Under the pieces are notes generated by a model that worked only from the letters and a program-made list of their open reading frames with translations, had not been told where the DNA came from and made no database searches. Made by a program: the position numbers and the translations under genes. Shown here piece after piece: positions 1-64,000 of a stretch of 64,000 nucleotides of DNA. Source of the stretch: Ancylobacter novellus DSM 506 (GTDB lineage Bacteria > Pseudomonadota > Alphaproteobacteria > Rhizobiales > Xanthobacteraceae); the NCBI RefSeq assembly GCF_000092925.1, contig NC_014217.1:1302001-1366000 (forward strand). The letters run 5' to 3'. Within the stretch, counting starts at the first letter, position 1. Each line of letters begins with the position of its first letter.

Positions 1-1
1 C

Positions 2-1075
2 GCTCCCTTTCCGAGCCGGATCAGCAATGGCGAACCCTCCGTCGCAATCAGCCGTCGACTTACCGACGCCGATGGGAGGTTCGCGGGCGTTGCCGTCGCG
101 ACGGTCCGGGTCTCCTACTTCAGAAGCCTTTTCGAGAATCTAACCCTCCGCCAGGGTCATACGATCGTTCTCCTCAACGCCGACGGCACCCCGATCTACG
201 GCTATCCCGCATCGGATAACGTGGCGGCCGACGGCGCGAGACGGCTGGCGCTTCGAGGCGGTCTTTCCGAAGCCGGCGTTTGGCAGGCCGAAGCCCCGGG
301 CGATGAAGGCGGCAACCGCTATCTGCTTTCCCATCGGATCAGCGGCTACCCGCTCGTCCTGGTCATGGCGATTTCTTCCGTCGGGGCTCTGGAAGGATGG
401 TACCAGCAGCTGGCCGTTTCCGCGGCGGTCGTCCTGTGCACCCTGCTGATCGTCGTGTTCACGATCAGGACGCTGCACCTGGCCCTGCTGCGCAGCCGCG
501 AAATGGAGGCGATGCTCCAACGCCTCTCCCTCACCGACGCCCTTACCGGCCTGCCCAACCGACGTGCGTGCGATCTTATGCTGGCGCACGAGGCCCTGCG
601 GGCAGCGCGGGACAAGACCGAGCTGTCGGTGGCCATGATCGACATCGATTACTTCAAGCGGGTCAATGACCGATATGGCCACCAGATCGGCGATCGGGTG
701 ATCGCCCGCGTAGCGGCAACGATCGAGGCGACCGCGCGTCGCGCGGGCGATTATGCTGCGCGCTATGGAGGGGAAGAGTTCATGTTGATCCTGCCGTCGA
801 CCGGGGCGGACGGGGCGCTGTTCCTGGCGGAGAGGGTCCGTCGCGCGATCGAGGGTCAGGACTTGCAGGCCGAGGCACCCGGCCTTTCCGGCGTGACGAT
901 CAGCATCGGGCTTGCCACCCGAAGCGTCGATGATGCGAGCACCATCGAGGATCTCGTCCAGAAGGCTGACAGGGCATTGTACAACGCCAAGTCGAGTGGT
1001 CGGAATAGGGTCGTGGCCGCCTCTGCTCGTGAGGAGCCGGCCGCGGAGTATCGCCGGGTATCGGACCCGGCGTGA
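2..1075 (+). CDS. membrane-bound diguanylate cyclase, 5' end outside window
   Basis: The frame is open from the window edge, so the start codon lies upstream. The first ~115 codons resemble the distal part of an extracytoplasmic Cache-type sensor domain. A hydrophobic membrane segment follows at about nt 400-490, then a full GGDEF domain. The active-site motif reads GGEEF (nt ~768-782). An RxxD inhibitory site (RAGD) sits five residues before it, so an active cyclase with product inhibition is predicted. The family condenses two GTP into cyclic di-GMP at the inner membrane in response to a periplasmic signal. The ligand is unknown. The gene appears monocistronic, with ~400 bp before the next gene. 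Confidence 0.9.
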   Translation, partial: APFPSRISNGEPSVAISRRLTDADGRFAGVAVATVRVSYFRSLFENLTLRQGHTIVLLNADGTPIYGYPASDNVAADGARRLALRGGLSEAGVWQAEAPGDEGGNRYLLSHRISGYPLVLVMAISSVGALEGWYQQLAVSAAVVLCTLLIVVFTIRTLHLALLRSREMEAMLQRLSLTDALTGLPNRRACDLMLAHEALRAARDKTELSVAMIDIDYFKRVNDRYGHQIGDRVIARVAATIEATARRAGDYAARYGGEEFMLILPSTGADGALFLAERVRRAIEGQDLQAEAPGLSGVTISIGLATRSVDDASTIEDLVQKADRALYNAKSSGRNRVVAASAREEPAAEYRRVSDPA

Positions 1076-1474
1076 TATCTGGCCGCGCGCACGGTTCCGA
1101 TGGCCCGGATGGCCATCGAGACGCCTCGCGGGGCACCTTCAGGCCTTGTCTCTTGACGCAAGGGCAGACGCCTCGCTAATGGTATCCAAATCCGGCAGGT
1201 TTGTGGTACCGTCAGCGGCGTGCCGGCGCGGCAGGACGAGTTCTCCCACCGGTTCATGGCGAAGCCGCAGGGCCGCCGGGCGCATGCCGGGACCTGACCG
1301 GAGATTGCTGCCTGGAAGAGGGCACATGCCTGAAGATCGCCGATTGGCCAAGAGGTCGCGCGATCGCGCCTTCGTACCGTCCGGATTGGCGCTAACCGAT
1401 CGACAAGCATCCTCATGGTGCTCTATGTCACACGGGGTACCGATGGGAGCCTGTGCGGGCGGGAGCATTGCCTG
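1076..1474. other. intergenic region without a convincing gene
   Basis: About 400 bases between the cyclase and the UPF0118 gene. No reading frame here has a recognisable product or a good ribosome binding site. A weak TTGACG at about 1153 could be a -35 element but lacks a good -10 partner. An in-frame ATG at 1415 could extend the downstream gene by 20 codons, but it has no Shine-Dalgarno sequence. Confidence 0.5.
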
Positions 1475-2527
1475 GTGACCAAGGCGACGATCCAGGGGCT
1501 GAGCTTCGTCGTCCTCGTCATTGGGGTGACGGCGGCCTTCCTCTGGCTTCTGCTTCCTTACTACGGTGCCATTCTTTGGGCCGTCATCCTGGCGATCCTG
1601 TTTGATCCGCTGCGCCGGCGCCTGGAGGCCCGACTAGGTGGATGTCGCAATCTTGCGGCGGCGCTCAGCGTCCTGGCCTGCATCTGCATAGTCGTCATTC
1701 CCGGTGCGGCGATCCTCGCCTCTCTGGCCCAGGAGGCAGCCAGCCTTTACAACCGGATCAACACGCGGGAATTCGATCTCGCGACCCTGCTCGGGGAGAT
1801 CCAGGGCGCGCTTCCACCCTTCGTCGAGAAGGCGTTCGCCACGCTGAATCTGGGCGACTTCGTCGAAATCCGGACCAGGCTGACGTCCTTCCTGATGTAC
1901 GCCAGCCAGGAGGTCGCCACGCGCGCCCTCAGCATCGGCCAGAACACAGCACAGTTCTTCGTTAGCCTCGGCGTGATGCTGTACCTCCTGTTCTTCCTGT
2001 TTCGCGACGGCAGGCTATTGGCGAACCTGATCCGGAAGGCCAGCCCGCTCAGCGGTCGCCACACCGATCATATCCTCGAAAAATTCTCGTCCGTCGTCGC
2101 CGCGACGGTCAAGGGCAACATCATCATAGCGGCGATCCAGGGCGGGATCGGCGGCATTGCGTTTTGGATGCTCGGCATTCAGGCGGCGCTCCTGTGGGGT
2201 GTGCTCATGGCGTTCTTGTCGCTTCTTCCTGCGATCGGCGCGGCGCTCGTATGGGTCCCGGTGGCCGTCTATTTCCTGCTCGCGGCCGACTATTTCAGAG
2301 GGGTCGTGCTTTTTGCGGTCGGGGTGCTGGTCATCAGCACGGTCGACAACCTGCTGCGCCCGCCTCTGGTCGGCCGGGGAACGCGCCTGCCGGACTATGT
2401 CGTCCTCATATCGACGGTGGGTGGCCTCTCGGTGATCGGCATGAACGGCTTCGTCATCGGCCCCCTGATCGCCGCGCTGTTCATTGCCGTCTGGTCGCTG
2501 TTCTCCGAGGAGCAGCTGCATTCCTGA
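1475..2527 (+). CDS. AI-2E family transporter (UPF0118/PerM-like)
   Basis: A ~350-residue polytopic membrane protein with paired N-terminal helices, a soluble middle segment and a C-terminal group of helices. These include a DNLLRPPLVG motif typical of the UPF0118 (AI-2E exporter/PerM) family. GTG 1475 is preferred because GGGAG precedes it by about 9 nt; ATG 1415 in the same frame has no such site. The family name comes from TqsA of E. coli, but some members have been linked to Na+(Li+)/H+ antiport, to my recollection. The neighbouring DUF1538 pair and cation ATPase make an ion-transport role plausible here. That role is inferred from context only. Confidence 0.85.
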   Translation: MTKATIQGLSFVVLVIGVTAAFLWLLLPYYGAILWAVILAILFDPLRRRLEARLGGCRNLAAALSVLACICIVVIPGAAILASLAQEAASLYNRINTREFDLATLLGEIQGALPPFVEKAFATLNLGDFVEIRTRLTSFLMYASQEVATRALSIGQNTAQFFVSLGVMLYLLFFLFRDGRLLANLIRKASPLSGRHTDHILEKFSSVVAATVKGNIIIAAIQGGIGGIAFWMLGIQAALLWGVLMAFLSLLPAIGAALVWVPVAVYFLLAADYFRGVVLFAVGVLVISTVDNLLRPPLVGRGTRLPDYVVLISTVGGLSVIGMNGFVIGPLIAALFIAVWSLFSEEQLHS

Positions 2528-2635
2528 ACCGCTTCACACCATGAGACTCGAAGCCGCGAGGTCCGTCGCCTCGGCAAGGTCGGCATCTGGCATGACGCGG
2601 CAAGGCTTCCGATCCATGCTATTGTCTGATCGATC

Positions 2636-3331
2636 ATGGTGACCGTGCTGAAAGACAAGCTCATCGACGTGCTCAAGGCCGTCGCGCCGCTCGTCGGGCT
2701 CGTCAGCATGCTGCAGGTCACGATCGTCCACGCCCCGCTCGACCTGTTCCTCCAGTTTCTCGCCGGCTCGATCCTCGCCGTCTTCGGCATGCTGCTGCTT
2801 TTTGTCGGCGTCGACCTCGGCGTCCTGCCGATGGGACGCTTCATCGGCGCCGAACTGCCGAAGAAGGGGTCGATCATGCTGATCGTCGCCGTGAGCTTCG
2901 CCCTCGGTTTCGCGACGACGGTCGCCGAACCCGACGTGCTGGTTCTGGCCTCGCAGGTCGACGCGGTTTCTGGGCGCGCGATCGCCGGCTCGGCGATCCT
3001 CTACCTCATTGCGGTCGGGGTCGCGGGCTTCGCCGCCATGGCTATGGGCCGCATCATTCTGGGGTGGTCCCTGCGGCTTATGCTGACCGTCGCCTATGGC
3101 CTGGTCGTCGCCCTGTCGCTCCTCGCTCCGGGGGAGGTCGTGCCATTGGCGTTCGATGCCGGCAGCGTGACGACGGGGGTCCTCTCCGGGCCCGTCGTGA
3201 TTGCTCTCGCCATCGGGTTGAGCTCGGTGCTGGCGGGACGCTCTGCGGTGTCCGACGGTTTCGGGCTTCTCGGATTCGCCTCCGTCGGTCCGATCATCGC
3301 CGTGCTGCTGGTCGGGATGTGGCTATGGTGA
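2636..3331 (+). CDS. DUF1538 membrane protein, first of a pair (UmpA-like)
   Basis: A 231-residue integral membrane protein with about six or seven hydrophobic segments. It carries DUF1538 signatures: a TTVAEPDV stretch near residue 100 and FDAGSVTTG near residue 173. DUF1538 proteins usually come in pairs. As I recall, one such pair (UmpA/UmpB of Halomonas) was reported as a heteromeric Na+(Li+,K+)/H+ antiporter. The stop overlaps the start of the second DUF1538 gene (ATG 3325), which indicates translational coupling and a two-subunit complex. Downstream is a P-II-like regulator. Family assignment is firm; the transported ion is inference. Confidence 0.8.
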   Translation: MVTVLKDKLIDVLKAVAPLVGLVSMLQVTIVHAPLDLFLQFLAGSILAVFGMLLLFVGVDLGVLPMGRFIGAELPKKGSIMLIVAVSFALGFATTVAEPDVLVLASQVDAVSGRAIAGSAILYLIAVGVAGFAAMAMGRIILGWSLRLMLTVAYGLVVALSLLAPGEVVPLAFDAGSVTTGVLSGPVVIALAIGLSSVLAGRSAVSDGFGLLGFASVGPIIAVLLVGMWLW

Positions 3332-4050
3332 CCGGAGCATGGGCCGCGGAGATCAAGGCTACCGCCCTGAGCGTGACGATCGCCATCGTGCCGCTCGTCC
3401 TGCTCTTCTTGCTCGTTCAGGTCTTCCTGCTGAAATTGCCGCAACGGGAGGTCGCCGATATCCTCAAGGGAACAGCGATCGCGGCAGGGGGGCTTTTCCT
3501 GTTTTTGCTTGGCATCGGCATCGGTTTCCTGCCCTTCGGCAGGGCCGTGGGTGCGGCTCTCGGCGCATTGGACCGAACCTGGCTGTTCGTGCTCGGCGGG
3601 CTTCTGCTCGGGCTGTTCACGGCATGGGGAGAGCCCGCGGTGCGCATTCTCGCCGATCAGGTGGAGCAGGCCTCGAGCGGCTCCATTCCCGGATCGCTTG
3701 TACTGTGGGCGATCTGCGTCGGCGTCGCTCTCTGGGTCGGTCTGGGCATGTTCAGAATTGCCTACGGGATTCCGCTATTATACCTGCTCGTGCCGGGCTA
3801 TCTGCTGGCCATCGGCCTGATGTGGCTCAGCGACAGGGATTTCGTCGCGATTGCCGTGGATGCCGGCGGCGTCGCGACCGGGCCGCTGGCCAATAGCTTC
3901 CTCCTGGCTCTGGCACTTGGCGCCTCTGCGTCGATGGGGGATCAGGATCCCATCGTCCACGGCTTCGGCTTCGTCGCGCTGATCGCCCTGGCGCCGATCA
4001 TATCCGTCATGGTGCTCGGGCTCTTCGTCCGGCTGAAGACCCGCACCTAG
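3325..4050 (+). CDS. DUF1538 membrane protein, second of a pair (UmpB-like)
   Basis: A 242-residue polytopic membrane protein homologous to its upstream neighbour. The motif equivalents are TAWGEPAV and VDAGGVATGPL. The frame stays open upstream inside the first gene. ATG 3325 is the chosen start because it overlaps the preceding stop (TGA 3329-3331) and gives an N-terminus matching the family. With the first protein it probably forms a heteromeric cation/proton exchanger. The stop at 4048-4050 is part of the ribosome binding site (TAGGAG) of the next gene, so the three genes are one transcription unit. Confidence 0.8.
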   Translation: MVTGAWAAEIKATALSVTIAIVPLVLLFLLVQVFLLKLPQREVADILKGTAIAAGGLFLFLLGIGIGFLPFGRAVGAALGALDRTWLFVLGGLLLGLFTAWGEPAVRILADQVEQASSGSIPGSLVLWAICVGVALWVGLGMFRIAYGIPLLYLLVPGYLLAIGLMWLSDRDFVAIAVDAGGVATGPLANSFLLALALGASASMGDQDPIVHGFGFVALIALAPIISVMVLGLFVRLKTRT

Positions 4051-4061
4051 GAGTGACTCCA

Positions 4062-4421
4062 ATGCAACCAGCCTCGACGCAACCAGCCCCGATGCAGAGC
4101 CCGTGCCTGATCGTCACCATCGTGCGCAAAGGCTGGGGCGACACCGTCCTGAAGGCCACGATGGACGCGGGCGCCCATGGCGGCACGGTCCTGTTCGGGC
4201 GCGGCGTCGGGCGCAACGAGCAGCAGCACGTCTTCGGTATCCAGATCGAGCCGGAAAAGGAAATCGTCCTGACCGTCGTGCCGGCGGATCTGAAGGAGGT
4301 GATGCTTGAGGAGATCGTGCGTGCCGCGGAACTGACTATGCCCGGTAACGGCCTCGCCTTCGTCGTCCCGGTCGATAAAGTGGCCGGCATCGTGCATCTG
4401 GTCGAGGAACGCCCCTCGTGA
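4062..4421 (+). CDS. P-II family (GlnB-like) signalling protein
   Basis: A ~119-residue protein with the P-II ferredoxin-like fold pattern. It has an N-terminal CLIVTIVRKG strand, a helix with DTVLKATMDAGAHGGTVLFGRG replacing the T-loop entry, and a C-terminal VDKVAGIVHL strand. The N-terminus has a 12-15 residue extension rich in Q, P and M. The canonical T-loop uridylylation tyrosine is not evident, so this is a specialised P-II-like protein rather than GlnB or GlnK. ATG 4062 lies 8 nt after TAGGAG. It directly follows the DUF1538 pair, as GlnK follows AmtB, suggesting it gates that transporter through a nucleotide or other small effector. Confidence 0.8.
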   Translation: MQPASTQPAPMQSPCLIVTIVRKGWGDTVLKATMDAGAHGGTVLFGRGVGRNEQQHVFGIQIEPEKEIVLTVVPADLKEVMLEEIVRAAELTMPGNGLAFVVPVDKVAGIVHLVEERPS

Positions 4422-4474
4422 TCCAAGCCGCGCGGCCGACCGGGAATCGATCGCCGCATCGGTAGAACCCAGCT

Positions 4475-7348
4475 ATGCAATCGGTCGCGGATGGGTATCG
4501 TCGCAGCATGTCCGCGACGTCCCCCGCCCCGCTCGTCGATGAGCCCTACCGGCAGAGCGCCGACGAGATCATCGCCATCCTGGAGACGCGGCGCCAGTCC
4601 GGCCTCAGCCGGACGGAGGCGGCGTGGCGCCTGGCGCATTATGGCCGCAACGAGCTCGATGCGGTGCCGCCGCGTCCGCAATGGCTGAAGTTCCTCGACC
4701 AGTTCACCGACGTGCTGGTGCTCCTGCTGCTCGTCGCGGCGATGGTTTCCGCCGCGATCTGGCTGCAGGAGCGAGACACGGCGCTCCCCTATGAGGCCCT
4801 GGCGATCTTCGCCATCGTGATCCTCAACGCCCTGATGGGCTACATTCAGGAAGCCCGGGCGGAGCAAGCTGCGGCGGCGCTGCGGCAAATGTCGGCCACA
4901 CATTCGACCGTCATCCGCGACGGCGATAGGCGAAGCATCCCGGCGGCCGAGCTCGTGCCCGGCGACATCGTCCTGATTGCGGAGGGCAATACCATCCCCG
5001 CCGATGCGCGGCTGATCGAATCGACCTCCCTGCAGACGGTGGAAGCCGCGCTCACCGGCGAGAGCCTCCCGGTTTCGAAGGACATCGCCGTCCTCTCCGG
5101 CACGCCCGAGCTCGGCGACCAGCACAACATGGTCTTTAGCGGAACCGCGGCGGTTTATGGCCATGGCAGCGCCGTCGTGACCGCGACCGGGATGCGGACC
5201 GCCATGGGGCGCATCGCCGGCATGCTGGAAAAGGCGCCGGACGAGATCACGCCGCTGCAGCGGGAACTCGGTCGGGTCGGGAAGACGCTGGCGGTCACCG
5301 TCGTTCTCATCGCCCTCGCGATGATCGGCACGATCTTCCTCGTCAGCGATATCCACGGCTTCGCCGAGATATTCGACGTGCTGATCCTCGGCGTCGCGCT
5401 GGCCGTCGCCGCGGTGCCGGAGGGACTGCCGGCGGTGGTCACCGCCGTGCTGTCGCTCGGCATGCAACGCATGGCGAAGAACAAGGCCATCATCCGCCGG
5501 CTGGCGGCGGTGGAGACGCTCGGCTCGGCGACGGTCATCGCCTCCGACAAGACCGGCACGCTGACCCGAAACGAGATGACGGTGCGCCGGGTCGTGACGG
5601 CGAGCGGGAGCGCAAATCTGTCGGGGACCGGTTATGCGCCGCATGGCGACATAGAGTTCGTCGGGTCGCCATCGCCCGACGCACCGTTGCAGCTCGAGCT
5701 CATGCGCGCGCTGACCGCCGCCGAACGGGCCAATAATGCGGTGCTGCAGGAGCGCAACGGCAACTGGACCGTCCAGGGGGATCCGACGGAGGGCGCCCTG
5801 CTCGTTGCGGCGCGCAAGGCCGGTCTGTTCCCGGAGGCCCTCGATGCGCGCTTCGCGCGGGTTGGCGAAGTGCCGTTTTCCTCCGAACGCAAGCTGATGA
5901 GCACGGTCCACACGGATGCCGAGCAGTCCGAGCGTCTGATCGCGGTGACCAAGGGGGCGCCTGATATCCTGCTGGCGCGCTGCACCCGTGAGCTTGTCGG
6001 CCGGGACGCCGTCGCGCTCACCGAGGCGCGCAGGGCCGAGATCATGGCGAGCAATGACGCGCTCGCCCATGAGGCGCTGAGGACGCTCGCCGTCGCCTTC
6101 CGCTCGCTGCCGGCCGAGCACGCTGACCATGGCGCCTTCGCGGAGGATGTGGAACACGATCTCGTCTTTCTCGGCCTGATCGGGCTGATCGACCCGCCGC
6201 GCCAGGAAGCGCGGGAAGCCGTCGCGCGGGCGCAGTCGGCGGGCATACGCTGCATCATGATCACTGGCGATCATCCGGTGACCGCGGCGATCATCGCCGC
6301 CGAGCTCGGCATCATCTCTGACGGCCGCGCCGTCACCGGCGCCGAGCTTGCGGCGATGACCGAGGCCGAGCTCGACCGGACCGTCCGGGAGGTCTGCGTC
6401 TATGCCAGGGTCAATCCCGAGCACAAGCTGGGGATCGTCAAGGCGTTGCAGCGCGGGGGAGAGACGGTCGCCATGACCGGCGATGGCGTCAACGACGCTC
6501 CCGCGCTGAAAGCCGCCGACATCGGTGTCGCCATGGGCATCACCGGCACCGACGTCTCCAAGGAGGCGGCCGACTTGGTGCTGGCGGACGACAACTTCGC
6601 CACCATCGTCGCCGCCGTGGAAGAGGGGCGGGCGATCTTCGCCAACATCAGGAAGTTTCTGCGCTACCTCTTGTCGTCAAACATCGGCGAGGTCATGACC
6701 ATGTTCTTCGGCATCCTCCTCGCCGACGTCATCGGATTGGCCAGCACGGCCGCCAGCGGCATCGCGCTGCCGCTTCTCGCCACGCAGATCCTCTGGATCA
6801 ACCTCGTCACCGACGGGGCGCCGGCGCTGGCGCTCGGCATCGATCCCGCCGACGAGGATGGGATGCACCGGCCGCCCCGCCCGCGCGGCGAGGGCGTCAT
6901 CACGGGACAGATGTGGGCCGGCATTTTCCTGGTCGGCGCGATCATGGCGGTCGGCACGCTGTTCGTGCTCGACGCCGCGCTGCCCGGGGGACTGATCGAA
7001 GGCTCGGGCACTCTCGCCTATGGCCGGACCATGGCCTTCACGACGCTCGTGATGTTCCAGCTGTTCAACGTCTTCAACGCGCGCTCCGACGATCGCAGCG
7101 CCTTTCACGGCCTCTTCACCAATCGCTGGCTCTGGAGCGCGGTCGTGCTTTCACTGCTGCTGCACGCTTTCGTGGTTTACACGCCCCTCCTTCAGCAGGC
7201 GTTCTCGACCGTCGGCCTTGGCGCCGGAGACTGGCTGTTTTGTGCGGCGGTCTCAAGTTCGGTCTTGTGGCTCCGCGAATTGAGCAAGATCATGATGGCC
7301 CCCGCCGATGTTCCGAACGGCCAGTATGATCGTTCACCACTCCGATAG
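4475..7348 (+). CDS. P2-type cation-transporting ATPase (Ca2+/Na+-like)
   Basis: A complete 957-residue P-type ATPase. In order: N-terminal cation_ATPase_N domain; actuator domain with TGES at residues 194-197; membrane segment with PEGL at 315-318; phosphorylation motif DKTGTLT with acceptor Asp358; nucleotide domain with KGAP; hinge TGDGVNDAPALKAADIGVAMG; and C-terminal helices containing NLVTDGAPALALG. PEGL and the N..TD pair in M6 resemble SERCA/PMR-type Ca2+ pumps, although some relatives move Na+ or Mn2+. No N-terminal heavy-metal CxxC domain is present. ATG 4508 is an alternative start. It lies 53 bp after the P-II gene and probably belongs to the same ion-homeostasis locus. Confidence 0.88.
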   Translation: MQSVADGYRRSMSATSPAPLVDEPYRQSADEIIAILETRRQSGLSRTEAAWRLAHYGRNELDAVPPRPQWLKFLDQFTDVLVLLLLVAAMVSAAIWLQERDTALPYEALAIFAIVILNALMGYIQEARAEQAAAALRQMSATHSTVIRDGDRRSIPAAELVPGDIVLIAEGNTIPADARLIESTSLQTVEAALTGESLPVSKDIAVLSGTPELGDQHNMVFSGTAAVYGHGSAVVTATGMRTAMGRIAGMLEKAPDEITPLQRELGRVGKTLAVTVVLIALAMIGTIFLVSDIHGFAEIFDVLILGVALAVAAVPEGLPAVVTAVLSLGMQRMAKNKAIIRRLAAVETLGSATVIASDKTGTLTRNEMTVRRVVTASGSANLSGTGYAPHGDIEFVGSPSPDAPLQLELMRALTAAERANNAVLQERNGNWTVQGDPTEGALLVAARKAGLFPEALDARFARVGEVPFSSERKLMSTVHTDAEQSERLIAVTKGAPDILLARCTRELVGRDAVALTEARRAEIMASNDALAHEALRTLAVAFRSLPAEHADHGAFAEDVEHDLVFLGLIGLIDPPRQEAREAVARAQSAGIRCIMITGDHPVTAAIIAAELGIISDGRAVTGAELAAMTEAELDRTVREVCVYARVNPEHKLGIVKALQRGGETVAMTGDGVNDAPALKAADIGVAMGITGTDVSKEAADLVLADDNFATIVAAVEEGRAIFANIRKFLRYLLSSNIGEVMTMFFGILLADVIGLASTAASGIALPLLATQILWINLVTDGAPALALGIDPADEDGMHRPPRPRGEGVITGQMWAGIFLVGAIMAVGTLFVLDAALPGGLIEGSGTLAYGRTMAFTTLVMFQLFNVFNARSDDRSAFHGLFTNRWLWSAVVLSLLLHAFVVYTPLLQQAFSTVGLGAGDWLFCAAVSSSVLWLRELSKIMMAPADVPNGQYDRSPLR

Positions 7349-7540
7349 GAGACTGTTCCGCCGCGGGCGGGCGCTCATTCCGCACATGCAACGCGTCACG
7401 ACGGCTGCCGAACGGCAAGAATGGAGGAGGCGCACGTCACCGAAGGAAGGCTGATACGCCCCACTTTTTTGCAGCTCTTTTTTGTGAGCTATGTGGGCTA
7501 AGAGTGGATGAAATTGCTCATCGATGTTATATCCATTTCG

Positions 7541-7747
7541 TCAAGAGAGTCGGTGACCGCGGGTATCGATTCCGATGGGTTTGAGAATGAAATTATCGTT
7601 CTCAAATTTAGGAATGAGAATTTCGCCGGTTTCCGATACATACATCGGAACGATATAGGCGACGCTTGCATTATCATTCGAAGCGAGCTTAATCGTTTCT
7701 TTGGATTCTTGAGTCATATTGCCTGTCAGATAAATGATATCTGCCAT
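7541..7747 (-). CDS. small hypothetical protein, low-GC
   Basis: A 68-residue protein starting MADIIYLTGNMTQ. The start at 7747 is supported by GGAG about 8 nt upstream; an in-frame ATG six bases earlier is possible. Composition is clearly lower in GC than its neighbours (many AAT, ATT and GAA codons), which suggests recent acquisition. No known family was recognised. It lies between the cation ATPase and the Tn7-like genes. A competing plus-strand frame (7508-7765) has no good ribosome site and a less protein-like composition. Confidence 0.45.
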   Translation of the reverse strand: MADIIYLTGNMTQESKETIKLASNDNASVAYIVPMYVSETGEILIPKFENDNFILKPIGIDTRGHRLS

Positions 7748-7785
7748 GTTCATAGCTCCGCGTGAGGGGTCGTGAATGTGCTGTG

Positions 7786-7815
7786 ACACCACGCTGGCTG
7801 CCACCAGCGTGGTGT
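7786..7815 (+). terminator. stem-loop followed by T-run
   Basis: Perfect 12-bp arms (ACACCACGCTGG / CCAGCGTGGTGT) enclose a 6-nt loop and are followed on the plus strand by TTTCTTTT. This has the form of a Rho-independent terminator for plus-strand transcripts. Read on the minus strand it would lie in the 5' leader of the small gene ending at 7541, where it could instead be a leader structure. Confidence 0.5.
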
Positions 7816-8021
7816 TTTCTTTTGCCGAATTGTTTGGGTTCAATCTCGATTCACCTCCATCGTCGGTTGCAGTTAACTGCACAAAAACGCCCACTCGTCG
7901 TTTGACGAGTGTGTAGCGGTACCCAAAGGATGCCGCTGATGTCCTCATAAGTAACTGTAATAGCTATATAAATATTCGGAGAATGCCGCGGCGTCCGCCG
8001 ATTGCCCGCCGATTGCCCGCC

Positions 8022-8075
8022 GAAGTCTGCCGCAGGTTCGTCCCCTGAAGTGTGCCGCAGCCTGAGGCACACTTC
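8022..8075. repeat. three copies of a 14-bp motif, two direct and one inverted
   Basis: GAAGTCTGCCGCAG (8022-8035) and GAAGTGTGCCGCAG (8047-8060) are direct repeats spaced 25 bp apart. CTGAGGCACACTTC (8062-8075) is the inverted version. The last two copies form a long imperfect hairpin. Just before them is a tandem ATTGCCCGCCG repeat (about 8000-8021). The cluster lies 75-130 bp beyond the 3' end of tniQ. Clusters of short repeats like this are typical of TnsB-binding sites at Tn7-like ends, but a matching second end was not found. Confidence 0.5.
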
Positions 8076-8081
8076 AGGGAC

Positions 8082-8112
8082 CAAAGAAAAACCCTCGGCC
8101 CAAGCCGAGGGT
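8082..8112 (-). terminator. Rho-independent terminator of the tns operon
   Basis: Nine-bp arms ACCCTCGGC / GCCGAGGGT with a 4-nt loop. On the minus strand the stem is followed by TTTTTCTTT. It lies about 40 bp after the tniQ stop at 8151, so it probably ends the tnsA-tnsB-tnsC-tniQ transcript. Confidence 0.7.
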
Positions 8113-8150
8113 CCCAGTGCTTGAAGATGAGTGGGGATTGAGAGGTTCGG

Positions 8151-10012
8151 CTACCCGTCGAGCCGGGAAACACCATCCGCAACGACGAGCCTTTCGTAGA
8201 AGGTCGCGTGCACCGCCTCCGGGTCGAATGCGGGTTCGATCCCTCTGTCATCGAGGATATTCGCGAGCTTCCGGAAGTGGACGCCGCTTTCCTTGGCGAG
8301 CGAGTGGAGATTCACGAACCGCTTCGTGAAGCGATCGAGCTCTTGTTCTGAAACCACTCGCTGCTTCAAGCGGGACACGGGGTGGACGACGACGCTCGCG
8401 CCCAGGTGACCGAGTTCAATCAGAGCCGCCACGACCCGTGTCGAAGACCTCAGCATCTGCTCGACCTCCCTGAGCGACAGGGTACCTTCGGTCCGTTCGT
8501 ACAGCAGGTCCTTGACCTCGTCGGGATCCACCATCACCGAGAGATAGCCGGCGACGTCGGGACGGTACCGAACCCGCGTCAGCCGTCGGCGCAGCAAGAG
8601 CTCGACCACCTTCATGGCGGAGCAGGTCGCCCTCTGCGCGGCAGCGGAAATCGGCAGGAACCCGTCGTCACCGGGAGCCAATTCGCTAGCATCGATCAGC
8701 AGCCGGTCGAGGAACGCGTCGAGGTCGCGTTTTGCGAAGGCGTGATCCTTGAGGACCTCGGTGCCGCCCATGACGAAGGGGCGGATATGTCCCGCCTCGA
8801 AAAGATGTCTCTCTTGCGGGCGAGGGATGTTCAGATATTCACGCGCTTCGTTGAGCGACATTGCTTCCGTAATGCGATCGAGGAAGCCGTGAGCTTCGTC
8901 GGCGTCGAAGACGATACGCTCGTCGGAGAGTGCAAGCACTTCAGCCGGGATATGGCCAGCTGCGTGGAGAAGTTTCCGCAGCCGCTTGGGGTGGGCACCC
9001 GTCTCCAATGAAGCCGAACGCACGGAGTGGAGGCGCCGGATCGTCACCTCTCGGCCGAAGATCTGGTCTCCCGGTCCAACCGGCATGGTCTCGATCACAT
9101 GCTTCCGGATGATATCCCGGAGCGGATCGTAGGCGGGATCGCTGGTTTCATGGGCGAGCCACTCATAGAGGCGGCCAAAGACCGACCGGGGGCCCCAGTC
9201 GCCCTTGCGCTGCTGGAAGCCGTCCTGAAGGCGCGTCAGCAAGCTCCGGATGCCTGCCTCTCCCGCTGCAGCGATGTCATACCCGACCGCCCCGGCCTCA
9301 TGCCAATCCGCATCGGAGAGGGCGTCCGCGACGAAGCTGATACCGCGGCGGCGACGGCGCCGAGGATCTCGCACGCCTTCGCGGCGGCATAAAAGGGCAG
9401 GGTGCTCAGCCAGAGCGCTTCACCATATCCCGGGTTCTTGAGGCGCCCAGCAAGATGATCCTCCAAGGGAGACCAACGTCGCCGCGGCGCTTCGCTGGCC
9501 AGACGATGGATATCCGACAGACTCGACTGAACCAGCATGGCGAAGTCGTGGACGCGATGAGGATGGTCGTCGTTCGAGACTGCAACCAGTGCGATACCGT
9601 GCTCGCGGCAAGTACGGATCGGCTCGATCTGCCAGAGCAGGCGACCGTAGGGGCGGGTTCGCTCCGGTCCCCGGCCGGACTCGATATCCTGCGAAAGGCA
9701 GCGCGGGCAGACCCGCAGCGTCTTGCGGCTCAGGCTTTCCCGCACCAGGATCTGCTCACCGATCATGTAGCGGCGCTCGGCGACTTTTACCGCCGCGGTC
9801 GCTGCCAGGAGATCGACGTTCGCCCGGCAACGGTCGGCCAAGGCCTCGAGTGCGGACGGAGTGCCGTCGACGACATTCTGGAACGTGAACCCAGCGTCCC
9901 GGCAGAAGTCGCGGGCGGTGCGGCCGACGAGCAGAGCGTTGCGCGAGCAGAGGCTCGCGGGCGTCTCGTCGTTAGCCAGCGCGACGGTCATCTGGATGGG
10001 AAGCTGGGTCAT
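8151..10012 (-). pseudogene. tniQ: TniQ target-selection protein, interrupted by a frameshift
   Basis: Two overlapping frames together cover one ~620-residue TniQ/TnsD protein. The 5' frame (10012 to 9236) holds the TniQ N-domain and a zinc-finger pattern, CPRC...CREHG. It runs up to KACEILGAVAAA and then becomes nonsense. The 3' frame (from about 9374 to 8151) resumes in register with GISFVADALSDADWHEAG and continues through the DNA-binding C-terminal part. The switch needs a one-base change in the GC-rich run at about 9345-9360. No classical slippery heptamer is visible, so mutation or sequencing error is more likely than programmed frameshifting. The start overlaps the tnsC stop by 4 bp. 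Confidence 0.75.
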
Positions 10013-11118
10013 TTGTTCCTCGTATCGCGCGGAGCCCGGGGCTTCTTCTTTTTGTCCTTCACCGTGCTGTCGGCCGGATCCTTGCGCTGAAGGCCCTCGC
10101 GGGGATCGATCAGGTGCCAGTCCAGGGTGGACGCGGTGAAAATGTTGCGATCGGGAACGCAGCCGGTGCGTGCGGCGAAGGCGGCCGCGAAATGCTCGAC
10201 CTCAAGTGCGCTCGAGCCGAGCAGCACAGCATGCCGGATCGCATCCTGCACAAGCTCGATAACGACGCCCAACCGATACATGGCAGCGTGGAGCAGACGC
10301 GCGACGAATTCGTCATCGGCCAATGACCCGATCGAGAGACTTGCCTTCTCGGCGCCGTAGAACGCGACGAGGCGGCGTACCAGCGACACATCCCGCTCGA
10401 GGGTGAGATCTTCGAAAGTCACGTGACGGGTGCGGCGCCAGATCTGTTCGTCACCGGAAAGCATGGTCGCAACGGCAGGAAGACCCGACAGGATCAGCCA
10501 GACAGGCCACTGCCGATGCTGCATCAACCCCTTGAGGGTGTCCTGCACCTTCGCAATTTCGAGCTGGTTCCGGGATTGGAGAACATGCTGAAGTTCGTCG
10601 ATGTGCAGGAAGCGAACGCCCCGAAGCTCGAGCTGATGATGGACGAGGTCCCAGACCACATTCTCCTTCAGCTCCCGGGTCGTTTCATAGCCGAGTGCCG
10701 CCAGCACGCTCATGCCCAGGAGACGGAGCGTGCAGGGCGAGGGGGCCGTAACCGAGATCAGCATGCAGTCGCTGTTCGGGGCGCCATATCCCGCGAACTC
10801 CTCACGCTTGAGGAAGTGACGGTCCAACGTTCTCGACTTTCCGGTGCCGGATTCCCCGACAATCGTAAGCGCCCGGCCTTCCCGGAGCCGCCCGACGCGA
10901 CGGGCAGCATCGCTGTTGCCGGCGTCCTCGGAAAGAAGGAAGGCGTCGACGAGATTGTCGAGCTCTGCCTCGAGCAGCCGGTCGCTCGACGTCCCGAAAT
11001 AAGCGGAGAGGACACTCGCCATGACGTCGCCGCCGCGGGCGCGCCGCTCCGACTGAAGACGACGCATGCGGGCAATGGCATCCTCGTGGGTGACGAGATC
11101 AGGAACAGTCGTGTCCAT
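10009..11118 (-). CDS. tnsC: TnsC/TniB-type AAA+ ATPase transposition regulator
   Basis: A 369-residue AAA+ protein with Walker A GESGTGKS (about residue 89) and Walker B LHIDELQHV (about residue 174), followed by a sensor region LILSGLP. These are hallmarks of the TniB/TnsC family. These proteins assemble on DNA in ATP form and link the TniQ-marked target to the transposase. The C-terminus is a lysine-rich tail. GGAGG lies 7 nt before ATG 11118. The gene starts 2 bp after the tnsB stop and overlaps the tniQ start, consistent with coupled translation. Confidence 0.88.
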   Translation of the reverse strand: MDTTVPDLVTHEDAIARMRRLQSERRARGGDVMASVLSAYFGTSSDRLLEAELDNLVDAFLLSEDAGNSDAARRVGRLREGRALTIVGESGTGKSRTLDRHFLKREEFAGYGAPNSDCMLISVTAPSPCTLRLLGMSVLAALGYETTRELKENVVWDLVHHQLELRGVRFLHIDELQHVLQSRNQLEIAKVQDTLKGLMQHRQWPVWLILSGLPAVATMLSGDEQIWRRTRHVTFEDLTLERDVSLVRRLVAFYGAEKASLSIGSLADDEFVARLLHAAMYRLGVVIELVQDAIRHAVLLGSSALEVEHFAAAFAARTGCVPDRNIFTASTLDWHLIDPREGLQRKDPADSTVKDKKKKPRAPRDTRNK

Positions 11119-11120
11119 GA

Positions 11121-13286
11121 TCAGTCCTCCACGAAGAAATCGTCATCACCGACGTCGTTCGCCGGGGCACCCGTCGCGCTTCCTCCGATTTCCTCGAAGG
11201 CGTGCACATCCGCCGTGTCGGTGACCTTGTCACCCAGCGTGTGCTCGTCGAGAACGACAGGGCCGCCTTCGGGACCGCGCGCGAACTCGAAACTGTGGAA
11301 GTGGCTGCGCTCGAAAGCGTCGATGTCGGCCGACGCCAGGAGCGGAGACGCGATGCCCGCCCGCTTCGTTGCAGCATCGGACATCTCCTGGATGTCCTGC
11401 AGCGCCTGGAAGACGATCGGTTCGGACAGCTTGGCCATGTTCGCGTTCGTGCGACGCAAGCTGCGCTCCGCTTCGAGCCAGCGCGTCACGGAGACGCCGT
11501 CGAAGCCGGGGCGCTGGCAGGGGACCGTCAGCCAACCTTCGTTCGTGCGGACCGAAACGTAGCCCAGATCGGCGGGATTGATGCGGACGAGAACGGGCTT
11601 CAGCCGGGCGTCCCTACGCAGGCGCTGAAGTTCGAGACTCTGATAGCGCAGGCCGAGAACGCGGACGCCCTCGTTCCCGATCTTCCGCTCGATGGTGACG
11701 CCGAAAATGTGACGGCTCACGTCGACGTCCGGCGGCGGCATCACGCGATACGTCTTGGACAGACGCAGCCAGGCATTGCGAGGCGTCTCCCCTCCAAGGC
11801 CAGCATGCGGCGTATTATGGTACACGTCGACGATCCAGCGGACGATCATCCGGCCGATCTCCGCGACATCGAGAACGGCGCGTGCCTCAGAATCATAGTC
11901 GCCCTTGATCACCACATTCTCGAACGTCTGTCCGTCGATCCGCGAGAACAGGCCCTTGTTCATCGAGCGGAAGAACCGTTCGTTCCGGGCCCGCATCTGC
12001 GGCATGCCCGCGGGCGGGAAGATCACCTCCGAGCCGAGGTCCGTATTCGCCGCCCAGTACTCGTGGCTAAGGAACTGGGAGCCGGAGTCCTGCGCCGCCG
12101 TTTCGAGCGTTCCGCACATGTCCCAGGGCGTGGAGCATCCGGCCGCGGCGGCGTAAGCCGACTTGTCATTCACCGCCATTTCGAGCGTGGCGACGGCCGT
12201 CGAGGCCGACAGCTTCTCAACGAGAAGGGCCGCAACGCAACAACGAGTGGCGGCGTCGACCGCGACGGAGAGCCAGTAGCGGGCCCGTCCGATCTCAGCC
12301 CGTTCTTCCGGCGACAGCTGGGCCCAGAGGCCCGCATCCATCAGGATCGCCTGGAGCGGGATCTTGCTCTCATCGAACTCGAGGCGCTCGAAGGGCCGGA
12401 TGACATCCAACCCACCGCGGACGATGTAGAACTTCTTGCGAGCGGCTTCAGGCGAGGTCCGACCCGCTTCGACATGGAACGGGTCGAGGGCGTCGATGAC
12501 GTGCTCGAAGGCCTTGCGGCTCGGCTTAACGAGACGGCGCTGACCACCCTTCTTCCGGTCTGCATTACGCTTTTCGATTTCGCCGTGCAGATCCCTGAGC
12601 AGGCTTGCCTTGGTGGGCCTGCGACTGCTCGCATACTTCTCGGCGAATTCCTGCATCAACGCCTTCTCATCGGCGCCGAGGCGCGTGGTGTGGCGGTCAC
12701 CGCAGCGGTGGTACGCGTCGACGAGGGCCATTGCGTTGTAGCCGCACGCCTCATAACGGCGGAGCCACCTGCGCAGCGTCCTCGGGCTCGGAGGACGCTT
12801 TACCGCGACGTCCGCACTGCCGCAGCGTCCGTTAGCGAACTGAGTGGCGAGGAGCTTGGCCATGATGTTGGCGATTGCCATTGCCATGGAGCTGTCGGAA
12901 CGATTTGCGGCGCCCTCGGATTCCATACGCAGGAAACCGTCGCAGATCGACTTCTGCCAGAGGACCTTGATCTGCTGGTCATTGCTCAGGTCAGTGATCC
13001 GGGAAACGTCCCCGGGCGACTGCAGCTTCGCCTTCGTCGCCAGATAGAAGCCCCGGCTGATGCTGACGCGCCCCTCGCGCCGCAGGGTCTCGAACTCGTC
13101 GTGGCTGAAGCGCTCACAGAGATTGGGATTGTCGACGCGACGCAGTACGTGGCCGGATTCATCATCCGAGACCGGCACATAGTCGATCTCCCGGTCCACG
13201 GTGACCTTGTCGTGGGCTTCGAGCCTCCAGCGCGGAGTCGGGTAGGCGGCAGGCTCGACATGGATAGTCTGGATGGCATTCGTCAT
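11121..13286 (-). CDS. tnsB: TnsB/Mu-type DDE transposase
   Basis: A 721-residue transposase with N-terminal helix-turn-helix segments and an RNase H-like DDE core. Visible catalytic candidates are Asp in LSVAVDAATR, Asp in AQDSGSQF and Glu in MRARNERFFRSM. A C-terminal Mu-type beta-barrel region follows. The family performs 3'-end cleavage and strand transfer. The start at 13286 is chosen because AAGGAG lies 6 nt upstream; a start five codons earlier (13301) lacks a good site. It begins 11 bp after the tnsA stop. No internal break is seen. Confidence 0.9.
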   Translation of the reverse strand: MTNAIQTIHVEPAAYPTPRWRLEAHDKVTVDREIDYVPVSDDESGHVLRRVDNPNLCERFSHDEFETLRREGRVSISRGFYLATKAKLQSPGDVSRITDLSNDQQIKVLWQKSICDGFLRMESEGAANRSDSSMAMAIANIMAKLLATQFANGRCGSADVAVKRPPSPRTLRRWLRRYEACGYNAMALVDAYHRCGDRHTTRLGADEKALMQEFAEKYASSRRPTKASLLRDLHGEIEKRNADRKKGGQRRLVKPSRKAFEHVIDALDPFHVEAGRTSPEAARKKFYIVRGGLDVIRPFERLEFDESKIPLQAILMDAGLWAQLSPEERAEIGRARYWLSVAVDAATRCCVAALLVEKLSASTAVATLEMAVNDKSAYAAAAGCSTPWDMCGTLETAAQDSGSQFLSHEYWAANTDLGSEVIFPPAGMPQMRARNERFFRSMNKGLFSRIDGQTFENVVIKGDYDSEARAVLDVAEIGRMIVRWIVDVYHNTPHAGLGGETPRNAWLRLSKTYRVMPPPDVDVSRHIFGVTIERKIGNEGVRVLGLRYQSLELQRLRRDARLKPVLVRINPADLGYVSVRTNEGWLTVPCQRPGFDGVSVTRWLEAERSLRRTNANMAKLSEPIVFQALQDIQEMSDAATKRAGIASPLLASADIDAFERSHFHSFEFARGPEGGPVVLDEHTLGDKVTDTADVHAFEEIGGSATGAPANDVGDDDFFVED

Positions 13287-13297
13287 GACAATCTCCT

Positions 13298-14134
13298 TCA
13301 ATGGTTGGTGCCGGTCGTGCGGCGCGGGCGCACGAAGCTGTCAATGGAAAGGCGGCCGGGTCCCACATGCTCGAGCACGCCGTCGGCGATCAGGCAGGCG
13401 ACCGCCATGAACCCCTGACCGGGATCCCGAGAGGCGGCGAGGATTTCGCGGATGGCCACGCATCCGCGGAGCGTCGACGCAACCGCCTTGACGTCGGCGA
13501 TGTGGGCCTCGTCGCGGCCCCGCAGGGCGCGGTGCAGCAACCTGGCGTTAACGGCGCGATCCCGGGTGATGTGATCGCCGGTACGCACCACGAACCTGTC
13601 CGCGACGCCGGGCCGCTGATCCCGGATCAACTCCAGCGTCCGCCCGATGCCACTCGGGCCAACGCGCCGAGCGGGCTTCACGGCGAATGCCGTCCTGGTC
13701 CCGTCTTCGAGGTCAGCGACGAAATCGAGCGTGTGCTGCCGAACGACGCCGTCCGTGTCGACGTACTCGACAGGGCCGACCTGATCGCGCACATCGACAA
13801 CCGACGGCGTGGTGGTCAGGATGTAGGCCAGATCGCGCTCGAGGGTGCTCTCGAACACGATCTCCCGCCTGGTCCTGGGATTCACCATCGCCCCCCGGAA
13901 TGCGCCGCGGGACCTCTTCGCGGGCCTGCGGCTCGCCACCGAAGCCGACGGCGCGATCCAGATCTTCTCGGTACGGGGCCGCTGCGTCGCGTCCTCGCTG
14001 CGGCTGGGATGACCCGCAGCATCCGCGTTGACGCCAGCCGCAGTGGCAGGCGGAGCGACGCACGAAGTGGTTGCGGGCCTGGGCCTCTGCCGACGCGGCG
14101 ACGGGTAGTAAATCGAGATCTTCCCAATAGTCAT
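13298..14134 (-). CDS. tnsA: TnsA-like endonuclease
   Basis: A 278-residue protein. Residues 1-85 are basic and low-complexity. Residues 90-160 carry a restriction-endonuclease-like core: Glu99 (FESTLERDL), Asp137 (HTLDFVADL) and Lys153 (FAVKPAR), matching the E-D-K pattern of TnsA. The family cleaves the 5' ends of the transposon so that the element moves by cut-and-paste. The start at 14134 has GAGGAG about 9 nt upstream. Having tnsA distinguishes this element from Tn5053-type elements, which lack it. Confidence 0.8.
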   Translation of the reverse strand: MTIGKISIYYPSPRRQRPRPATTSCVAPPATAAGVNADAAGHPSRSEDATQRPRTEKIWIAPSASVASRRPAKRSRGAFRGAMVNPRTRREIVFESTLERDLAYILTTTPSVVDVRDQVGPVEYVDTDGVVRQHTLDFVADLEDGTRTAFAVKPARRVGPSGIGRTLELIRDQRPGVADRFVVRTGDHITRDRAVNARLLHRALRGRDEAHIADVKAVASTLRGCVAIREILAASRDPGQGFMAVACLIADGVLEHVGPGRLSIDSFVRPRRTTGTNH

Positions 14135-14199
14135 GCCATGTCTCCTCGTTCCGCGGCTTAAGCAGCGCGGAGGTTTCGGCGGTCGAAGCAGAACGGGAC

Positions 14200-14280
14200 T
14201 CAGCCCGCGATGCGTATCGAGCGCGCTATGGAGAGATGAACGCTGGGGAGGGCGCGGCGGAAATCGATGACGTCGAACAT
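14200..14280 (-). CDS. possible 26-residue peptide upstream of tnsA
   Basis: A 26-codon frame starting MFDVIDFRRALPSVH has an unusually strong ribosome binding site, AGGAGGAG at 14287-14294, 6 nt before the ATG. It ends 65 bp before tnsA on the same strand. It could be a leader peptide or a small regulator of the tns operon. Coding cannot be proven at this length. Confidence 0.35.
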   Translation of the reverse strand: MFDVIDFRRALPSVHLSIARSIRIAG

Positions 14281-14294
14281 TGACCACTCCTCCT

Positions 14295-15223
14295 GGTGAG
14301 CGCTTGGCGCTGGTTGCAGACGACGGAGGATGGTCGGACCGCCCGGTTTCGATCTGCCGATCGGCACCGGCGGGCACGGCATCCTCTAGACGAGCCCGCG
14401 GTCGCCCGCGGGGTTCGAAGTCAGTCCGGGAGGGAAGTGATCAGCTTCGCATTCCCGCACGGGCCACGGCTCGAAACCGGGGCCTGGACGGCGGGACGTT
14501 GCGGATCGGGTCGCTCTCAGGCAGTGCGCACTGCCCAGACATCGATCCGACCGCGGACGTGCCGCCGGTCGCGTATCGTTATGATGTCGTGGGGGCGCAT
14601 GGTTACCTCTTGAAGAGCGGCGGCCCTCATACCCGGAGCCGAAAGCCAATGCAAGATCCGAAACGCGAATACACTGAAAATTCTCCGGCTCCCATTTACG
14701 GATGCCTCGGTTGTTTCGGCACAAGCTGTGGACGTGCGATCTCTATACGGCCGACGCTCCCGGGTGCTGACGATACGAGCCCAAAGTCAGCCTGAGGCTG
14801 CGAGCGACCACAGGAGCGCCCAGACGCGGTGCTGGTGGCCGAGGAAAGGCGCACGAGTTCCAGTATCTTCACCAGCCTTCCGCGGCCTACCTGATCTCGG
14901 GGATCGACGAGGCAGGATTCACAGGTCGACAAGCAGGATCAGTCGTGAGTGCGCTCCGTGATCTGCTGCCGGGAAGGGTTCAAATCCTTTGCCCGACCGC
15001 AATAAGGCTTCGCTGATGTATCATCACGCAGGCCTTAGGGATTCGACCCCGCGCCGCGTGTCGACGTTCGAGCGTTGATATGCTTGGTAGTTCGCGCCGG
15101 TGCTTTGATTGAAAGCGACGACGATCCGATGAGGCGAGCGATTTCGACTAAAACACCCCACTCGAAAGGTGATCCTCACTCGAGCCCGTTGGAACATCAG
15201 TCCGGGCAGAAGCGACGCTGGCA
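14295..15223. other. ~930-bp region without a recognisable gene
   Basis: Several frames are open on both strands but none has a known product, balanced composition or a good ribosome binding site. A palindromic CAGCCTGAGGCTG occurs near 14790. A GGGTTCAAATCC T-arm-like sequence occurs near 14980, but no tRNA body could be folded around it. This interval would be expected to contain the tnsA-proximal transposon end, but none could be delimited. Confidence 0.4.
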
Positions 15224-15240
15224 TTATACCAGTGCTATAA
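15224..15240. promoter_or_regulatory. palindromic operator candidate upstream of XRE regulator
   Basis: TTATACCAGTGCTATAA is a near-perfect palindrome in a local AT-rich stretch, 53 bp before the XRE gene start. A closely matching copy lies downstream at 15633-15649. The position fits an autoregulatory operator overlapping the promoter. Confidence 0.5.
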
Positions 15241-15293
15241 AAATATTTCACCTGAATAATGCCTCTCCGCTTCCATTGACCTCGGCAAGCTTC

Positions 15294-15590
15294 ATGCCTC
15301 TGCGGCCGGGAATGCCAATTCCGGGGTTTCTTTGCCAGGCCGCGCGGACCCTCCTCAACGTTTCCCAGGCGTGGCTCTGGCATCAGGCTGCCGTGTCGAA
15401 GAAGACGATCAATGATTTCGAAAACGGCTTTCTCGAGCCAAGCGATGAGATAATCGGCCGTATTCGGCGTGCACTCGAAGCCGGGGGCGCACAGTTCGTG
15501 TTCGGAGAAGACGTCCTCGGAGTCGTCGTATATCGTTCGAACGAGGAAGAGAGCCTCAGTTCGCGATCGGCCAAGCGGCGGACCAGGTGA
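15294..15590 (+). CDS. XRE-family helix-turn-helix regulator
   Basis: A 98-residue protein whose residues ~10-70 fit a Cro/CI helix-turn-helix: LCQAARTLLNVSQ, a recognition region with VSKKTINDFENG, then IIGRIRRALEAGGAQFV. This short form is common in alphaproteobacteria. The frame is open further upstream, but ATG 15294 gives the family-length protein. Two palindromes flank the gene (15224-15240 and 15633-15649) and are the obvious binding-site candidates. The downstream copy precedes a set of small genes, so it may control both itself and them. Confidence 0.7.
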   Translation: MPLRPGMPIPGFLCQAARTLLNVSQAWLWHQAAVSKKTINDFENGFLEPSDEIIGRIRRALEAGGAQFVFGEDVLGVVVYRSNEEESLSSRSAKRRTR

Positions 15591-15632
15591 CGTCGGGCGT
15601 TAACCATAGTTAACGGAATCTGCGGACAAGAT

Positions 15633-15649
15633 TTATATCAATGGTATAA
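15633..15649. promoter_or_regulatory. second copy of the palindromic operator with TATAAT
   Basis: TTATATCAATGGTATAA matches the palindrome at 15224-15240 in 14 of 17 positions. It contains TATAAT at 15645-15650, so a regulator bound here would block a -10 element. The nearest downstream gene starts at 15830. Confidence 0.5.
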
Positions 15650-15829
15650 TTAGTTCATAGGTTGGAGGCGTCTCATTTGCCTCGGCGATGCGGTCAGGTT
15701 CGCTGGAAGCAATCCAGCCGAGCGCCCCATCCATCCGTTCACCGGAAGTGCGTTTCGTTTCCATCATTCAAGGGCTTTGGCGGCCATCTGATTGGCTGAC
15801 CTGGCGTCAATGAACCGTTGGAGAGCCGC

Positions 15830-16066
15830 ATGATCACGGACCGACGTCTTCACGTTACGCATGATTTATTGGCCGCCAGCAGCGCTGAACGCGGACATAC
15901 CGGCCGCCGCCAAAGAAATCTGGCAAAGCGTCAACGCCAGAGGGCGAGAGAGCGAAGCAGGGTTCCAGTTCGTATCGATGACGAAATCGTCGACGTCATC
16001 GACGCCGACTTCGATGAACTGACGTGCGAGCCTGAGACACTGCTGAGATTGGCAAACCAGCTCTGA
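15830..16066 (+). CDS. small hypothetical protein with basic N-half and acidic C-half
   Basis: A 78-residue protein. The middle is strongly basic (RRQRNLAKRQRQRARERS) and the end acidic (VDVIDADFDELTCEPETL). The start is ATG 15830, with GGAG 5-8 nt upstream; a TTG at 15818 in frame is less likely. No family was recognised. It lies about 180 bp after the second palindrome, in the same direction as the XRE gene. Confidence 0.45.
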   Translation: MITDRRLHVTHDLLAASSAERGHTGRRQRNLAKRQRQRARERSRVPVRIDDEIVDVIDADFDELTCEPETLLRLANQL

Positions 16067-16240
16067 TCATCATCCCCGATTGTAGGTTAGGGAGGGCAGG
16101 GCGCATGGGCTCTGCTCTCGACGCACGCGCATAGCCCGGGACCGTGGGTATTTCTCACGTGCACATGCGCCGTGCCGCGAAAATGCGCGCGCCGCCCACG
16201 CAAGTGCCGAGCGTGCCCTGATTCTCCTCGATGGAGGTCC

Positions 16241-16426
16241 ATGCTGGACGAACAGGCAGACGCCGGACCGGAAGTCGAGAGGCTGCTCGGCGCCGCGGGC
16301 GAGCTCGCGGTGATGCTGGGTGCCGAGCCCGAGACAGTTATCCGAGCGCTGGCGGACATAATCCGAAGACGGATCGCGTTTGAGCGAGCGAAAGCCGAAC
16401 TCGGCGCGGGCGCCCGAATCCCGTGA
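16241..16426 (+). CDS. small hypothetical protein
   Basis: A 61-residue mostly helical protein (MLDEQADAGPEVERLL...). GGAGG lies 5 nt before ATG 16241, which decides the start. No family was recognised. A longer minus-strand frame covers the same bases but has the low-complexity composition of an antisense shadow. Confidence 0.5.
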   Translation: MLDEQADAGPEVERLLGAAGELAVMLGAEPETVIRALADIIRRRIAFERAKAELGAGARIP

Positions 16427-16582
16427 CCGACATCTCGGCCGGTCGGCGCTCGGCGCCGCTCTGCGAACGCGAGCGAAGATAAGCCCAGTTCTCGGCGGCG
16501 CCGCACTACCGGCGCGGCGCTGGCGCGCCTTCCGTCTGACGGGAATGGCATTCCTCCCATGCACGTGACAGGAGAATGAGCG

Positions 16583-16900
16583 ATGCCCAGCTTGGCTGAA
16601 AGAGTCGCTTCTGCGACCGCCGACCTGCGTCGTCTGGCGAAAGGATGGCGGCCTTCGGAGACCGATCTCATCGGCGCCGTCGGTCTGGAAAATTGGATGG
16701 TGGCGATTGACGGCGAGATGCCGGTGCTGATCGGGGAGTCGGTGGGCCATCCGCATCTGGGCGATCAGTGGATCACGACCAGTCCTGTTCTGTGGATCAG
16801 CGAGGACCGGACGATCGCGCGCACTCTCAGTCGCTGGTATCGCCTCGGCAAGTCCGCACTGCCACCGCCCAAGGTGCCCCTTTCCAAGCTCTACCACTGA
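16583..16900 (+). CDS. DUF6634-like small protein
   Basis: A 105-residue protein with an LRRLAKGWRPSETDL N-terminal stretch, a central GHPHLGDQWITTSPVLWI and a C-terminal RTLSRWYRLG. I associate this pattern with DUF6634, a family of unknown function frequent in alphaproteobacterial chromosomes and plasmids. AGGAG precedes ATG 16583 by about 8 nt. The function is unknown; the family name is from memory. Confidence 0.6.
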   Translation: MPSLAERVASATADLRRLAKGWRPSETDLIGAVGLENWMVAIDGEMPVLIGESVGHPHLGDQWITTSPVLWISEDRTIARTLSRWYRLGKSALPPPKVPLSKLYH

Positions 16901-17069
16901 CCGGCTTGGCTCCTGAAAGGCCAACGAGCAGCCTGCTCGACCCGCTGCGTGGCTACAACGACGAACTTCCAGGGCCCGCTGGAACAGCGTTGATCGCAGG
17001 AGCATTCATGGGAGTGATTTCCGGAACACGGGCCGCCAAACTAACCAAGAGGATGCCGGAACGCGCTAT

Positions 17070-18425
17070 TCACTGCGGAGTGATTTCCGGCAGGTCGAAG
17101 ATCTTCCAGTCCGGCACTTCCGAGACCTCGGGAAACTCGACCCCGAAGGGGCGCGTCGCGTCGATGCCAACCGTGGAAGAATAGCCGCCATCGGTGGAGG
17201 GATCGAGCGGTGCTGCCGCCGTGCGGTCGACCACGAACACGTCCTCGCGCGGCTTCACCCGAAACGACATCGCCCACTCGACTTCGGACGATCTACGGAT
17301 GTCGATGTCGGGATCGACCACCACCACCCACTTCGGATGAATGTTCAGGGCCATGGCCGCCAGGATCGCCTGCCGCGCCTCGCCCTCGTAGCGCGGCGTC
17401 ATGGCGATGACGAAATAGACCTGAACACCGCCCGAGCTGGTGATCGAAACATCGGCAATGGTGGGAAATTGCGCCTTCAACTGGCGCAGCACGGACGCCT
17501 CGAACGGAATCTGCTTGAGGACATGGTTCTCGGTAATCGGCTTGCCGGTGAGCAGGCCCTGGAAGATGGCGTCCCTGCGATGGGTGATCGCCGTGACCTT
17601 CGCCGTCGGCTTCGGCGAGACCGGCGTGTAATAGCCGGTATATTCGCCGAGCGGGCCCTCGTCGCGCTGGTCGTCAGAATCGACCACGAACTCGATGATG
17701 AACTCCGCATGGGCGGGTACTTTCAGGTCGCTGGTCACTGCCTTGGCCAGTTCGACCGGCGCGCCGCGCAATCCGCCGGCGACGAACCAGTCATTGGTGG
17801 TGTCGCCTGATTGCACCTGGCAGGAGAAGGCGGTCATCGGGTCGACGCCGATGACGATGGCGCCGTGCAGAGGAACCTTGCGCGCGATAGCCTTCGCCAT
17901 ATTCTTGCCGAATCGGTGGCTCGGCGCGGCCCACACGCCGAGCACCTTCGAATCGTGCAGCTGGAACCGGTAATTGCCGATGTCAGGCACGCCGGTGTCC
18001 GGGTCCTCGGAAACGACAATGCCGGCGGTGATGTACGGGCCGCCATCCTTCGGACTGTAAGTCGGCACAGGAAGTTTGCTGAGGTCGATGTCCTCGCCAG
18101 TCAGGACGACCTCCTGGCACGGCGCGGGCCCGTCGAAGTCGACCGGGCCAATGGGATTGTCGATAGCTTTGGTCACGCGTTCGTGAATGGTCTCGTCCGT
18201 CGCCTCGAACGCGATGAGGGCGCGCCGCCGATTGCCGTATAGACCGCCCACCAATGGGAATTGGGTGCCATTTTCCTTGAACATCAGCGCCGGACCGTCG
18301 AGCGCGCTGGTCTTGGCGAGGGCCTTGGCGACGTCATACTGCAGGGCGATGGGCCGGGTAATGTCGACGAGTTCGCCGGCCTGCCGTAACGTCGAGAGGA
18401 AAGCTCGCAGGTCCTTGTAAGGCAT
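17070..18425 (-). CDS. ubiD: UbiD family decarboxylase
   Basis: A full-length 451-residue UbiD-type enzyme. The catalytic Arg-Glu-Glu set is visible as Arg153 (NYRFQLHD), Glu256 and Glu261 (DEGPLGEYTG). Family members use prenylated FMN to decarboxylate, or in reverse carboxylate, aromatic and alpha,beta-unsaturated acids. The length is below that of ubiquinone-pathway UbiD (~490-500). That and the presence of a second UbiD nearby point to catabolism of an aromatic or heteroaromatic acid rather than ubiquinone synthesis. It is divergent from the FUSC gene with 36 bp between, so the two probably share a control region. The cofactor is likely made by UbiX at 21699. Confidence 0.85.
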   Translation of the reverse strand: MPYKDLRAFLSTLRQAGELVDITRPIALQYDVAKALAKTSALDGPALMFKENGTQFPLVGGLYGNRRRALIAFEATDETIHERVTKAIDNPIGPVDFDGPAPCQEVVLTGEDIDLSKLPVPTYSPKDGGPYITAGIVVSEDPDTGVPDIGNYRFQLHDSKVLGVWAAPSHRFGKNMAKAIARKVPLHGAIVIGVDPMTAFSCQVQSGDTTNDWFVAGGLRGAPVELAKAVTSDLKVPAHAEFIIEFVVDSDDQRDEGPLGEYTGYYTPVSPKPTAKVTAITHRRDAIFQGLLTGKPITENHVLKQIPFEASVLRQLKAQFPTIADVSITSSGGVQVYFVIAMTPRYEGEARQAILAAMALNIHPKWVVVVDPDIDIRRSSEVEWAMSFRVKPREDVFVVDRTAAAPLDPSTDGGYSSTVGIDATRPFGVEFPEVSEVPDWKIFDLPEITPQ

Positions 18426-18461
18426 GTTCCACCGTTCTCGCTGCCCGCAGGGGCGTGATTA

Positions 18462-19502
18462 ATGCGCAGCTTTCCTTTCGAGGTAAAGACGCAGGACCTA
18501 AGGGCCGCGCTGCGTGTCGGCGTCTCGGTGGGACTGCCCATATGGGCGATCTATGCATCGGGACATATCCATTTTGCCGTCTATGCGGCCTTTGGAGCGC
18601 TGACCTCGCTCTATGGCCATAGCGAAATCGTCGAACGGCGTGTCGAGACGCAGGTCGTGGCCGGCGCCGCTCTGGTCGCCACCCTTGCTTCGGGGGCGCT
18701 CTATTCGGTCACGCAGGGGCCGCAATGGCTGCTGCCGGTCATGCTCGCCGCGGTGGTCGTCGGGGCGGGAACGCTCGGCACCATCATGCGCTGGGTGCCG
18801 CGCGGCGAGATCTTCTTCATTCTGGTTTTCCTGGTCGTCGCCGGCATCCCGCTGACGCCTGAGGAGATACTGCCGGTCATCGCCGTCGGCGCCGGTGGGG
18901 CCGCGTTCTCGATTCTGCTCACACTGCTGGAGCGGGGCGGCAGGGCTGACGCAGAGCCCTTTGCGCGTGGCGTTCGCCTGAGGATGCAGGCCGGCTTGGC
19001 CACCCTCGACCGGACCCGCCACGCCATCACGATCACGATCGCGGCAATGGCAGCAACCGGCGCATGGTTGCTCGCTCTCGCCCTCGACATCGGCCATCCC
19101 TTCTGGGCTCCCATCGCGGTGGCGGCGCTGATGCCGGCTCTCACTCCCGCCGACGCTATGCGCCGGGCGATCTACCTGTTGCTGGGCACGCTGGGGGGCG
19201 TCTGTATCGGCGCCGTCCTGTTCGCACAGGAGCCCGGACCGCTGGCGCTGATCATCAGCATCGCGCTCTGCCAGGCGGTGGCGGAACTGTTCATGGCTCG
19301 TAACTACGCATTGGCGCTCGTCTTCATCACGCCGCTGGCGATCGGCATGAGCAATCTCGGCCGAAATCTCCCATGGTCTCCCTTGCTGGTCGAGCGGCTG
19401 GCCGAGGCCGGGCTCGGGGCTGCCGTGGCCGTCGTGGCGATCCTTGTCGGCAGCAGGCTTCTCGCGCTGCTCGCCGCACCGCGCATCGAGAGCGAGGCTT
19501 GA
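18462..19502 (+). CDS. FUSC-type (aromatic acid exporter-like) membrane protein
   Basis: A 346-residue protein with two repeats of clustered transmembrane helices (about residues 18-155 and 188-340). Features such as FAVYAAFGALTSLYG and HPFWAPIAVAALM are characteristic of FUSC/YccS/AaeB-type transporters. AaeB relatives export aromatic carboxylic acids. Placement between two UbiD genes suggests it handles the substrate or product of those decarboxylases. It lacks the large soluble domain of AaeB. Transport direction is not evident from sequence. Confidence 0.75.
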   Translation: MRSFPFEVKTQDLRAALRVGVSVGLPIWAIYASGHIHFAVYAAFGALTSLYGHSEIVERRVETQVVAGAALVATLASGALYSVTQGPQWLLPVMLAAVVVGAGTLGTIMRWVPRGEIFFILVFLVVAGIPLTPEEILPVIAVGAGGAAFSILLTLLERGGRADAEPFARGVRLRMQAGLATLDRTRHAITITIAAMAATGAWLLALALDIGHPFWAPIAVAALMPALTPADAMRRAIYLLLGTLGGVCIGAVLFAQEPGPLALIISIALCQAVAELFMARNYALALVFITPLAIGMSNLGRNLPWSPLLVERLAEAGLGAAVAVVAILVGSRLLALLAAPRIESEA

Positions 19503-19591
19503 CGCATGCGCGCCGGATCGAGACGCGGCTGGGTTGCTTGCATCGCGCGCGACATTCGGATCAGTATCGCGCAACGCCAAGGGAGGGCCAA

Positions 19592-20020
19592 ATGGCCGGT
19601 GCACATTCGCTGAAGCATGAAATCTTCATTTCGGCCGATATAGAAAAGGTCAGAAGAGCGCTGAGCACCGCCGAAGGCCTCCGGGGATGGAATACTCCAC
19701 ATGTCGAGGGAAGCGGCGACCTCGGAACGCTTTGGAATTTGAAATATTCGGGACGCCCTGAATTCTCTTGGAGGATCGACCAGGATAACCCGGAAGACAT
19801 CCTGTGGACCTGCACCAAGGGTCCCGGCGACTCCGTCGGCACCACAGCGACTTTCACCTTCGCGTCGGCGCCTGACGGACGGACGCGGGTGCGCGTCACC
19901 CATGGCGGCTGGCCCCACGACGAAGCCAATTTCATCAAATGCAATACGATCTGGGGCGCGCTGATGCATCACCTGCGCGAATACGTGGAATCCGGCGTCT
20001 CCAACCCGGCGTTTGCCTAA
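19592..20020 (+). CDS. SRPBCC (START/Bet v1-like, AHSA1-type) protein
   Basis: A 142-residue protein fitting the SRPBCC fold. It has an N-terminal KHEIFISADIEKVRRALS strand-helix, a central TFTFASAPDGRTRVRVTHGGWP, and a C-terminal helix GALMHHLREYVESG. The start at ATG 19592 follows GGGAGGG by about 5 nt. It precedes the second UbiD by 21 bp and is almost certainly cotranscribed with ubiD and ubiX. These folds bind hydrophobic ligands; here it may bind the aromatic substrate or assist the decarboxylase. No catalytic residues can be assigned. Confidence 0.7.
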   Translation: MAGAHSLKHEIFISADIEKVRRALSTAEGLRGWNTPHVEGSGDLGTLWNLKYSGRPEFSWRIDQDNPEDILWTCTKGPGDSVGTTATFTFASAPDGRTRVRVTHGGWPHDEANFIKCNTIWGALMHHLREYVESGVSNPAFA

Positions 20021-20041
20021 GTCCGCCCCGGAGCTCTCCCC

Positions 20042-21679
20042 ATGCCGTCGCAGCAGTCGCTTCCTGAATTCGTCCGGGCCATGGACGATGCCGGGTTCCT
20101 CGTCCGCATCACCGACGAGATCCGCGTCGACCAGATCCCTGTCACGCTCGAGGCCAATCCGACCAAGGCGGTGCTGATCGAGAAGATCAAGGATTGCGAG
20201 TTCTCGGTCCTCGCAAATGCCTACTCCAACCAGGACATGTATGCCTGGGCCATGGAGTGCGACAAGACGCAGACTGGCCGCAAGATGGTCGAGACGGCGA
20301 AGTCGCGCGTGAAATGGGAGGTCGTCGACACGGCGCCCTGCAAGGAGGTCATTCTGAAGGGCGACGAGGTCGACCTGACGCGGCTTCCCCTGTTCCTGCA
20401 TCACGACCGCGACGGCCACGCCTATACCAACGACAACCTGCTCATCAGCAAGCATCCCGACACCGGCGTCTATGACTGGGGCATCTACCGCTCCATGTTC
20501 CGCTCGAAGAACGAGAAGTCGGTGGACATGACCTGCACCTCGCACCGCCAGCGCATCCACGCAATGGCCGCGGCGGCGAAGGGGCAGAACCTCGAGGTCG
20601 CCATGGTCATCGGCGGGCCGACCCTCGACAAGATCTCGGCCCTGGTCGGCGTGCCTGGCGACACCGACGATTTCGAGGTGCTCGGCGGCTTCTACGGCGC
20701 GCCGGCCAAGATGGTGAAATGCGAGACCATCGACGTGATGGTGCCGGCCAATGCCGAGTTGGTGCTCGAATGCGAGCTGATGGCGACCGAGGGGCTGAAC
20801 TTCGACGAGGGCCCCTATGGCGAGTTCACCGGCATGTATGGCGGCGGGATGAAGCACAATTATCGCCTCAAGGTGAAGGCGATGACCTACCGAAAGAACC
20901 CGATCTACCAGCATTGCACCATCGGCGGCATGCATCCCTGGTACACCGACAACATGTTGCAGCTGCCCGCCATCGAGGCCGACCTCTACGGCGCGCTGCG
21001 CCTTGCCGGCATCGACGTGGTCGAGGTGCGCAGCCCCGCCGGCGGCCTGTCCAACATCGCCTATGCCAAGATCCGCCCGCTCGGCGCGGGCGATGCCAAG
21101 CAGGCGCTCGGCCTGATGCTCACCTGCTCCAAGCAGGGCCTGCCGAAGGTGGCGATGGTGTTCAATGACGACGTCGACATCTGGGACGACCAGGCGGTGC
21201 TCGCCGCCATGGCGTTCCGCTACATGCCCGACCGCGACACCGTCATCATCAAGGACTGCAACACCATGACGGTGGACCCGAAATGCGCCGAGCCCGGCGT
21301 CGCCTCGAAGATCGGCATGGACTGCACCAAGCCCATGGGGGCCGGTTGGAACCCGGACGAGTTCATCAAGAGCGCGGTGACCGATCTCGGCGACCCGCCG
21401 GCGGACCTCGTGCCGATGAGCGAGGACCAGATCGCGCGGGAGATGGAGGCCTTCATCGGCGCGGAACCCCGCGCCTGGCTCGACATCCTTAAGCATTTCC
21501 ACGGCCAGCCCTACAAGCTCATCTATGGCGCCTTCGGCGGCCTGCGCCACAAGCTCGGCCGCATGAACGACGCGCCGTGGTATCGCTACACGCTGTCCGA
21601 CCGGCCGTTCGCCTTCGAGGCCAAGCCGGCGGCCGTGTCCAATTTCGATCCGCGGCATGTAGGCTCGACGTCGGCATGA
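20042..21679 (+). CDS. ubiD: UbiD family decarboxylase (long form)
   Basis: A 545-residue UbiD-type enzyme. Arg150 (GIYRSMF), Glu256 and Glu261 (DEGPYGEFTG) match the prFMN-dependent catalytic triad, at almost the same residue numbers as in the UbiD at 17070. It has an extended C-terminus of about 90 residues compared with that paralogue. The family decarboxylates phenolic, vinylic or heteroaromatic acids, and some members work as carboxylases. The SRPBCC gene lies 21 bp upstream and ubiX 19 bp downstream, giving a self-contained enzyme plus cofactor unit. The substrate cannot be read from sequence. Confidence 0.88.
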   Translation: MPSQQSLPEFVRAMDDAGFLVRITDEIRVDQIPVTLEANPTKAVLIEKIKDCEFSVLANAYSNQDMYAWAMECDKTQTGRKMVETAKSRVKWEVVDTAPCKEVILKGDEVDLTRLPLFLHHDRDGHAYTNDNLLISKHPDTGVYDWGIYRSMFRSKNEKSVDMTCTSHRQRIHAMAAAAKGQNLEVAMVIGGPTLDKISALVGVPGDTDDFEVLGGFYGAPAKMVKCETIDVMVPANAELVLECELMATEGLNFDEGPYGEFTGMYGGGMKHNYRLKVKAMTYRKNPIYQHCTIGGMHPWYTDNMLQLPAIEADLYGALRLAGIDVVEVRSPAGGLSNIAYAKIRPLGAGDAKQALGLMLTCSKQGLPKVAMVFNDDVDIWDDQAVLAAMAFRYMPDRDTVIIKDCNTMTVDPKCAEPGVASKIGMDCTKPMGAGWNPDEFIKSAVTDLGDPPADLVPMSEDQIAREMEAFIGAEPRAWLDILKHFHGQPYKLIYGAFGGLRHKLGRMNDAPWYRYTLSDRPFAFEAKPAAVSNFDPRHVGSTSA

Positions 21680-21698
21680 CGGCGCTGGGAGCCTGACA

Positions 21699-22316
21699 AT
21701 GGGGAGCGTACCCAGGCGCATGGTGGTGGGCATCACCGGCGCTACCGGCATCGTCTACGGCGTACGGCTGCTGAGGGCGCTGCGACAGCTCGAGATCGAG
21801 AGCCATCTCGTCGTTTCGAAGGCGGGCGAGATGACGCGCGCCTATGAGACCGAGATGTCGTCCGAGGAGCTGCGCAGCCTCGCCGATGTGGTCTATTCGC
21901 CGAGCGACATCGCCGCGCCGATCTCCAGCGGCTCGTTCCGCACCATGGGGATGATCGTGGCGCCCTGCTCGGTGCGCAGCATGAGCGACATCGCCCATGG
22001 CGTGACCTCCGGCCTCATCAGCCGCGCGGCCGACGTCTGCCTGAAGGAGCGCCGCCGGCTCGTGCTGATGCTGCGCGAGACGCCGCTTCATGCCGGGCAT
22101 CTGAAGAGCATGCTGGCGATCACCGAGATGGGCGGCGTCATCGCGCCGCCGGTCCCGGCCTTCTATGCGCGCCCGCAGTCGCTGGACGACATGGTGACCC
22201 ACACGATCGGCCGGGTGCTCGATCTGTTCGATCTCGACCTCAAGGCATTTCCCCGCTGGGGCGAGGAGGACGGCGTACCGGCGCAAGAAGCGGCCCCGGC
22301 GACGCCCGGCCAATAG
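21699..22316 (+). CDS. ubiX: UbiX family flavin prenyltransferase
   Basis: A 205-residue flavoprotein with the UbiX signature. It has an N-terminal VVGITGATGIVYGVRLLRAL FMN-binding segment, SSGSFRTMGMIVAPCSVRSMSDIAHG, a conserved RRRLVLMLRETPLH block and GGVIAPPVPAFY. UbiX joins dimethylallyl phosphate to reduced FMN to make prenylated FMN, the cofactor of UbiD enzymes. It lies 19 bp after the long UbiD gene in the same operon. The ~20-residue C-terminal tail beyond the core is not conserved. Confidence 0.9.
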   Translation: MGSVPRRMVVGITGATGIVYGVRLLRALRQLEIESHLVVSKAGEMTRAYETEMSSEELRSLADVVYSPSDIAAPISSGSFRTMGMIVAPCSVRSMSDIAHGVTSGLISRAADVCLKERRRLVLMLRETPLHAGHLKSMLAITEMGGVIAPPVPAFYARPQSLDDMVTHTIGRVLDLFDLDLKAFPRWGEEDGVPAQEAAPATPGQ

Positions 22317-22422
22317 CTTCGGCGGCCGGGGCGAACTACCGCTCGCTCGCAGGCGCGAACACCCATTGTCGAGACCCAGGATGGCGCAGTGATTGTGCAG
22401 TGAATTGGAAGTGCTCGGGTCG

Positions 22423-22644
22423 ATGCAAGATCAGGGGTTGATTGAAATAACAGACATCCCCCAATCGCATCGGGACGAGCCTCTGCCGTGGGCAATCCTT
22501 GGCCCGCAGCTTTACGAGAACGACGCGATGCGCCTTGGAAGCGCACCCGGACGGCTGTGGCATCTGGACTCCCAGCCTAGTAAGAAGGCGCTCCACATAC
22601 TTTCCGACGGCTCGCCTTCGACGCCTGACGACACCGCGAGATAG
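22423..22644 (+). CDS. possible small hypothetical protein
   Basis: A 73-codon frame from ATG 22423, ending 13 bp before the helicase gene. No family or clear Shine-Dalgarno sequence was recognised. It is the only plausible gene in the ~340 bp between ubiX and the helicase, and it may be a chance frame. Confidence 0.25.
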   Translation: MQDQGLIEITDIPQSHRDEPLPWAILGPQLYENDAMRLGSAPGRLWHLDSQPSKKALHILSDGSPSTPDDTAR

Positions 22645-22656
22645 GCGGAAACAGCC

Positions 22657-24525
22657 GTGCCCTTCATGACGACGAATCCGGCGCTCGCCCGGTCCCTGGC
22701 CGCCCGGGATTACGACAACCCAACGCCGGTGCAGCTTGCCGTGCTGGCGCCCGAGGCGTCAGGTCGCGACCTCCTGGTGTCTGCCCAGACCGGTTCCGGC
22801 AAGACAGTCGCCTATGGCCTCGCCATGGCCGAGACGCTGCTGGGCGTCTCGGAGAGATTTGCGGCCGCGACCGTGCCGCAGGCGCTGGTGGTGGCCCCGA
22901 CGCGCGAATTGGCGCTGCAGGTCCAGCGCGAGTTCGCCTGGCTCTACGCGGCGACCGGAGCCCGCATCGTCTCCTGCGTCGGCGGCATGGATCCGCGCCA
23001 GGAGCAGCGGCTGCTGAACCAAGGCGCCCATGTGGTCGTCGGCACGCCCGGCCGCCTGCGCGATCATCTGGAACGAGGCCGCCTCGACCTCTCCGCGCTG
23101 CGCGTCGCCGTGCTCGACGAAGCCGACGAGATGCTCGACCTCGGCTTTCGCGAAGATCTCGAGTTCATACTTGACGCCACCCCGCCGGAGCGGCGCAGCC
23201 TGCTGTTCTCCGCGACCATGGCGCGTGGCATCACCACGCTTGCCAGGCGCTATCAGCGCGACGCGCTGCGGATCGAGGTGGCAAGCGCTGAAGGGGGTCA
23301 CGCCGACATCGAGTACCGCACGATGCGCGTCGCGCCGACCGAGGTCGAGCATGCCGTGGTCAACGTGCTGCGCTATTACGACACTCCGAGTGCCATCGTG
23401 TTTTGCAACACGCGGGAAGCCGTGCGGCGTATGCACGCCATGCTTCAGGAGCGGCAGTTCTCCGCGGTGGCGCTATCCGGTGAACTGAGCCAGAACGAGC
23501 GCAACCACGCCTTGCAGGCATTGCGGGACGGGCGGGCGCGGGTCTGTGTCGCCACGGATGTCGCGGCGCGTGGCATCGACCTGCCGAACCTCGGCCTCGT
23601 CATCCATGCCGACCTCCCGAACGATGCCGAAAGCCTGCAGCACCGCAGCGGCCGCACTGGCCGGGCAGGCCGCAAGGGCGTTAGCGTGCTGCTGGTGCCG
23701 CCGTTTCGTCGGCGCCGGACGGAAGATCTGATGCGGGCGTTGGGCATCAAGCCCTCATGGTCGGGCCCGCCGACCTCCGAGGACATCCGCAAGCTCGACC
23801 ACGAACGTATGCTGCGCGACCCCCTGGTCGCCGATGAGCCGAATGAAGAGGATGCCAGCGCCGGCCTTGCGCTGCTCGCTGCGCATTCGCCTGAGCATCT
23901 GGCCGCCGCGCTGGTTCGCCTCTATCGGGCCGGCTTGCCGGCCCCGGAGGAGGTCGCCGATCCGGGGGAGCCGCGTGCCGCGCGCGACCTTGCTGCCGGT
24001 CGGGATTTCGGCGGAGCATCGGGAGCCGGCAGTGTCTGGTTCCGCCTCAATGTCGGGCGCCGCAAGAATGCCGATCCGAAATGGCTGCTACCGCTGATCT
24101 GCCGGCGCGGGAACGTGACCCGAAAGGATATCGGTGTCATCCGCATATTCGATGAGGAAACGGCCTTCGAGGTTAGCCTCGCCGCCGCTGACCGCTTCGG
24201 CAAGGTGGCCAGCAAGGCGGACGGTGACGACGTAATCATCGAGCGGTTGCCCGGTCCGCCGGAGGGCCATTCGGCGCGTCCCGCCCGCGGGAAGCCGATG
24301 CGCGGCCTGCCGCCATCCGAGAAGCCCTCCCGCGGCAAGAAGTTTCGCAATGGTCCCGCGCCTGGGAAATCGGCCGATGGCAGAGCGGAGCACGGCAAGG
24401 GCGCGTTCGAGAAGCCGCGCGAGGGCAAGCCATCGGATCAGGGCAAAAGCGAAGGCCAGCGGAAAAGCCGGCGTTCGAACGCGTTCGAGGGAAGACCAAG
24501 AGGAAAGTCGACGCGACGCTTCTGA
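22657..24525 (+). CDS. DEAD-box ATP-dependent RNA helicase with DbpA-type C-domain
   Basis: A 622-residue helicase. Motif I AQTGSGKT, PTRELALQ, motif II DEAD in VLDEADEML, motif III SATMARG and motif VI HRSGRTGRAG are all intact. The second RecA domain is followed at about residues 460-540 by a DbpA/CsdA-type RNA-binding domain (FRLNVGRRKNADPKWLLPLI...). A basic, low-complexity tail rich in G, K, R and P ends the protein. The family unwinds short RNA duplexes in ribosome assembly or cold adaptation. The start is GTG 22657, with ATG 22666 as an alternative. It is not part of the arsenic operon, which has its own promoter downstream. Confidence 0.9.
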   Translation: MPFMTTNPALARSLAARDYDNPTPVQLAVLAPEASGRDLLVSAQTGSGKTVAYGLAMAETLLGVSERFAAATVPQALVVAPTRELALQVQREFAWLYAATGARIVSCVGGMDPRQEQRLLNQGAHVVVGTPGRLRDHLERGRLDLSALRVAVLDEADEMLDLGFREDLEFILDATPPERRSLLFSATMARGITTLARRYQRDALRIEVASAEGGHADIEYRTMRVAPTEVEHAVVNVLRYYDTPSAIVFCNTREAVRRMHAMLQERQFSAVALSGELSQNERNHALQALRDGRARVCVATDVAARGIDLPNLGLVIHADLPNDAESLQHRSGRTGRAGRKGVSVLLVPPFRRRRTEDLMRALGIKPSWSGPPTSEDIRKLDHERMLRDPLVADEPNEEDASAGLALLAAHSPEHLAAALVRLYRAGLPAPEEVADPGEPRAARDLAAGRDFGGASGAGSVWFRLNVGRRKNADPKWLLPLICRRGNVTRKDIGVIRIFDEETAFEVSLAAADRFGKVASKADGDDVIIERLPGPPEGHSARPARGKPMRGLPPSEKPSRGKKFRNGPAPGKSADGRAEHGKGAFEKPREGKPSDQGKSEGQRKSRRSNAFEGRPRGKSTRRF

Positions 24526-24641
24526 CGGGAGATTGCCGAGCCCGCCCAGCACCGCCATGGTTATCCGAGGACGTAGGCGCCTTGCCGCAGCGCATCCGGA
24601 ACGGCCTTTACGTGCTTCGCTATCCTCTCGCTCAAAAAAAC

Positions 24642-24657
24642 GTCGATAATTCTCGAC
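24642..24657. promoter_or_regulatory. ArsR-type operator candidate, distal copy
   Basis: GTCGATAATTCTCGAC is a 16-bp dyad (arms GTCGA/TCGAC) lying 25 bp upstream of the -35 element of the pstS-ars promoter. A second copy is at 24713-24728 and a related dyad precedes arsR. Together they are candidates for binding by an ArsR repressor. Confidence 0.5.
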
Positions 24658-24681
24658 ATAAAGACATTATGGCTTGCGTCA

Positions 24682-24728
24682 TTGATATGTCGTGCATCAT
24701 TTTTATAATCGTGTCGATGAATCTCGAC
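24682..24728 (+). promoter_or_regulatory. sigma-70 promoter of the ars operon with overlapping operator
   Basis: TTGATA (24682-24687) and a perfect TATAAT (24704-24709) are separated by 16 bp. The predicted start of transcription falls within the dyad GTCGATGAATCTCGAC (24713-24728), so a bound repressor would block initiation. It drives pstS at 24758; GGGAG lies just before that ATG. Confidence 0.7.
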
Positions 24729-24757
24729 GGATTGAATTATAAATCAGGGAGAACCCC

Positions 24758-25777
24758 ATGCGCCGCTCTCTCCTCGCCTTGGCAGCCACCGCCCTCATGA
24801 CACTGGCCAGTCCCGCACATGCGGACGAGTTGAGCGGGGCGGGATCGACTTTCGCCTACCCGATCATCTGGCAGTGGGCCCAGGCCTACCGCCAGGCACA
24901 TGGCACCATCGTGGGCTACCAGTCGGTCGGCTCGTCGGCGGGCGTGAACCGCATCCGCGACAAGGCGGTAGATTTCGGGGCTTCGGACAAGCCGCTGAAG
25001 CCCGAAGAACTGCAGCGTCTGGGGCTTGGCCAGTTTCCAATCGTCTTCGGCGGCGTGGTGCCGGTCTTCAACATCCCGGGCGTCAAACCCGGCACCATGC
25101 GGTTCACCGGAGCCGTGCTGGCCGACATCTACATGGGGAAGATCACAAAGTGGTCCGATCCCGCGCTCAAGGCGCTCAACCCGGACCTTCCGCTTCCCGA
25201 TAGCCTGATCGCGGTAATCCACCGTTCGGACGGGTCCGGCACCACCTTCAACTGGGTCTCGTATCTTTCGAAAGCCAGCCAGGAGTGGAAGGAGACACTC
25301 GGCGAAGGAAATTCCGTCGCCTGGCCGGTCGGCAGCGGGGCACGGGGCAATGAGGGCGTGGCGCTCGAAGTCCAGCGCGTAGAGAACTCGATTGGCTACG
25401 TCGAGTTCACCTATGTCACCCAAGCGAAGCTGGCCTACGGTCTGGTCCAGAACCGTGCAGGGAACTTCATCGCTCCGAGCGCAGCCTCGTTCCAGGCCGC
25501 GGCGCTGAGCGTGGACTGGAAGCAGACGCGCGATTTCTATGCCACGATCAACGACTCCCCCGCGCCGGATGCCTATCCGATCGCGGCTACTACCTTCGCC
25601 CTCATGTACAGGGCTCCCGTCAGCCCCGACCGCAGCCGGACCGCCTTCGCATTCTTTGCCTTTGCACTTGGCGAAGGCAGTGAATATGCATCGAAACTCG
25701 GCTATGTCCCGGTTCCGGAGCCGCTGGTGCGGCAGGTGAAGGAGTACTGGGCCACGGCGTTCAAGAGCGGCAGCTGA
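24758..25777 (+). CDS. pstS: PstS-like periplasmic phosphate (arsenate) binding protein
   Basis: A 339-residue substrate-binding protein with a signal peptide (residues 1-23, cleavage after AHA). It has the phosphate-ligand motifs GAGSTFAYP, GSSAGVNRI and HRSDGSGTTFNW. Family members bind phosphate tightly for the Pst ABC transporter. This copy stands alone, without pstC, pstA or pstB. It is the first gene of an arsenic operon, as in several other arsenic islands. It may favour phosphate over arsenate, or sequester or sense oxyanion in the periplasm; which of these is unknown. It is controlled by the promoter and operators just upstream. Confidence 0.85.
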   Translation: MRRSLLALAATALMTLASPAHADELSGAGSTFAYPIIWQWAQAYRQAHGTIVGYQSVGSSAGVNRIRDKAVDFGASDKPLKPEELQRLGLGQFPIVFGGVVPVFNIPGVKPGTMRFTGAVLADIYMGKITKWSDPALKALNPDLPLPDSLIAVIHRSDGSGTTFNWVSYLSKASQEWKETLGEGNSVAWPVGSGARGNEGVALEVQRVENSIGYVEFTYVTQAKLAYGLVQNRAGNFIAPSAASFQAAALSVDWKQTRDFYATINDSPAPDAYPIAATTFALMYRAPVSPDRSRTAFAFFAFALGEGSEYASKLGYVPVPEPLVRQVKEYWATAFKSGS

Positions 25778-25796
25778 AGCGGAGACCTAGCGCACG

Positions 25797-26669
25797 ATGG
25801 ATGTGAAGCGCCTGCTGTCCGACGATGCGGTCGAGGTTTTCGACGCGCTTGCCCAGCCTACCCGTCTCGATGCATTCCGCCTGCTGCTGCGCTACGCGCC
25901 CTACGGCCTCGCGGCGGGGGACATCGCGCGTCTGCTGGCCGTGCCGCACAACACCATGTCGACGCACCTCGCCCAGCTGGAACGCGCAGGTCTCGTCACT
26001 TCCCGTCGCGAAGGCCGTTCCATCATTTATGCGGCCAGCACGGGCCGCACGGCCTCCATTCTGTCGTTGCTGATCTCGGAATTGCCGGTTCCGGCAGCGG
26101 AGGAACTCGCCTTTCCGCGGCTGCGGCCGAGCGAACCGGTGGCGCGTACCTACAACGTCCTCCTGGTCTGCTCGCATAATTCAGCCCGGTCGATCATGGC
26201 GGAGGCGATCCTGAACAGAGAGGGGCGTGGCCGCTTCCACGCCTATTCGGCCGGTAGCCAGCCGCGCGGCGCGCCGCATCCGCTGGTGATCGATCTACTC
26301 CGCACCCTCGGCTACACGACCGACGATCTTCGCTCGAAGAGCTGGGACGAGTTTGCCGACGGCGCCGTCGAGCCGATGGACTTCGTCATTACCGTTTGCG
26401 ATTCGGCCGCTGGCGAAAGCTGCCCGAATTTCCCGGGACACCCTCTTACGGCCCATTGGGGACTGCCCGATCCGGCGGCTGCGGGCAACAACGAGGCCGA
26501 ACTTCGCGCAGCCTTCCAGAGCACGTACCGGCAGATCGCGGCGCGCATGTCGGCCTTCGTGAACCTGCCGATCGAGACGCTGGACCTTGCCGCCCTCAAA
26601 AGAAGACTCGGCGACATCGGCGTCATGGAAGGCGCAACCGAAATGACCGTCGCCGCCCGCGCGGCGTGA
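25797..26669 (+). CDS. arsC: ArsR-ArsC fusion: HTH domain plus LMW-phosphatase-type arsenate reductase
   Basis: A 290-residue two-domain protein. Residues ~10-95 form a winged HTH of the ArsR family (AQPTRLDAFRLLLRY, PHNTMSTHLAQLERAGLV). Residues ~118-270 form a low-molecular-weight-phosphatase-like arsenate reductase with the P-loop LVCSHNSARS (Cys125). The relay cysteines Cys201 and Cys209 lie in CDSAAGESCPNFPG, the pattern for thioredoxin-type arsenate reductases. It would reduce As(V) to As(III). The HTH part contains no cysteine, so it has no classical As(III) site of its own. It lies 19 bp after pstS in the operon. Confidence 0.88.
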   Translation: MDVKRLLSDDAVEVFDALAQPTRLDAFRLLLRYAPYGLAAGDIARLLAVPHNTMSTHLAQLERAGLVTSRREGRSIIYAASTGRTASILSLLISELPVPAAEELAFPRLRPSEPVARTYNVLLVCSHNSARSIMAEAILNREGRGRFHAYSAGSQPRGAPHPLVIDLLRTLGYTTDDLRSKSWDEFADGAVEPMDFVITVCDSAAGESCPNFPGHPLTAHWGLPDPAAAGNNEAELRAAFQSTYRQIAARMSAFVNLPIETLDLAALKRRLGDIGVMEGATEMTVAARAA

Positions 26670-26801
26670 GGCACTGACCAGCGATCATCGTTCTGTGCTG
26701 GACATCCTCCCCGATGCGCAGCGCGGCCTGTTCCGCAAGGAAGACGGCGAGCTGGTCGTGGACGCCGATGGCCACCGCGTGGCGGCCGCCTAGGAGCAAG
26801 C

Positions 26802-27857
26802 ATGTCAACCTTCGAACGCTACCTGACCGTCTGGGTCGCCCTCTGCATCGTCGTCGGCATCGCCCTCGGTCATGTTCTGCCGGGCGTGTTCCATGCCATC
26901 GGCGCGGCGGAGATCGCCAGAGTCAATCTGCCGGTCGCGGTGCTGATCTGGCTGATGATCGTGCCCATGCTGCTCCGGATCGATTTCGCCGCGCTGGGAG
27001 AGGTCACCCGGCATTGGCGCGGGATCGGCGTCACCCTGTTCATCAACTGGGCGGTGAAGCCGTTCTCCATGGCCGCGCTCGGCTGGCTGTTCATCGGCTG
27101 GCTCTTTCGCCCTTATCTCCCGGCCGACCAGATCGACAGCCACATTGCCGGGCTGATCATCCTGGCGGCCGCACCCTGCACCGCCATGGTGTTCGTCTGG
27201 TCGAACCTGACCCGGGGCGAGCCGCACTTCACCCTGACCCAGGTGGCGCTCAACGACACCATCATGGTGTTCGCCTTCGCACCGATCGTGGGCCTCCTGC
27301 TGGGGCTGTCGGCGATCACGGTGCCGTGGGACACGCTGGTGCTGTCGGTGGTGCTCTACATCGTCGTGCCGGTGGTGGTCGCGCAAGTCGTACGCCGCGC
27401 GCTGCTGGCGCGGGGAGGGCGGGCGAGCCTCGATGCCTTGCTAGCGCGCTTGCAGCCGCTCTCCCTCGTGGCTCTGCTCGCCACCCTCGTGCTGCTGTTC
27501 GGCTTCCAGGGCGAGCAGATCCTGGCCCAGCCGCTCGTCATAGCCCTGCTGGCGGTGCCAATCCTGATTCAGGTCTACCTGAACTCGGGGCTGGCCTACC
27601 TCCTCAATCGCCTCGCCGGCGAGCAACACTGCGTGGCGGGACCCTCTGCGCTGATCGGTGCCTCCAACTTCTTCGAGCTGGCCGTGGCCGCTGCCATCAG
27701 CCTGTTCGGATTCCAGTCCGGAGCCGCGCTGGCGACGGTGGTCGGCGTGCTCATCGAGGTGCCGGTGATGCTGTCCGTCGTCTGGATCGTGAACCGGTCG
27801 AAGGGATGGTACGAGAGCGGGAGTTCGACCTCGCGAACCGCACATGAGACGCGCTGA
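26802..27857 (+). CDS. acr3: ACR3 family As(III) efflux permease
   Basis: A 351-residue protein with ten predicted transmembrane helices of the ACR3/BASS fold. The conserved TM4 cysteine is visible in ILAAAPCTAMVFVWSNL; this residue is needed for arsenite transport in the family. FINWAVKPFSMAALGW and a second-half GASNFFELAVAAAISLFG are also typical. It extrudes As(III) using the proton motive force. The gap from the arsR-arsC stop is 132 bp, and TAGGAG lies about 9 nt before ATG 26802. It supplies the export step after reduction by the fusion protein. Confidence 0.92.
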   Translation: MSTFERYLTVWVALCIVVGIALGHVLPGVFHAIGAAEIARVNLPVAVLIWLMIVPMLLRIDFAALGEVTRHWRGIGVTLFINWAVKPFSMAALGWLFIGWLFRPYLPADQIDSHIAGLIILAAAPCTAMVFVWSNLTRGEPHFTLTQVALNDTIMVFAFAPIVGLLLGLSAITVPWDTLVLSVVLYIVVPVVVAQVVRRALLARGGRASLDALLARLQPLSLVALLATLVLLFGFQGEQILAQPLVIALLAVPILIQVYLNSGLAYLLNRLAGEQHCVAGPSALIGASNFFELAVAAAISLFGFQSGAALATVVGVLIEVPVMLSVVWIVNRSKGWYESGSSTSRTAHETR

Positions 27858-27860
27858 CAA

Positions 27861-27913
27861 ATTTCGATGATCGTCGAAATAGCGTTGACGTTCATCCTGT
27901 GGCGGTCTAGCTT
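27861..27913 (+). promoter_or_regulatory. internal promoter and ArsR-type operator before arsR
   Basis: A dyad ATTTCGATGATCGTCGAAAT (27861-27880) sits just before TTGACG (27885-27890). TAGCTT (27908-27913) follows after 17 bp. The predicted transcription start coincides with the arsR ATG at 27920 and no Shine-Dalgarno is present, so the arsR message may be leaderless. The dyad has the same TCGA-N6-TCGA core as the two sites before pstS. Confidence 0.55.
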
Positions 27914-27919
27914 ATTTCA

Positions 27920-28261
27920 ATGAATCTCGAACAAGCAGCTCGCCAGCTCGAATCCATCGGCAGCCCGACCCGCCTGGCCATCTACCGCACGCTGGTGCGG
28001 GCGGGGCATGCAGGGCTGCCGGTTGGCCACTTGCAGGAGAGGCTTGGCGTCGCTGCCTCGACACTCTCGCATCACCTGCGCCGTCTTATCGATGCCGGAC
28101 TGGTGACCCAGGAGCGACAGGCCACGACGCTGATCTGCCGCGCCCACTACCCCGCCATGAACGCCCTGATCGGTTTTCTCGCCGACGAATGCTGTGCGGA
28201 TGAGGGCTGTTCCGGGACAGCATCGCCGGAGATGTCCGCGCAGGCCAAAACGGCGGATTGA
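27920..28261 (+). CDS. arsR: ArsR family As(III)-responsive repressor
   Basis: A 113-residue winged-HTH repressor (IGSPTRLAIYRTLVRAG; recognition helix VAASTLSHHLRRLIDAGLV). Near the C-terminus Cys91, Cys92 and Cys97 in ECCADEGC form a plausible three-thiolate As(III) site. This resembles the C-terminal site of the Acidithiobacillus-type ArsR rather than the alpha-3 CxC site of the E. coli protein. It is the likely main repressor of the operon, acting on dyads before pstS and before itself. It starts at 27920 without a ribosome binding site. Confidence 0.9.
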   Translation: MNLEQAARQLESIGSPTRLAIYRTLVRAGHAGLPVGHLQERLGVAASTLSHHLRRLIDAGLVTQERQATTLICRAHYPAMNALIGFLADECCADEGCSGTASPEMSAQAKTAD

Positions 28262-28274
28262 ATTTGCCTGATAT

Positions 28275-28290
28275 TTCCAACTTGCTGGAA
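28275..28290. promoter_or_regulatory. inverted repeat between arsR and the monooxygenase gene
   Basis: TTCCAACTTGCTGGAA is a 16-bp dyad (arms TTCCA/TGGAA) lying 12 bp before the start of the flavoprotein gene. It may be an operator or a small processing hairpin. Its arms differ from the TCGA-type dyads, so a different protein would be expected to bind. Confidence 0.3.
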
Positions 28291-28302
28291 GGATCGAATT
28301 AG

Positions 28303-29649
28303 ATGGACCAGAACCTTCCCGTCGTCGTCGTCGGAGCGGGGCCGGTGGGACTTGCCGCCGCGGCGCAATTGCTTGCACGTGGTCTGACGCCGCTGGTTCT
28401 GGAACGCGGTGCGGGCGTTGGCGCATCGCTGCGCGACTGGGCACATGTGCGCGTATTCACCCCGTGGCGCTACAACATCGACGCCGCCGCGCGGGACCTG
28501 CTTATCAACAGGGGCTGGCAGGAACCCGATCCGGAGGGACTTCCGGATGGAGCTGCCCTGGTACGAGACTATCTGGAGCCGCTCGCGAGCGTTCCGGCTC
28601 TTGCGCCGCATGTTCGCTTTCATGCCGAGGTGGTCGCCGTCAGCCGCCTCGGGTTCGACAAGCTGACGTCCACCGGCCGCGAGAACGCCCCCTTCCTGGT
28701 GCGCTGGCGCGGCCCTGCCGGGAGCGAGGAGCAGGTGGTCGCCCGCGCGGTCGTCGACGCCTCCGGCAGCTGGCGTCAGCCGAATCCGATGGGCGTCGAT
28801 GGCCTGCCGGTTCCCGGCGAGGCCGACGCCGCTGACCACGTCGCCTATGGCATTCCCGACGTGGCTGGCGCCGAGCGGTCCAACTACGAGGGGCGTAGGG
28901 TCCTCGTGGTCGGCAGCGGCCACTCGGCGATCAACGTTGTGCTTGATCTGCTGCGTCTGAAGGATGAAGCGCCGACAACGCGCGTGTTCTGGGCGCTGCG
29001 GCGTAACGGCCTTGCCAAGATCGTCGGCGGCGGGGCCGACGACCGGCTTGCCGAACGCGGAGCCTTGGGGCTCGCTGCCCGCCGCGCCATCGATGAGGGC
29101 CGCCTCGATCTGCTGGTTCCGTTCGCGGTGGAGCGCATAAGCCAACAGGAAGGGTCTCTGAAGGTTGCCGCGCGTCTCGCTGGCGACCCCGTCACCCTGG
29201 ATGTCGACCGTATCGTCGTCGCCACCGGTTTCCGGCCGGATCTGACGTTATTCCGGGAATTGCGGGTGGCGCTCGACCCGATTGTCGAGGCGCCCCCGGC
29301 GCTGGCGCCGCTCATCGATCCGAACCTGCATTCCTGTGGGACGGTGCCGCCGCATGGAGCCGCCGAGCTCGCTCATCCCGAGCCGGGCTTCTACATCGTG
29401 GGCTCCAAGTCCTATGGGCGGGCGCCCACCTTCCTGATGATGACGGGCTACGAGCAGGTCCGCTCTGTGGCGGCGGCCATTGCCGGTGATCACGCGGCAG
29501 CGCGGGACGTGCGGCTGGTGCTGCCGGAAACCGGCGTATGCAGCACGTCCATCGGGGCGGAAGAGACCTCTGCGACCGGCTGCTGCACGCCCACCAGGCA
29601 GGCCGAAACCGCCGTGCCGACTTCTTCTTGCTGCGGGTCGCGCGCGTGA
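28303..29649 (+). CDS. FAD/NAD(P)-binding flavoprotein monooxygenase of ars operons (ArsO-like)
   Basis: A 448-residue flavoprotein. It has an N-terminal FAD site (VVVVGAGPVGLAAA), a second Rossmann motif for NAD(P)H (VLVVGSGHSAINV, about residue 200) and the VATGF motif near residue 307. The last 40 residues hold five cysteines (Cys413, Cys427-Cys428, Cys443-Cys444) in a flexible tail that could bind As(III). Relatives in ars operons are called ArsO or putative flavin monooxygenases; the reaction is not settled. Its stop overlaps the start of the following MFS gene, so the two products probably work on the same compound. Confidence 0.7.
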   Translation: MDQNLPVVVVGAGPVGLAAAAQLLARGLTPLVLERGAGVGASLRDWAHVRVFTPWRYNIDAAARDLLINRGWQEPDPEGLPDGAALVRDYLEPLASVPALAPHVRFHAEVVAVSRLGFDKLTSTGRENAPFLVRWRGPAGSEEQVVARAVVDASGSWRQPNPMGVDGLPVPGEADAADHVAYGIPDVAGAERSNYEGRRVLVVGSGHSAINVVLDLLRLKDEAPTTRVFWALRRNGLAKIVGGGADDRLAERGALGLAARRAIDEGRLDLLVPFAVERISQQEGSLKVAARLAGDPVTLDVDRIVVATGFRPDLTLFRELRVALDPIVEAPPALAPLIDPNLHSCGTVPPHGAAELAHPEPGFYIVGSKSYGRAPTFLMMTGYEQVRSVAAAIAGDHAAARDVRLVLPETGVCSTSIGAEETSATGCCTPTRQAETAVPTSSCCGSRA

Positions 29650-30902
29650 GCGACAACGTCCTTGCTTCGGGCGTTCGGGACCACCCTCCACCCGGCGCGC
29701 GCAGTCCGTTCGTCACCGGGCTGGGTATTGGACAGGTCTGCTCCTGGGGCTCCCTCTATTACAGCTTTCCCCTGATCGCCGAGGCGATGGGGCACGAGCT
29801 CGGCTGGTCGAAGACCACGCTGTACGGAGCAGCGACCCTCGGGCTCGCCCTAGCGGGGCTTGCCGCCTATCCCATCGGGGCGGCCATTGACCGGGGGCAT
29901 GGCCGCTCGATCATGACCGCGGGCTCGGTGCTTGCGGGGCTACTGCTCGTGCTGTGGTCCCAGGTCGACGATATCTTCCTGTTCTATCTGGCGGTGGCCG
30001 GGATCGGCGCCCTCCAGGCTGCCACCCTCTACGACCCGGCCTTCGCCGTCATCGCGCGCCGGGCCGGGCCTGCTCATGCGCGATCCGGCATCACCGCGCT
30101 GACGCTCTGGGGCGGCTTCGCTTCGACCGTGTTCATCCCACTGGTGCAGTTCCTGCTCGACACCATGGGGTGGCGCGACGCGCTGCTGGTGCTGGCGACT
30201 ATCAACATCCTCGTCTGCGCGGGATGCTACTGGTCGGTCATCGATCCCGAAGCGGATGCACCCCAGCATCGTTCCTCGAGCGCCGCCCCGCCGCTCAGCG
30301 GCCGGGCGGCCGTAGCTTGGGCGATGCATCAGCCGGTGTTCTGGGCGCTGGCCGTTGCGTTCACCGCCTATTCCGCGGCGTTTTCGGCCTTCACCTTCCA
30401 CCTCTATCCGTTGCTGATCGAGAAGGGCTTCGAGACCGCATCCGTCGTTGCCGCCATGACGTTGATCGGCCCGGCGCAGGTCGCCGGTCGCATCGGTATT
30501 TGGGTTTTCGCCCAGCGCGCGCCTGTGCGAGTGATCGGCTCGGCCACCGTCGCCATCTTCCCGGTTGCGCTGACGGCGCTGGACATTCTGCCCCCGAGCT
30601 TCCTGCTGCTGGCGGTCGTCGCGCTGCTCTACGGCGCCGCGAATGGCATCACCACCATCGTGCGCGGTCTCTCCGTCCCGGAAATGCTGACGCGGGAAGC
30701 CTACGGGGCCGTCAACGGCGCCATGTCCGCCCCGAGCACCGTGTCGCGCGCCCTGGCTCCGCTGGCCGGGGCGATGATCTGGTCGATGTCGGGTTCCTAT
30801 GACGCGGTCCTGTTCAGCATCGTCATCATGACGGTGGTAGTGGCCGCCGGGTTCTGGCTGGCAGCCTATCTTTCGCGCCGCGCCGAGCGCGCCACGTCCT
30901 GA
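29646..30902 (+). CDS. MFS transporter of the ars operon (possibly ArsK-type)
   Basis: A ~418-residue, twelve-helix major facilitator protein with an [11 protein letters not shown] cytoplasmic loop and a central linker near residue 205. GTG 29646 is chosen because it overlaps the upstream stop (GTGA), giving coupled translation; the frame is open further upstream but inside the flavoprotein gene. MFS proteins at this position in rhizobial ars clusters include ArsK, reported to export As(III), Sb(III) and trivalent organoarsenicals. Assignment to ArsK itself is tentative. Coupling with the flavoprotein suggests export of its oxidised product. Confidence 0.7.
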
Positions 30903-30913
30903 GGTACCTTTTC

Positions 30914-31666
30914 ATGACCACTTTTGACGACTTCACCGATGCGCTCGATCCCGCGCACTTCGATCGGCCGGATGCCGACAAGCTGGCGCCTGCGCAGGTC
31001 CTGACGCACCCACCGCGCATCCTCCTTCTCTACGGTTCGCTCCGGGAGCGATCCTACAGCCGCCTTCTCGTCGAAGAGGCCGCCCGGCTGCTGGACGCCA
31101 TGGGAGCTGAGACGCGCATCTTCGATCCGCGTGGACTTCCGATGCCCGACAGCGTGCCCGCGGATCACCCCAAGGTGGTCGAGTTGCGCACCCTGTCGGA
31201 GTGGTCCGAAGGGCAGGTCTGGTGCAGTCCCGAGCGGCACGGCACCATCACCGGCCTGTTCAAGAGCCAGATCGACTGGATCCCGCTCGAATATCGCGGG
31301 ATCCGGCCCACGCAGGGGCGCACGCTGGCGGTCATGCAGGTGTCCGGAGGGTCGCAGTCCTTCAACGCCGTGAACGCCCTTCGCGTGTTGGGCCGTTGGA
31401 TGCGGATGGTGACCATCCCCAACCAGTCCTCCGTCGCCAAGGCCTTCCAGGAATTCGACGAGGCGGGCCGGATGAGGCCGTCGCCCTATTACGAGCGTGT
31501 GGTCGATGTGATGGAGGAACTCATCAAGTTCACCCTGCTGCTGCGCGAGCGGAAGGACTATTTCACCAGCCGCTACAGCGAGCGGCGCGAGGCCGCGCTA
31601 AAGGCGGAGGCCGAGCAGGCCGATCTCTCGCGGATCGCGATGGAAGGGAGCGCGCACCGCGGCTGA
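30914..31666 (+). CDS. arsH: ArsH, NADPH-dependent FMN oxidoreductase for organoarsenicals
   Basis: A 250-residue flavodoxin-like protein with the FMN-binding [12 protein letters not shown] near residue 41, and [23 protein letters not shown] and [23 protein letters not shown], all diagnostic of ArsH. ArsH oxidises trivalent methylated and aromatic arsenicals to less toxic pentavalent forms. It is the last gene of the plus-strand ars operon, 11 bp after the MFS gene, and ends 13 bp from the convergent moaA. Confidence 0.93.
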
Positions 31667-31679
31667 TGCACCAAGACGC

Positions 31680-32726
31680 TCAGCCGCCCGTCACGCTCAT
31701 GTGGCGGCGCACGGAGGGGGCGCGGCCGGGGCGGTCGATGACGAAATCGTGCCCCTTCGGCTTGCGGAAGATCGCGTCGTCGAGCGCGGCGTGCAGCTTC
31801 TCGTCGCTCTCGGAGGCGCGCAGCGGCGAACGCAGGTCCGCCGCGTCCTCCTGGCCGAGGCACATATAGAGCGTGCCGGTGCAGGTGACGCGCACGCGGT
31901 TGCAGCCCTCGCAGAAATTATGCGTCAGCGGGGTGATGAGGCCGAGCTTGCCGCCGGTCTCGGGAATCGAGACGTAGCGCGCCGGGCCGCCGGTGCGGAA
32001 GGGGATGTCCTCCAGCGTCCAGCGCTCTTCGAGGCGGGCGCGGACCGTGGAGAGCGGCAGATACTGGTCGACGCGCTCGGAGCCGGTCTCGCCGAGCGGC
32101 ATGACCTCGATGAGCGAGACGTCCATGCCGCGCCCATGCGCCCATTCGATCAGCGAGGGGATCTCGTCCTCGTTCTCGCCGCGCAGGGCGACGGCGTTGA
32201 GCTTGACGTGGATGCCGGCTTCCTGCGCCGCGTCGATGCCGGCGAGCACCTTGTTGAGGTCTCCCCAGCGGGTCAGCGCGCGGAAGCGCTGCGGGTCGAG
32301 CGTGTCGAGCGAGACGTTGATGCGCTTGACGCCGCAATCGGCGAGCTCGGAGGCGAAGCGGGCGAGCTGCGAGCCGTTGGTGGTCAGCGTCAGCTCTTCG
32401 AGAGCGCCGGAATCGAGGTGCCGCGAGAGCGAGCGGAACAGGGTCATGACGTCGCGGCGCACCAGCGGCTCGCCGCCGGTCAGGCGCAGCTTCCGCACGC
32501 CGCGGGCGACGAAGGCGGAGCAGAGGCGGTCGAGCTCCTCCAGCGTCAGCAGCTCGGGCTTCGGCAGGAAGGTCATGTGCTCGGCCATGCAGTACACGCA
32601 GCGGAAGTCGCAGCGGTCGGTGACCGAGACACGCAGATAGGTGACGGCGCGGCCGAAGGTGTCGACGAGCGGCACAGGAACAGCGTGGCGCTCCGCGGCG
32701 GCCGCGGACGCGAACCGGACATTCAT
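31680..32726 (-). CDS. moaA: GTP 3',8-cyclase MoaA (molybdenum cofactor synthesis)
   Basis: A 348-residue radical-SAM enzyme. The N-terminal cluster motif CDFRCVYC gives the SAM-binding 4Fe-4S site. A C-terminal [21 protein letters not shown] supplies the second cluster that binds GTP. MoaA starts molybdopterin synthesis. GGAG lies 7 nt before ATG 32726; a start 11 codons earlier lacks one. It follows aioA by 72 bp in the same direction, so cofactor supply is coupled to arsenite oxidase expression. The final residues end in the usual GG of MoaA (SVTGG). Confidence 0.93.
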
Positions 32727-32798
32727 CGTGTGTCTCCGGGAGGGCCGTAGAGCGGGCAAGAAGATGGGCCGCCGCCGTCAGGCGGCGGCCCGGCACCG

Positions 32799-35261
32799 TC
32801 AGGAGGTGTATTCCTGCGACTTGAAGCTCAGATGCTGCACGCCCTTCGGCGCGTCGGCGATCTTCCGGATGCTGCCCCAGGTCTGCTTGTAGTTCGGGAT
32901 GACGAACTCGTTGACCCCCGACGACACCACGTTGCCCTGAACGCCGGTCGGGTAGCCGAACAGCATGAAGGCCTGTTTGGGCTTGGCGCTCGGCGTGGGG
33001 TAGGCCATGGCCTGGGTCGAGCCGTTGTCGTTGTAGACCTCGACGAGATCGCCTTGCTTGAGGCCGAGTTCGGCCATGTCCTGGAGGTTCAGTTCGATAA
33101 ACGGGTAGGGCCACCGATCGGTGACAAACTCGTTCTCGACATCCAGATAGGCGCTTTGCCAGACGAGGTTGGCCCGGCCGTTGTTGATCAGGAAGGGGAA
33201 CTTGTCCTTCTCGGCTTGCTTGCCGGGTGCCTCCAGACCCCGCCACTGAGTTTGCGCGAACACCGCCTTTCCGTCCGGCTTGTTGAACTTGCCGTCGGCA
33301 AAGAGCCGCTTGGTCCCGACGATCTGGCCGTCCTGGACGCCGGTCGCGGGCTCCTGGAAGCCGTTCGTGCCCATGGTCCGCAGCAGGTCGTAGGTGACGA
33401 ACTCGCCGCCCTTTTCATGGCCGTGATAGCCGTCCATGAAGGCGTCCTCCTCGGTCTTCCAGTCGAAGCCCGAGAATTTCGCCGCGACGTCCGCCTTGCC
33501 CATTTCGCCGAGCACGCGCTGCATGTGGTTGGCGATGCGCGCCGCGATGAGACAGTCCGGCATGGCGACACCGGGCGGATCCATGTAGCGCTCGGTGAGC
33601 CGCATGCGCCGTTCGCCGTTCATCGAGGTGAGGTTCATCTCGCCCGAGGTGGCCGCGGGCAGCATGACGTGGGCGGCCTCGCCGACCTTGGTCGGAACGA
33701 TGTCCACGTCGACCGAGAACAGCCCACCCTTGCGGATCGCATCCATGATGGCCGCGACCATGGCAGGCCGATCGCCATAGGGGACGGCGTTCATGGCGTC
33801 TTTCACGAGGTCGGTGCGCTTCTTGTAGACCCGCTTGAACTCCATGGCGTTCAGCGTCGTCTTGTAGTGGTCGCATCCCCAGATGTGGTGGACGCCGCCC
33901 TTGCCCTCGATCAGCAGCTTGTCGACATAGGCCGCGGGCCTACCGACATGGGCATCCGACGGGCGGGAGTAGCCCTCCTGATGACCGCCCATGCGCACGC
34001 AGCCACCGCCGGGACGTCCGATATTGCCCGTCGCCAGCGCCAGGTTCACCAGCGACTGGTTGGTGCGGTAGTTGTCGTTGCCCCAGATCAGGCCCTTCTC
34101 ATAGGCGAACATGGCGCGGCGGCGCGCGCCCCCCGCCTTCGGCTCGGCGATCCAGGTGATCGCCTTGACGATGTCGGCCTCGGACAGGCCGGTGATCTTC
34201 GCCGCCTCGGCGATCGACGTCTTGTTGGCGGCGACCGCCTTGTCGAAATCGTTCGTGGAGGCGCCGATGAAGGCCTTGTCGATCCAACCCTTGTCGACCG
34301 CGTAGGTGAACCAGGCGTTGAACAGCGCCAGGTCGGTGCCCGAGTTAAGCGCGAGATGGAGCACGTTCTCCTTCCCCGCCTCGGCTTCGCAAGCGTTGAC
34401 CGTCACCGTCCGCCGCGGATCGACGATCACGACGCGTCCCCGCTCGACGGGTTCGCTCCCGAACTCCGCCTTCTTCTTGTCGAGCGACGCGCCGCGCAGG
34501 TTCGGCACCCAGTGGTTCAGGAAATAATTGGTCTGGGTCTCGAGCGCGTTGGTGCCGACCGCGACGATGGTGTCGGCGAGCTGCGCGTCCTCGTAGCAGT
34601 TGTTGAGCTCCCCCACGCCCATGTCGCGCGAGCCGTGAACCTCGGAGTTGTAGGCGGGGCGGTTGTGGATGCGGATGTTCTTGACCTTCATGGCCCCGAA
34701 ATAGAGCTTGCCAGTGCCCCAGGTGTTCTCATAGCCGCCGCCGGCGCCGCCATGGTCGAAGGCGGAGACGAACAGGCCGTCCTCGCCCTGCTCGGCGATC
34801 ACCGCGGCCGTCACCCGGGCGACGAGATCGAGCGCGTCCTCCCAGCTTGTCGGCTGCAACTGGCCGTAGCGCCAAACGAGGGGATCGGTGAGCCGCTGGA
34901 GTTGCGTATTGCGCTGGCGCGAATAGCTCATCTCGGCGATGCGCGCGCCGCGCACCGAGCCGAGCCCGGAGTTCACCGAGCATTCACGATCGGGCTTGAT
35001 GACGATGTGAACGTCGCGGCCGTCCTGCCGGACGATGTTGTACATGGACGGCGCGTACCAGGCAGGCGTATCCGCCTCCTGCTGCTGCGAGAGATCCACG
35101 CCGAACGCGTTGTCCGCCGGGGCGGTGCCGCCCTCGTAGCGAGCATCCCAGCTATAGGCCTTGTAGCCGCAGCCGACGATGCAGTAGTGGCAGACGACGT
35201 TGTGAACCTTGGCATTCACCGGCACTATGGGCAGCCGGCCGATCTGGCGCTTGTAGGCCAT
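32799..35261 (-). CDS. aioA: arsenite oxidase large subunit AioA
   Basis: An 820-residue molybdopterin oxidoreductase. The 3Fe-4S motif Cys24-Cys27-Cys31 lies in VCHYCIVGCGYKAYSW, which is diagnostic of AioA; the fourth ligand position is not a cysteine. The bis-MGD-binding core follows (DTIVAVGTNALETQTNYFLNHW, NIGRPGGGCVRMGGHQEGY). It oxidises As(III) to As(V) in the periplasm, exported as a folded complex using the Tat signal of AioB. It starts 11 bp after aioB. No cytochrome c gene follows, although related loci often have one. Confidence 0.96.
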   Translation of the reverse strand: MAYKRQIGRLPIVPVNAKVHNVVCHYCIVGCGYKAYSWDARYEGGTAPADNAFGVDLSQQQEADTPAWYAPSMYNIVRQDGRDVHIVIKPDRECSVNSGLGSVRGARIAEMSYSRQRNTQLQRLTDPLVWRYGQLQPTSWEDALDLVARVTAAVIAEQGEDGLFVSAFDHGGAGGGYENTWGTGKLYFGAMKVKNIRIHNRPAYNSEVHGSRDMGVGELNNCYEDAQLADTIVAVGTNALETQTNYFLNHWVPNLRGASLDKKKAEFGSEPVERGRVVIVDPRRTVTVNACEAEAGKENVLHLALNSGTDLALFNAWFTYAVDKGWIDKAFIGASTNDFDKAVAANKTSIAEAAKITGLSEADIVKAITWIAEPKAGGARRRAMFAYEKGLIWGNDNYRTNQSLVNLALATGNIGRPGGGCVRMGGHQEGYSRPSDAHVGRPAAYVDKLLIEGKGGVHHIWGCDHYKTTLNAMEFKRVYKKRTDLVKDAMNAVPYGDRPAMVAAIMDAIRKGGLFSVDVDIVPTKVGEAAHVMLPAATSGEMNLTSMNGERRMRLTERYMDPPGVAMPDCLIAARIANHMQRVLGEMGKADVAAKFSGFDWKTEEDAFMDGYHGHEKGGEFVTYDLLRTMGTNGFQEPATGVQDGQIVGTKRLFADGKFNKPDGKAVFAQTQWRGLEAPGKQAEKDKFPFLINNGRANLVWQSAYLDVENEFVTDRWPYPFIELNLQDMAELGLKQGDLVEVYNDNGSTQAMAYPTPSAKPKQAFMLFGYPTGVQGNVVSSGVNEFVIPNYKQTWGSIRKIADAPKGVQHLSFKSQEYTS

Positions 35262-35272
35262 CTTTCCCTCCC

Positions 35273-35800
35273 TCAGAGCACGTTCGACAGGCGGCCATAG
35301 AGGAGCTCGTCTACGCCCTCGGCGTAGATGTCGCCCTTGTCATCGATGCGCAGAGCGTATTGGGGGAGGTTCTGCGTCGCCTGGCCCCAGATCTGCTGCC
35401 CGCCCTTCTCGCAGTCGAAGCGGGAATAGTGCCCGGGGCAATTCAGCGTGCGGTCTCCCGCCGAATAGGACAGCGGAAAGCCCTTGTGGGGGCACGCGGT
35501 CGAGAACCCGACGATGTCGCCGTCCGGGCCCGCGCCGCCGGGCACGCGCGTGCCGAGCTTGAGCAGGACGCCCGGCGCATCCTCGTCCGGATAAGTGACG
35601 TCGAATGCCTCGTCGACCTTCAGGTCCTTTACGTTGCCGAGGCGGTTGACCGGATATTTGACCAATGCCGCCGCCGCGGGCTGGGCCGCTTGGGCCTCCG
35701 CGGGCAGCACGCTCGTCACCGCCGCGCCCGCCGTCATGACCCCGGCTCCCGTCAGGAACTTCCGGCGCCCGGCATCCACGAGGTTGTTGCACCTCTTCAT
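35273..35800 (-). CDS. aioB: arsenite oxidase Rieske subunit AioB
   Basis: A 175-residue protein with a twin-arginine signal (GRRKFLTGAG, residues 11-20). The Rieske 2Fe-2S ligands are Cys103, His105, Cys121 and His124 (CPHKG...CPGH). At the positions where many Rieske proteins have a disulfide, this one has Phe108 and Gly123, as in the Rhizobium NT-26 enzyme to my recollection. AioB passes electrons from AioA to a c-type cytochrome or azurin. GGAGGGAG sits just before ATG 35800. Transcription is predicted from the sigma-54 promoter at 35844-35857. Confidence 0.95.
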   Translation of the reverse strand: MKRCNNLVDAGRRKFLTGAGVMTAGAAVTSVLPAEAQAAQPAAAALVKYPVNRLGNVKDLKVDEAFDVTYPDEDAPGVLLKLGTRVPGGAGPDGDIVGFSTACPHKGFPLSYSAGDRTLNCPGHYSRFDCEKGGQQIWGQATQNLPQYALRIDDKGDIYAEGVDELLYGRLSNVL

Positions 35801-35843
35801 CTTGGCTCCCTCCCATAGTGTCCGATCGGACGGGAGCGGCATT

Positions 35844-35857
35844 GCAGCCATTGGGCC
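35844..35857 (-). promoter_or_regulatory. sigma-54 (-24/-12) promoter of aioBA
   Basis: The minus strand reads TTGGCCCAATGGCTGCA, with the -24 GG at 35857-35856 and the -12 GC at 35845-35844, exactly 12 bp apart as required. The predicted start is near 35832, leaving a 32-nt leader with a strong ribosome site for aioB. The adjacent gene encodes an NtrC-type activator (AioR), in line with sigma-54 control of arsenite oxidase in Agrobacterium. Confidence 0.75.
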
Positions 35858-35922
35858 AAGAACGAATCTTGTTGTTTGTCAGATGGTTGGCTGATCCGGG
35901 ACGTCTAATGGCCTGCTTCGAC

Positions 35923-35938
35923 GTTCGGGAACCCGAAC
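35923..35938. promoter_or_regulatory. AioR enhancer-site candidate, proximal
   Basis: GTTCGGGAACCCGAAC is a 16-bp dyad with perfect 7-bp arms, centred about 98 bp upstream of the predicted aioB transcription start. It is one of a pair whose centres lie 33 bp apart, about three helical turns. Confidence 0.6.
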
Positions 35939-35955
35939 ATGCTGCAACGCCGTGG

Positions 35956-35971
35956 GTTCGGGTTTCCGGAC
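35956..35971. promoter_or_regulatory. AioR enhancer-site candidate, distal
   Basis: GTTCGGGTTTCCGGAC repeats the proximal dyad with two arm mismatches, centred about 131 bp upstream of the predicted start and only 4 bp after the aioR stop. Paired dyads on the same helix face are typical of sites for NtrC-type activators. Confidence 0.55.
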
Positions 35972-35975
35972 AAGC

Positions 35976-37301
35976 CTACGCATCGAGGCCGAGGCGGCGC
36001 ATCTTCTCCCACAGGGTTGTACGCCCGATGCCGAGCAGCCGCGCCGCTCCGCTGATCTCGCCATTCGTCGCGGCCAGCGCCCGTACGATGTGTCGACGTT
36101 CCGCCTCGAGCCGAGCGGTCTCAAGGGATTCGAAGGTGGCCGAAGACACAGGCCTGCCGGCGGATTCAGGGAAGAGGTCGCCGGGCATCAGCCACGGCCC
36201 CATCGCCAAGGCGACCGCACGTTCCATGCGGTTGCGCAGCTCGCGGACGTTGCCGGGCCATGCATGCGCGAGGGCTGCCTCCTGGGCGAGGCCGCTAATG
36301 CCGCGAGCCTGCGTCGGTAATTGTTCCGAGAGTTCCGCGAAGAAGCGGTCCATCAGCCACGGGATGTCCTCGAGTCGCTCGCGCAGCGCCGGAAGGCGGA
36401 TGGTGACGACGTTGACTCGGTAGAACAGGTCCTCGCGGAAGCTTCCTTCCCGGACGCGTGACGGGAGGTCGGCGTTGGTCGCCGTGACCAGGCGGCCGCG
36501 GAAGGGGACCGGCCGCTCGCCACCCACACGGTGAAGGGTCCGCTCCTCGATGAGCCGTAGCAGCTTGGCCTGGAGATCCGGACGGAGCTCGGCAATCTCG
36601 TCGAGGAAGAGGATTCCGTTGGCCGCCCGCTCGGCGTAACCGGCATGGCGCTGTACGGCCCCGGTGAAGGCTCCCTTTTCGTGACCGAACAGTTCGCTTT
36701 CCATCAAATGGGTGGGAATGGCGGCGCAGTTGACCGCAACGAAGGGAGTGGACGGATCGGCGGAGGCGGCATGAAGGAGGCGTGCCGCGACATCCTTGCC
36801 CGTTCCGGTCTCGCCGGTGATCAGGACGTTCGAATTGATGCGCGCGACCCGCCGCAGCAGGTGCTCCACATCCAGCATGGCGGGTGACATGCCGAGCGTC
36901 TGTGTCGCCGGATCGTGTCCCCTGACGAGGTCACCGAGCCGAGCCAGGAAATCATCCATCTCGAATGGCTTGGTGACGTAATCGACCGCCCCGGCCCGCA
37001 TCAGCCGGACCGCCTGATCGATGTCGCCATGGCCAGTGATGAACAGAAACGGAGGAGCGTTGGGAACGCGCACGACCTCTCGGAATAATGCCTCGCCGCT
37101 GAGGTCGGGAAGCCTGATGTCGCAGACCACGGCTTGCAACGGGTGGCGCCCCATCTCGCCAAGCGCCTGCGTTCCTGCCAGCCACCATTTGACGGTCACT
37201 CCTTCCAGCGCGAGCCGCTGGACGAGGCTCTCGCCCATGATGGAATCATCCTCGACGAGGCCGATGAGCGGCGCGTCAGGCGACATCGGCGAGAACCTCA
37301 T
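35976..37301 (-). CDS. aioR: AioR, NtrC-family sigma-54-dependent response regulator
   Basis: A 441-residue three-domain activator. The receiver domain has phosphoacceptor Asp61 (VVCDIRLPD) and Lys111. The AAA+ domain has Walker A GETGTGKD (163-170) and GAFTGA (210-215), the sigma-54 contact loop. A Fis-type HTH ends the protein (ISGAARLLGIGRTTLWEKMRRLG). It overlaps the aioS stop, showing coupled expression; ATG 37286 is an alternative start. It is predicted to activate the aioBA promoter from the two dyads in the aioR-aioB gap. Confidence 0.93.
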   Translation of the reverse strand: MRFSPMSPDAPLIGLVEDDSIMGESLVQRLALEGVTVKWWLAGTQALGEMGRHPLQAVVCDIRLPDLSGEALFREVVRVPNAPPFLFITGHGDIDQAVRLMRAGAVDYVTKPFEMDDFLARLGDLVRGHDPATQTLGMSPAMLDVEHLLRRVARINSNVLITGETGTGKDVAARLLHAASADPSTPFVAVNCAAIPTHLMESELFGHEKGAFTGAVQRHAGYAERAANGILFLDEIAELRPDLQAKLLRLIEERTLHRVGGERPVPFRGRLVTATNADLPSRVREGSFREDLFYRVNVVTIRLPALRERLEDIPWLMDRFFAELSEQLPTQARGISGLAQEAALAHAWPGNVRELRNRMERAVALAMGPWLMPGDLFPESAGRPVSSATFESLETARLEAERRHIVRALAATNGEISGAARLLGIGRTTLWEKMRRLGLDA

Positions 37302-38727
37302 GTTGTGGAACGGGAACCCGGATCCGCACGACCGTGCCGCCTTCCTCGGGACGCTCTACGGCGATGGTCGCGTCCAGCATGTCCATCAGCCTCCGCGTCA
37401 TCCAGAGGCCGAGACCGCTTCCGTCGCGCAATGGACGGCTGGTCGACGCACCGGTCAGCTGTTCGGCCGTGGCGGCGGGCAATCCCCCGCCGCGATCCTC
37501 CACTTCGAGCATGAGGCGACCATCTGCGACGCGGGCCGACAGGTCGACACGCGAGCCGGGTGGCGCCGCGGCGAGGGCGTTGAGGAGAAGATTGAGGGTC
37601 GCCTGCCGCACCGATGAGCTGGGCACAGGAACCTTGCCCGCCAGTCCGTTGTGGATCGATACCGTCACCGATCTGCGGCTGGCTTCGGGGGCCACCAACA
37701 GGCAGAGGTCGTCGATGTCCGCAGGGATCAGGTCCCGGGTCGAGCCGTCCGTCCGGTGAAGGGCGAGGGTGCTGCGCACAACATCGCGAATGCCGACGAG
37801 TCCGCGCTCCACCAGGTCGATGCTACCAGCGCGAACGCTTTCAAGATGGCCATGGCTCTTGAGGGTCGCGAGCGCGTTGAAGATGCCCCCGAGAGGGTTG
37901 TTGATCTCATGCGCCAACGCCGATGCGAGACGGCCAAGGCTACTGAGCTTTTCCTCCTCGGCGAGCCGGGCGGACAATTCGTGCCGCTGATCGATCGAGT
38001 GGACCAGCTCGTTGTAGGCGATGAACAGGCGCGCAAATTCGCCTCTGCTGTGGGCGACGATTTCACCCGCGATCGGCGTCGCGCCAGATTCCCGGGCACT
38101 GCCCAGATGGTCCGAGAGGACACGGATCGGGCGCATCATGCGAGCGACGAGCACCCAACCGGCGGCGGCCAGCAGGAAGGTGAGCAGGCCATTGGTCGCC
38201 GCCAGTGTCAGGATCACACCGCGACGCTCGCTTGCCAGATGGCTGGTATCGAAGCTGGCGAAGATCGTGCCGACCTCGCGGCCGGGATAGGCGAGTGTCC
38301 GCATGGCATAGGCGCGATCCCCGCCGATATCGAACCAGAAGGGCTGTGCGTGTGTCTGGTCAAGAACCACGCGTGGCACGGGGGACCCGATAGGAAACCG
38401 GCGCGGGTCGGAGGCTGCAATCACGCGCTCGTCGGCATTCGCGACGATGGTCTCCGCCGGATTGACGCTCTTGTTCAGCGCTTGCGCCCGTTCGATGGCG
38501 TCGAAGACTTCCCAGACATCATCGCGGAGGATCGAGGGAGCCGCCGCCGAGGAGAGACCGTCGAGATAGCTTTGTGCCAGGTCGCGCAGGTGCCGTTGCT
38601 GGGATTCATCGAGATGCGTCAGCACTCGTTCCGAGAGCACGACACCGACCAGGATCATCAGCGCGGCGACGGCCAGCGGGACCTTGACGGTTATCGGCCA
38701 GCTGGTTGGATGGAGCCAGCCAATCAT
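37276..38727 (-). CDS. aioS: AioS, membrane sensor histidine kinase
   Basis: A 483-residue kinase. Two transmembrane helices (about 15-31 and 172-194) enclose a periplasmic sensor domain. HAMP-like, dimerisation and ATPase domains follow. The phosphorylated histidine is His273 in LASALAHEINNPLGG, and the ATP lid shows DRGGGLP and GSGLGLWMTRRL. It is predicted to be triggered by As(III)-loaded AioX and to phosphorylate AioR. It starts 2 bp after the aioX stop and overlaps aioR. Confidence 0.92.
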   Translation of the reverse strand: MIGWLHPTSWPITVKVPLAVAALMILVGVVLSERVLTHLDESQQRHLRDLAQSYLDGLSSAAAPSILRDDVWEVFDAIERAQALNKSVNPAETIVANADERVIAASDPRRFPIGSPVPRVVLDQTHAQPFWFDIGGDRAYAMRTLAYPGREVGTIFASFDTSHLASERRGVILTLAATNGLLTFLLAAAGWVLVARMMRPIRVLSDHLGSARESGATPIAGEIVAHSRGEFARLFIAYNELVHSIDQRHELSARLAEEEKLSSLGRLASALAHEINNPLGGIFNALATLKSHGHLESVRAGSIDLVERGLVGIRDVVRSTLALHRTDGSTRDLIPADIDDLCLLVAPEASRRSVTVSIHNGLAGKVPVPSSSVRQATLNLLLNALAAAPPGSRVDLSARVADGRLMLEVEDRGGGLPAATAEQLTGASTSRPLRDGSGLGLWMTRRLMDMLDATIAVERPEEGGTVVRIRVPVPQHEVLADVA

Positions 38728-38729
38728 CG

Positions 38730-39614
38730 CTAGCCTGCCGATGCAACGAGTGCCGCCTTCGCGGCGATTGGGCCGAACAGCTCCGGTCCCCGGCTCACGA
38801 AACCATCAAGGCGCAACATGGCGAGCACGGCACGTCCGTCCTCGTCTTCCATCATGTGCAGCAGCGCCTTCGACAACAGGGCGAGACGTGCCGGGTCGAC
38901 CGGATTGCGAGGCGCGGCGATTGGGGGGAAGCCGAGCCATTCCGAGCGCCACATCACGCGCGTGCGCGCCGCCAGCGCGGGTTCCATCGCGGCCACGACC
39001 TCGTAGACATAGCCATCGACGGAACCGGACGCGGCCAGCCCGGAGGCCACGGCCCGGATAACGTTCCGGTGCCCGTAGGTGAAGAACGTCCGGGCAAAAA
39101 ACCTTTCCGGAGTTTCTCGCATCTCGGCCAAGGCGGCGCGGGTAACGAGGAAGCCGGAGTTGGAGTCCGGGTCGGAAAAGGCGTGGGTGTCGCCCCGCAA
39201 GTCTCCGAGATCGTCGCCGTCACGATCTGCGTCGACGATCAAATAGGACTGATAGAGCGGCCGACCCCGCCATTCCGGAATGGCAACGAGCTGGAGCTCG
39301 CTCTCATGCATGACGTATGGATAGCCACAGATCCACGCCGCGTCGATCTGTCTCGAAATAAGGAGAGCTACTATTTCCTGATAAGTGCGTCGCGTGAGCA
39401 GCGTCACCGGGAAGCCAGTCGCGCGAGATAAATAAAGTTGAAGTCGGCCGAGCAGTTCTAAGTCGGATGTCAGGAAAACAGGCGTCAGCCCGAAGCGAAG
39501 TTCTTCGACGTTCGCAGACGAATAGCTTTCAGGAGCCATGAAGCAAGCGGTCGTGGCCGCGATCTGTTTCAGAAACAGGCGGCGGCTCACCGTCGTATCG
39601 GCGCTCCCCAACAT
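38730..39614 (-). CDS. aioX: AioX, periplasmic As(III)-binding protein
   Basis: A 294-residue PhnD/TRAP-like periplasmic binding protein with an N-terminal signal ([17 protein letters not shown], Tat-like RR). Cys96 in [12 protein letters not shown] matches the single conserved cysteine known to be needed for As(III) sensing in Agrobacterium AioX. ATG 39614 is chosen because it puts the signal at the N-terminus; the frame is open for another 37 codons upstream. It is first in aioX-aioS-aioR and divergent from the GAPDH gene, with a ~200-bp shared control region. Confidence 0.9.
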
Positions 39615-39728
39615 GGCGTTTCCCGTTTTTAGTTCTTCTTTTTCCAGAGACGTTACCCTGTTTCCTTTGGGACGGAAATGCGGACCATCATCACGATGGC
39701 GACCACCCAGGAGCCGGGCCCGCAAAAG

Positions 39729-39746
39729 ACGTCACCTAACTGTCAT
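39729..39746 (+). promoter_or_regulatory. Pho-box-like sequence upstream of gapdh-arsJ
   Basis: ACGTCAC-CTAA-CTGTCAT: two 7-bp repeats in an 11-bp register, the second a perfect match to the PhoB half-site. It lies 70-88 bp before the GAPDH start in the gap shared with aioX. It suggests induction when phosphate is scarce, when arsenate uptake through phosphate transporters is highest. No good -10 could be picked. Confidence 0.45.
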
Positions 39747-39816
39747 TCAAGCCTGTTACGGCGCACCCATCCCATTGAGATCGGGCGAAGACCAAACCGA
39801 TAGGAGAGCGGGCGAC

Positions 39817-40860
39817 ATGCGAGTCGGCATTAGCGGCATGGGACGGATCGGGCGCCTGGCGCTGCGTGCAGCGATGGGAGCCGCCGAACGTCCGGGAAGC
39901 GACCCGCGTGCCGACAACACGCTCGATGTCGTCCACTTCAACGAGATCAAGGGCGGCTCGGCGGCGACCGCGCATTTGCTTGAGTTCGATAGCGTTCAGG
40001 GCCGTTGGCGGGCCGACATTGCCGCGACCGGCGATGATGCGGTCACGATAGAGGGAAAGCGCATCTCCTTCTCCGCGCTCGGTGCACCGGCCGAGATTCC
40101 TTGGGGCGACCTCGGCGTCGACATCGTGCTGGAATGCACCGGCAAGTTCCTCAACCCGGACGTCCTGCAGGGGCACCTGGATCGTGGCGCCAAGCGCGTC
40201 ATCGTGGCCGCGCCGGTCAAGGACCCATCGGTCCTGAACGTCGTCGTCGGCGTCAACGAGCACCTTTACGATCCGGCGTCCCATCCGATCGTCACGGCGG
40301 CCTCGTGCACCACCAATTGCCTCGCTCCCGTGGTCAAGGTCGTGCATGAGGCCATCGGCATCCGCCACGGCCAGATCACCACCATCCATGACCCGACCAA
40401 CACCAATGTCGTGGTGGATGCGCCGCACCGCGACCTCCGCCGTGCCCGCTCGGCCATGCTCTCGCTCCAGCCCACGACCACCGGCAGTGCTACCGCGATC
40501 GCGCTGATCTATCCGGAATTGAAGGGCAAGCTGAACGGCCACGCGGTTCGTGCCCCCGTGCTGAACGCCTCGCTCACCGACGCGGTGTTCGAGATGCAGC
40601 GGCCGACCACGGCGGAAGAGGTCAATGAGCTGTTCCGCGCCGCGGCGGAAGGGCCGCTTGCGGGCATCCTCGGCTTCGAGCCGCGGCCGCTGGTGTCGGC
40701 CGACTACGCTCGCGACACTCGTTCCTCGGTGGTGGACGGCCTCTCCACCCTGGTGACCGACGAGACCCTGCTCAAGGTCTATGCCTGGTACGACAACGAG
40801 ATGGGCTATGCCTGCCGCATGGTCGATCTCGCCTGCCATCTGCAAAAAGTCGGGATCTGA
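39817..40860 (+). CDS. gapdh: glyceraldehyde-3-phosphate dehydrogenase of the ArsJ pathway
   Basis: A 347-residue GAPDH. It has the NAD site [14 protein letters not shown], catalytic Cys164 in [10 protein letters not shown], and a C-terminal [16 protein letters not shown]. In ars loci this enzyme attaches arsenate to glyceraldehyde-3-phosphate, making unstable 1-arseno-3-phosphoglycerate for export by ArsJ. AGGAGAG precedes ATG 39817, deciding the start within a much longer open frame. Only 2 bp separate it from arsJ. It is a dedicated copy, with no other glycolytic gene nearby. Confidence 0.92.
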
Positions 40861-40862
40861 TC

Positions 40863-42134
40863 ATGTCGGCAGCATCGGCGAGTGGACTGCGCAACTACGC
40901 GATCGTGACGGCTGCCTATTGGGGCTTCACCCTCACGGACGGCGCCCTGCGCATGCTGGTGCTGTTCACCTTCTTTCAGCTCGGCTATTCGCCCTTCACG
41001 CTCGCCTTCCTGTTCCTCCTGTACGAGGCCGCGGGCATCGGCGCGAACTTCATCGGCGGGTGGCTGGCGGCGCGCTTCGGCATCACGCGCATGCTGATGG
41101 TGGGGCTGTCGACGCAGATTTTCGGCTTCCTGCTGCTTTCGGCCGTCTCCCCGGAATGGGGGAGTGCCCTGCTGGTCGTATGGGTCGTTGTCGCGCAGGG
41201 CGTGTGTGGCGTCGCCAAGGACCTGACCAAGACCGCGTCCAAGTCCGCAATCAAGATCACGGAAGCCCAGGCCACGGGCGGCGGCGACGGCCGCCTGTTC
41301 AAATGGGTGGCCTGGTTCACCGGCTCGAAGAACGCGATGAAGGGCGTCGGCTTCTTTCTCGGCGGATTGCTGCTCCAGCTGGTCGGTTTCCGCCATTCGC
41401 TGTGGCTCATGGCGGGTGTGTTGTTCCTGGTGTTGCTCGGGATCGTGTTCTCGCTCCCGCCGATGATGGGCAGGGCCAAGGCCAGCCGTAGCGCCCGGGA
41501 GCTCTTCGCCAGGTCGCGGGGCATCAACCTGCTCGCGGCCGCACGCGTCGTGCTGTTCGGCGCCCGCGATGTCTGGTTCGTGGTCGGCGTTCCGGTGTTC
41601 CTCTATGCCAGCGGGTGGACCTTCACCATGGTCGGCGCCTTCCTGGCTCTCTGGACGATCGGCTACGGCTTGGTACAGGCCGCCGCGCCTTCGGTCGTGG
41701 CGCGCAGCCCGGATGGTCTGTCCCGGGAGGTGCCAGCGGCCCGTTGGTGGTCCCTGGCGCTGGCGATCGTGCCGGTCCTGATCGCCATCGTGCTGGCACT
41801 GGCGCCACCCGATCCGACCGTCGTTCTGGTAGTCGGGCTGGGGGTGTTCGGCGTTGCCTTCGCCGTCAACTCCTCGGTTCATTCCTATCTGGTGCTCGCC
41901 TATGCGGGGTCCGAAAAGGCCGCGGAAGACGTCGGCTTCTACTACGCGGCCAACGCAGCCGGACGCTTCATCGGCATCCTCGCATCCGGCTTTCTCTATC
42001 AACTGGGCGGCATCTACGCGTGCCTGATCGGGTCGGCGCTTATGTTGTTCGTCTGCTGGATTGTGACGCTGGCGCTGCCTACTCGGAGTGGGTCGCGAAA
42101 CAATTCGCGGACCGCTTCTCAGCCGACCTCATAG
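40863..42134 (+). CDS. arsJ: ArsJ, MFS exporter of 1-arseno-3-phosphoglycerate
   Basis: A 423-residue major facilitator protein with about eleven helices. It opens with RNYAIVTAAYWGFTLTDGALRMLVLF and has VAKDLTKTASKSAIK and WFTGSKNAMKGVGFFLGG, typical of ArsJ. It exports the arseno-sugar phosphate made by the adjacent GAPDH. The compound breaks down outside to arsenate, giving a net As(V) efflux. This pathway suits a cell that also oxidises As(III) to As(V). The C-terminal ~20 residues are hydrophilic and variable. Confidence 0.93.
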   Translation: MSAASASGLRNYAIVTAAYWGFTLTDGALRMLVLFTFFQLGYSPFTLAFLFLLYEAAGIGANFIGGWLAARFGITRMLMVGLSTQIFGFLLLSAVSPEWGSALLVVWVVVAQGVCGVAKDLTKTASKSAIKITEAQATGGGDGRLFKWVAWFTGSKNAMKGVGFFLGGLLLQLVGFRHSLWLMAGVLFLVLLGIVFSLPPMMGRAKASRSARELFARSRGINLLAAARVVLFGARDVWFVVGVPVFLYASGWTFTMVGAFLALWTIGYGLVQAAAPSVVARSPDGLSREVPAARWWSLALAIVPVLIAIVLALAPPDPTVVLVVGLGVFGVAFAVNSSVHSYLVLAYAGSEKAAEDVGFYYAANAAGRFIGILASGFLYQLGGIYACLIGSALMLFVCWIVTLALPTRSGSRNNSRTASQPTS

Positions 42135-42698
42135 GTAGCCAGCAGCCCCATTTCCTGCCTGAGTGCGCAGCTTCCGCGTGGCGCTGGGTGACGATGCGGC
42201 GTCGGCACGCGCCGTTATGATCTGCTGCGGCGATGAATAGTGCGGTCTCCGACGCGTCCAAGCCGGGGACTAGCATCGGGTCAATGGGGGAGCTGGAAGG
42301 TTGACGATCCAAAAATAACGGGACTCGCAGAAAATGCGAGACTCGTTATTTTTGAACCGGCGTCAGCCAGAAAGGCTTTCACGCTTCCGATGGCCGAGAT
42401 GACTGAACCGGACCGCTCTCCGCCCAGATGAGCGGGTGCGGCATTGACGTCCTCTTCCTGCTGTGGGGAGCGAGCGATCGTCCGGCCCGGTCGCCGCACG
42501 GATCACACCCTCTCAGCCACCCGACGTGCGCGTGGCCACCTTCAGCGGATTGCGGAGATGGGGGCGCCGAAGCTTGGGCTTCGCTCCCGTTGCCGGGCGG
42601 AAGCCCGCCGCATGAAGGGCATCGCCGAAGGTATTCCATGAGAACGAAGCAGGAACAAGGAGCTTTGCGAAATCGCGACGTCCGGGTAGGTTCCGGGC
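42135..42698. other. intergenic region between arsJ and the SRAP gene
   Basis: About 560 bases. Apart from the terminator at 42311-42353, no gene could be supported. Frames on both strands have no recognisable products or ribosome sites. Confidence 0.5.
42311..42353. terminator. bidirectional stem-loop terminator downstream of arsJ
   Basis: Arms AAAAATAACGGGACTCGCA and TGCGAGACTCGTTATTTTT pair with two or three mismatches around a GAAAA loop. The stem ends in A and T runs on either side, so it can work in both directions. It marks the right boundary of the arsenic island. Confidence 0.75.
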
Positions 42699-43439
42699 AT
42701 GTGCAATCTCTACAGCCACACCAGCAACGTCGAGGCAATCCGCGATCTCGTCGGCGCCCTGCGCAACCTTTCGGGCAATCTGGCGCCGCAGACCGGGATC
42801 TACCCCGACTACCCGGCACCGATCGTCCGCACGGGCGCGGACGACGAGCGTGAACTCGTCATGGCGCGCTGGGGCATGCCGTCCTCGTCCGAGGCACTGT
42901 TCGCGGCCACCAGGAACCGCGCGGCGAAGCTGCAGGCGAAAGGCCGAATGGTGGATTTCAAGGAACTGCTTCGGCTCGAGCCGGACAGCGGCACCACGAA
43001 CATCCGCAACGTGAAGAGCCGCCACTGGCAGCGCTGGCTCGAACCGGAACATCGCTGCCTGGTTCCGCTGACGAGCTTCAGCGAGTTCAACAAGGACTCT
43101 GGCGGCAACATCTGGTTCGCGCTGGATGACAGCCGACCGCTCGCCTTCTTCGCCGGGCTATGGACGAACTGGACCAGCGTCCGGAAGGTGAGGGAAGGCG
43201 AGGTCACCTGTGACGTCTACGGCTTCCTCACCACCGAGCCGAACGCCGTGGTGGCACCGATCCACCCGAAGGCCATGCCGGTCATCCTCACCACCGCCGA
43301 GGAACGGGAGGTGTGGCTGCGCGCGCCGTGGAGCGAGGCCTGCGCGCTGCAGCGGCCATTGCCCGACGACGCTCTGACGATCGTCGCACGCGGCGCGAAG
43401 GAAGATCCCGCGGCGGAACCGGCGGGGCTGCTGCTGTAG
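42699..43439 (+). CDS. SRAP (SOS response-associated peptidase, YedK/HMCES) family protein
   Basis: A 246-residue protein starting Met-Cys; Cys2 is the catalytic nucleophile after Met removal. Also visible are NRAAKLQ, the active-site [13 protein letters not shown] with its glutamate, and the histidine in [10 protein letters not shown]. The family forms a protective thiazolidine crosslink with abasic sites in single-stranded DNA. This gene is not in an operon with other repair genes. It could be host-derived or accessory. Confidence 0.9.
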
Positions 43440-43524
43440 CGACGACCACCCGCCGCTGCCACCCTTCTTGTTCTCTGTCTGTTCTCGTGAAATTATCGTC
43501 GCCCTCAGATGAGGAGTGACCACC

Positions 43525-43650
43525 ATGAGGAGCGAGCACCGCCCGCCGAACTGGAAGCTATTGCCGTTCGGATCTGCCGATGCGGCAGACCGGGAGGGCC
43601 TTCATGCGCCGTGCCGGCGGCAACCCCTTCGCCGCTCGCCGCGGGCGTGA
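43525..43650 (+). CDS. possible 41-residue protein
   Basis: A short frame (MRSEHRPPNWKLLPFG...) with a strong GAGGAG ribosome site 8 nt before ATG 43525, between the SRAP gene and the next small gene. The second half is arginine-rich and may not be constrained. No family was recognised. Confidence 0.3.
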   Translation: MRSEHRPPNWKLLPFGSADAADREGLHAPCRRQPLRRSPRA

Positions 43651-43671
43651 TCATCGTCAAGATGCCATCCC

Positions 43672-43953
43672 ATGGGATCGAGGCTTTCAGACTATCCCTA
43701 TGTAACCGTCCGCGTGCATTGCCCGCGCTGCGAACGGTATGGCGCGTATAAACTCGCACGCCTTGCCGCCTGCTATGGCCCGGAGATCGAACTCGCCGAG
43801 CTCGTCAGGAAGCTCTCTTCGGATTGCCACCATCGCCGGGAAAACCATCCCTATCGGCAAGGCTGCCAGGCGCGCCTGCTGGACTGGCCGCGGAACCGAC
43901 CGCCAGATGAGCCCTTGGCGACCTTCGCGGTCGTGAAAGGCGGCAAGTCATGA
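43672..43953 (+). CDS. small cysteine-containing protein, possible zinc ribbon
   Basis: A 93-residue protein. VRVHCPRCERYGAYKLARLAACYGP at the start and SSDCHHRRENHPYRQGCQARL in the middle offer CxxC plus C/H residues suited to binding one zinc. I recognise this as a common short alphaproteobacterial protein of unknown function, but cannot name a family. No clear Shine-Dalgarno precedes ATG 43672. Confidence 0.6.
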   Translation: MGSRLSDYPYVTVRVHCPRCERYGAYKLARLAACYGPEIELAELVRKLSSDCHHRRENHPYRQGCQARLLDWPRNRPPDEPLATFAVVKGGKS

Positions 43954-44052
43954 TCCACGATATGGACGTCGGGGCGATGCGAAACCCGCGCCTGCGAGCG
44001 GAATGTCAGGCTGCTCCGACACCCTAACAGTGCGTGCTCCGCCGCGGCAGGG

Positions 44053-46234
44053 CTAGACCTCCGGCCCCGGGAGGTTGAGTAGCGTTGGTGCTACCTCAAC
44101 CCTGTTTCGGCCGTTCGCCTTGGCCTGGTAAAGGGCTCGATCCGCCCGCGCGATCAGGTCCGCCGTGACCTCTCCGGGCGCAAATTGCGCAACCCCGAAG
44201 CTGCACGTCACCTCTCCGACCTCGTCGATGCGGTGGTTCGCGATCGCTTGGCGGAGCTTCTCGGCGACGTGACGGGCCTCCTCCGCGTTGGCGTCGGGAA
44301 GCACAACGAGGAACTCCTCTCCGCCCCAGCGCACCAGATGATCGGTGGCGCGCAGCGACCCCGCCGCCACCCGGGAAAGAGCGACGAGTACCTTGTCCCC
44401 GGTCGCGTGGCCGAAGCTGTCGTTGATCCGCTTGAAGCGGTCGATGTCGAACATCGCGACGGAGAGTGCGTTCCCGGTGCGATCGGTCCGCGCCATCTCC
44501 CGCGGCAGGACGTCCTTGAGGCGCAGCCTGTTGTACAGCCCCGTCAGGGGATCCGTGACGGCCTTGATGCTCATGTCGTGCGCGAGGCCTTGAAGCTTCG
44601 ACTGGGTCTCCCTTTGGGCACGCCTCGTGCATCCATCGCTCCTTTCCCAGCAGGTACATCAGCGCGACGATCGCAGTCAGCAGGGTGATGACGATGCCGA
44701 CGAAGCGCGTCGCGAAGATTTGCCGCGTGGGCTTGAGAATGATGAGGGACCAATCGGTCCCCGCGATGAACCGCCTGCGGACATAGTCCCGCGATCCCTC
44801 GAAGTTCACCCAGGCGGCGTCCTCCATCTCGGCGCTGCCTATCGGCTTGAGGTCGAGTGCGGCAAGGCTCGCCCGTTCGGCCAGCGTCGCCGGGTTGAGC
44901 GGCCAAAGGGTGCGGTTCACGGCCTCGGAGACGTTCGACATCATCACGACGCCATGCGGGTCGACGAAGAAGTAGGGCCTGTTCAAACCCGCCAGGTCAC
45001 CCGCGAACCCCTCGATGGAGACCACGAGCGCTACGGCGCCGACGGCGCGGCCCTCTCCGCCGAGGACCGGTTGCCGCGTGAAATGGACGATCATGTTCGT
45101 GGCGGCATCGAAGAGAAAACCGGCGGAAGGTTCGACAGCCCTGTCATCGTGTGCTGCGCCCACGAATTCGCTTGCGGGTCGGTGCGCAAGGGGACCCGCC
45201 GATGCCACGGTGGCGCCGCCTTCGTTCAGGAGATATCCCGCCTGCGCACGGCCAACCTCGACATATACTGCCAGTATCTCATTGGCCTGGGCGAGCAGCT
45301 GTCCCTCGGCTTGCTCCGGTGCCTCCCTGATGATCGGGCTTGCCGCGAGAACCTTGACCAGGGCGCCGGCGACATCGATCTCCCCGGCGAGACGGCTCGC
45401 GAGCAGATCGATGTCGATGGCGGCTTCGATCTCCACGTTCCGGCGATAGACGACGCCGAGCCGCTCGGTCAGCAGCCATCCCAGCAGCAGGATCGCGAAC
45501 ATGATGCCGGAAGCCCATAGGAACTGCCTGCGCAGGTAGGCCGTGAAGCTCTCCGACGAGACTTCGGAGGCGAGGTGCTGACCCCACAGCGCCCAGACCG
45601 ATAGTGCGATCCAGCAGGCAAGCAGGCCGCGAATGAGCTGGATCGGAGTTCCAGTAAGGTCCGCGAAGGCTTGGTAGTTCACGACGCTCGCGGGCCAGAA
45701 GGGGGCCTCGGGCACGATCACGCCGGTGGCGAGGCCATAAAGCGTGAAGGCGAGCGCCGCCGCCCGGGCATGGAACCCGCCGGTCCCGGAGAGGCGCTCA
45801 GTGAGGCGAACCAGCGCCCAGCTGGCCGCAAGCGATCCGAACAGGCCCAGCGTGTAACGGGAGGCGACGCCAGCCTCCGTCAGTCCGGCCAGGTAGCCCG
45901 TGACGACGACCAGTCCGATGACGGGAAGATAGACCCAGCGCCTCGGAGCCAAGCCTCCCAACTGGAGCCTGCCGAACTCGGCCAGGAAGACGAAGGAGGC
46001 CGTCATCACGCCGATCCGAACGGCGGCATAGGTCGGCCTGTCGCCGAGGATGAGCGCGCCGAGATCGAGCCATTCGCCAACGCCGTGGATCAGTCCGAAG
46101 GCTGCCAGCATCGTCCACGGGAGCTCGTCCGGGCGGCGCCGGGAAATCGCCCAGGACGTGGCCCCCAACAATAGGAAGGCCAATCCGTAGAAGAAGAAGA
46201 TGAAATCGAGCTGGTCGTTCAGAAAGGCGGCCAT
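44053..46234 (-). pseudogene. membrane sensor diguanylate cyclase split by a one-base frameshift
   Basis: The 5' part (46234 to about 44630) encodes about eight N-terminal membrane helices, a periplasmic Cache-like sensor (residues ~240-500) and a last helix ending at KERWMHE. A complete GGDEF domain follows in another frame (44574 to 44053). It has DPLTGLYNR, FDIDRFKRIND and the active motif GGEEF. The frames join cleanly if one G is removed at about 44623-44624, giving HERAQRETQSKLQGLAHDMSIK. As sequenced, the protein would lose its GGDEF domain. ATG 46234 is chosen as start, 17 bp after the EAL gene. Confidence 0.75.
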
Positions 46235-46250
46235 GGCTGTCTTGGTCGTC

Positions 46251-48332
46251 CTAATCGGCAGGAGCGGGCAGGGGTCGGCCTCCGGCCAGGAGGCGGGCCA
46301 ACCGATCGGCCGGCATCGGGCGCGCGAAATGGAAGCCTTGGGCAAAGCGACAGCCCTTTTCGACGAGCAGCCGCGCCATCCACTCCTCCTCGACGCCCTC
46401 GGCCACGACATCGATGCCGAGTCCGGATGCCAGGCCGATCATGGCGTCCACGATCCGGCCGTCGAGCTCGCCTCGCATCCCCTGCACGAAGGATCGGTCG
46501 ATCTTCAGCCGGTCGAAGGCCAGTGTCCTAAGCTGGGAGAAGCTCGAATAGCCCATGCCGAAATCGTCGATGACCAGAGAGGCGCCCAATTCTCGAAGCG
46601 TGTTTAGGGCGTTCATGGCCGCGCCCTCATAGTTGAGCAGGGCGTCCTCGGTCACCTCGACCTCGAGCCGATGGGGATCGAAGTCCTCTTCCTGCAGCAG
46701 GCTCAGGAGACGCGGCGGGAGCGTTCCCTCGTTGAGCTGGGACGCGGAGAAGTTGACGCCCAGGTGGATGTCCCGGGGCCAGTCACGGGCGGACCGGAAG
46801 GCCTGGCGCATGAGCGAGAGCGTCAACTCGTTCATCAAGCCAAGCCGCTCGACCACGGGTATGAATTCCCCGGGGCCGACGATCTCCCCGCCCTCCCGGG
46901 GCCAGCGCGCAAGCATCTCGACGCCGAAGATAACGCCCGTTGCCGTCTCCACGACCGGCTGAAACCAGGGGACCATCGCTTCCCCCGCCACGGCCGCCTT
47001 GACGTCGGCCTCCATGGCGGCTTCGAGCCGAAGCTCCCGGTCCATCCTCGCTTCGAAGAGTATCGTGCGTGCGCCCTCCGCGCCGCGGCTCAGCGCGAGC
47101 TCGGCGAGCCGGACAAGCTCGCTGGCGGAGCGTGCGTCCGCAGGGTGGGTGGATATGCCGATGCGGGTTCGCAGTTCCAAGGTTGCGGGACCGACGACGA
47201 TCGGCCGATCGAGAGCCTCCAACAGCCTCCCGGCGAGGCGCTTCGCCCCCGCCGTGGATCTGCTCGACCCCACCGTGAAAACGCCGAACAGACCCCCTTC
47301 CAGGCGCGCCGTGACTTCCTGCGGCGCTTCCGCCTTCAGACGTCTCGCGATCTCCCGCACCATCTCGTCCCTGACCGCGGCGCCGTGCAGCTCCGCGACC
47401 GATCTCAGGCCGTCCACGGCCATGACCAGCAGGTATGTCGACGCGTTCTGACCGCCCCGAGCAAGGGCGGAGCCGAGCAGCGAAGTGAACGTGGCTCTGT
47501 TCGGCAGGCCGGTGACCAGGTCATGACCGGCGACATGCTCGCGTTCGAGTTCGGCCTTCTCCCGCGCCTTTTCGGACAGCGAAAGGGAAAGGAGGCTGTC
47601 GCGGAAGGCCACGCAGGCGCGGGCGAGATCGCCGATCTCGTCCCTGCGATCCTGGAAGCCGATGCGAACATCCCGATCGCCCCGCGAGAGACCTTCCAGC
47701 GCACGGCCCAGCTCATCAAGGGGGCCGATAATGTGCCTGTTGAAGCGCCGACCTGCCTCGAGCGCCACTGCCAGAAACGCGAGAACGCTCAAAACAAGCA
47801 GCAGTCCCGCGAAGTCGACGGCTTCATCGACGTGGTTCGCATGAACATAAGCCTGCTCGTGGAGGAAGGCCGAGAGCTCGGTGAGGGCTTTGTCGGCTGC
47901 CGCGTAAAGCGCGGTTGCCTCGCCTCCGCCTCCCTGCGGAGAACCGGTGCTCGCCGTGGCCGCGCTCGCCGACGCGACGAAGGCGCGGACCGCGGTCTCC
48001 ACCCGGACGCGAGCGGCGGGAACGACCGTCGCCGGAGGCACGGCCTCCAACTCCCGGAGCAGCCCCTCGATCGTCTCGGCCCGCTTTGCTTCAGCATCCT
48101 CGATCGACGCCCCAGCGTGCTCGGTTCTTGCCGAAACGGCCCGATCCATATCAAGGGCGCGGACCTGATCGCCGATGCCCGAGACGATGCGGATGGCAGG
48201 TATCCAGTTATATTCGACGTCTTCCGCTTCCGTGTCGATTTCGTAAAGCACTGCTCCCGCGAGGGAAGACAACAGCACGACGGCCAACAGGAACAGCAGT
48301 ACCGCCCTGCGCACCCGCCTCTGCATCGTCAT
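46251..48332 (-). CDS. cyclic di-GMP phosphodiesterase with degenerate GGDEF and intact EAL
   Basis: A ~693-residue protein with an N-terminal membrane helix, a helical extracytoplasmic region, a second helix and HAMP, then GGDEF and EAL domains. The GGDEF site reads EGGLFG, so cyclase activity is unlikely. The EAL domain keeps its key residues as EML, NFSASQL, EVTEDALL, DDFGMGYSS, KIDRSF, AEGVE and QGFHFARP. A phosphodiesterase is predicted. The start at 48332 removes an implausible 79-residue upstream extension. It is cotranscribed with the broken cyclase downstream, an opposing pair. Confidence 0.85.
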   Translation of the reverse strand: MTMQRRVRRAVLLFLLAVVLLSSLAGAVLYEIDTEAEDVEYNWIPAIRIVSGIGDQVRALDMDRAVSARTEHAGASIEDAEAKRAETIEGLLRELEAVPPATVVPAARVRVETAVRAFVASASAATASTGSPQGGGGEATALYAAADKALTELSAFLHEQAYVHANHVDEAVDFAGLLLVLSVLAFLAVALEAGRRFNRHIIGPLDELGRALEGLSRGDRDVRIGFQDRRDEIGDLARACVAFRDSLLSLSLSEKAREKAELEREHVAGHDLVTGLPNRATFTSLLGSALARGGQNASTYLLVMAVDGLRSVAELHGAAVRDEMVREIARRLKAEAPQEVTARLEGGLFGVFTVGSSRSTAGAKRLAGRLLEALDRPIVVGPATLELRTRIGISTHPADARSASELVRLAELALSRGAEGARTILFEARMDRELRLEAAMEADVKAAVAGEAMVPWFQPVVETATGVIFGVEMLARWPREGGEIVGPGEFIPVVERLGLMNELTLSLMRQAFRSARDWPRDIHLGVNFSASQLNEGTLPPRLLSLLQEEDFDPHRLEVEVTEDALLNYEGAAMNALNTLRELGASLVIDDFGMGYSSFSQLRTLAFDRLKIDRSFVQGMRGELDGRIVDAMIGLASGLGIDVVAEGVEEEWMARLLVEKGCRFAQGFHFARPMPADRLARLLAGGRPLPAPAD

Positions 48333-48501
48333 TGAGACACCTTCCCCGCGTCGGCACTCACTCTCGCCATCATCACCTAACGGTGGGGAAGTGGCCATCC
48401 CATCGGTGACACCACGGATGCCATCGGTTGCGAGCGACGCGCCAGGGCCAGATTTAGCCCGCAGGGCGCGCGGCCAAAGTGGTCGCCGCGCTGCTTGATT
48501 G

Positions 48502-49284
48502 CTATCCCCGAGGCAACTCCGCGACATACACCGGATAAGAGGCCTGGGCTTCGGCCGATCGTTGGACATCCAGCTCGATGATGGACAGCGGACGTTCCGG
48601 GGACGTGGTCGCGATCAGGCACCCGCCGGGAGCAAAGGCAAATCCTTGCCCGCCGAAGGTCGGGCCGTTTGCGCTCGCCCGTCCCGCCCGGTTCGAGCTG
48701 ACTACGAAGGCACCGCTCGCGAGAGCGGCCATCGCCCCAGCGATCTGCCACGATCGTTGGTCCGTGCCCGTTGCGCGCGGCACCGCAATCAGGCTCGCTC
48801 CGGCGCGGCCATATGCGCGGGCATGTTCGTTGAACATCAGTTCGGTGCACAGCAGCACCCCGGCCGTAAGTCCGCCCATGGTGGCAGTCTCGAAGCCCGA
48901 GGAATCCCCTCCATACCACTCGGTCTCGTGCCAACCGGCCTCGGCGGGGAAATACTGCTTCCTGTGAACGGCACGTACCCGGCCTTGCTCGATGACGATG
49001 GCTTCGTTGGCGAGGCGATCCCCTTCCCAGACGGGACGCGAGGACACGATGGTCGCAATGCCGAGCCCGAGCAGCGCCTCCGCGCCGCGCTGATGAACCT
49101 CGACGCTCACCGCGGCAGCGGCGGCATCGAAGATCGGCGCGGATGCGATCCACTCGCCGAAGGGCAGTTCGTTGGTCACCAGCACGTCGGGCCGCGCCTC
49201 GTCCAAATCGCTGGCGATCCGGTCCCACGCCGCGCCCTCTGGAAGCAGCCCGTCCGGCCATTCCACAAACCCGATACGCGTCAT
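48502..49284 (-). CDS. carbon-nitrogen hydrolase (nitrilase superfamily)
   Basis: A 260-residue enzyme with the nitrilase triad: Glu39 (TNELPFGEW), Lys109 (HRKQYFP) and Cys146 (GVLLCTELMF). The family hydrolyses amides, nitriles or carbamoyl groups. The start at 49284 gives a normal family N-terminus (MTRIGFVEW) with GGGA upstream. It lies 58 bp after the SDR gene and appears to be the last gene of a redox/hydrolase cluster transcribed away from an AraC regulator. The substrate is unknown. Confidence 0.8.
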   Translation of the reverse strand: MTRIGFVEWPDGLLPEGAAWDRIASDLDEARPDVLVTNELPFGEWIASAPIFDAAAAAVSVEVHQRGAEALLGLGIATIVSSRPVWEGDRLANEAIVIEQGRVRAVHRKQYFPAEAGWHETEWYGGDSSGFETATMGGLTAGVLLCTELMFNEHARAYGRAGASLIAVPRATGTDQRSWQIAGAMAALASGAFVVSSNRAGRASANGPTFGGQGFAFAPGGCLIATTSPERPLSIIELDVQRSAEAQASYPVYVAELPRG

Positions 49285-49342
49285 TCCTGAGTTCCCATTG
49301 CCGATTGATGAGGCAGCGGCCGGGCAGCCGAGCGACCCGTCG

Positions 49343-50173
49343 TCACGCGAAGGACGTGGCGTGCGCCAGGTCCTTCCAGGCCTCGTACTCGGCCCGGCGC
49401 GCATCCAGTGCGGAAGTGATCCCGGCCCAGGCGTCCGCGCCCACAATGAGGCGGCGCGGCATCTCGCCGGTCTCCGCCAGCCGGACGAGGATGTCGGCGA
49501 TGCGATCAGGATCGCTGGGAGCCAGCGTGCCATCCCTGTCGTTCTCGAGAAGGTCGATGATCGCGTGGGCGGTTTCGCGATAGGCGTCGATTGGCGGGCT
49601 GCGCAGGTTGCGTTCGACGATGCCCGTGCGGATGCCTCCGGGCTCGACGGCCAACACCTTGATGCCGAGCGGTGCGACCTCCTGCGCCAGGGCCTCGGTG
49701 AGCCCTTCGACGGCGAACTTGGTGGCGCTGTAATAGCCGAGCGAGGGCATGGCGACGACGCCGTTGAAGGACGACACGTTGATGATCGTGCCCGCTCCCC
49801 GACGGCGCATGCCCGGAAGGGCGGCACGGATGGTGTGCGCCAGGCCGAACACGTTCGTTTCGAAGAGAGTACGGATCTTGGTATCCTCGCCTTCCTCGAC
49901 GGCGGCGAGATAACCCAGCGCCGCGTTGTTCACGAGCACGTCGATGCCGTTCCAGCTCTCGGCGGCGGCGACGGCCGCCTCGATCTGATCCGGCACGGTC
50001 AGATCCATGGAGAGGGCGAGTACTCGCTCGCCTCCGGCCTCGGCCAGTCTTGAGAGACGTGCGCTGTCTCTTGCGGTGGCGGCCACGCGGTGGCCCGCGC
50101 GCAGCGCCGCCTTCGCGATGGCGGCGCCGAGACCGCTGGAGGCGCCGGTGATGAACCAGGTTTGACGGGACAT
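49343..50173 (-). CDS. short-chain dehydrogenase/reductase
   Basis: A 276-residue classical SDR. The cofactor motif TGASSGLG is at residues 10-17, NNAALG follows, the catalytic Ser is in NVSSFNG and YSATK gives Tyr and Lys. The sequence resembles SDRs annotated as ketoreductases of broad substrate range. It lies in the cluster with a zinc-type oxidoreductase and an NTF2-like protein. Confidence 0.88.
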   Translation of the reverse strand: MSRQTWFITGASSGLGAAIAKAALRAGHRVAATARDSARLSRLAEAGGERVLALSMDLTVPDQIEAAVAAAESWNGIDVLVNNAALGYLAAVEEGEDTKIRTLFETNVFGLAHTIRAALPGMRRRGAGTIINVSSFNGVVAMPSLGYYSATKFAVEGLTEALAQEVAPLGIKVLAVEPGGIRTGIVERNLRSPPIDAYRETAHAIIDLLENDRDGTLAPSDPDRIADILVRLAETGEMPRRLIVGADAWAGITSALDARRAEYEAWKDLAHATSFA

Positions 50174-50270
50174 GACATTCTTCCTTGTGCGCGACTGCGC
50201 GGAGTGATCCGGTCTCGTTCTCCGACAGCGCTTTGATGTTCGTGGAGGCGGCGGCGGGCGGTGAGCATGT

Positions 50271-50724
50271 TCACTCGACGATCATCGACTTGGGTTCGAG
50301 GAACGACTCCAGCCCGAAAAGCCCGAATTCGCGGCCGAGGCCCGATTGCTTGACACCCCCGAATGGGGCCAGGAGATCAGGTCGGATCGTATTCACCAAG
50401 ATACTTCCGGCGTGTAGCCGGTCGGCGAGACGCAGGGCTCGTTCGCGCTCGCGGGAGAAAACATAAGCTTGAAGGCCGTAGGGATAGTCGTTCGCCAGGT
50501 TCGCCGCTTCCGCATCCGTTTCATATGAGATGAGCACCAGGACCGGGCCGAAGATCTCTTCGCGCGCGATATCCATTTCGTTGTGCACGTCGGCAAAAAC
50601 GGTCATCGCGTCCATGAACGATGACCGCCGCACCTTCGGCGGCAAGCATCTTTGCGATTGCCTCCCCAAGGCCGCCGGTCGAGCCGGTCACCAGAGCCCG
50701 CTTCCCGTGAAGTTGCAGATCCAT
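50271..50724 (-). pseudogene. deletion scar: SDR 5' end joined to aldehyde dehydrogenase 3' end
   Basis: From 50724, with its own AGGAAGAG ribosome site, the first ~40 codons encode a typical SDR N-terminus ([18 protein letters not shown]...VIVHGRD). The frame then fails. From about 50605 to 50271 another frame encodes the last ~110 residues of an aldehyde dehydrogenase ([16 protein letters not shown]...PFGGVKQSGLGRE). A deletion has fused two unrelated genes out of frame. A 9-bp inverted repeat CGGTCATCG/CGATGACCG spans the junction (50600-50627). Neither product is functional. Confidence 0.75.
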
Positions 50725-50776
50725 GTCTCTCTTCCTGTTAGCCCGGCCTTTAGGGGGACGACGGGCTTGGATGTCC

Positions 50777-51823
50777 TCATGAGAGCGTCACGTTTAAGAC
50801 GACCCGGCCGAGCGTCTCGCCCGCCTCCAGGGCATCATGCGCGGCCCCCACGCCTTCGAACGGAACGACCCGGTCGACGCGAGGCCGAAGCTCGCCGCGA
50901 TCGACCATTTCCGCCACGCGCGTGAGGATTTCCGCCGCGCGCAGGCGCCGCGCGTGATCGCGAGCGATCTGCGGCTGGCCGATGTTCACGAAACGGATGT
51001 CGAGATTGTTCCACTCTGCGGCGGCGTTGGTCCCCGACGGCCATGCCGAGACGACGGTGTTCACCAGCGTCCCGAAGGGCGCCACATGATCGAAGCTGCG
51101 CGCGAAGTTCTCGTGACCGACGAAGTCGAAGACGGTGTCGGCGCCTTCCTTGCCGGTCCAGCCACGGAGGGCGGCGAGCACATCCTCAGTGCGATAATTG
51201 ATGGCGAGTTCGGCCCCGAGCGAGCGGACGAACTCCGCCTTGGCCTCGCTCGAGACCGTCGCCGCGATACGCGCGCCCAACTTGCGCAGATACTGGATGG
51301 CGATGTGCCCGAGGCCGCCGGCGCCGCCATGGACCAGGACGAAGTCACCCGGTCGGACGCTGGCCTTGTCGAACACGGCTTCCCACGCGGTCAGCGCGAC
51401 GGTCGGCAGCGCGGCGGCGTCGACGAAGCCGAGGCTCGCGGGCATGCGAGCCGCGTAATGGCCGTTCAGCACCTTGTAGTCGGCATAGCTGCCGAAATTA
51501 CCCGCATAACCGCCGTCGACATACCAGACCTTGTCGCCCGGCTTGAGGTGCGTGATGCCCGCGCCGACCGCCTCGACCACGCCGGTGCCGTCGATCCCGA
51601 GGATCGTGAAGGCGCCGCTCGGCCCGTCGCCATAGACCGCGCCGTTCTTGCGGTTCTGCCAATCGGCGGGATTGATGCCCGCCGCCTTCACGCGAACGAG
51701 GATGTCGGTATCGGCCGTGAAGCTCGGGCGCGCGATCTCGCGCAGCTCGAGCACTTCCGGCCCTCCGGCGCGCGCCATGACGAGCGCCCGCATCGTCGTG
51801 GCGGGAAGAGGGGTTGCCGTCAT
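50777..51823 (-). CDS. zinc-independent MDR alcohol dehydrogenase/quinone oxidoreductase
   Basis: A 348-residue medium-chain dehydrogenase/reductase. It has the GroES-like N-half ([26 protein letters not shown]) and the NADPH-binding [23 protein letters not shown]. The zinc ligands of classical alcohol dehydrogenases are absent, so a quinone or enone reductase is likely. It lies 9 bp after the NTF2-like gene in a unit divergent from the AraC regulator. Confidence 0.88.
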
Positions 51824-51832
51824 CGCCGCCTC

Positions 51833-52270
51833 CTACTTCTCGGTGAATTCGAGGATGGTGCGGCGAAGCTCGAGACGCGCGATGCGCCAACCGTCGGGGC
51901 CGCGGCGCCAGAGCTCATGGTAGTGGCCGTAGCCATGCATGCGCCCCGGTCCCACCGAACCCGGGCGGAAGATGATCATGTCCTCCATCGACCAGATCGC
52001 GGAAATCTCGTCCTCGGAAACCCGATCGATCTCGTCGTTGTGCATCTGATGGATGGACTGTCCGCCTTCCAGCCCGACCCGCGCGGCTTCCACGAAGCTG
52101 TCGCGGTCGTCATGGGAGACGATGATGTTTCCCGCCGGGTCGAACATGCGCACCCGCACGTTCGGCTCGAAGAGCGCGGCGAACCCATCCCAATCCTTGG
52201 TGTCGAGGAAGCGGGCGTAGCGTGCCTTGGCGCGCCGAACCTGCTCGATGTCGTCTCTGGTCGCATCCAT
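51833..52270 (-). CDS. NTF2-like (SnoaL-type) protein
   Basis: A 145-residue alpha+beta barrel protein of the NTF2/SnoaL superfamily (DIEQVRRAKARYARFLDTKDWDGFAALF...YGHYHELWRRGPDGWRIARLEL). Members act as small-molecule isomerases or binding proteins. AAGGAG precedes the ATG at 52270 by about 8 nt. It is the first gene of the minus-strand redox cluster, 101 bp from the divergent AraC gene. Confidence 0.82.
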   Translation of the reverse strand: MDATRDDIEQVRRAKARYARFLDTKDWDGFAALFEPNVRVRMFDPAGNIIVSHDDRDSFVEAARVGLEGGQSIHQMHNDEIDRVSEDEISAIWSMEDMIIFRPGSVGPGRMHGYGHYHELWRRGPDGWRIARLELRRTILEFTEK

Positions 52271-52371
52271 TGCTGGTCTCCTTCTGCGACACATATTGCT
52301 CCGATGCAGTGGAACGAATAGATATCGATGCGCCAGAGTTATTGCTCTATCGTCCAGAACAGGTGCCGGAC

Positions 52372-53301
52372 ATGGACCCGTTGACGGAAATCTTCACGCA
52401 GATGCGCATCCGCAAGGCGAGCTTCACCCGGCTCGACGCGACGGCGCCCTGGGGCTTCGTGTCCAAGGGCGAGCAGGCCGTGAAGTTCGTGCTGGTGGTG
52501 CGAGGCTCGGGAATCCTCACGGCGGGGAGGAATTTCGATCCCATTCCGCTGCGCAGCGGCGACGTCTTCATCATGCTCGACGACGTGCCCTATCGCCTGT
52601 TCGATCATGATGGCTCGCAGATGATCGACTGCGTCGACGTCGAGAAGCTGCGCGTCGGTCACCGCATCGAGCTCGGCGGGGGTGGTGCGCTCACCACCTT
52701 CGTCAGCGGCGCCTTCGAGATCGATGCGCTCGACGCGCAGCCGCTCCTCGATGTCCTGCCGAAGCTGCTTCACCTGAAGCTGGACCAGAACCGATCGCTG
52801 GCCTTCCAGTCGGTTCTCGAGCTGCTCGCTGCCGAGACGGAGGCGCCCGGGCTCGGCTCGGAGGCCGTCACGAGCCGCTTGTTCGAGCTGTTGTTCGTGC
52901 ACGCCATCCGCGCACTCGCATCGCATCCGGAGGGGCCCACGCATGGCTGGCTGGGGGCGGTCGCCGACCGCAACCTGGCGCACGCGATCAAGGCGATTCA
53001 TGCGGAGCCGGCGCGTGACTGGACCGTTGAAACTCTGGCGCGACAGGCGGGAATGTCGCGCTCGGCCTTTGCCGCCCGGTTCAAGGCGGTCGTCGGTCGG
53101 ACGCCGCTCGACTACCTGACCCATTGGCGCATCTACCGTGCAACGAGGATGATCCGGAAGCGGGGCGCGGCCCTCGCCGAGGTCTCGCGCAGCGTTGGCT
53201 ACGAGTCGTTGGCGGCGTTCAATCGCGCCTTCAAGAAGGAGACCGGCCGGACACCGGGTGCCTTCCGGAAGGAAGCGGTACGAGAAGCGGCGTTCGCATG
53301 A
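52372..53301 (+). CDS. AraC-family transcriptional regulator
   Basis: A 309-residue regulator with a cupin-like N-terminal domain (KFVLVVRGSGILTAG, PLRSGDVFIMLDDVPYRLFDHDG) and a C-terminal AraC double HTH (TVETLARQAGMSRSAFAARFKAVVGRTPLDYLTHWRI...EVSRSVGYESLAAFNRAFKKETGRTP). ATG 52372 is the best start in a frame that stays open upstream. It is divergent from the redox cluster and probably its activator. The inducer is unknown. Confidence 0.88.
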   Translation: MDPLTEIFTQMRIRKASFTRLDATAPWGFVSKGEQAVKFVLVVRGSGILTAGRNFDPIPLRSGDVFIMLDDVPYRLFDHDGSQMIDCVDVEKLRVGHRIELGGGGALTTFVSGAFEIDALDAQPLLDVLPKLLHLKLDQNRSLAFQSVLELLAAETEAPGLGSEAVTSRLFELLFVHAIRALASHPEGPTHGWLGAVADRNLAHAIKAIHAEPARDWTVETLARQAGMSRSAFAARFKAVVGRTPLDYLTHWRIYRATRMIRKRGAALAEVSRSVGYESLAAFNRAFKKETGRTPGAFRKEAVREAAFA

Positions 53302-53347
53302 GCGCGCGCAACTAGTCGCGAGGTCGTCGGCTCTTGCGGCGCGGTCG

Positions 53348-53698
53348 TCAGGGATCGATCGCTGACCCATCCGACCCGTATTTAAGAACCTCGACCTTCT
53401 CCATGGTCACGAGGCCCCCGTCGAGCAGGCCCTGCAGTGTCGGGAGAAAGGCCCTGATCTTCGTCTCGGCGTCGACGATCTCGACGATCACCGGCAGGTC
53501 CTCGGACAGGCGAAGAAGCTTCATGGTGTGCAGCACGCTCGACCTTCCGAAGCCCATGCCGCCTCGCCATGCGGTTGCCCCGGCGAGTCCTGCCTCGCGC
53601 GCCTTCAGCACGATGGCCTCATAGAGCGGTCGATCCTCGGCGCGATCGTCCTCGCCAATGAATATCCGAAGCAGCATGGCTTGCGTCGGCACCTGCAT
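53348..53698 (-). CDS. DUF190 family protein
   Basis: A 116-residue P-II-like small protein (MLLRIFIGEDDRAEDRPLYEAIVLKAREAGLAGATAWRG...LPVIVEIVDAETKI), characteristic of DUF190. This family is often encoded next to crcB fluoride channels, as here. It may regulate the channel, by analogy with P-II and AmtB; no direct function is known to me. It starts 12 bp after the second crcB stop. Confidence 0.85.
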   Translation of the reverse strand: MQVPTQAMLLRIFIGEDDRAEDRPLYEAIVLKAREAGLAGATAWRGGMGFGRSSVLHTMKLLRLSEDLPVIVEIVDAETKIRAFLPTLQGLLDGGLVTMEKVEVLKYGSDGSAIDP

Positions 53699-53709
53699 GA
53701 TTAGGTCCC

Positions 53710-54186
53710 TCACATGCGGTTGAAGCGCATCGCGAGCGTGGCACCCAGCCACACCGCGAGCAGCCAGGTGACGATGGAGACGGAGACATAGGCCGCCGCC
53801 AGGTGGGCGTCGCCGCTCCTGATGAACATGAGCGTCTCCAGGCTGAAGGTGGAGAACGTCGTGAAGCCTCCGCAGAAACCCGTCATGACGAACTGGCGCA
53901 GGCGCGTGGAGGCCATTATGCGCCCGCCCGGACCGGTAAGGGCGGCAAAGTAGCCGATGACGAAGGAGCCGACGACGTTGACGAACAGCGTGCCGACCGG
54001 AAAGGCGTCGCCCAGGTAGGCCACCGCCACGATCGCGACAAGTGCCCGCGCCACCGATCCGAGAACGGCCCCGGCGCTGACCGCCAGATACAACTCGGCC
54101 GTCGCGCCCATGGCAACCGAAGGGACAAGCCTCCGCGTAGCCGAGGGATGACCTGGGCTCTCTCGCGTCGGAGCGGGATTATCCAT
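53710..54186 (-). CDS. crcB: CrcB/Fluc fluoride channel subunit, complete Phe box
   Basis: A four-helix Fluc protein of 158 residues with the first ~27 extra; ATG 54111 is an alternative start giving a standard length. It has GTLFVNVVGSF with the pore asparagine and the Phe-box segment GFCGGFTTFSTFSLET. Fluc channels are dual-topology dimers that let fluoride leave the cytoplasm. It lies 9 bp after another crcB, so a heterodimer is possible. Confidence 0.88.
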   Translation of the reverse strand: MDNPAPTRESPGHPSATRRLVPSVAMGATAELYLAVSAGAVLGSVARALVAIVAVAYLGDAFPVGTLFVNVVGSFVIGYFAALTGPGGRIMASTRLRQFVMTGFCGGFTTFSTFSLETLMFIRSGDAHLAAAYVSVSIVTWLLAVWLGATLAMRFNRM

Positions 54187-54195
54187 GGCGCGCGC

Positions 54196-54591
54196 CTACG
54201 ACAGCACGGACGTCGCGGCGGCGAAGCCGATGGCGATGGCCGAGAAGCATGCGATCAGCGAGATGCCCACATTGGCGCCCGCCCGAGCAAAGTCGCCGTC
54301 GCGCGCCAGCATCAACGTCTGCAGGCTGAACGAGGATACGGTCGTGTAGCTGCCCATGAACCCGACCGCCGCGAATTCCCATGCTGCGGGGAGGGGCAGC
54401 AGCCCCTTGACCGCGGCGGTTGCCGCCAGCGCGCCCATCATCATCGCGCCGCTGATGTTCACCACGATCGTGCCCCATGGAAACGTCGTAGCGAGACGAT
54501 GGTCGATCAGCCCGGAGAGGAAGTAGCGGGCCGGTCCGCCGAGCGAACTGCCCAGCGCCACCCAGATGAGATCGGTCACGGCTCCCAGCAT
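54196..54591 (-). CDS. crcB: CrcB/Fluc fluoride channel subunit, variant Phe box
   Basis: A 131-residue four-helix Fluc protein with GTIVVNISGAM and GFMGSYTTVSSFSLQTL. Relative to its neighbour, the first Phe-box phenylalanine is replaced by Val. It is the first gene of crcB-crcB-DUF190. No fluoride riboswitch could be recognised upstream. Confidence 0.87.
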   Translation of the reverse strand: MLGAVTDLIWVALGSSLGGPARYFLSGLIDHRLATTFPWGTIVVNISGAMMMGALAATAAVKGLLPLPAAWEFAAVGFMGSYTTVSSFSLQTLMLARDGDFARAGANVGISLIACFSAIAIGFAAATSVLS

Positions 54592-54926
54592 CCCTGGCGT
54601 CTCCGGCCATTGGCAACATGAATGGTTCTAGCGGCTCCACCGACCGGTTCTTCCCCGAACGCACCGATGATTTCGACAAAGGGAATCATTCCTTTCCTCG
54701 ACGGATCGTTCGTTGCGGGTATTTTCACGTTCGCTTCGTGACCGGTGATCCGTCGCGGTGAAAAGCCATTTGCGAGAAGCCAAGCGACGGACCCGGCGGT
54801 ATGCGGGGAGAGGGACGGCTTCGAGCAGGTCGTGCGGTCGAAGGGCCGACTCGTTCAACAGCCTAGTTGCAATCGAGTGGCCCGGTAGGCTGACCGCTCG
54901 CGACCTCATCGTCTGCGGTCGATGGT
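54592..54926. other. intergenic region upstream of crcB
   Basis: About 335 bases between the hydrolase stop and the first crcB. It should hold the crcB promoter. I looked for the crcB-motif fluoride riboswitch (GATG and CTGATG pseudoknot pattern) and did not find it. No gene is supported. Confidence 0.4.
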
Positions 54927-55769
54927 TCAGCCCTTGATGAAGGTGAGAATGTCCGGGTTGATGACGTCGGCATGGGTGGTGAGCATGCCGTGCGGGAAGC
55001 CGGGATAGACCTTGAGCGTGGCGTCCGGCAGCAACTCGGCCTGCAGCGCGCTGGCGTTCTTGTGGGGGACGATCTGGTCGTCATCGCCCTGAAGAACGAG
55101 GGTCGGGACGGTCATCGCCTTGAGGTCCTCGGTCTGGTCGGTCTCGGAGAAGGCCTTGATGCCCTCATAATGCGCCTTGGCGCTGCCGATCATGCCCTGG
55201 CGCCACCAATTGTCGATCACGCCCTGCGAGACCTTGGCGCCATCGCGGTTGAAGCCGTAGAACGGACCGGCAGCGACATCAATGTAGAACTGGGCACGGT
55301 TGGCGGCGAGCGCGGCGCGGAAGCCGTCGAACACCTCAATCGGCAGGCCGCCAGGATAGGCTTCGGTCTTCAGCATGATCGGCGGCACGGCGGCTACCAG
55401 TACCGCCTTGGCGACGCGGCCCTGCGGCAGGCCGAATTTGGCGACGTAGCGGGCGACCTGACCGCCGCCGGTCGAGTGGCCGATATGGATGGCGTTATGG
55501 AGGTCGAGATGCTCCACCACCGCGCTGGCGTCGGCGGCGTAATGGTCCATGTCATGACCCTCGCTCACCTGGGCCGAACGGCCATGGCCGCGGCGGTCGC
55601 TGGCGACGACGCGGAAGCCCTCGCCGAGGAAGTACAGCATCTGGGCGTCCCAGTCGTCCGAGCTCAGCGGCCAGCCGTGATGGAAGAAGATCGGCTGGGC
55701 GTCCTTGGGACCCCAGTCCTTGTAGAAGATCTCGACGCCGTCCTTGGTGGTGACGTAGCCATTGCGCAT
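54927..55769 (-). CDS. alpha/beta hydrolase (non-heme haloperoxidase-like)
   Basis: A 280-residue alpha/beta hydrolase. The nucleophile serine is in GHSTGGG, the oxyanion region is HHGWPLSSDDWD, and the acid and histidine lie near GDDDQIVPHKNA and GFPHGML. The closest named relatives are cofactor-free chloroperoxidases and esterases. No signal peptide is seen. GGGAG lies before ATG 55769. It is a single gene with no operon partner. Confidence 0.88.
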   Translation of the reverse strand: MRNGYVTTKDGVEIFYKDWGPKDAQPIFFHHGWPLSSDDWDAQMLYFLGEGFRVVASDRRGHGRSAQVSEGHDMDHYAADASAVVEHLDLHNAIHIGHSTGGGQVARYVAKFGLPQGRVAKAVLVAAVPPIMLKTEAYPGGLPIEVFDGFRAALAANRAQFYIDVAAGPFYGFNRDGAKVSQGVIDNWWRQGMIGSAKAHYEGIKAFSETDQTEDLKAMTVPTLVLQGDDDQIVPHKNASALQAELLPDATLKVYPGFPHGMLTTHADVINPDILTFIKG

Positions 55770-56257
55770 GGTTCTGCTCCCTAGGCGACTGCTCAGCAAG
55801 GCCAAGCCGTGCGATGACGCGCCCCGATCGGCGGCGCGGCATCGGCTGGGCCGATCTGGCGGACGAGACGATCGACAGAAACTGGCCGCGTCGCCAGTTA
55901 AAGATTGTTAAAATTTAGGGCGCGGGGTTGGACCGACTGCACAGTAAGCGACAACAACGGACCTTCCTGGATGCCTCTGGTCCCGTCTTCCGAAATAGGT
56001 AGACAGAATTAACGAAAATAAACTCGCCAGGAATCATCGCGGCCACCACAGTACTCAAGTGTCGGTCGACAAAGCTGATGGACGCCGAACCCATCCGATA
56101 CCCTCGGTGACATTGTCGCTCCGTCCGACGACTAGCGTGTGCAGCCTTTCAGGGGCTTCGTGGCCCAATTGGGACGTGCGTGCACCGCTTTCGCCAGATG
56201 ACGTGGCCTGAAGAACGTCCTGGCCGCGACCAACCCGGTGACCAACGAGGATGGAAC
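55770..56257. other. AT-richer intergenic region upstream of oxdC
   Basis: About 490 bases between divergent genes. It includes an AT-rich patch at 55895-55920 that may hold promoter elements, but no clear -35/-10 pair or operator was found. No gene is supported. Confidence 0.45.
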
Positions 56258-57454
56258 ATGTCTACAGAAGGCTCGCCTCTTTCCGACGGTCTTTTCGGTT
56301 CCCTGTCAGACCAGACCTTCCGCGCCGAACACGATGATTCAGCGGTGAACCCGGGCCCGACCAACGAGGCTCTCGCCAAGCTCAACCCAAACGCCGATGT
56401 GCCGCCACCGACGGATCACGGCGTCGTGGAGCCATTCTGGTACTCCTTCGATCTGACGCATCGACGCGTTCAGGAGGGCGGATGGACGCACCAGGTCACT
56501 TCCCGGGAACTGCCGGTCTCCACGGAGATCGCCGGGGTCAACATGCGCCTTGCCAAGGGGAGCTTTCGTGAACTCCATTGGCATCTCGCCGATGAGTGGG
56601 CGATCATGTTGAGCGGACGGGCTCGCGTGACCGTATTCACGCCGGAAGGGGCGATGTTCGTCGATGACGTCGCGTCCGGCGATCTTTGGTTGTTCCCTGC
56701 GGGCGCCCCACACTCGATCCAGGCATTGGGAGATGAGGGCTGCGAATTCCTGCTGGTCTTCAATCAGGGCGACTTCTCCGAGGAGAGTACGCTCCTGTTG
56801 TCGGACTGGCTGAAACACACGCCCCCGGAAATCCTCGAGAGAAATTGCGGCCTGGACGCCGACGCGATCGGGAAATTGCCCAAGGGCGAGCCGCTCTACA
56901 TCTTTCGAAGCAATGAACCGGAGAAGTCGCTCGACGAAGAGATCGTCGAGGTCGCACGCCATGCTTCCCGGCCGTCGCTCTCCTATACGTTCAAGACGGG
57001 CACGATGAAGCCCACCTTTGAAGGCGAGGCCGGAACTGTGAAGATCATCGACTCCCGCAATTTTCCGGCTTCGTCCAAGATCACGGCCGCGATCGTGACG
57101 GTAAGGCCCGGTTGCCTTCGGGAGCTCCATTGGCACCCCAATGGCAGCGAATGGCAGTACTGGATCAAGGGAAAGGGCCGCATGACGGTATTCCCAGGTC
57201 AGGAAGCCGCCCGCACGATGGATTTCAACGCGAACGACGTTGGTTTCGTTTCGAACATGGCGGGCCACTACATCGAGAATACCGGCGAGGAGGATCTCGT
57301 ATTCCTCGAGATGTTCGCGGCCCCGGAATTCCAGCAGATTTCTCTCAACCAGTGGCTCCGCGCATTGCCTTCACAAACCGTACGGTCGCACACCAATCTC
57401 AGCGACCAGGACATCAGCAGGATTCCCGCCGGGGACCGCCCGCTTTTGCGGTAG
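56258..57454 (+). CDS. oxdC: bicupin oxalate decarboxylase
   Basis: A 398-residue protein with two cupin domains. Each has manganese ligands: His107, His109, Glu113 and His152 in the first, and His291, His293, Glu298 and His337 in the second. The active-site lid reads SEEST (174-178), close to SENST of the Bacillus decarboxylase and unlike the DASN lid of engineered oxidases, so oxalate to formate plus CO2 is predicted. ATG 56258 follows GAGGA. There is no signal peptide, so the protein is probably cytoplasmic. Decarboxylation consumes a proton and can aid acid tolerance. Confidence 0.9.
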   Translation: MSTEGSPLSDGLFGSLSDQTFRAEHDDSAVNPGPTNEALAKLNPNADVPPPTDHGVVEPFWYSFDLTHRRVQEGGWTHQVTSRELPVSTEIAGVNMRLAKGSFRELHWHLADEWAIMLSGRARVTVFTPEGAMFVDDVASGDLWLFPAGAPHSIQALGDEGCEFLLVFNQGDFSEESTLLLSDWLKHTPPEILERNCGLDADAIGKLPKGEPLYIFRSNEPEKSLDEEIVEVARHASRPSLSYTFKTGTMKPTFEGEAGTVKIIDSRNFPASSKITAAIVTVRPGCLRELHWHPNGSEWQYWIKGKGRMTVFPGQEAARTMDFNANDVGFVSNMAGHYIENTGEEDLVFLEMFAAPEFQQISLNQWLRALPSQTVRSHTNLSDQDISRIPAGDRPLLR

Positions 57455-57764
57455 AGGCCGGTTTCGTGGCTCTCCTCCTGATCGCCGGTGAAGGCGGTGG
57501 TGGCTGAAGCTACCCCGCCGGTCATCCGCAGTGGCGTCGCCACACGCCTGCACGAGCGCGGACGGACGTCGACACGGTGCGTCCCGTCTCATCGTCCGCG
57601 TCGCTTGAGAGCTTCAACCGGCAACCGCGCGCGCCGCATAGCTCCGTTACCCTTCGCGCTGCCGAACTGACGACAGAACATTCCCGGCGAAGCGGGGCGA
57701 GACCTACGGTGTCCAGCAGGCAGCCGTGGGTCGAGGGGCAAAGCCACCGCCGCCCGATCTGCCT
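57455..57764. other. intergenic region, nothing recognised
   Basis: About 310 bases between oxdC and the convergent DUF488 gene. No gene, strong hairpin or repeat was seen. Confidence 0.5.
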
Positions 57765-58139
57765 TCATCCCGTTCGGAAGCGCTCGCGAAGATAATCGGC
57801 GAGAACCACCGCCTCATTGTGATCGGCGTCCCGTGCGGCGTAGATCAGCGTGGCCCGGCCGCTCCCCAAGAGCTGCTCGAGGGGCGCGAGCGCACCTTCA
57901 TTCGCCCGCAACTCCTCGCGGTACCGTCGCGCGAATTCCTTGAACCGAGCCGGATCGTGCCCGAACCATTCCCGCAGCTCGGTGCTCGGCGCAATGTCCT
58001 TCAGCCATAAGGTCAGCTTCAGGTCATCCTTCCGCACGCCTCGCGGCCACAACCTGTCGACGAGGACGCGAGCGCCGTCGTCGGGACGCGCGGGCTCATA
58101 GGCGCGCTTCATCAGGAGGTCTGGCTCAGATGACGTCAT
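57765..58139 (-). CDS. DUF488 family protein
   Basis: A 124-residue protein with the DUF488 core KRAYEPARPDDGARVLVDRLWPRGVRKDDL and WFGHDPARFKEFARRYREEL. The family is small, cytoplasmic and of unknown function. ATG 58139 with GGAG 8 nt upstream removes an implausible 44-residue extension. Confidence 0.85.
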   Translation of the reverse strand: MTSSEPDLLMKRAYEPARPDDGARVLVDRLWPRGVRKDDLKLTLWLKDIAPSTELREWFGHDPARFKEFARRYREELRANEGALAPLEQLLGSGRATLIYAARDADHNEAVVLADYLRERFRTG

Positions 58140-58467
58140 GCGAGCATCTCCGCAAGTGAATTGATCGGTGCCGACCACACGTTTACGTATCGCCGGATCA
58201 ATCAATTTGCTGAAGCATAAGCAATATTTACGAGGAGTAATTACCAGATCGAATGACGCGATTATTGACAATGTCGCCTAGAGAAATTTTCGCTTCTCTC
58301 GAGCTGACTGTCGGGCGGAGATCGGACTGTTCCACGCGTGATGCCGCCGCGCGAAAGGTTCTCGCTCGGATGGTAGGGGCAACATGACGCCTCCACTCTG
58401 ATCTAGCGTGCCGCTAGGGAACTGCGGTAGCATCGGGCTGGTACCCCCGTGTTCACCCGTAGGTCAG
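58140..58467. other. intergenic control region of the STAND regulator
   Basis: About 330 bases between divergent genes. An AT-rich stretch (58195-58270) contains TTGACA at about 58266, a possible -35 for the plus-strand regulator, but no good -10 lies 16-18 bp on. No gene is supported. Confidence 0.35.
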
Positions 58468-61311
58468 ATGCTTGACGATGGCACAGGCGACCGCGTTCTG
58501 ACTTTCGGCCCATTCAAGCTTTCCTTCGCGAAGCGATTGCTTGAGAAGAATGGCTCGCCGGTGAGGCTAGGGGCGCGTGCGTTCGACATTCTGGTCACGC
58601 TTATCGAGCGCCAGGGCGAGGTGGTTTCCAAGCGAGAATTGTTGTCTTCCGTCTGGCGGAACATCGCCGTCGAAGAGGTCGCATTGCGTGTCCATATCGC
58701 CAGCCTGCGCAAGGTCTTGCAGGATGGACAGGATGGCGCCCGTTACATCATCAATGTGCCGACGCGAGGCTATTCATTCGTGGGCGTCGCCGATGGCAAG
58801 GGGCCGACGGAAAGCATCGATCAACGCCAAGAAGGCCGCGAACATTGGGGCCATCTTCCACGGCCACTGGCGCGCATGGTCGGTCGGGACGACGCGGTGC
58901 GGGCGATATCCGAGCATCTGACACGGCATCGTTTTGTCACGATCTTGGGCACCGGGGGCTTGGGGAAGACGACCGTCGCCCTGGCGGTCGTGCAGGAGCA
59001 GATCGAACGGTTCGGCGGCGCCGTCCTCTTCCTTGATCTGAGCGCCTACGAAGATTCCAGCTCGCTTATCAACGGGCTCGCGTCGCGGCTCGGGCTGATG
59101 GTCGATGCCAATGACATGCTCGCCACCGTCATTCGTTCGCTCGCGGAGCGACGTATCCTCCTCGTGCTGGACAGTTGTGAACCTCTCGTAGACAGCGTGG
59201 CGGCGTTGGCGGAACGGATTTTCCAGGAGGGTCCGCAGGTCAGCATCCTGGCGACAAGCAGGGAACCCTTGCGAGTCGAGGGTGAGTACATCTTTCGCCT
59301 TTCGCCACTCGATTGTCCTCCGGACGGGCCTGACGTGGAGCCGATCGCGGCCCTCGGGTACCCGGCCGTGCGCCTCTTCATCGAGAGAGCGATCGCGGGC
59401 GGATACGCGGCCGGGAATGAGGCTGACGTACTCGCCATCGGCTCGATCTGTCGACGGCTTGACGGGCTGCCCCTGGCCATAGAGTTAGCGGCGGGCGGAG
59501 TGGGGATCCACGGCATCACCGCGACGGCATCGTTGCTCGGCGATCGGCTGCCGTTGATTTGGCCAGGGCGGCGTACCGGTCAACAGCGACACCAAACGCT
59601 GGGATCCTTGATCGATTGGAGCTACCAGCTCCTCGATGACGCGGAACGGCGGGTCTTCATTCGGCTGTCCCCGTTCGTAGGCTCGTTCAGTCTGGAAGCC
59701 GCGATAGCGGTCGTCTCGGACGAGCTGCTCGACGAGTCTCTCGTGGGTCGAGCGGTGGGTTCTCTGGTCAGCAAGTCCCTCGTCTCAACGGCACCGGGAC
59801 CGACCGCTCGCTACCGCCTGCTTGATACGACGCGGGCGTATGCCATCGATCGGCTCGGTAGAGGAGCGGATCGCGACGACGTTTGTCGTCGGCATGCTCG
59901 ATTTTTCCTTTCCCATCTCAGCTCCCTGCGTCCTGGCGAACCCGGGCTGGGTGAATTCACCGAGGCGCTCGACAACGTGCGAGCCGCGCTGACGTGGAGC
60001 ATCGATAGACCAGAGGACGCCGACCTTTTCGTTCGGCTCGCTGCCGAGGCATCGTCCTTCCTGCTTGCGTCTTCGCGTCTGAGCGAGTGCGAACGATGGT
60101 GCAGGGTCGCCCTGCATAAACTGGAGGAGGGTATGCTTGGCTCTGACGTCGAGCTGAAACTCCAGGGCGCCTTGGGGCTCTCGTCCATGTTCGTCGAGGG
60201 TCATGGCCAACATGCTCACGCAGCCCTTTCAAGGGCCGCCGAACTGGCTGCTGGCCAGAACCAGCCTCGGGTGCATCTGAGAGCGATCGCCCAGCTGCTG
60301 ATGTACCATATCCGCACGGGGTCATTCCGCGAGATGCTCGCGCTGGCCCAGCAGGCCGAGTCTCTGAGCAATATGCGCGGGAACAGTGACATGTTGCCCG
60401 CCGCGCACTGGATGACAGGCATTTCCCACCACTTCATCGGGCACCAAGCGGCCGCTCGCGTACACCTGGAGCAGGCGCTGCAACCCCAATCGTCGCTTTC
60501 GCAGGCGGCAACGGACATCGGCTTCGATTATGCCGAGCGGGCTCGTAATGCCCTCGCACAGGTCCTATGGTTGCAAGGCTCTCCGGATCAAGCACTCGCG
60601 GTAGCGATGCAAAGCGTGCGCAGCGCGTCCATGAAGGGAGAGCCGATCACGCATTGCATATGCCTTTTGTGGACGACGTTTGTATTTCTCTGGACCGGGG
60701 ACATCGCGAATGCCTCGTCCTGTCGAAATCAATTGAGCGATCTCGCCAACCGGTATTCCCTGAAGCCCTATGAAGCCGTCATCCAGGGGATAACCGGGGA
60801 GATACTGGTAAGACAAGGCAGCGGCGACGCAGGCATCCGCCTTTTGCAGTCTTCGGTCACCTCACTCCTTGCCGATCGCTATGCGCTGTTCGTTCCAGTG
60901 CTGAGTTGTGCCCTGGCGGATGCTCTTCTGGCGTCCGGGGATGTGGACGAAGCAAGGTCGACCGTCGATCGAGCGCTTGCAGGGATATCCCAAGGAGGGG
61001 GGTCACTCAGTTGGCCTGAGCTGTTGAGGCTCAACGCGCTGATCCTGGAATCAAGCGACTATGGTGCCGCCGAACGAGAGTACCGTCGCGCGATCGCCCT
61101 TGCCGAGGAACAAACCGCGCTCTCGTGGGCGCTTCGCTGTGCGACGAGCTTGGCGCGGCTGCTGGTGAGACAAGGGAGGCGCGATCACGCCCGCGAGACT
61201 CTCGACGCCGTCTACGGCCGCTTTCGGGAGGGCTTCGACACGGGTGATCTGAAGTCCGCCCGGCAACTTCTGAACGAACTGGCCAAACCGCGTAATCTTC
61301 GGCTTCTCTGA
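58468..61311 (+). CDS. winged-helix STAND ATPase transcriptional regulator
   Basis: A ~947-residue protein. Residues ~10-107 are an OmpR/PhoB-type winged helix (VRLGARAFDILVTLIERQGEVVSKRELL...LRVHIASLRKVLQ...YIINVPTRGYSF). An NB-ARC-like ATPase follows, with Walker A GTGGLGKTT (161-169), Walker B LLVLDSCE and LATSREPL. The C-terminal half is helical and TPR-like. Such proteins act as ligand-gated ATP-dependent regulators. ATG 58468 is preferred over GTG 58408. The target genes are unknown; only a sulfotransferase-like gene follows. Confidence 0.85.
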   Translation: MLDDGTGDRVLTFGPFKLSFAKRLLEKNGSPVRLGARAFDILVTLIERQGEVVSKRELLSSVWRNIAVEEVALRVHIASLRKVLQDGQDGARYIINVPTRGYSFVGVADGKGPTESIDQRQEGREHWGHLPRPLARMVGRDDAVRAISEHLTRHRFVTILGTGGLGKTTVALAVVQEQIERFGGAVLFLDLSAYEDSSSLINGLASRLGLMVDANDMLATVIRSLAERRILLVLDSCEPLVDSVAALAERIFQEGPQVSILATSREPLRVEGEYIFRLSPLDCPPDGPDVEPIAALGYPAVRLFIERAIAGGYAAGNEADVLAIGSICRRLDGLPLAIELAAGGVGIHGITATASLLGDRLPLIWPGRRTGQQRHQTLGSLIDWSYQLLDDAERRVFIRLSPFVGSFSLEAAIAVVSDELLDESLVGRAVGSLVSKSLVSTAPGPTARYRLLDTTRAYAIDRLGRGADRDDVCRRHARFFLSHLSSLRPGEPGLGEFTEALDNVRAALTWSIDRPEDADLFVRLAAEASSFLLASSRLSECERWCRVALHKLEEGMLGSDVELKLQGALGLSSMFVEGHGQHAHAALSRAAELAAGQNQPRVHLRAIAQLLMYHIRTGSFREMLALAQQAESLSNMRGNSDMLPAAHWMTGISHHFIGHQAAARVHLEQALQPQSSLSQAATDIGFDYAERARNALAQVLWLQGSPDQALAVAMQSVRSASMKGEPITHCICLLWTTFVFLWTGDIANASSCRNQLSDLANRYSLKPYEAVIQGITGEILVRQGSGDAGIRLLQSSVTSLLADRYALFVPVLSCALADALLASGDVDEARSTVDRALAGISQGGGSLSWPELLRLNALILESSDYGAAEREYRRAIALAEEQTALSWALRCATSLARLLVRQGRRDHARETLDAVYGRFREGFDTGDLKSARQLLNELAKPRNLRLL

Positions 61312-61344
61312 GACAAGAATTGCGAAAACGGACGGGATGTAGTC

Positions 61345-61983
61345 ATGGCCCTCAAAGTGATTGGCTCGGGCTTCGGTCGGACCGGCACCATGTCGACCAA
61401 GATTGCCCTCGAACGTCTCGGATTCGGCCCCTGCCATCACATGGTCGAGGTCCTGGGCAAGCCGGACCAACTTCGCTTCTGGGAGGCCATCGCCGCGGGC
61501 CAACGCGTCGAATGGGAGGATGTCTACGAGGGCTATGTTTCTCAGGTGGACTGGCCGGGGGCGGCCGTGTGGCATGAAGTTCAACAGGCGTTCCCCGGGG
61601 CCAAGGTGATCCATACGGAACGCCCGGCGGAAGAGTGGTGGGAGAGCTACAGCAGGACGATCGGGATGCTCTTCAATGCCCATCCCGTGCCGACGCTACC
61701 TGCGCACCTGGTCCCGGTACTGGACGTGATGAAGGGGTGGTTCGTCACCGAGACGTTCGGGCCGCGCATCGAGCGCGAGAGCGCGATAGAGGCGTATCGC
61801 AAGAACAATGAGCGGGTTCGCGAAGTGATCGCTCCGGGGCGCCTGCTCGTGTTCAACCCGGCAGAGGGATGGGAGCCTCTGTGTCGTTTTCTCGAAGTGC
61901 CCGTTCCGGATGATGACTTTCCGCGCACGAACACGCGCGACGAGTTCTGGGACCTCGTCGGCGGGCGACCGGAGGAAGGTTGA
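61345..61983 (+). CDS. sulfotransferase family protein
   Basis: A 212-residue protein with the PAPS-loop-like GSGFGRTGTMSTKIALERLGFGPCHHM at the N-terminus and a VIHTERPAEEWWESY segment, which fits the short bacterial sulfotransferase family of unknown substrate. It lies 33 bp after the STAND regulator and may be cotranscribed with it. Confidence 0.85.
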   Translation: MALKVIGSGFGRTGTMSTKIALERLGFGPCHHMVEVLGKPDQLRFWEAIAAGQRVEWEDVYEGYVSQVDWPGAAVWHEVQQAFPGAKVIHTERPAEEWWESYSRTIGMLFNAHPVPTLPAHLVPVLDVMKGWFVTETFGPRIERESAIEAYRKNNERVREVIAPGRLLVFNPAEGWEPLCRFLEVPVPDDDFPRTNTRDEFWDLVGGRPEEG

Positions 61984-62020
61984 TGCTGTTGGCGCCGCCC
62001 TGTGTTCCTAGGTACTCGAC

Positions 62021-64000
62021 CTAGTTGGCGGAGGAGACGTCCGTCGGCAGCCTAAGGATGAATCGGGCGCCGCCCTCGGCACCACCATTCTCCGCACTCA
62101 TGCTTCCGCCGTGAGCTTCGATGATCGATCGGCAAATGGGCAAGCCGATGCCCATCCCGTCGCATTTCGTCGTGAAGAAGCTCTCGAAGAGGCGAGGGAG
62201 ATGCTCAGGCCTGATGCCGGGGCCGCTGTCATCGAAATGGCAGAGCAGGGCAGCCATTCCGTCGGGTGTGGTGTTTATGGTGATCCTGCGCCTGTCGGCT
62301 TCGCTGTCCGCCATTGCCTGGATCGAGTTCATTATCAAATTGACGACGACCTGCTGCAGCTGAACTCGATCGGCGCGTACAGCGAGGTTGTCCGCATTGT
62401 TACGATGTATGATCGTAACCCCTCTCGACTGCGCCTCGTGGCGCAGAAAGAGAATGGTCTCCCGCAGAAGGGTGTCGAATGCCAGCACTTCGTGCGGCTG
62501 TTCCCGCCGGACCGCCATCGCGCGAATGCGTCCCACGATGTCGGATGCGCGATGCGCATTCGCAATCACCTGCCGGGTCGACTTCCGCACTTCATCCAGA
62601 TCCGGCGTGGCATTGTCCAGCCAACGTAGACCGGCCTCTCCATGGGTGGCGATCGCGGCGAGAGGTTGATTGATCTCATGCGCGATGGATGCGGTCAGCT
62701 GACCGAGGGTCGACACCCGCGCGGAGTGAGCGTAATCGGCTTGAACCCGCCGCAGACCTTCCTCGGCGCGGATGCGCTGCGAGATGTCGATCAATCCGAG
62801 GACGCCGGTGTCCCTGTCGGGCCCTGAGCTAGTGATCGAACTCGTGAAGAGGACATCGATCCTTCTGCCGTCGATAGTCTCGATCTTGGTCTCGTCCTGA
62901 AAGCTTGTCTCCATGCGGAAGCAGGACACCAAGGACCTTCTGATCGTGTCGGAGCTTCCAAGGAGCCCGCCCAACGCCGACCGTCCAATAATGGCGCCTT
63001 CATCGGTGCCGCCGAGCAGTCGGATCAGGTTCCCGTTGGCCGCCGTAATGACAAGCGAGCCTTGGCAGAAAGTCAGGAGGTCCGGGTGAGCGTCGAAGTG
63101 GGCGTCAAGATCGGTCACTCCACTCGCTCGGAGTTCCGCGAAGAGTCCCGCCATCTCGCCCAGGTCGAGTTGTCCCAGCGCGACGGGCATATGATCGAAG
63201 AGATGCCGATAGCGACATTCGCTCGCCTCAAGCGCGGCATATGCCTTCGTTCTCGCGGTCACGTCCATGACCGCGCCGACGAGCTCGCACCGCTCCTGGG
63301 CATCACGCGTGCTGTGGGCCACGAGGTGGACGTGCTTCACGCTGCCGTCCTCCATCAGGAGCCGATGCTCCAGATCGATTTGGCCGACCTCGGCGACGGC
63401 ACGCGCAAGCTCACGTCGAACGAACGTGGCGTCATCCGGGTGCGTGCGTTGCAGGATCATCTCGACCGACAGTCGTGACCTCGGGGCGAAGCCGAAAATG
63501 CTATAGAATTCATCGGAACATACGACCTCTCCAGTCGCGAGGTTCCAGACCGCACTGCCGGTGCGACTGAGTTTCTGCGCTTCGGCCAAATAGGCATCGC
63601 TGCGGCGCAAGGCCTCCTCCGCCCGGCGGCGATCGTCGATGTCGACGTTGGTGCCATACCACCGGACAACCCTGCCGGATGGATCGCGCAGCGGCTCCGC
63701 CCGGGCCAGAAACCAGCGATACTGGCCGTCCGACCGCTTCAGGCGCGACTCACACTCAAAGGCGGTCCCGGTCGCCACGGCATCGCGCCAAGCGGCCACG
63801 TGCCTCTCCAAGTCTTCCGGATGAAGCATGTCGACCCAACCCATTCCTAGAGCGGTTGCCGCGTCGACACCGGTGTAGGCAAGCAATCGCTGATTATGGA
63901 AATCGTTGTTACCGTCGGGCGACGTGCTCCACACTATGGCGGGAATGGTATTGATGGCATTCCGAAGCTCCCGTTCGGCCCCGGCACCGCTGTCGTCAAT
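62021..64000 (-). CDS. multi-PAS sensor histidine kinase, 5' end outside window
   Basis: The frame stays open to the window edge, so the N-terminus is missing. At least three PAS domains are visible, the first starting near NAINTIPAIVWSTSPDG. The HisKA histidine lies in STLGQLTASIAHEINQPLAAI. The ATPase domain has NLIMNSIQAM, DDSGPGI and GMGIGLPICRSIIEAHGG. The absence of membrane helices in the visible part suggests a cytoplasmic or N-terminally anchored kinase. The cognate regulator is not in the window. Confidence 0.9.
   Translation of the reverse strand: MDDSGAGAERELRNAINTIPAIVWSTSPDGNNDFHNQRLLAYTGVDAATALGMGWVDMLHPEDLERHVAAWRDAVATGTAFECESRLKRSDGQYRWFLARAEPLRDPSGRVVRWYGTNVDIDDRRRAEEALRRSDAYLAEAQKLSRTGSAVWNLATGEVVCSDEFYSIFGFAPRSRLSVEMILQRTHPDDATFVRRELARAVAEVGQIDLEHRLLMEDGSVKHVHLVAHSTRDAQERCELVGAVMDVTARTKAYAALEASECRYRHLFDHMPVALGQLDLGEMAGLFAELRASGVTDLDAHFDAHPDLLTFCQGSLVITAANGNLIRLLGGTDEGAIIGRSALGGLLGSSDTIRRSLVSCFRMETSFQDETKIETIDGRRIDVLFTSSITSSGPDRDTGVLGLIDISQRIRAEEGLRRVQADYAHSARVSTLGQLTASIAHEINQPLAAIATHGEAGLRWLDNATPDLDEVRKSTRQVIANAHRASDIVGRIRAMAVRREQPHEVLAFDTLLRETILFLRHEAQSRGVTIIHRNNADNLAVRADRVQLQQVVVNLIMNSIQAMADSEADRRRITINTTPDGMAALLCHFDDSGPGIRPEHLPRLFESFFTTKCDGMGIGLPICRSIIEAHGGSMSAENGGAEGGARFILRLPTDVSSAN

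What the first reader, a model, noticed from the sequence alone, without database searches (positions are those of the whole stretch)
35844..35971. Complete sigma-54 promoter architecture with paired AioR dyads
A -24/-12 element with exact spacing lies 44 bp before aioB. Two dyads, GTTCGGGAACCCGAAC and GTTCGGGTTTCCGGAC, are centred at about -98 and -131, 33 bp (three turns) apart. AioR carries GAFTGA. This offers a concrete binding motif for AioR.
Basis: partly seen in the sequence, partly recalled or inferred. Interest (0 to 1): 0.7.

Follow-up and report, generated by a model that had tools for sequence, protein, structure and literature searches.

The report
Known AioR switch, rewired in relatives
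The control region in front of the arsenite-oxidase genes is a textbook and already published switch driven by the regulator AioR, but comparing it with relatives suggests that some bacteria have rewired the same switch to the ordinary transcription machinery while keeping the regulator's docking site.

Summary
A -24/-12 element (35844-35858, minus strand) and two dyads (35923-35938, 35956-35971), 33 bp apart, fill the aioR-aioB gap. Genome length equals that of Starkeya novella DSM 506, whose arsenic island Li et al. 2013 list; they report two palindromes plus -24/-12 before aioB in all 12 aioXSR-linked operons. An AioR motif and footprint followed in 2017. So the feature itself is already known.

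New here, from 127 aioB loci: (1) dyad pairs stand 33 bp apart in 52 of 71, and proximal dyad to -24 is 58-62, 70-74 or 81-82 bp in 70 of 71, as if kept in helical phase. (2) AioR recognition helix and dyad base 3 covary. (3) AioRs keeping a GAFTGA-type loop have -24/-12 in 77 of 79 promoters; AioRs that lost it (mostly Rhodobacteraceae) in 0 of 26, yet keep a dyad in 26 of 26. Instead 26 of 26 Rhodobacteraceae-type promoters have TANNNT 89-92 bp from the dyad (controls 2 of 65; new loci 9 of 10). Seven such genomes show no rpoN over the cut-off. AioR has probably switched from sigma54 to sigma70 there.

The parts
35844..35858 (-). -24/-12 (sigma54) promoter element TGGCCCAATGGCTGC
   Evidence: same position relative to the dyads in relatives
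35923..35938 (-). proximal AioR dyad, 12 of 12 motif positions, centre 72 bp from the T of the -24 TGG
   Evidence: read by eye it fits the published AioR expression
35956..35971 (-). distal AioR dyad, 11 of 12 motif positions, 33 bp from the proximal one
   Evidence: read by eye it fits the published AioR expression on the minus strand
35939..35955 (-). 17-bp linker between the dyads; its CGGCGTTGCAGCAT fits the linker consensus CGGcg..GCAgCAT of relatives
   Evidence: consensus of the gap-72 group (29 loci); the gap-71 group (15 loci) is similar
35976..37301 (-). aioR: receiver, AAA+ and Fis-type HTH; GAFTGA at 36657-36674, Walker A at 36795-36815, Walker B at 36594-36611, recognition helix at 36000-36029
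35273..35800 (-). aioB, small (Rieske) subunit of arsenite oxidase
   Evidence: TIGR02694, 199.9 bits, cut-off 95.65 (read from 35803, one codon early); start set by the conserved Tat signal MKRC
32799..35261 (-). aioA, large (molybdopterin) subunit of arsenite oxidase
   Evidence: TIGR02693, 1303 bits
37276..38727 (-). aioS, sensor histidine kinase
   Evidence: kinase family hits below their cut-offs, and position
38730..39680 (-). aioX-like periplasmic binding protein
   Evidence: PhnD-type family hits below cut-off; position next to aioS

Best explanation
In the window: the aioB operon has one main inducible promoter, of the -24/-12 type read by sigma54-RNA polymerase. AioX and AioS sense arsenite and phosphorylate AioR (inferred from published work on relatives). 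AioR binds as dimers to two dyads about three helical turns apart, on roughly one face of the DNA and in phase with the promoter, forms its AAA+ ring, and uses the GAFTGA loop and ATP hydrolysis to open the sigma54 polymerase. Shown here: the elements, their spacing, their conservation, and their dependence on the state of AioR across relatives. Inferred: binding, phosphorylation and sigma54 dependence in this strain.
For: Exact elements and low chance. Among non-redundant loci whose AioR keeps GAFTGA or a close variant, -24/-12 of 8 of 10 or better is found in 77 of 79 and a dyad of 10 of 12 or better in 73 of 79; shuffled promoters give 3.5% and 1.6%. With the first, stricter rule that also demands the -12 GC, 70 of 79. 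A dyad pair, sought at 28-36 bp, is found in 71 of the 77 (shuffled promoters of the 79 loci: 10 of 3,160); spacing 33 in 52, 29-32 in 19. Proximal-dyad-to-TGG distances are 58-62 (12), 70-74 (56), 81-82 (2) and 174 (1), none at 63-69 or 75-80. Where AioR lost the sigma54-contact loop, -24/-12 is found in 0 of 26 but the dyad stays in 26 of 26. Recognition-helix residue and dyad base 3 covary. The published NT-26 RpoN promoter TGGCACAACGATTGCA is recovered by the same procedure. rpoN is present in this genome.
Against: No experiment in this strain. The -24 half reads TGGCCC, not TGGCAC, and the -12 half CTGC, not TTGC (8 of 10); similar deviations occur in its nearest relatives. Two GAFTGA-type loci failed the -24/-12 threshold (L072, 7 of 10; L195, 6 of 10), four passed only without the -12 GC (L075, L078, L151, L167), and six had no dyad of 10 or better (L124, L159, L165, L194, L195, L196). 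L159's best site, a weak one, would stand at 68 bp, out of phase. The IHF-like sites seen in 20 of 71 loci are not above chance in the window (7 of 9).
Confidence: 0.93

Rival explanations
1. The dyads are operators of another regulator (an ArsR/AioF-type repressor or PhoB), and AioR acts elsewhere.
For: AioF sites and PhoB effects on aio genes are reported in other bacteria (PMC7533571, passages; PMC4563254, listing only).
Against: 15 of 19 loci without a detected AioR lack a dyad of 10 or better. The dyad base changes with the AioR recognition helix. The dyad arms equal those of a DNase I footprint of AioR.
Confidence: 0.03
2. The promoter is real but minor: aioBA is mostly transcribed by read-through from aioXSR, which lies upstream on the same strand.
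For: All six genes lie on one strand and aioX-aioS-aioR overlap or nearly abut; PMC3834237 describes aioX-S-R-B-A as one operon in A. tumefaciens 5A.
Against: Conservation and apparent phase-keeping of the promoter; a separate aioB promoter is reported in NT-26. In some relatives aioXSR lies on the opposite strand (L087, L093, L094, L107, L115, L120, L141) and the architecture persists.
Confidence: 0.06
3. About the relatives: AioR without the GAFTGA loop is a decayed regulator or a repressor, and the TANNNT element is an unrelated constitutive promoter.
For: The Walker B acidic pair is missing in 23 of 23 Rhodobacteraceae-type proteins. Two such aioR frames are broken in the fetched DNA (L181, L188). 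No -35 above chance.
Against: The other reading frames read are intact, with receiver and HTH conserved. The dyad is kept in 26 of 26. TANNNT stands at a fixed 89-92 bp from it in 26 of 26, and in 9 of 10 new loci. Rhodobacter capsulatus NtrC, also without the loop, is reported to activate through sigma70 (PMC10274813, passages).
Confidence: 0.17

Closest known systems
aioXSR-controlled aioBA sigma54 promoters (Li et al. 2013, PMC3834237)
   Same: Two tandem palindromes 100-200 nt upstream of aioB plus -24/-12; Starkeya novella DSM 506 is among the 21 islands.
   Different: Nothing in kind. The spacing classes, the helix-operator covariation and the GAFTGA-less group are not in the passages and sections I read. 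That paper says all 12 aioXSR operons have -24/-12; Rhodobacter sp. SW2 is listed among the islands, but I could not tell whether it is one of the 12, and I did not examine it.
AioR site upstream of mcp in Agrobacterium GW4 (Shi et al. 2017, PMC5335332)
   Same: Footprinted GTTCGGATTTCCGAAC; its six-base arms are identical to those of the proximal dyad here.
   Different: There the 170-bp aioBA probe is described as holding one putative site; here there are two.
NtrC of Rhodobacter capsulatus and Caulobacter without GAFTGA (PMC10274813)
   Same: Loss of the L1 loop, use of sigma70 promoters; in R. capsulatus ATP binding rather than hydrolysis is needed, which parallels the kept Walker A and lost Walker B of Rhodobacteraceae-type AioR.
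   Different: A different regulator: AioRs form a clade apart from the 11 NtrC-like rows included. The swap of the core promoter under a fixed operator can be followed here across relatives.

Membership tests
AioR-controlled sigma54 promoter of aioBA | -24/-12 element with exact GG/GC spacing | tested here: met
[quoted passage not shown]
   centres at -130 and -163 from ATG
AioR-controlled sigma54 promoter of aioBA | aioXSR adjacent | tested here: met
   AioS and AioX by kinase and PhnD-type hits plus position
AioR-controlled sigma54 promoter of aioBA | activator with receiver, AAA+ with GAFTGA, Walker A and B, HTH | tested here: met
AioR-controlled sigma54 promoter of aioBA | rpoN in the genome | tested here: met
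   (437.6 bits)
AioR-controlled sigma54 promoter of aioBA | arsenite-induced, RpoN- and AioR-dependent transcription | not testable with these tools
   no expression data
GAFTGA-less, sigma70-type activators (R. capsulatus NtrC type), for the relatives only | L1/GAFTGA absent | tested here: met
   26 of 105 classifiable AioRs lost or corrupted, 23 of them by deletion; the window's AioR does not meet it
GAFTGA-less, sigma70-type activators (R. capsulatus NtrC type), for the relatives only | target promoter has a sigma70 -10 and no -24/-12 | tested here: met
   exceptions among new loci: L258 also has a 9 of 10 -24/-12 match, L224 has neither dyad nor TANNNT found before aioB
GAFTGA-less, sigma70-type activators (R. 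capsulatus NtrC type), for the relatives only | recognisable -35 | tested here: not met
   mean best match 2.23 against 2.12 shuffled
GAFTGA-less, sigma70-type activators (R. capsulatus NtrC type), for the relatives only | activates sigma70 polymerase | not testable with these tools
   needs in vitro transcription

The most novel reading that the evidence does not exclude
AioR has been converted from a sigma54 enhancer-binding ATPase into a sigma70-type activator in Rhodobacteraceae, and probably also in two other lineages. The operator stayed in place at about -100 while the core promoter was exchanged from -24/-12 to a -10 element. This let arsenite oxidation keep its own regulator in genomes in which no rpoN over the cut-off was found.
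Probability: 0.8. Interest if true: 0.6.

Novelty: already known. Interest (0 to 1): 0.45.

Why it matters
For the window: it fixes the arsenite-oxidase promoter of Starkeya novella (now Ancylobacter novellus, name recalled) in base detail and suggests a spacing rule (about three turns between sites, whole turns to the promoter) that can be tested by inserting 5 against 10 bp. For the field: how an activator can leave sigma54 is known from a few NtrC-type proteins. Here one regulator-promoter pair can be followed before and after the change, with the operator as a fixed reference and with apparently rpoN-less genomes as end points. It also warns that calling aio regulation RpoN-dependent from the presence of aioXSR fails in Rhodobacteraceae, where some records name the loop-less protein a sigma54-interacting or sigma54-dependent regulator.

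Tried and rejected
A genome-wide AioR regulon in this genome: with up to 2 mismatches the dyad pattern is no commoner than its reversed control (266+274 against 343+374); the third exact hit lies in a reading frame; the composite pattern has one place in this genome, the aioB promoter. Rejected at this stringency.

IHF site in the window: 7 of 9, as expected by chance. Rejected for the window; enriched in the sigma54 group (20 of 71 at 8 or 9 of 9, about 2.7% of shuffles) and not clearly so in the Rhodobacteraceae group (3 of 26, 3.8% of shuffles).

A -35 element in the Rhodobacteraceae promoters: not above shuffles.

Rhodobacteraceae AioR as a recruited loop-less NtrC: the tree puts every AioR apart from the 11 NtrC-like rows (99% SH-aLRT, quick tree). 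Not all of those rows are certain to be NtrC: five of six from Rhodobacteraceae carry GSFTGA or GSFNGA and may be other activators.

Three independent losses: parsimony gives 3 changes, but the AU test does not reject one clade of all loop-less AioRs (p 0.08), and the independent-pairs test has only 2-3 pairs and cannot reach significance. So 'at least two or three' is likely, not shown.

-24/-12 rule: the first rule (GG and GC fixed) gave 70 of 79 against 0 of 24; after looking at the misses I dropped the GC demand, widened the stretch searched, re-set two mis-called aioB starts (L099, L116) and added L139 and L153 to the loop-less group, which gave 77 of 79 against 0 of 26.

5'-UTR hairpins: only mononucleotide shuffles were used, so left as an observation.

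Papers: Andres 2013 is not held; Kang 2012 and Sardiwal 2010 were not opened. Searches on loop-less AioR: searches found 0 papers each; of the 15 of 43 papers listed and the 8 of 8, no title or abstract start dealt with it, and of them only PMC10274813, PMC2848651, PMC3834237 and PMC6011840 were opened. Only this library was searched. (helical phasing) was seen as a listing only.

Full report
CHECK OF THE OBSERVATION. The window is C1:1302001-1366000 of a 4,765,023-bp genome, the length published for the Starkeya novella type strain (PMC3570799, passages). On the minus strand the order is aioX, aioS, aioR, aioB, aioA, moaA. The aioR-aioB gap is 175 bp (35801-35975). It holds TGGCCCAATGGCTGC (35858-35844), GTTCGGGAACCCGAAC (35923-35938) and GTTCGGGTTTCCGGAC (35956-35971), 33 bp apart. 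An equally good pair to the motif arises in 0 of 20,000 dinucleotide shuffles of the gap, though a pair by dyad symmetry alone arises in 25 of 5,000. The mechanical ORF starting at 35851 would begin upstream of the predicted transcript start; the conserved Tat start MKRC at 35800 is used instead.

ALREADY IN PRINT. Li et al. 2013 (PMC3834237; passages, and sections 8 and 11 read whole) report two tandem palindromes 100-200 nt upstream of aioB and -24/-12 in all 12 aioBA operons with aioXSR, and name Starkeya novella DSM 506 among their 21 islands. That it is one of the 12 is my inference from its adjacent aioXSR. Shi et al. 2017 (PMC5335332, passages) give a motif from 12 aioBA regions and a footprint of GTTCGGATTTCCGAAC. 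Read by eye, each dyad here fits that published expression on one strand. Koechler et al. 2010 (PMC2848651, passages) show RpoN dependence, the mapped start and the GAFTGA of AoxR in Herminiimonas. The window's feature is therefore known in kind, and probably in this very locus.

SAMPLE. By AioR: 79 with GAFTGA (71) or a close variant (8), 26 with the loop lost or corrupted, 19 with no AioR found in the stretch held, 3 not classifiable (L181, L188 broken frames, L182 cut by the contig end). The sample is mostly alphaproteobacterial and many rows are related, so counts are not independent trials. Four of the 19 loci without a detected AioR do have dyads (L092, L096, L128, L130) and 5 of 19 a -24/-12 match; L130 has aioX and aioS, but its stretch ends before any aioR was seen.

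ARCHITECTURE. In the GAFTGA group 77 of 79 have a -24/-12 of 8 of 10 or better and 73 of 79 a dyad of 10 of 12 or better; shuffled promoters 3.5% and 1.6%. The rule was loosened after a first pass that gave 70 of 79 (see Tried and rejected). Of the 77, 71 have a pair when pairs are sought at 28-36 bp (shuffled 10 of 3,160); spacing 29 (2), 30 (3), 31 (6), 32 (8), 33 (52). Without that limit, taking the two sites nearest the promoter, 67 of 70 spacings are 29-33 and three are 19-21. Distance from proximal dyad centre to TGG: 58-62 in 12, 70-74 in 56, 81-82 in 2, 174 in 1 (L117); none at 63-69 or 75-80. Without the pair rule a few further values appear (51, 54, 83, 91, 95, 102), in part from extra weak sites. 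Of the six loci without a qualifying pair, L159's weak best site would stand at 68 bp, out of phase. The short class appears in several genera (Methylobrevis, Xanthobacter, Hyphomicrobium, Devosia). I read this as whole-turn changes. A periodicity measure on the 13 distinct values does not single out 10.5 bp (0.64 there, 0.72 at 11.5), so the phase claim rests on the gaps in the distribution and remains to be tested. In plasmid records 7 of 7 GAFTGA-type loci with an AioB have -24/-12 of 8 or better, including the published NT-26 promoter. That call examined 12 records: 7 GAFTGA-type, 4 loop-less and one in which no AioB was found (L228); 14 of the 46 records matched were fetched, two of them without aio genes in the stretch (L232, L233).

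READING OF THE DYAD. Among 294 half-sites under the recognition helix RTTLW (87 loci), base 3 is T in 238. Under RSTLW (7 loci, much alike) it is C in 28 of 28, and under RSTLF (3 loci) C in 12 of 12. Two single loci with RTTMW and RTTFW are mixed. Under RKNLW or RKSLW (3 loci of another class) and RTTLF (1 locus) no such dyad is found. The clades involved are few. Still, this is what direct binding by AioR predicts.

THE SWITCH IN RELATIVES. In Rhodobacteraceae-type AioR the block that holds the L1/GAFTGA loop is deleted, and the Walker B D-E pair is absent in 23 of 23, while Walker A GxxGxGK is kept in 23 of 23. Three further AioRs have corrupted loops: L129 (GAYMGS, Walker A K to R), L145 (GIASGS), L164 (SSVDGD). 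None of these 26 has -24/-12 at 8 of 10 or better; all 26 keep a dyad. In the 26 Rhodobacteraceae-type promoters (the 23 plus L181, L182, L188) TANNNT stands 89-92 bp from the dyad centre in 26 of 26, against 2 of 65 in the sigma54 group; 500 shuffles of the same 26 gave a mean of 1.9 and a maximum of 6. L129 and L145 have it at 83 bp; L164 has one at 76 bp. The rule was seen on these data and then tested on 11 further loop-less loci. One (L244) is identical to a training promoter. One of the nine, L258, also has a 9 of 10 match to -24/-12 at -38, 98 bp from the dyad, which speaks against a clean rule. The tenth (Pseudosulfitobacter, L224) has an IS3 transposase gene between aioR and aioB and neither dyad nor TANNNT was found in the 400 bp before aioB.

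TWO SWAPS. L170 lies in a genome of the Rhodobacteraceae group, yet has a GAFTGA AioR, two dyads and -24/-12. L153 lies in a genome of the window's own order, yet has the deleted AioR, one dyad and TANNNT at 90. In these two the promoter type follows the regulator, not the host.

RPON. Of 27 genomes searched, 20 have an rpoN match at E 0.001 or better, 18 over the cut-off, the window's included. The 7 without any (G899, G877, G939, G1101, G960, G867, G1027) all belong to the Rhodobacteraceae group. A second search with Sigma54_DBD found nothing in 6 of those 7, and in G939 one 40-residue match below the cut-off; both positive controls were found. G899 is only 76% complete, the others 97% or more. 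Their loci (L172, L178, L181, L183, L184, L185, L188) carry the dyad and TANNNT. The AioR frame is intact in 5 of these 7; in L181 and L188 it is broken as fetched. If rpoN is truly missing there, these promoters cannot be sigma54-driven.

PHYLOGENY. On a quick tree of 82 proteins with the loop columns removed, AioRs are separate from the NtrC-like rows (99), and loop loss needs 3 changes; one clade of all losses is not rejected (AU p 0.08).

MECHANISM AND COMPARISON. Estimated operator position is about -98 for the proximal dyad in the window and about -103 in the sigma70 group (computed from the TANNNT position, assuming a start 6-7 bases after it). Loss of the loop and of Walker B with Walker A kept parallels R. 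capsulatus NtrC, reported to act on sigma70 and to need ATP binding rather than hydrolysis (PMC10274813, passages). I did not find a report of this for AioR in the library searched.

VERDICT. The finding is right and its interpretation sound, but it is known. The novelty label refers to the window's own feature. The part worth following is the rewired variant in relatives.

Noticed in passing
window 35820-35831: A perfect 12-bp palindrome, GTCCGATCGGAC, lies at about +2 to +13 of the predicted transcript; some relatives have inverted repeats with other loops at the same place (L069-L071 GTCCGCACGCGGAC, L079 GTCCGAAAGGAC).
   Followed up: partly
window 35801-35843 and 75 other sigma54-type loci: The aioB 5' leader tends to fold, often pairing the Shine-Dalgarno region with an upstream CTCC run: mean z -1.74, z below -2 in 29 of 76, window -2.29 (mononucleotide shuffles only).
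   Followed up: partly
window 35939-35955 and relatives: The 17-bp linker between the dyads is itself conserved (CGGcg..GCAgCAT in the gap-72 group, 29 loci; similar in the gap-71 group, 15 loci); I have no explanation for it.
   Followed up: no
sigma54-type loci, mostly 30-52 bp from the proximal dyad: IHF-like sites of 8 or 9 of 9 in 20 of 71 loci, about 2.7% in shuffles.
   Followed up: partly
L222 (Cereibacter azotoformans pORIO3): A loop-less AioR-like regulator stands before a 4Fe-4S/molybdopterin oxidoreductase operon that is not annotated as aio; two perfect dyads 33 bp apart and TACCAT at 90 bp, no -24/-12.
   Followed up: partly
L224 (Pseudosulfitobacter pseudonitzschiae plasmid) 3969-5056: An IS3 transposase gene lies between aioR and aioB.
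   Followed up: no
L117: The dyad pair stands 174 bp from the -24 instead of about 72, about 102 bp further upstream; origin of the extra DNA not examined.
   Followed up: no
L194-L196 (aioXSR on the opposite strand, genomes of another class): AioR recognition helix RKNLW or RKSLW and no GTTCGG dyad within 400 bp of aioB, so these AioRs may read another sequence.
   Followed up: no
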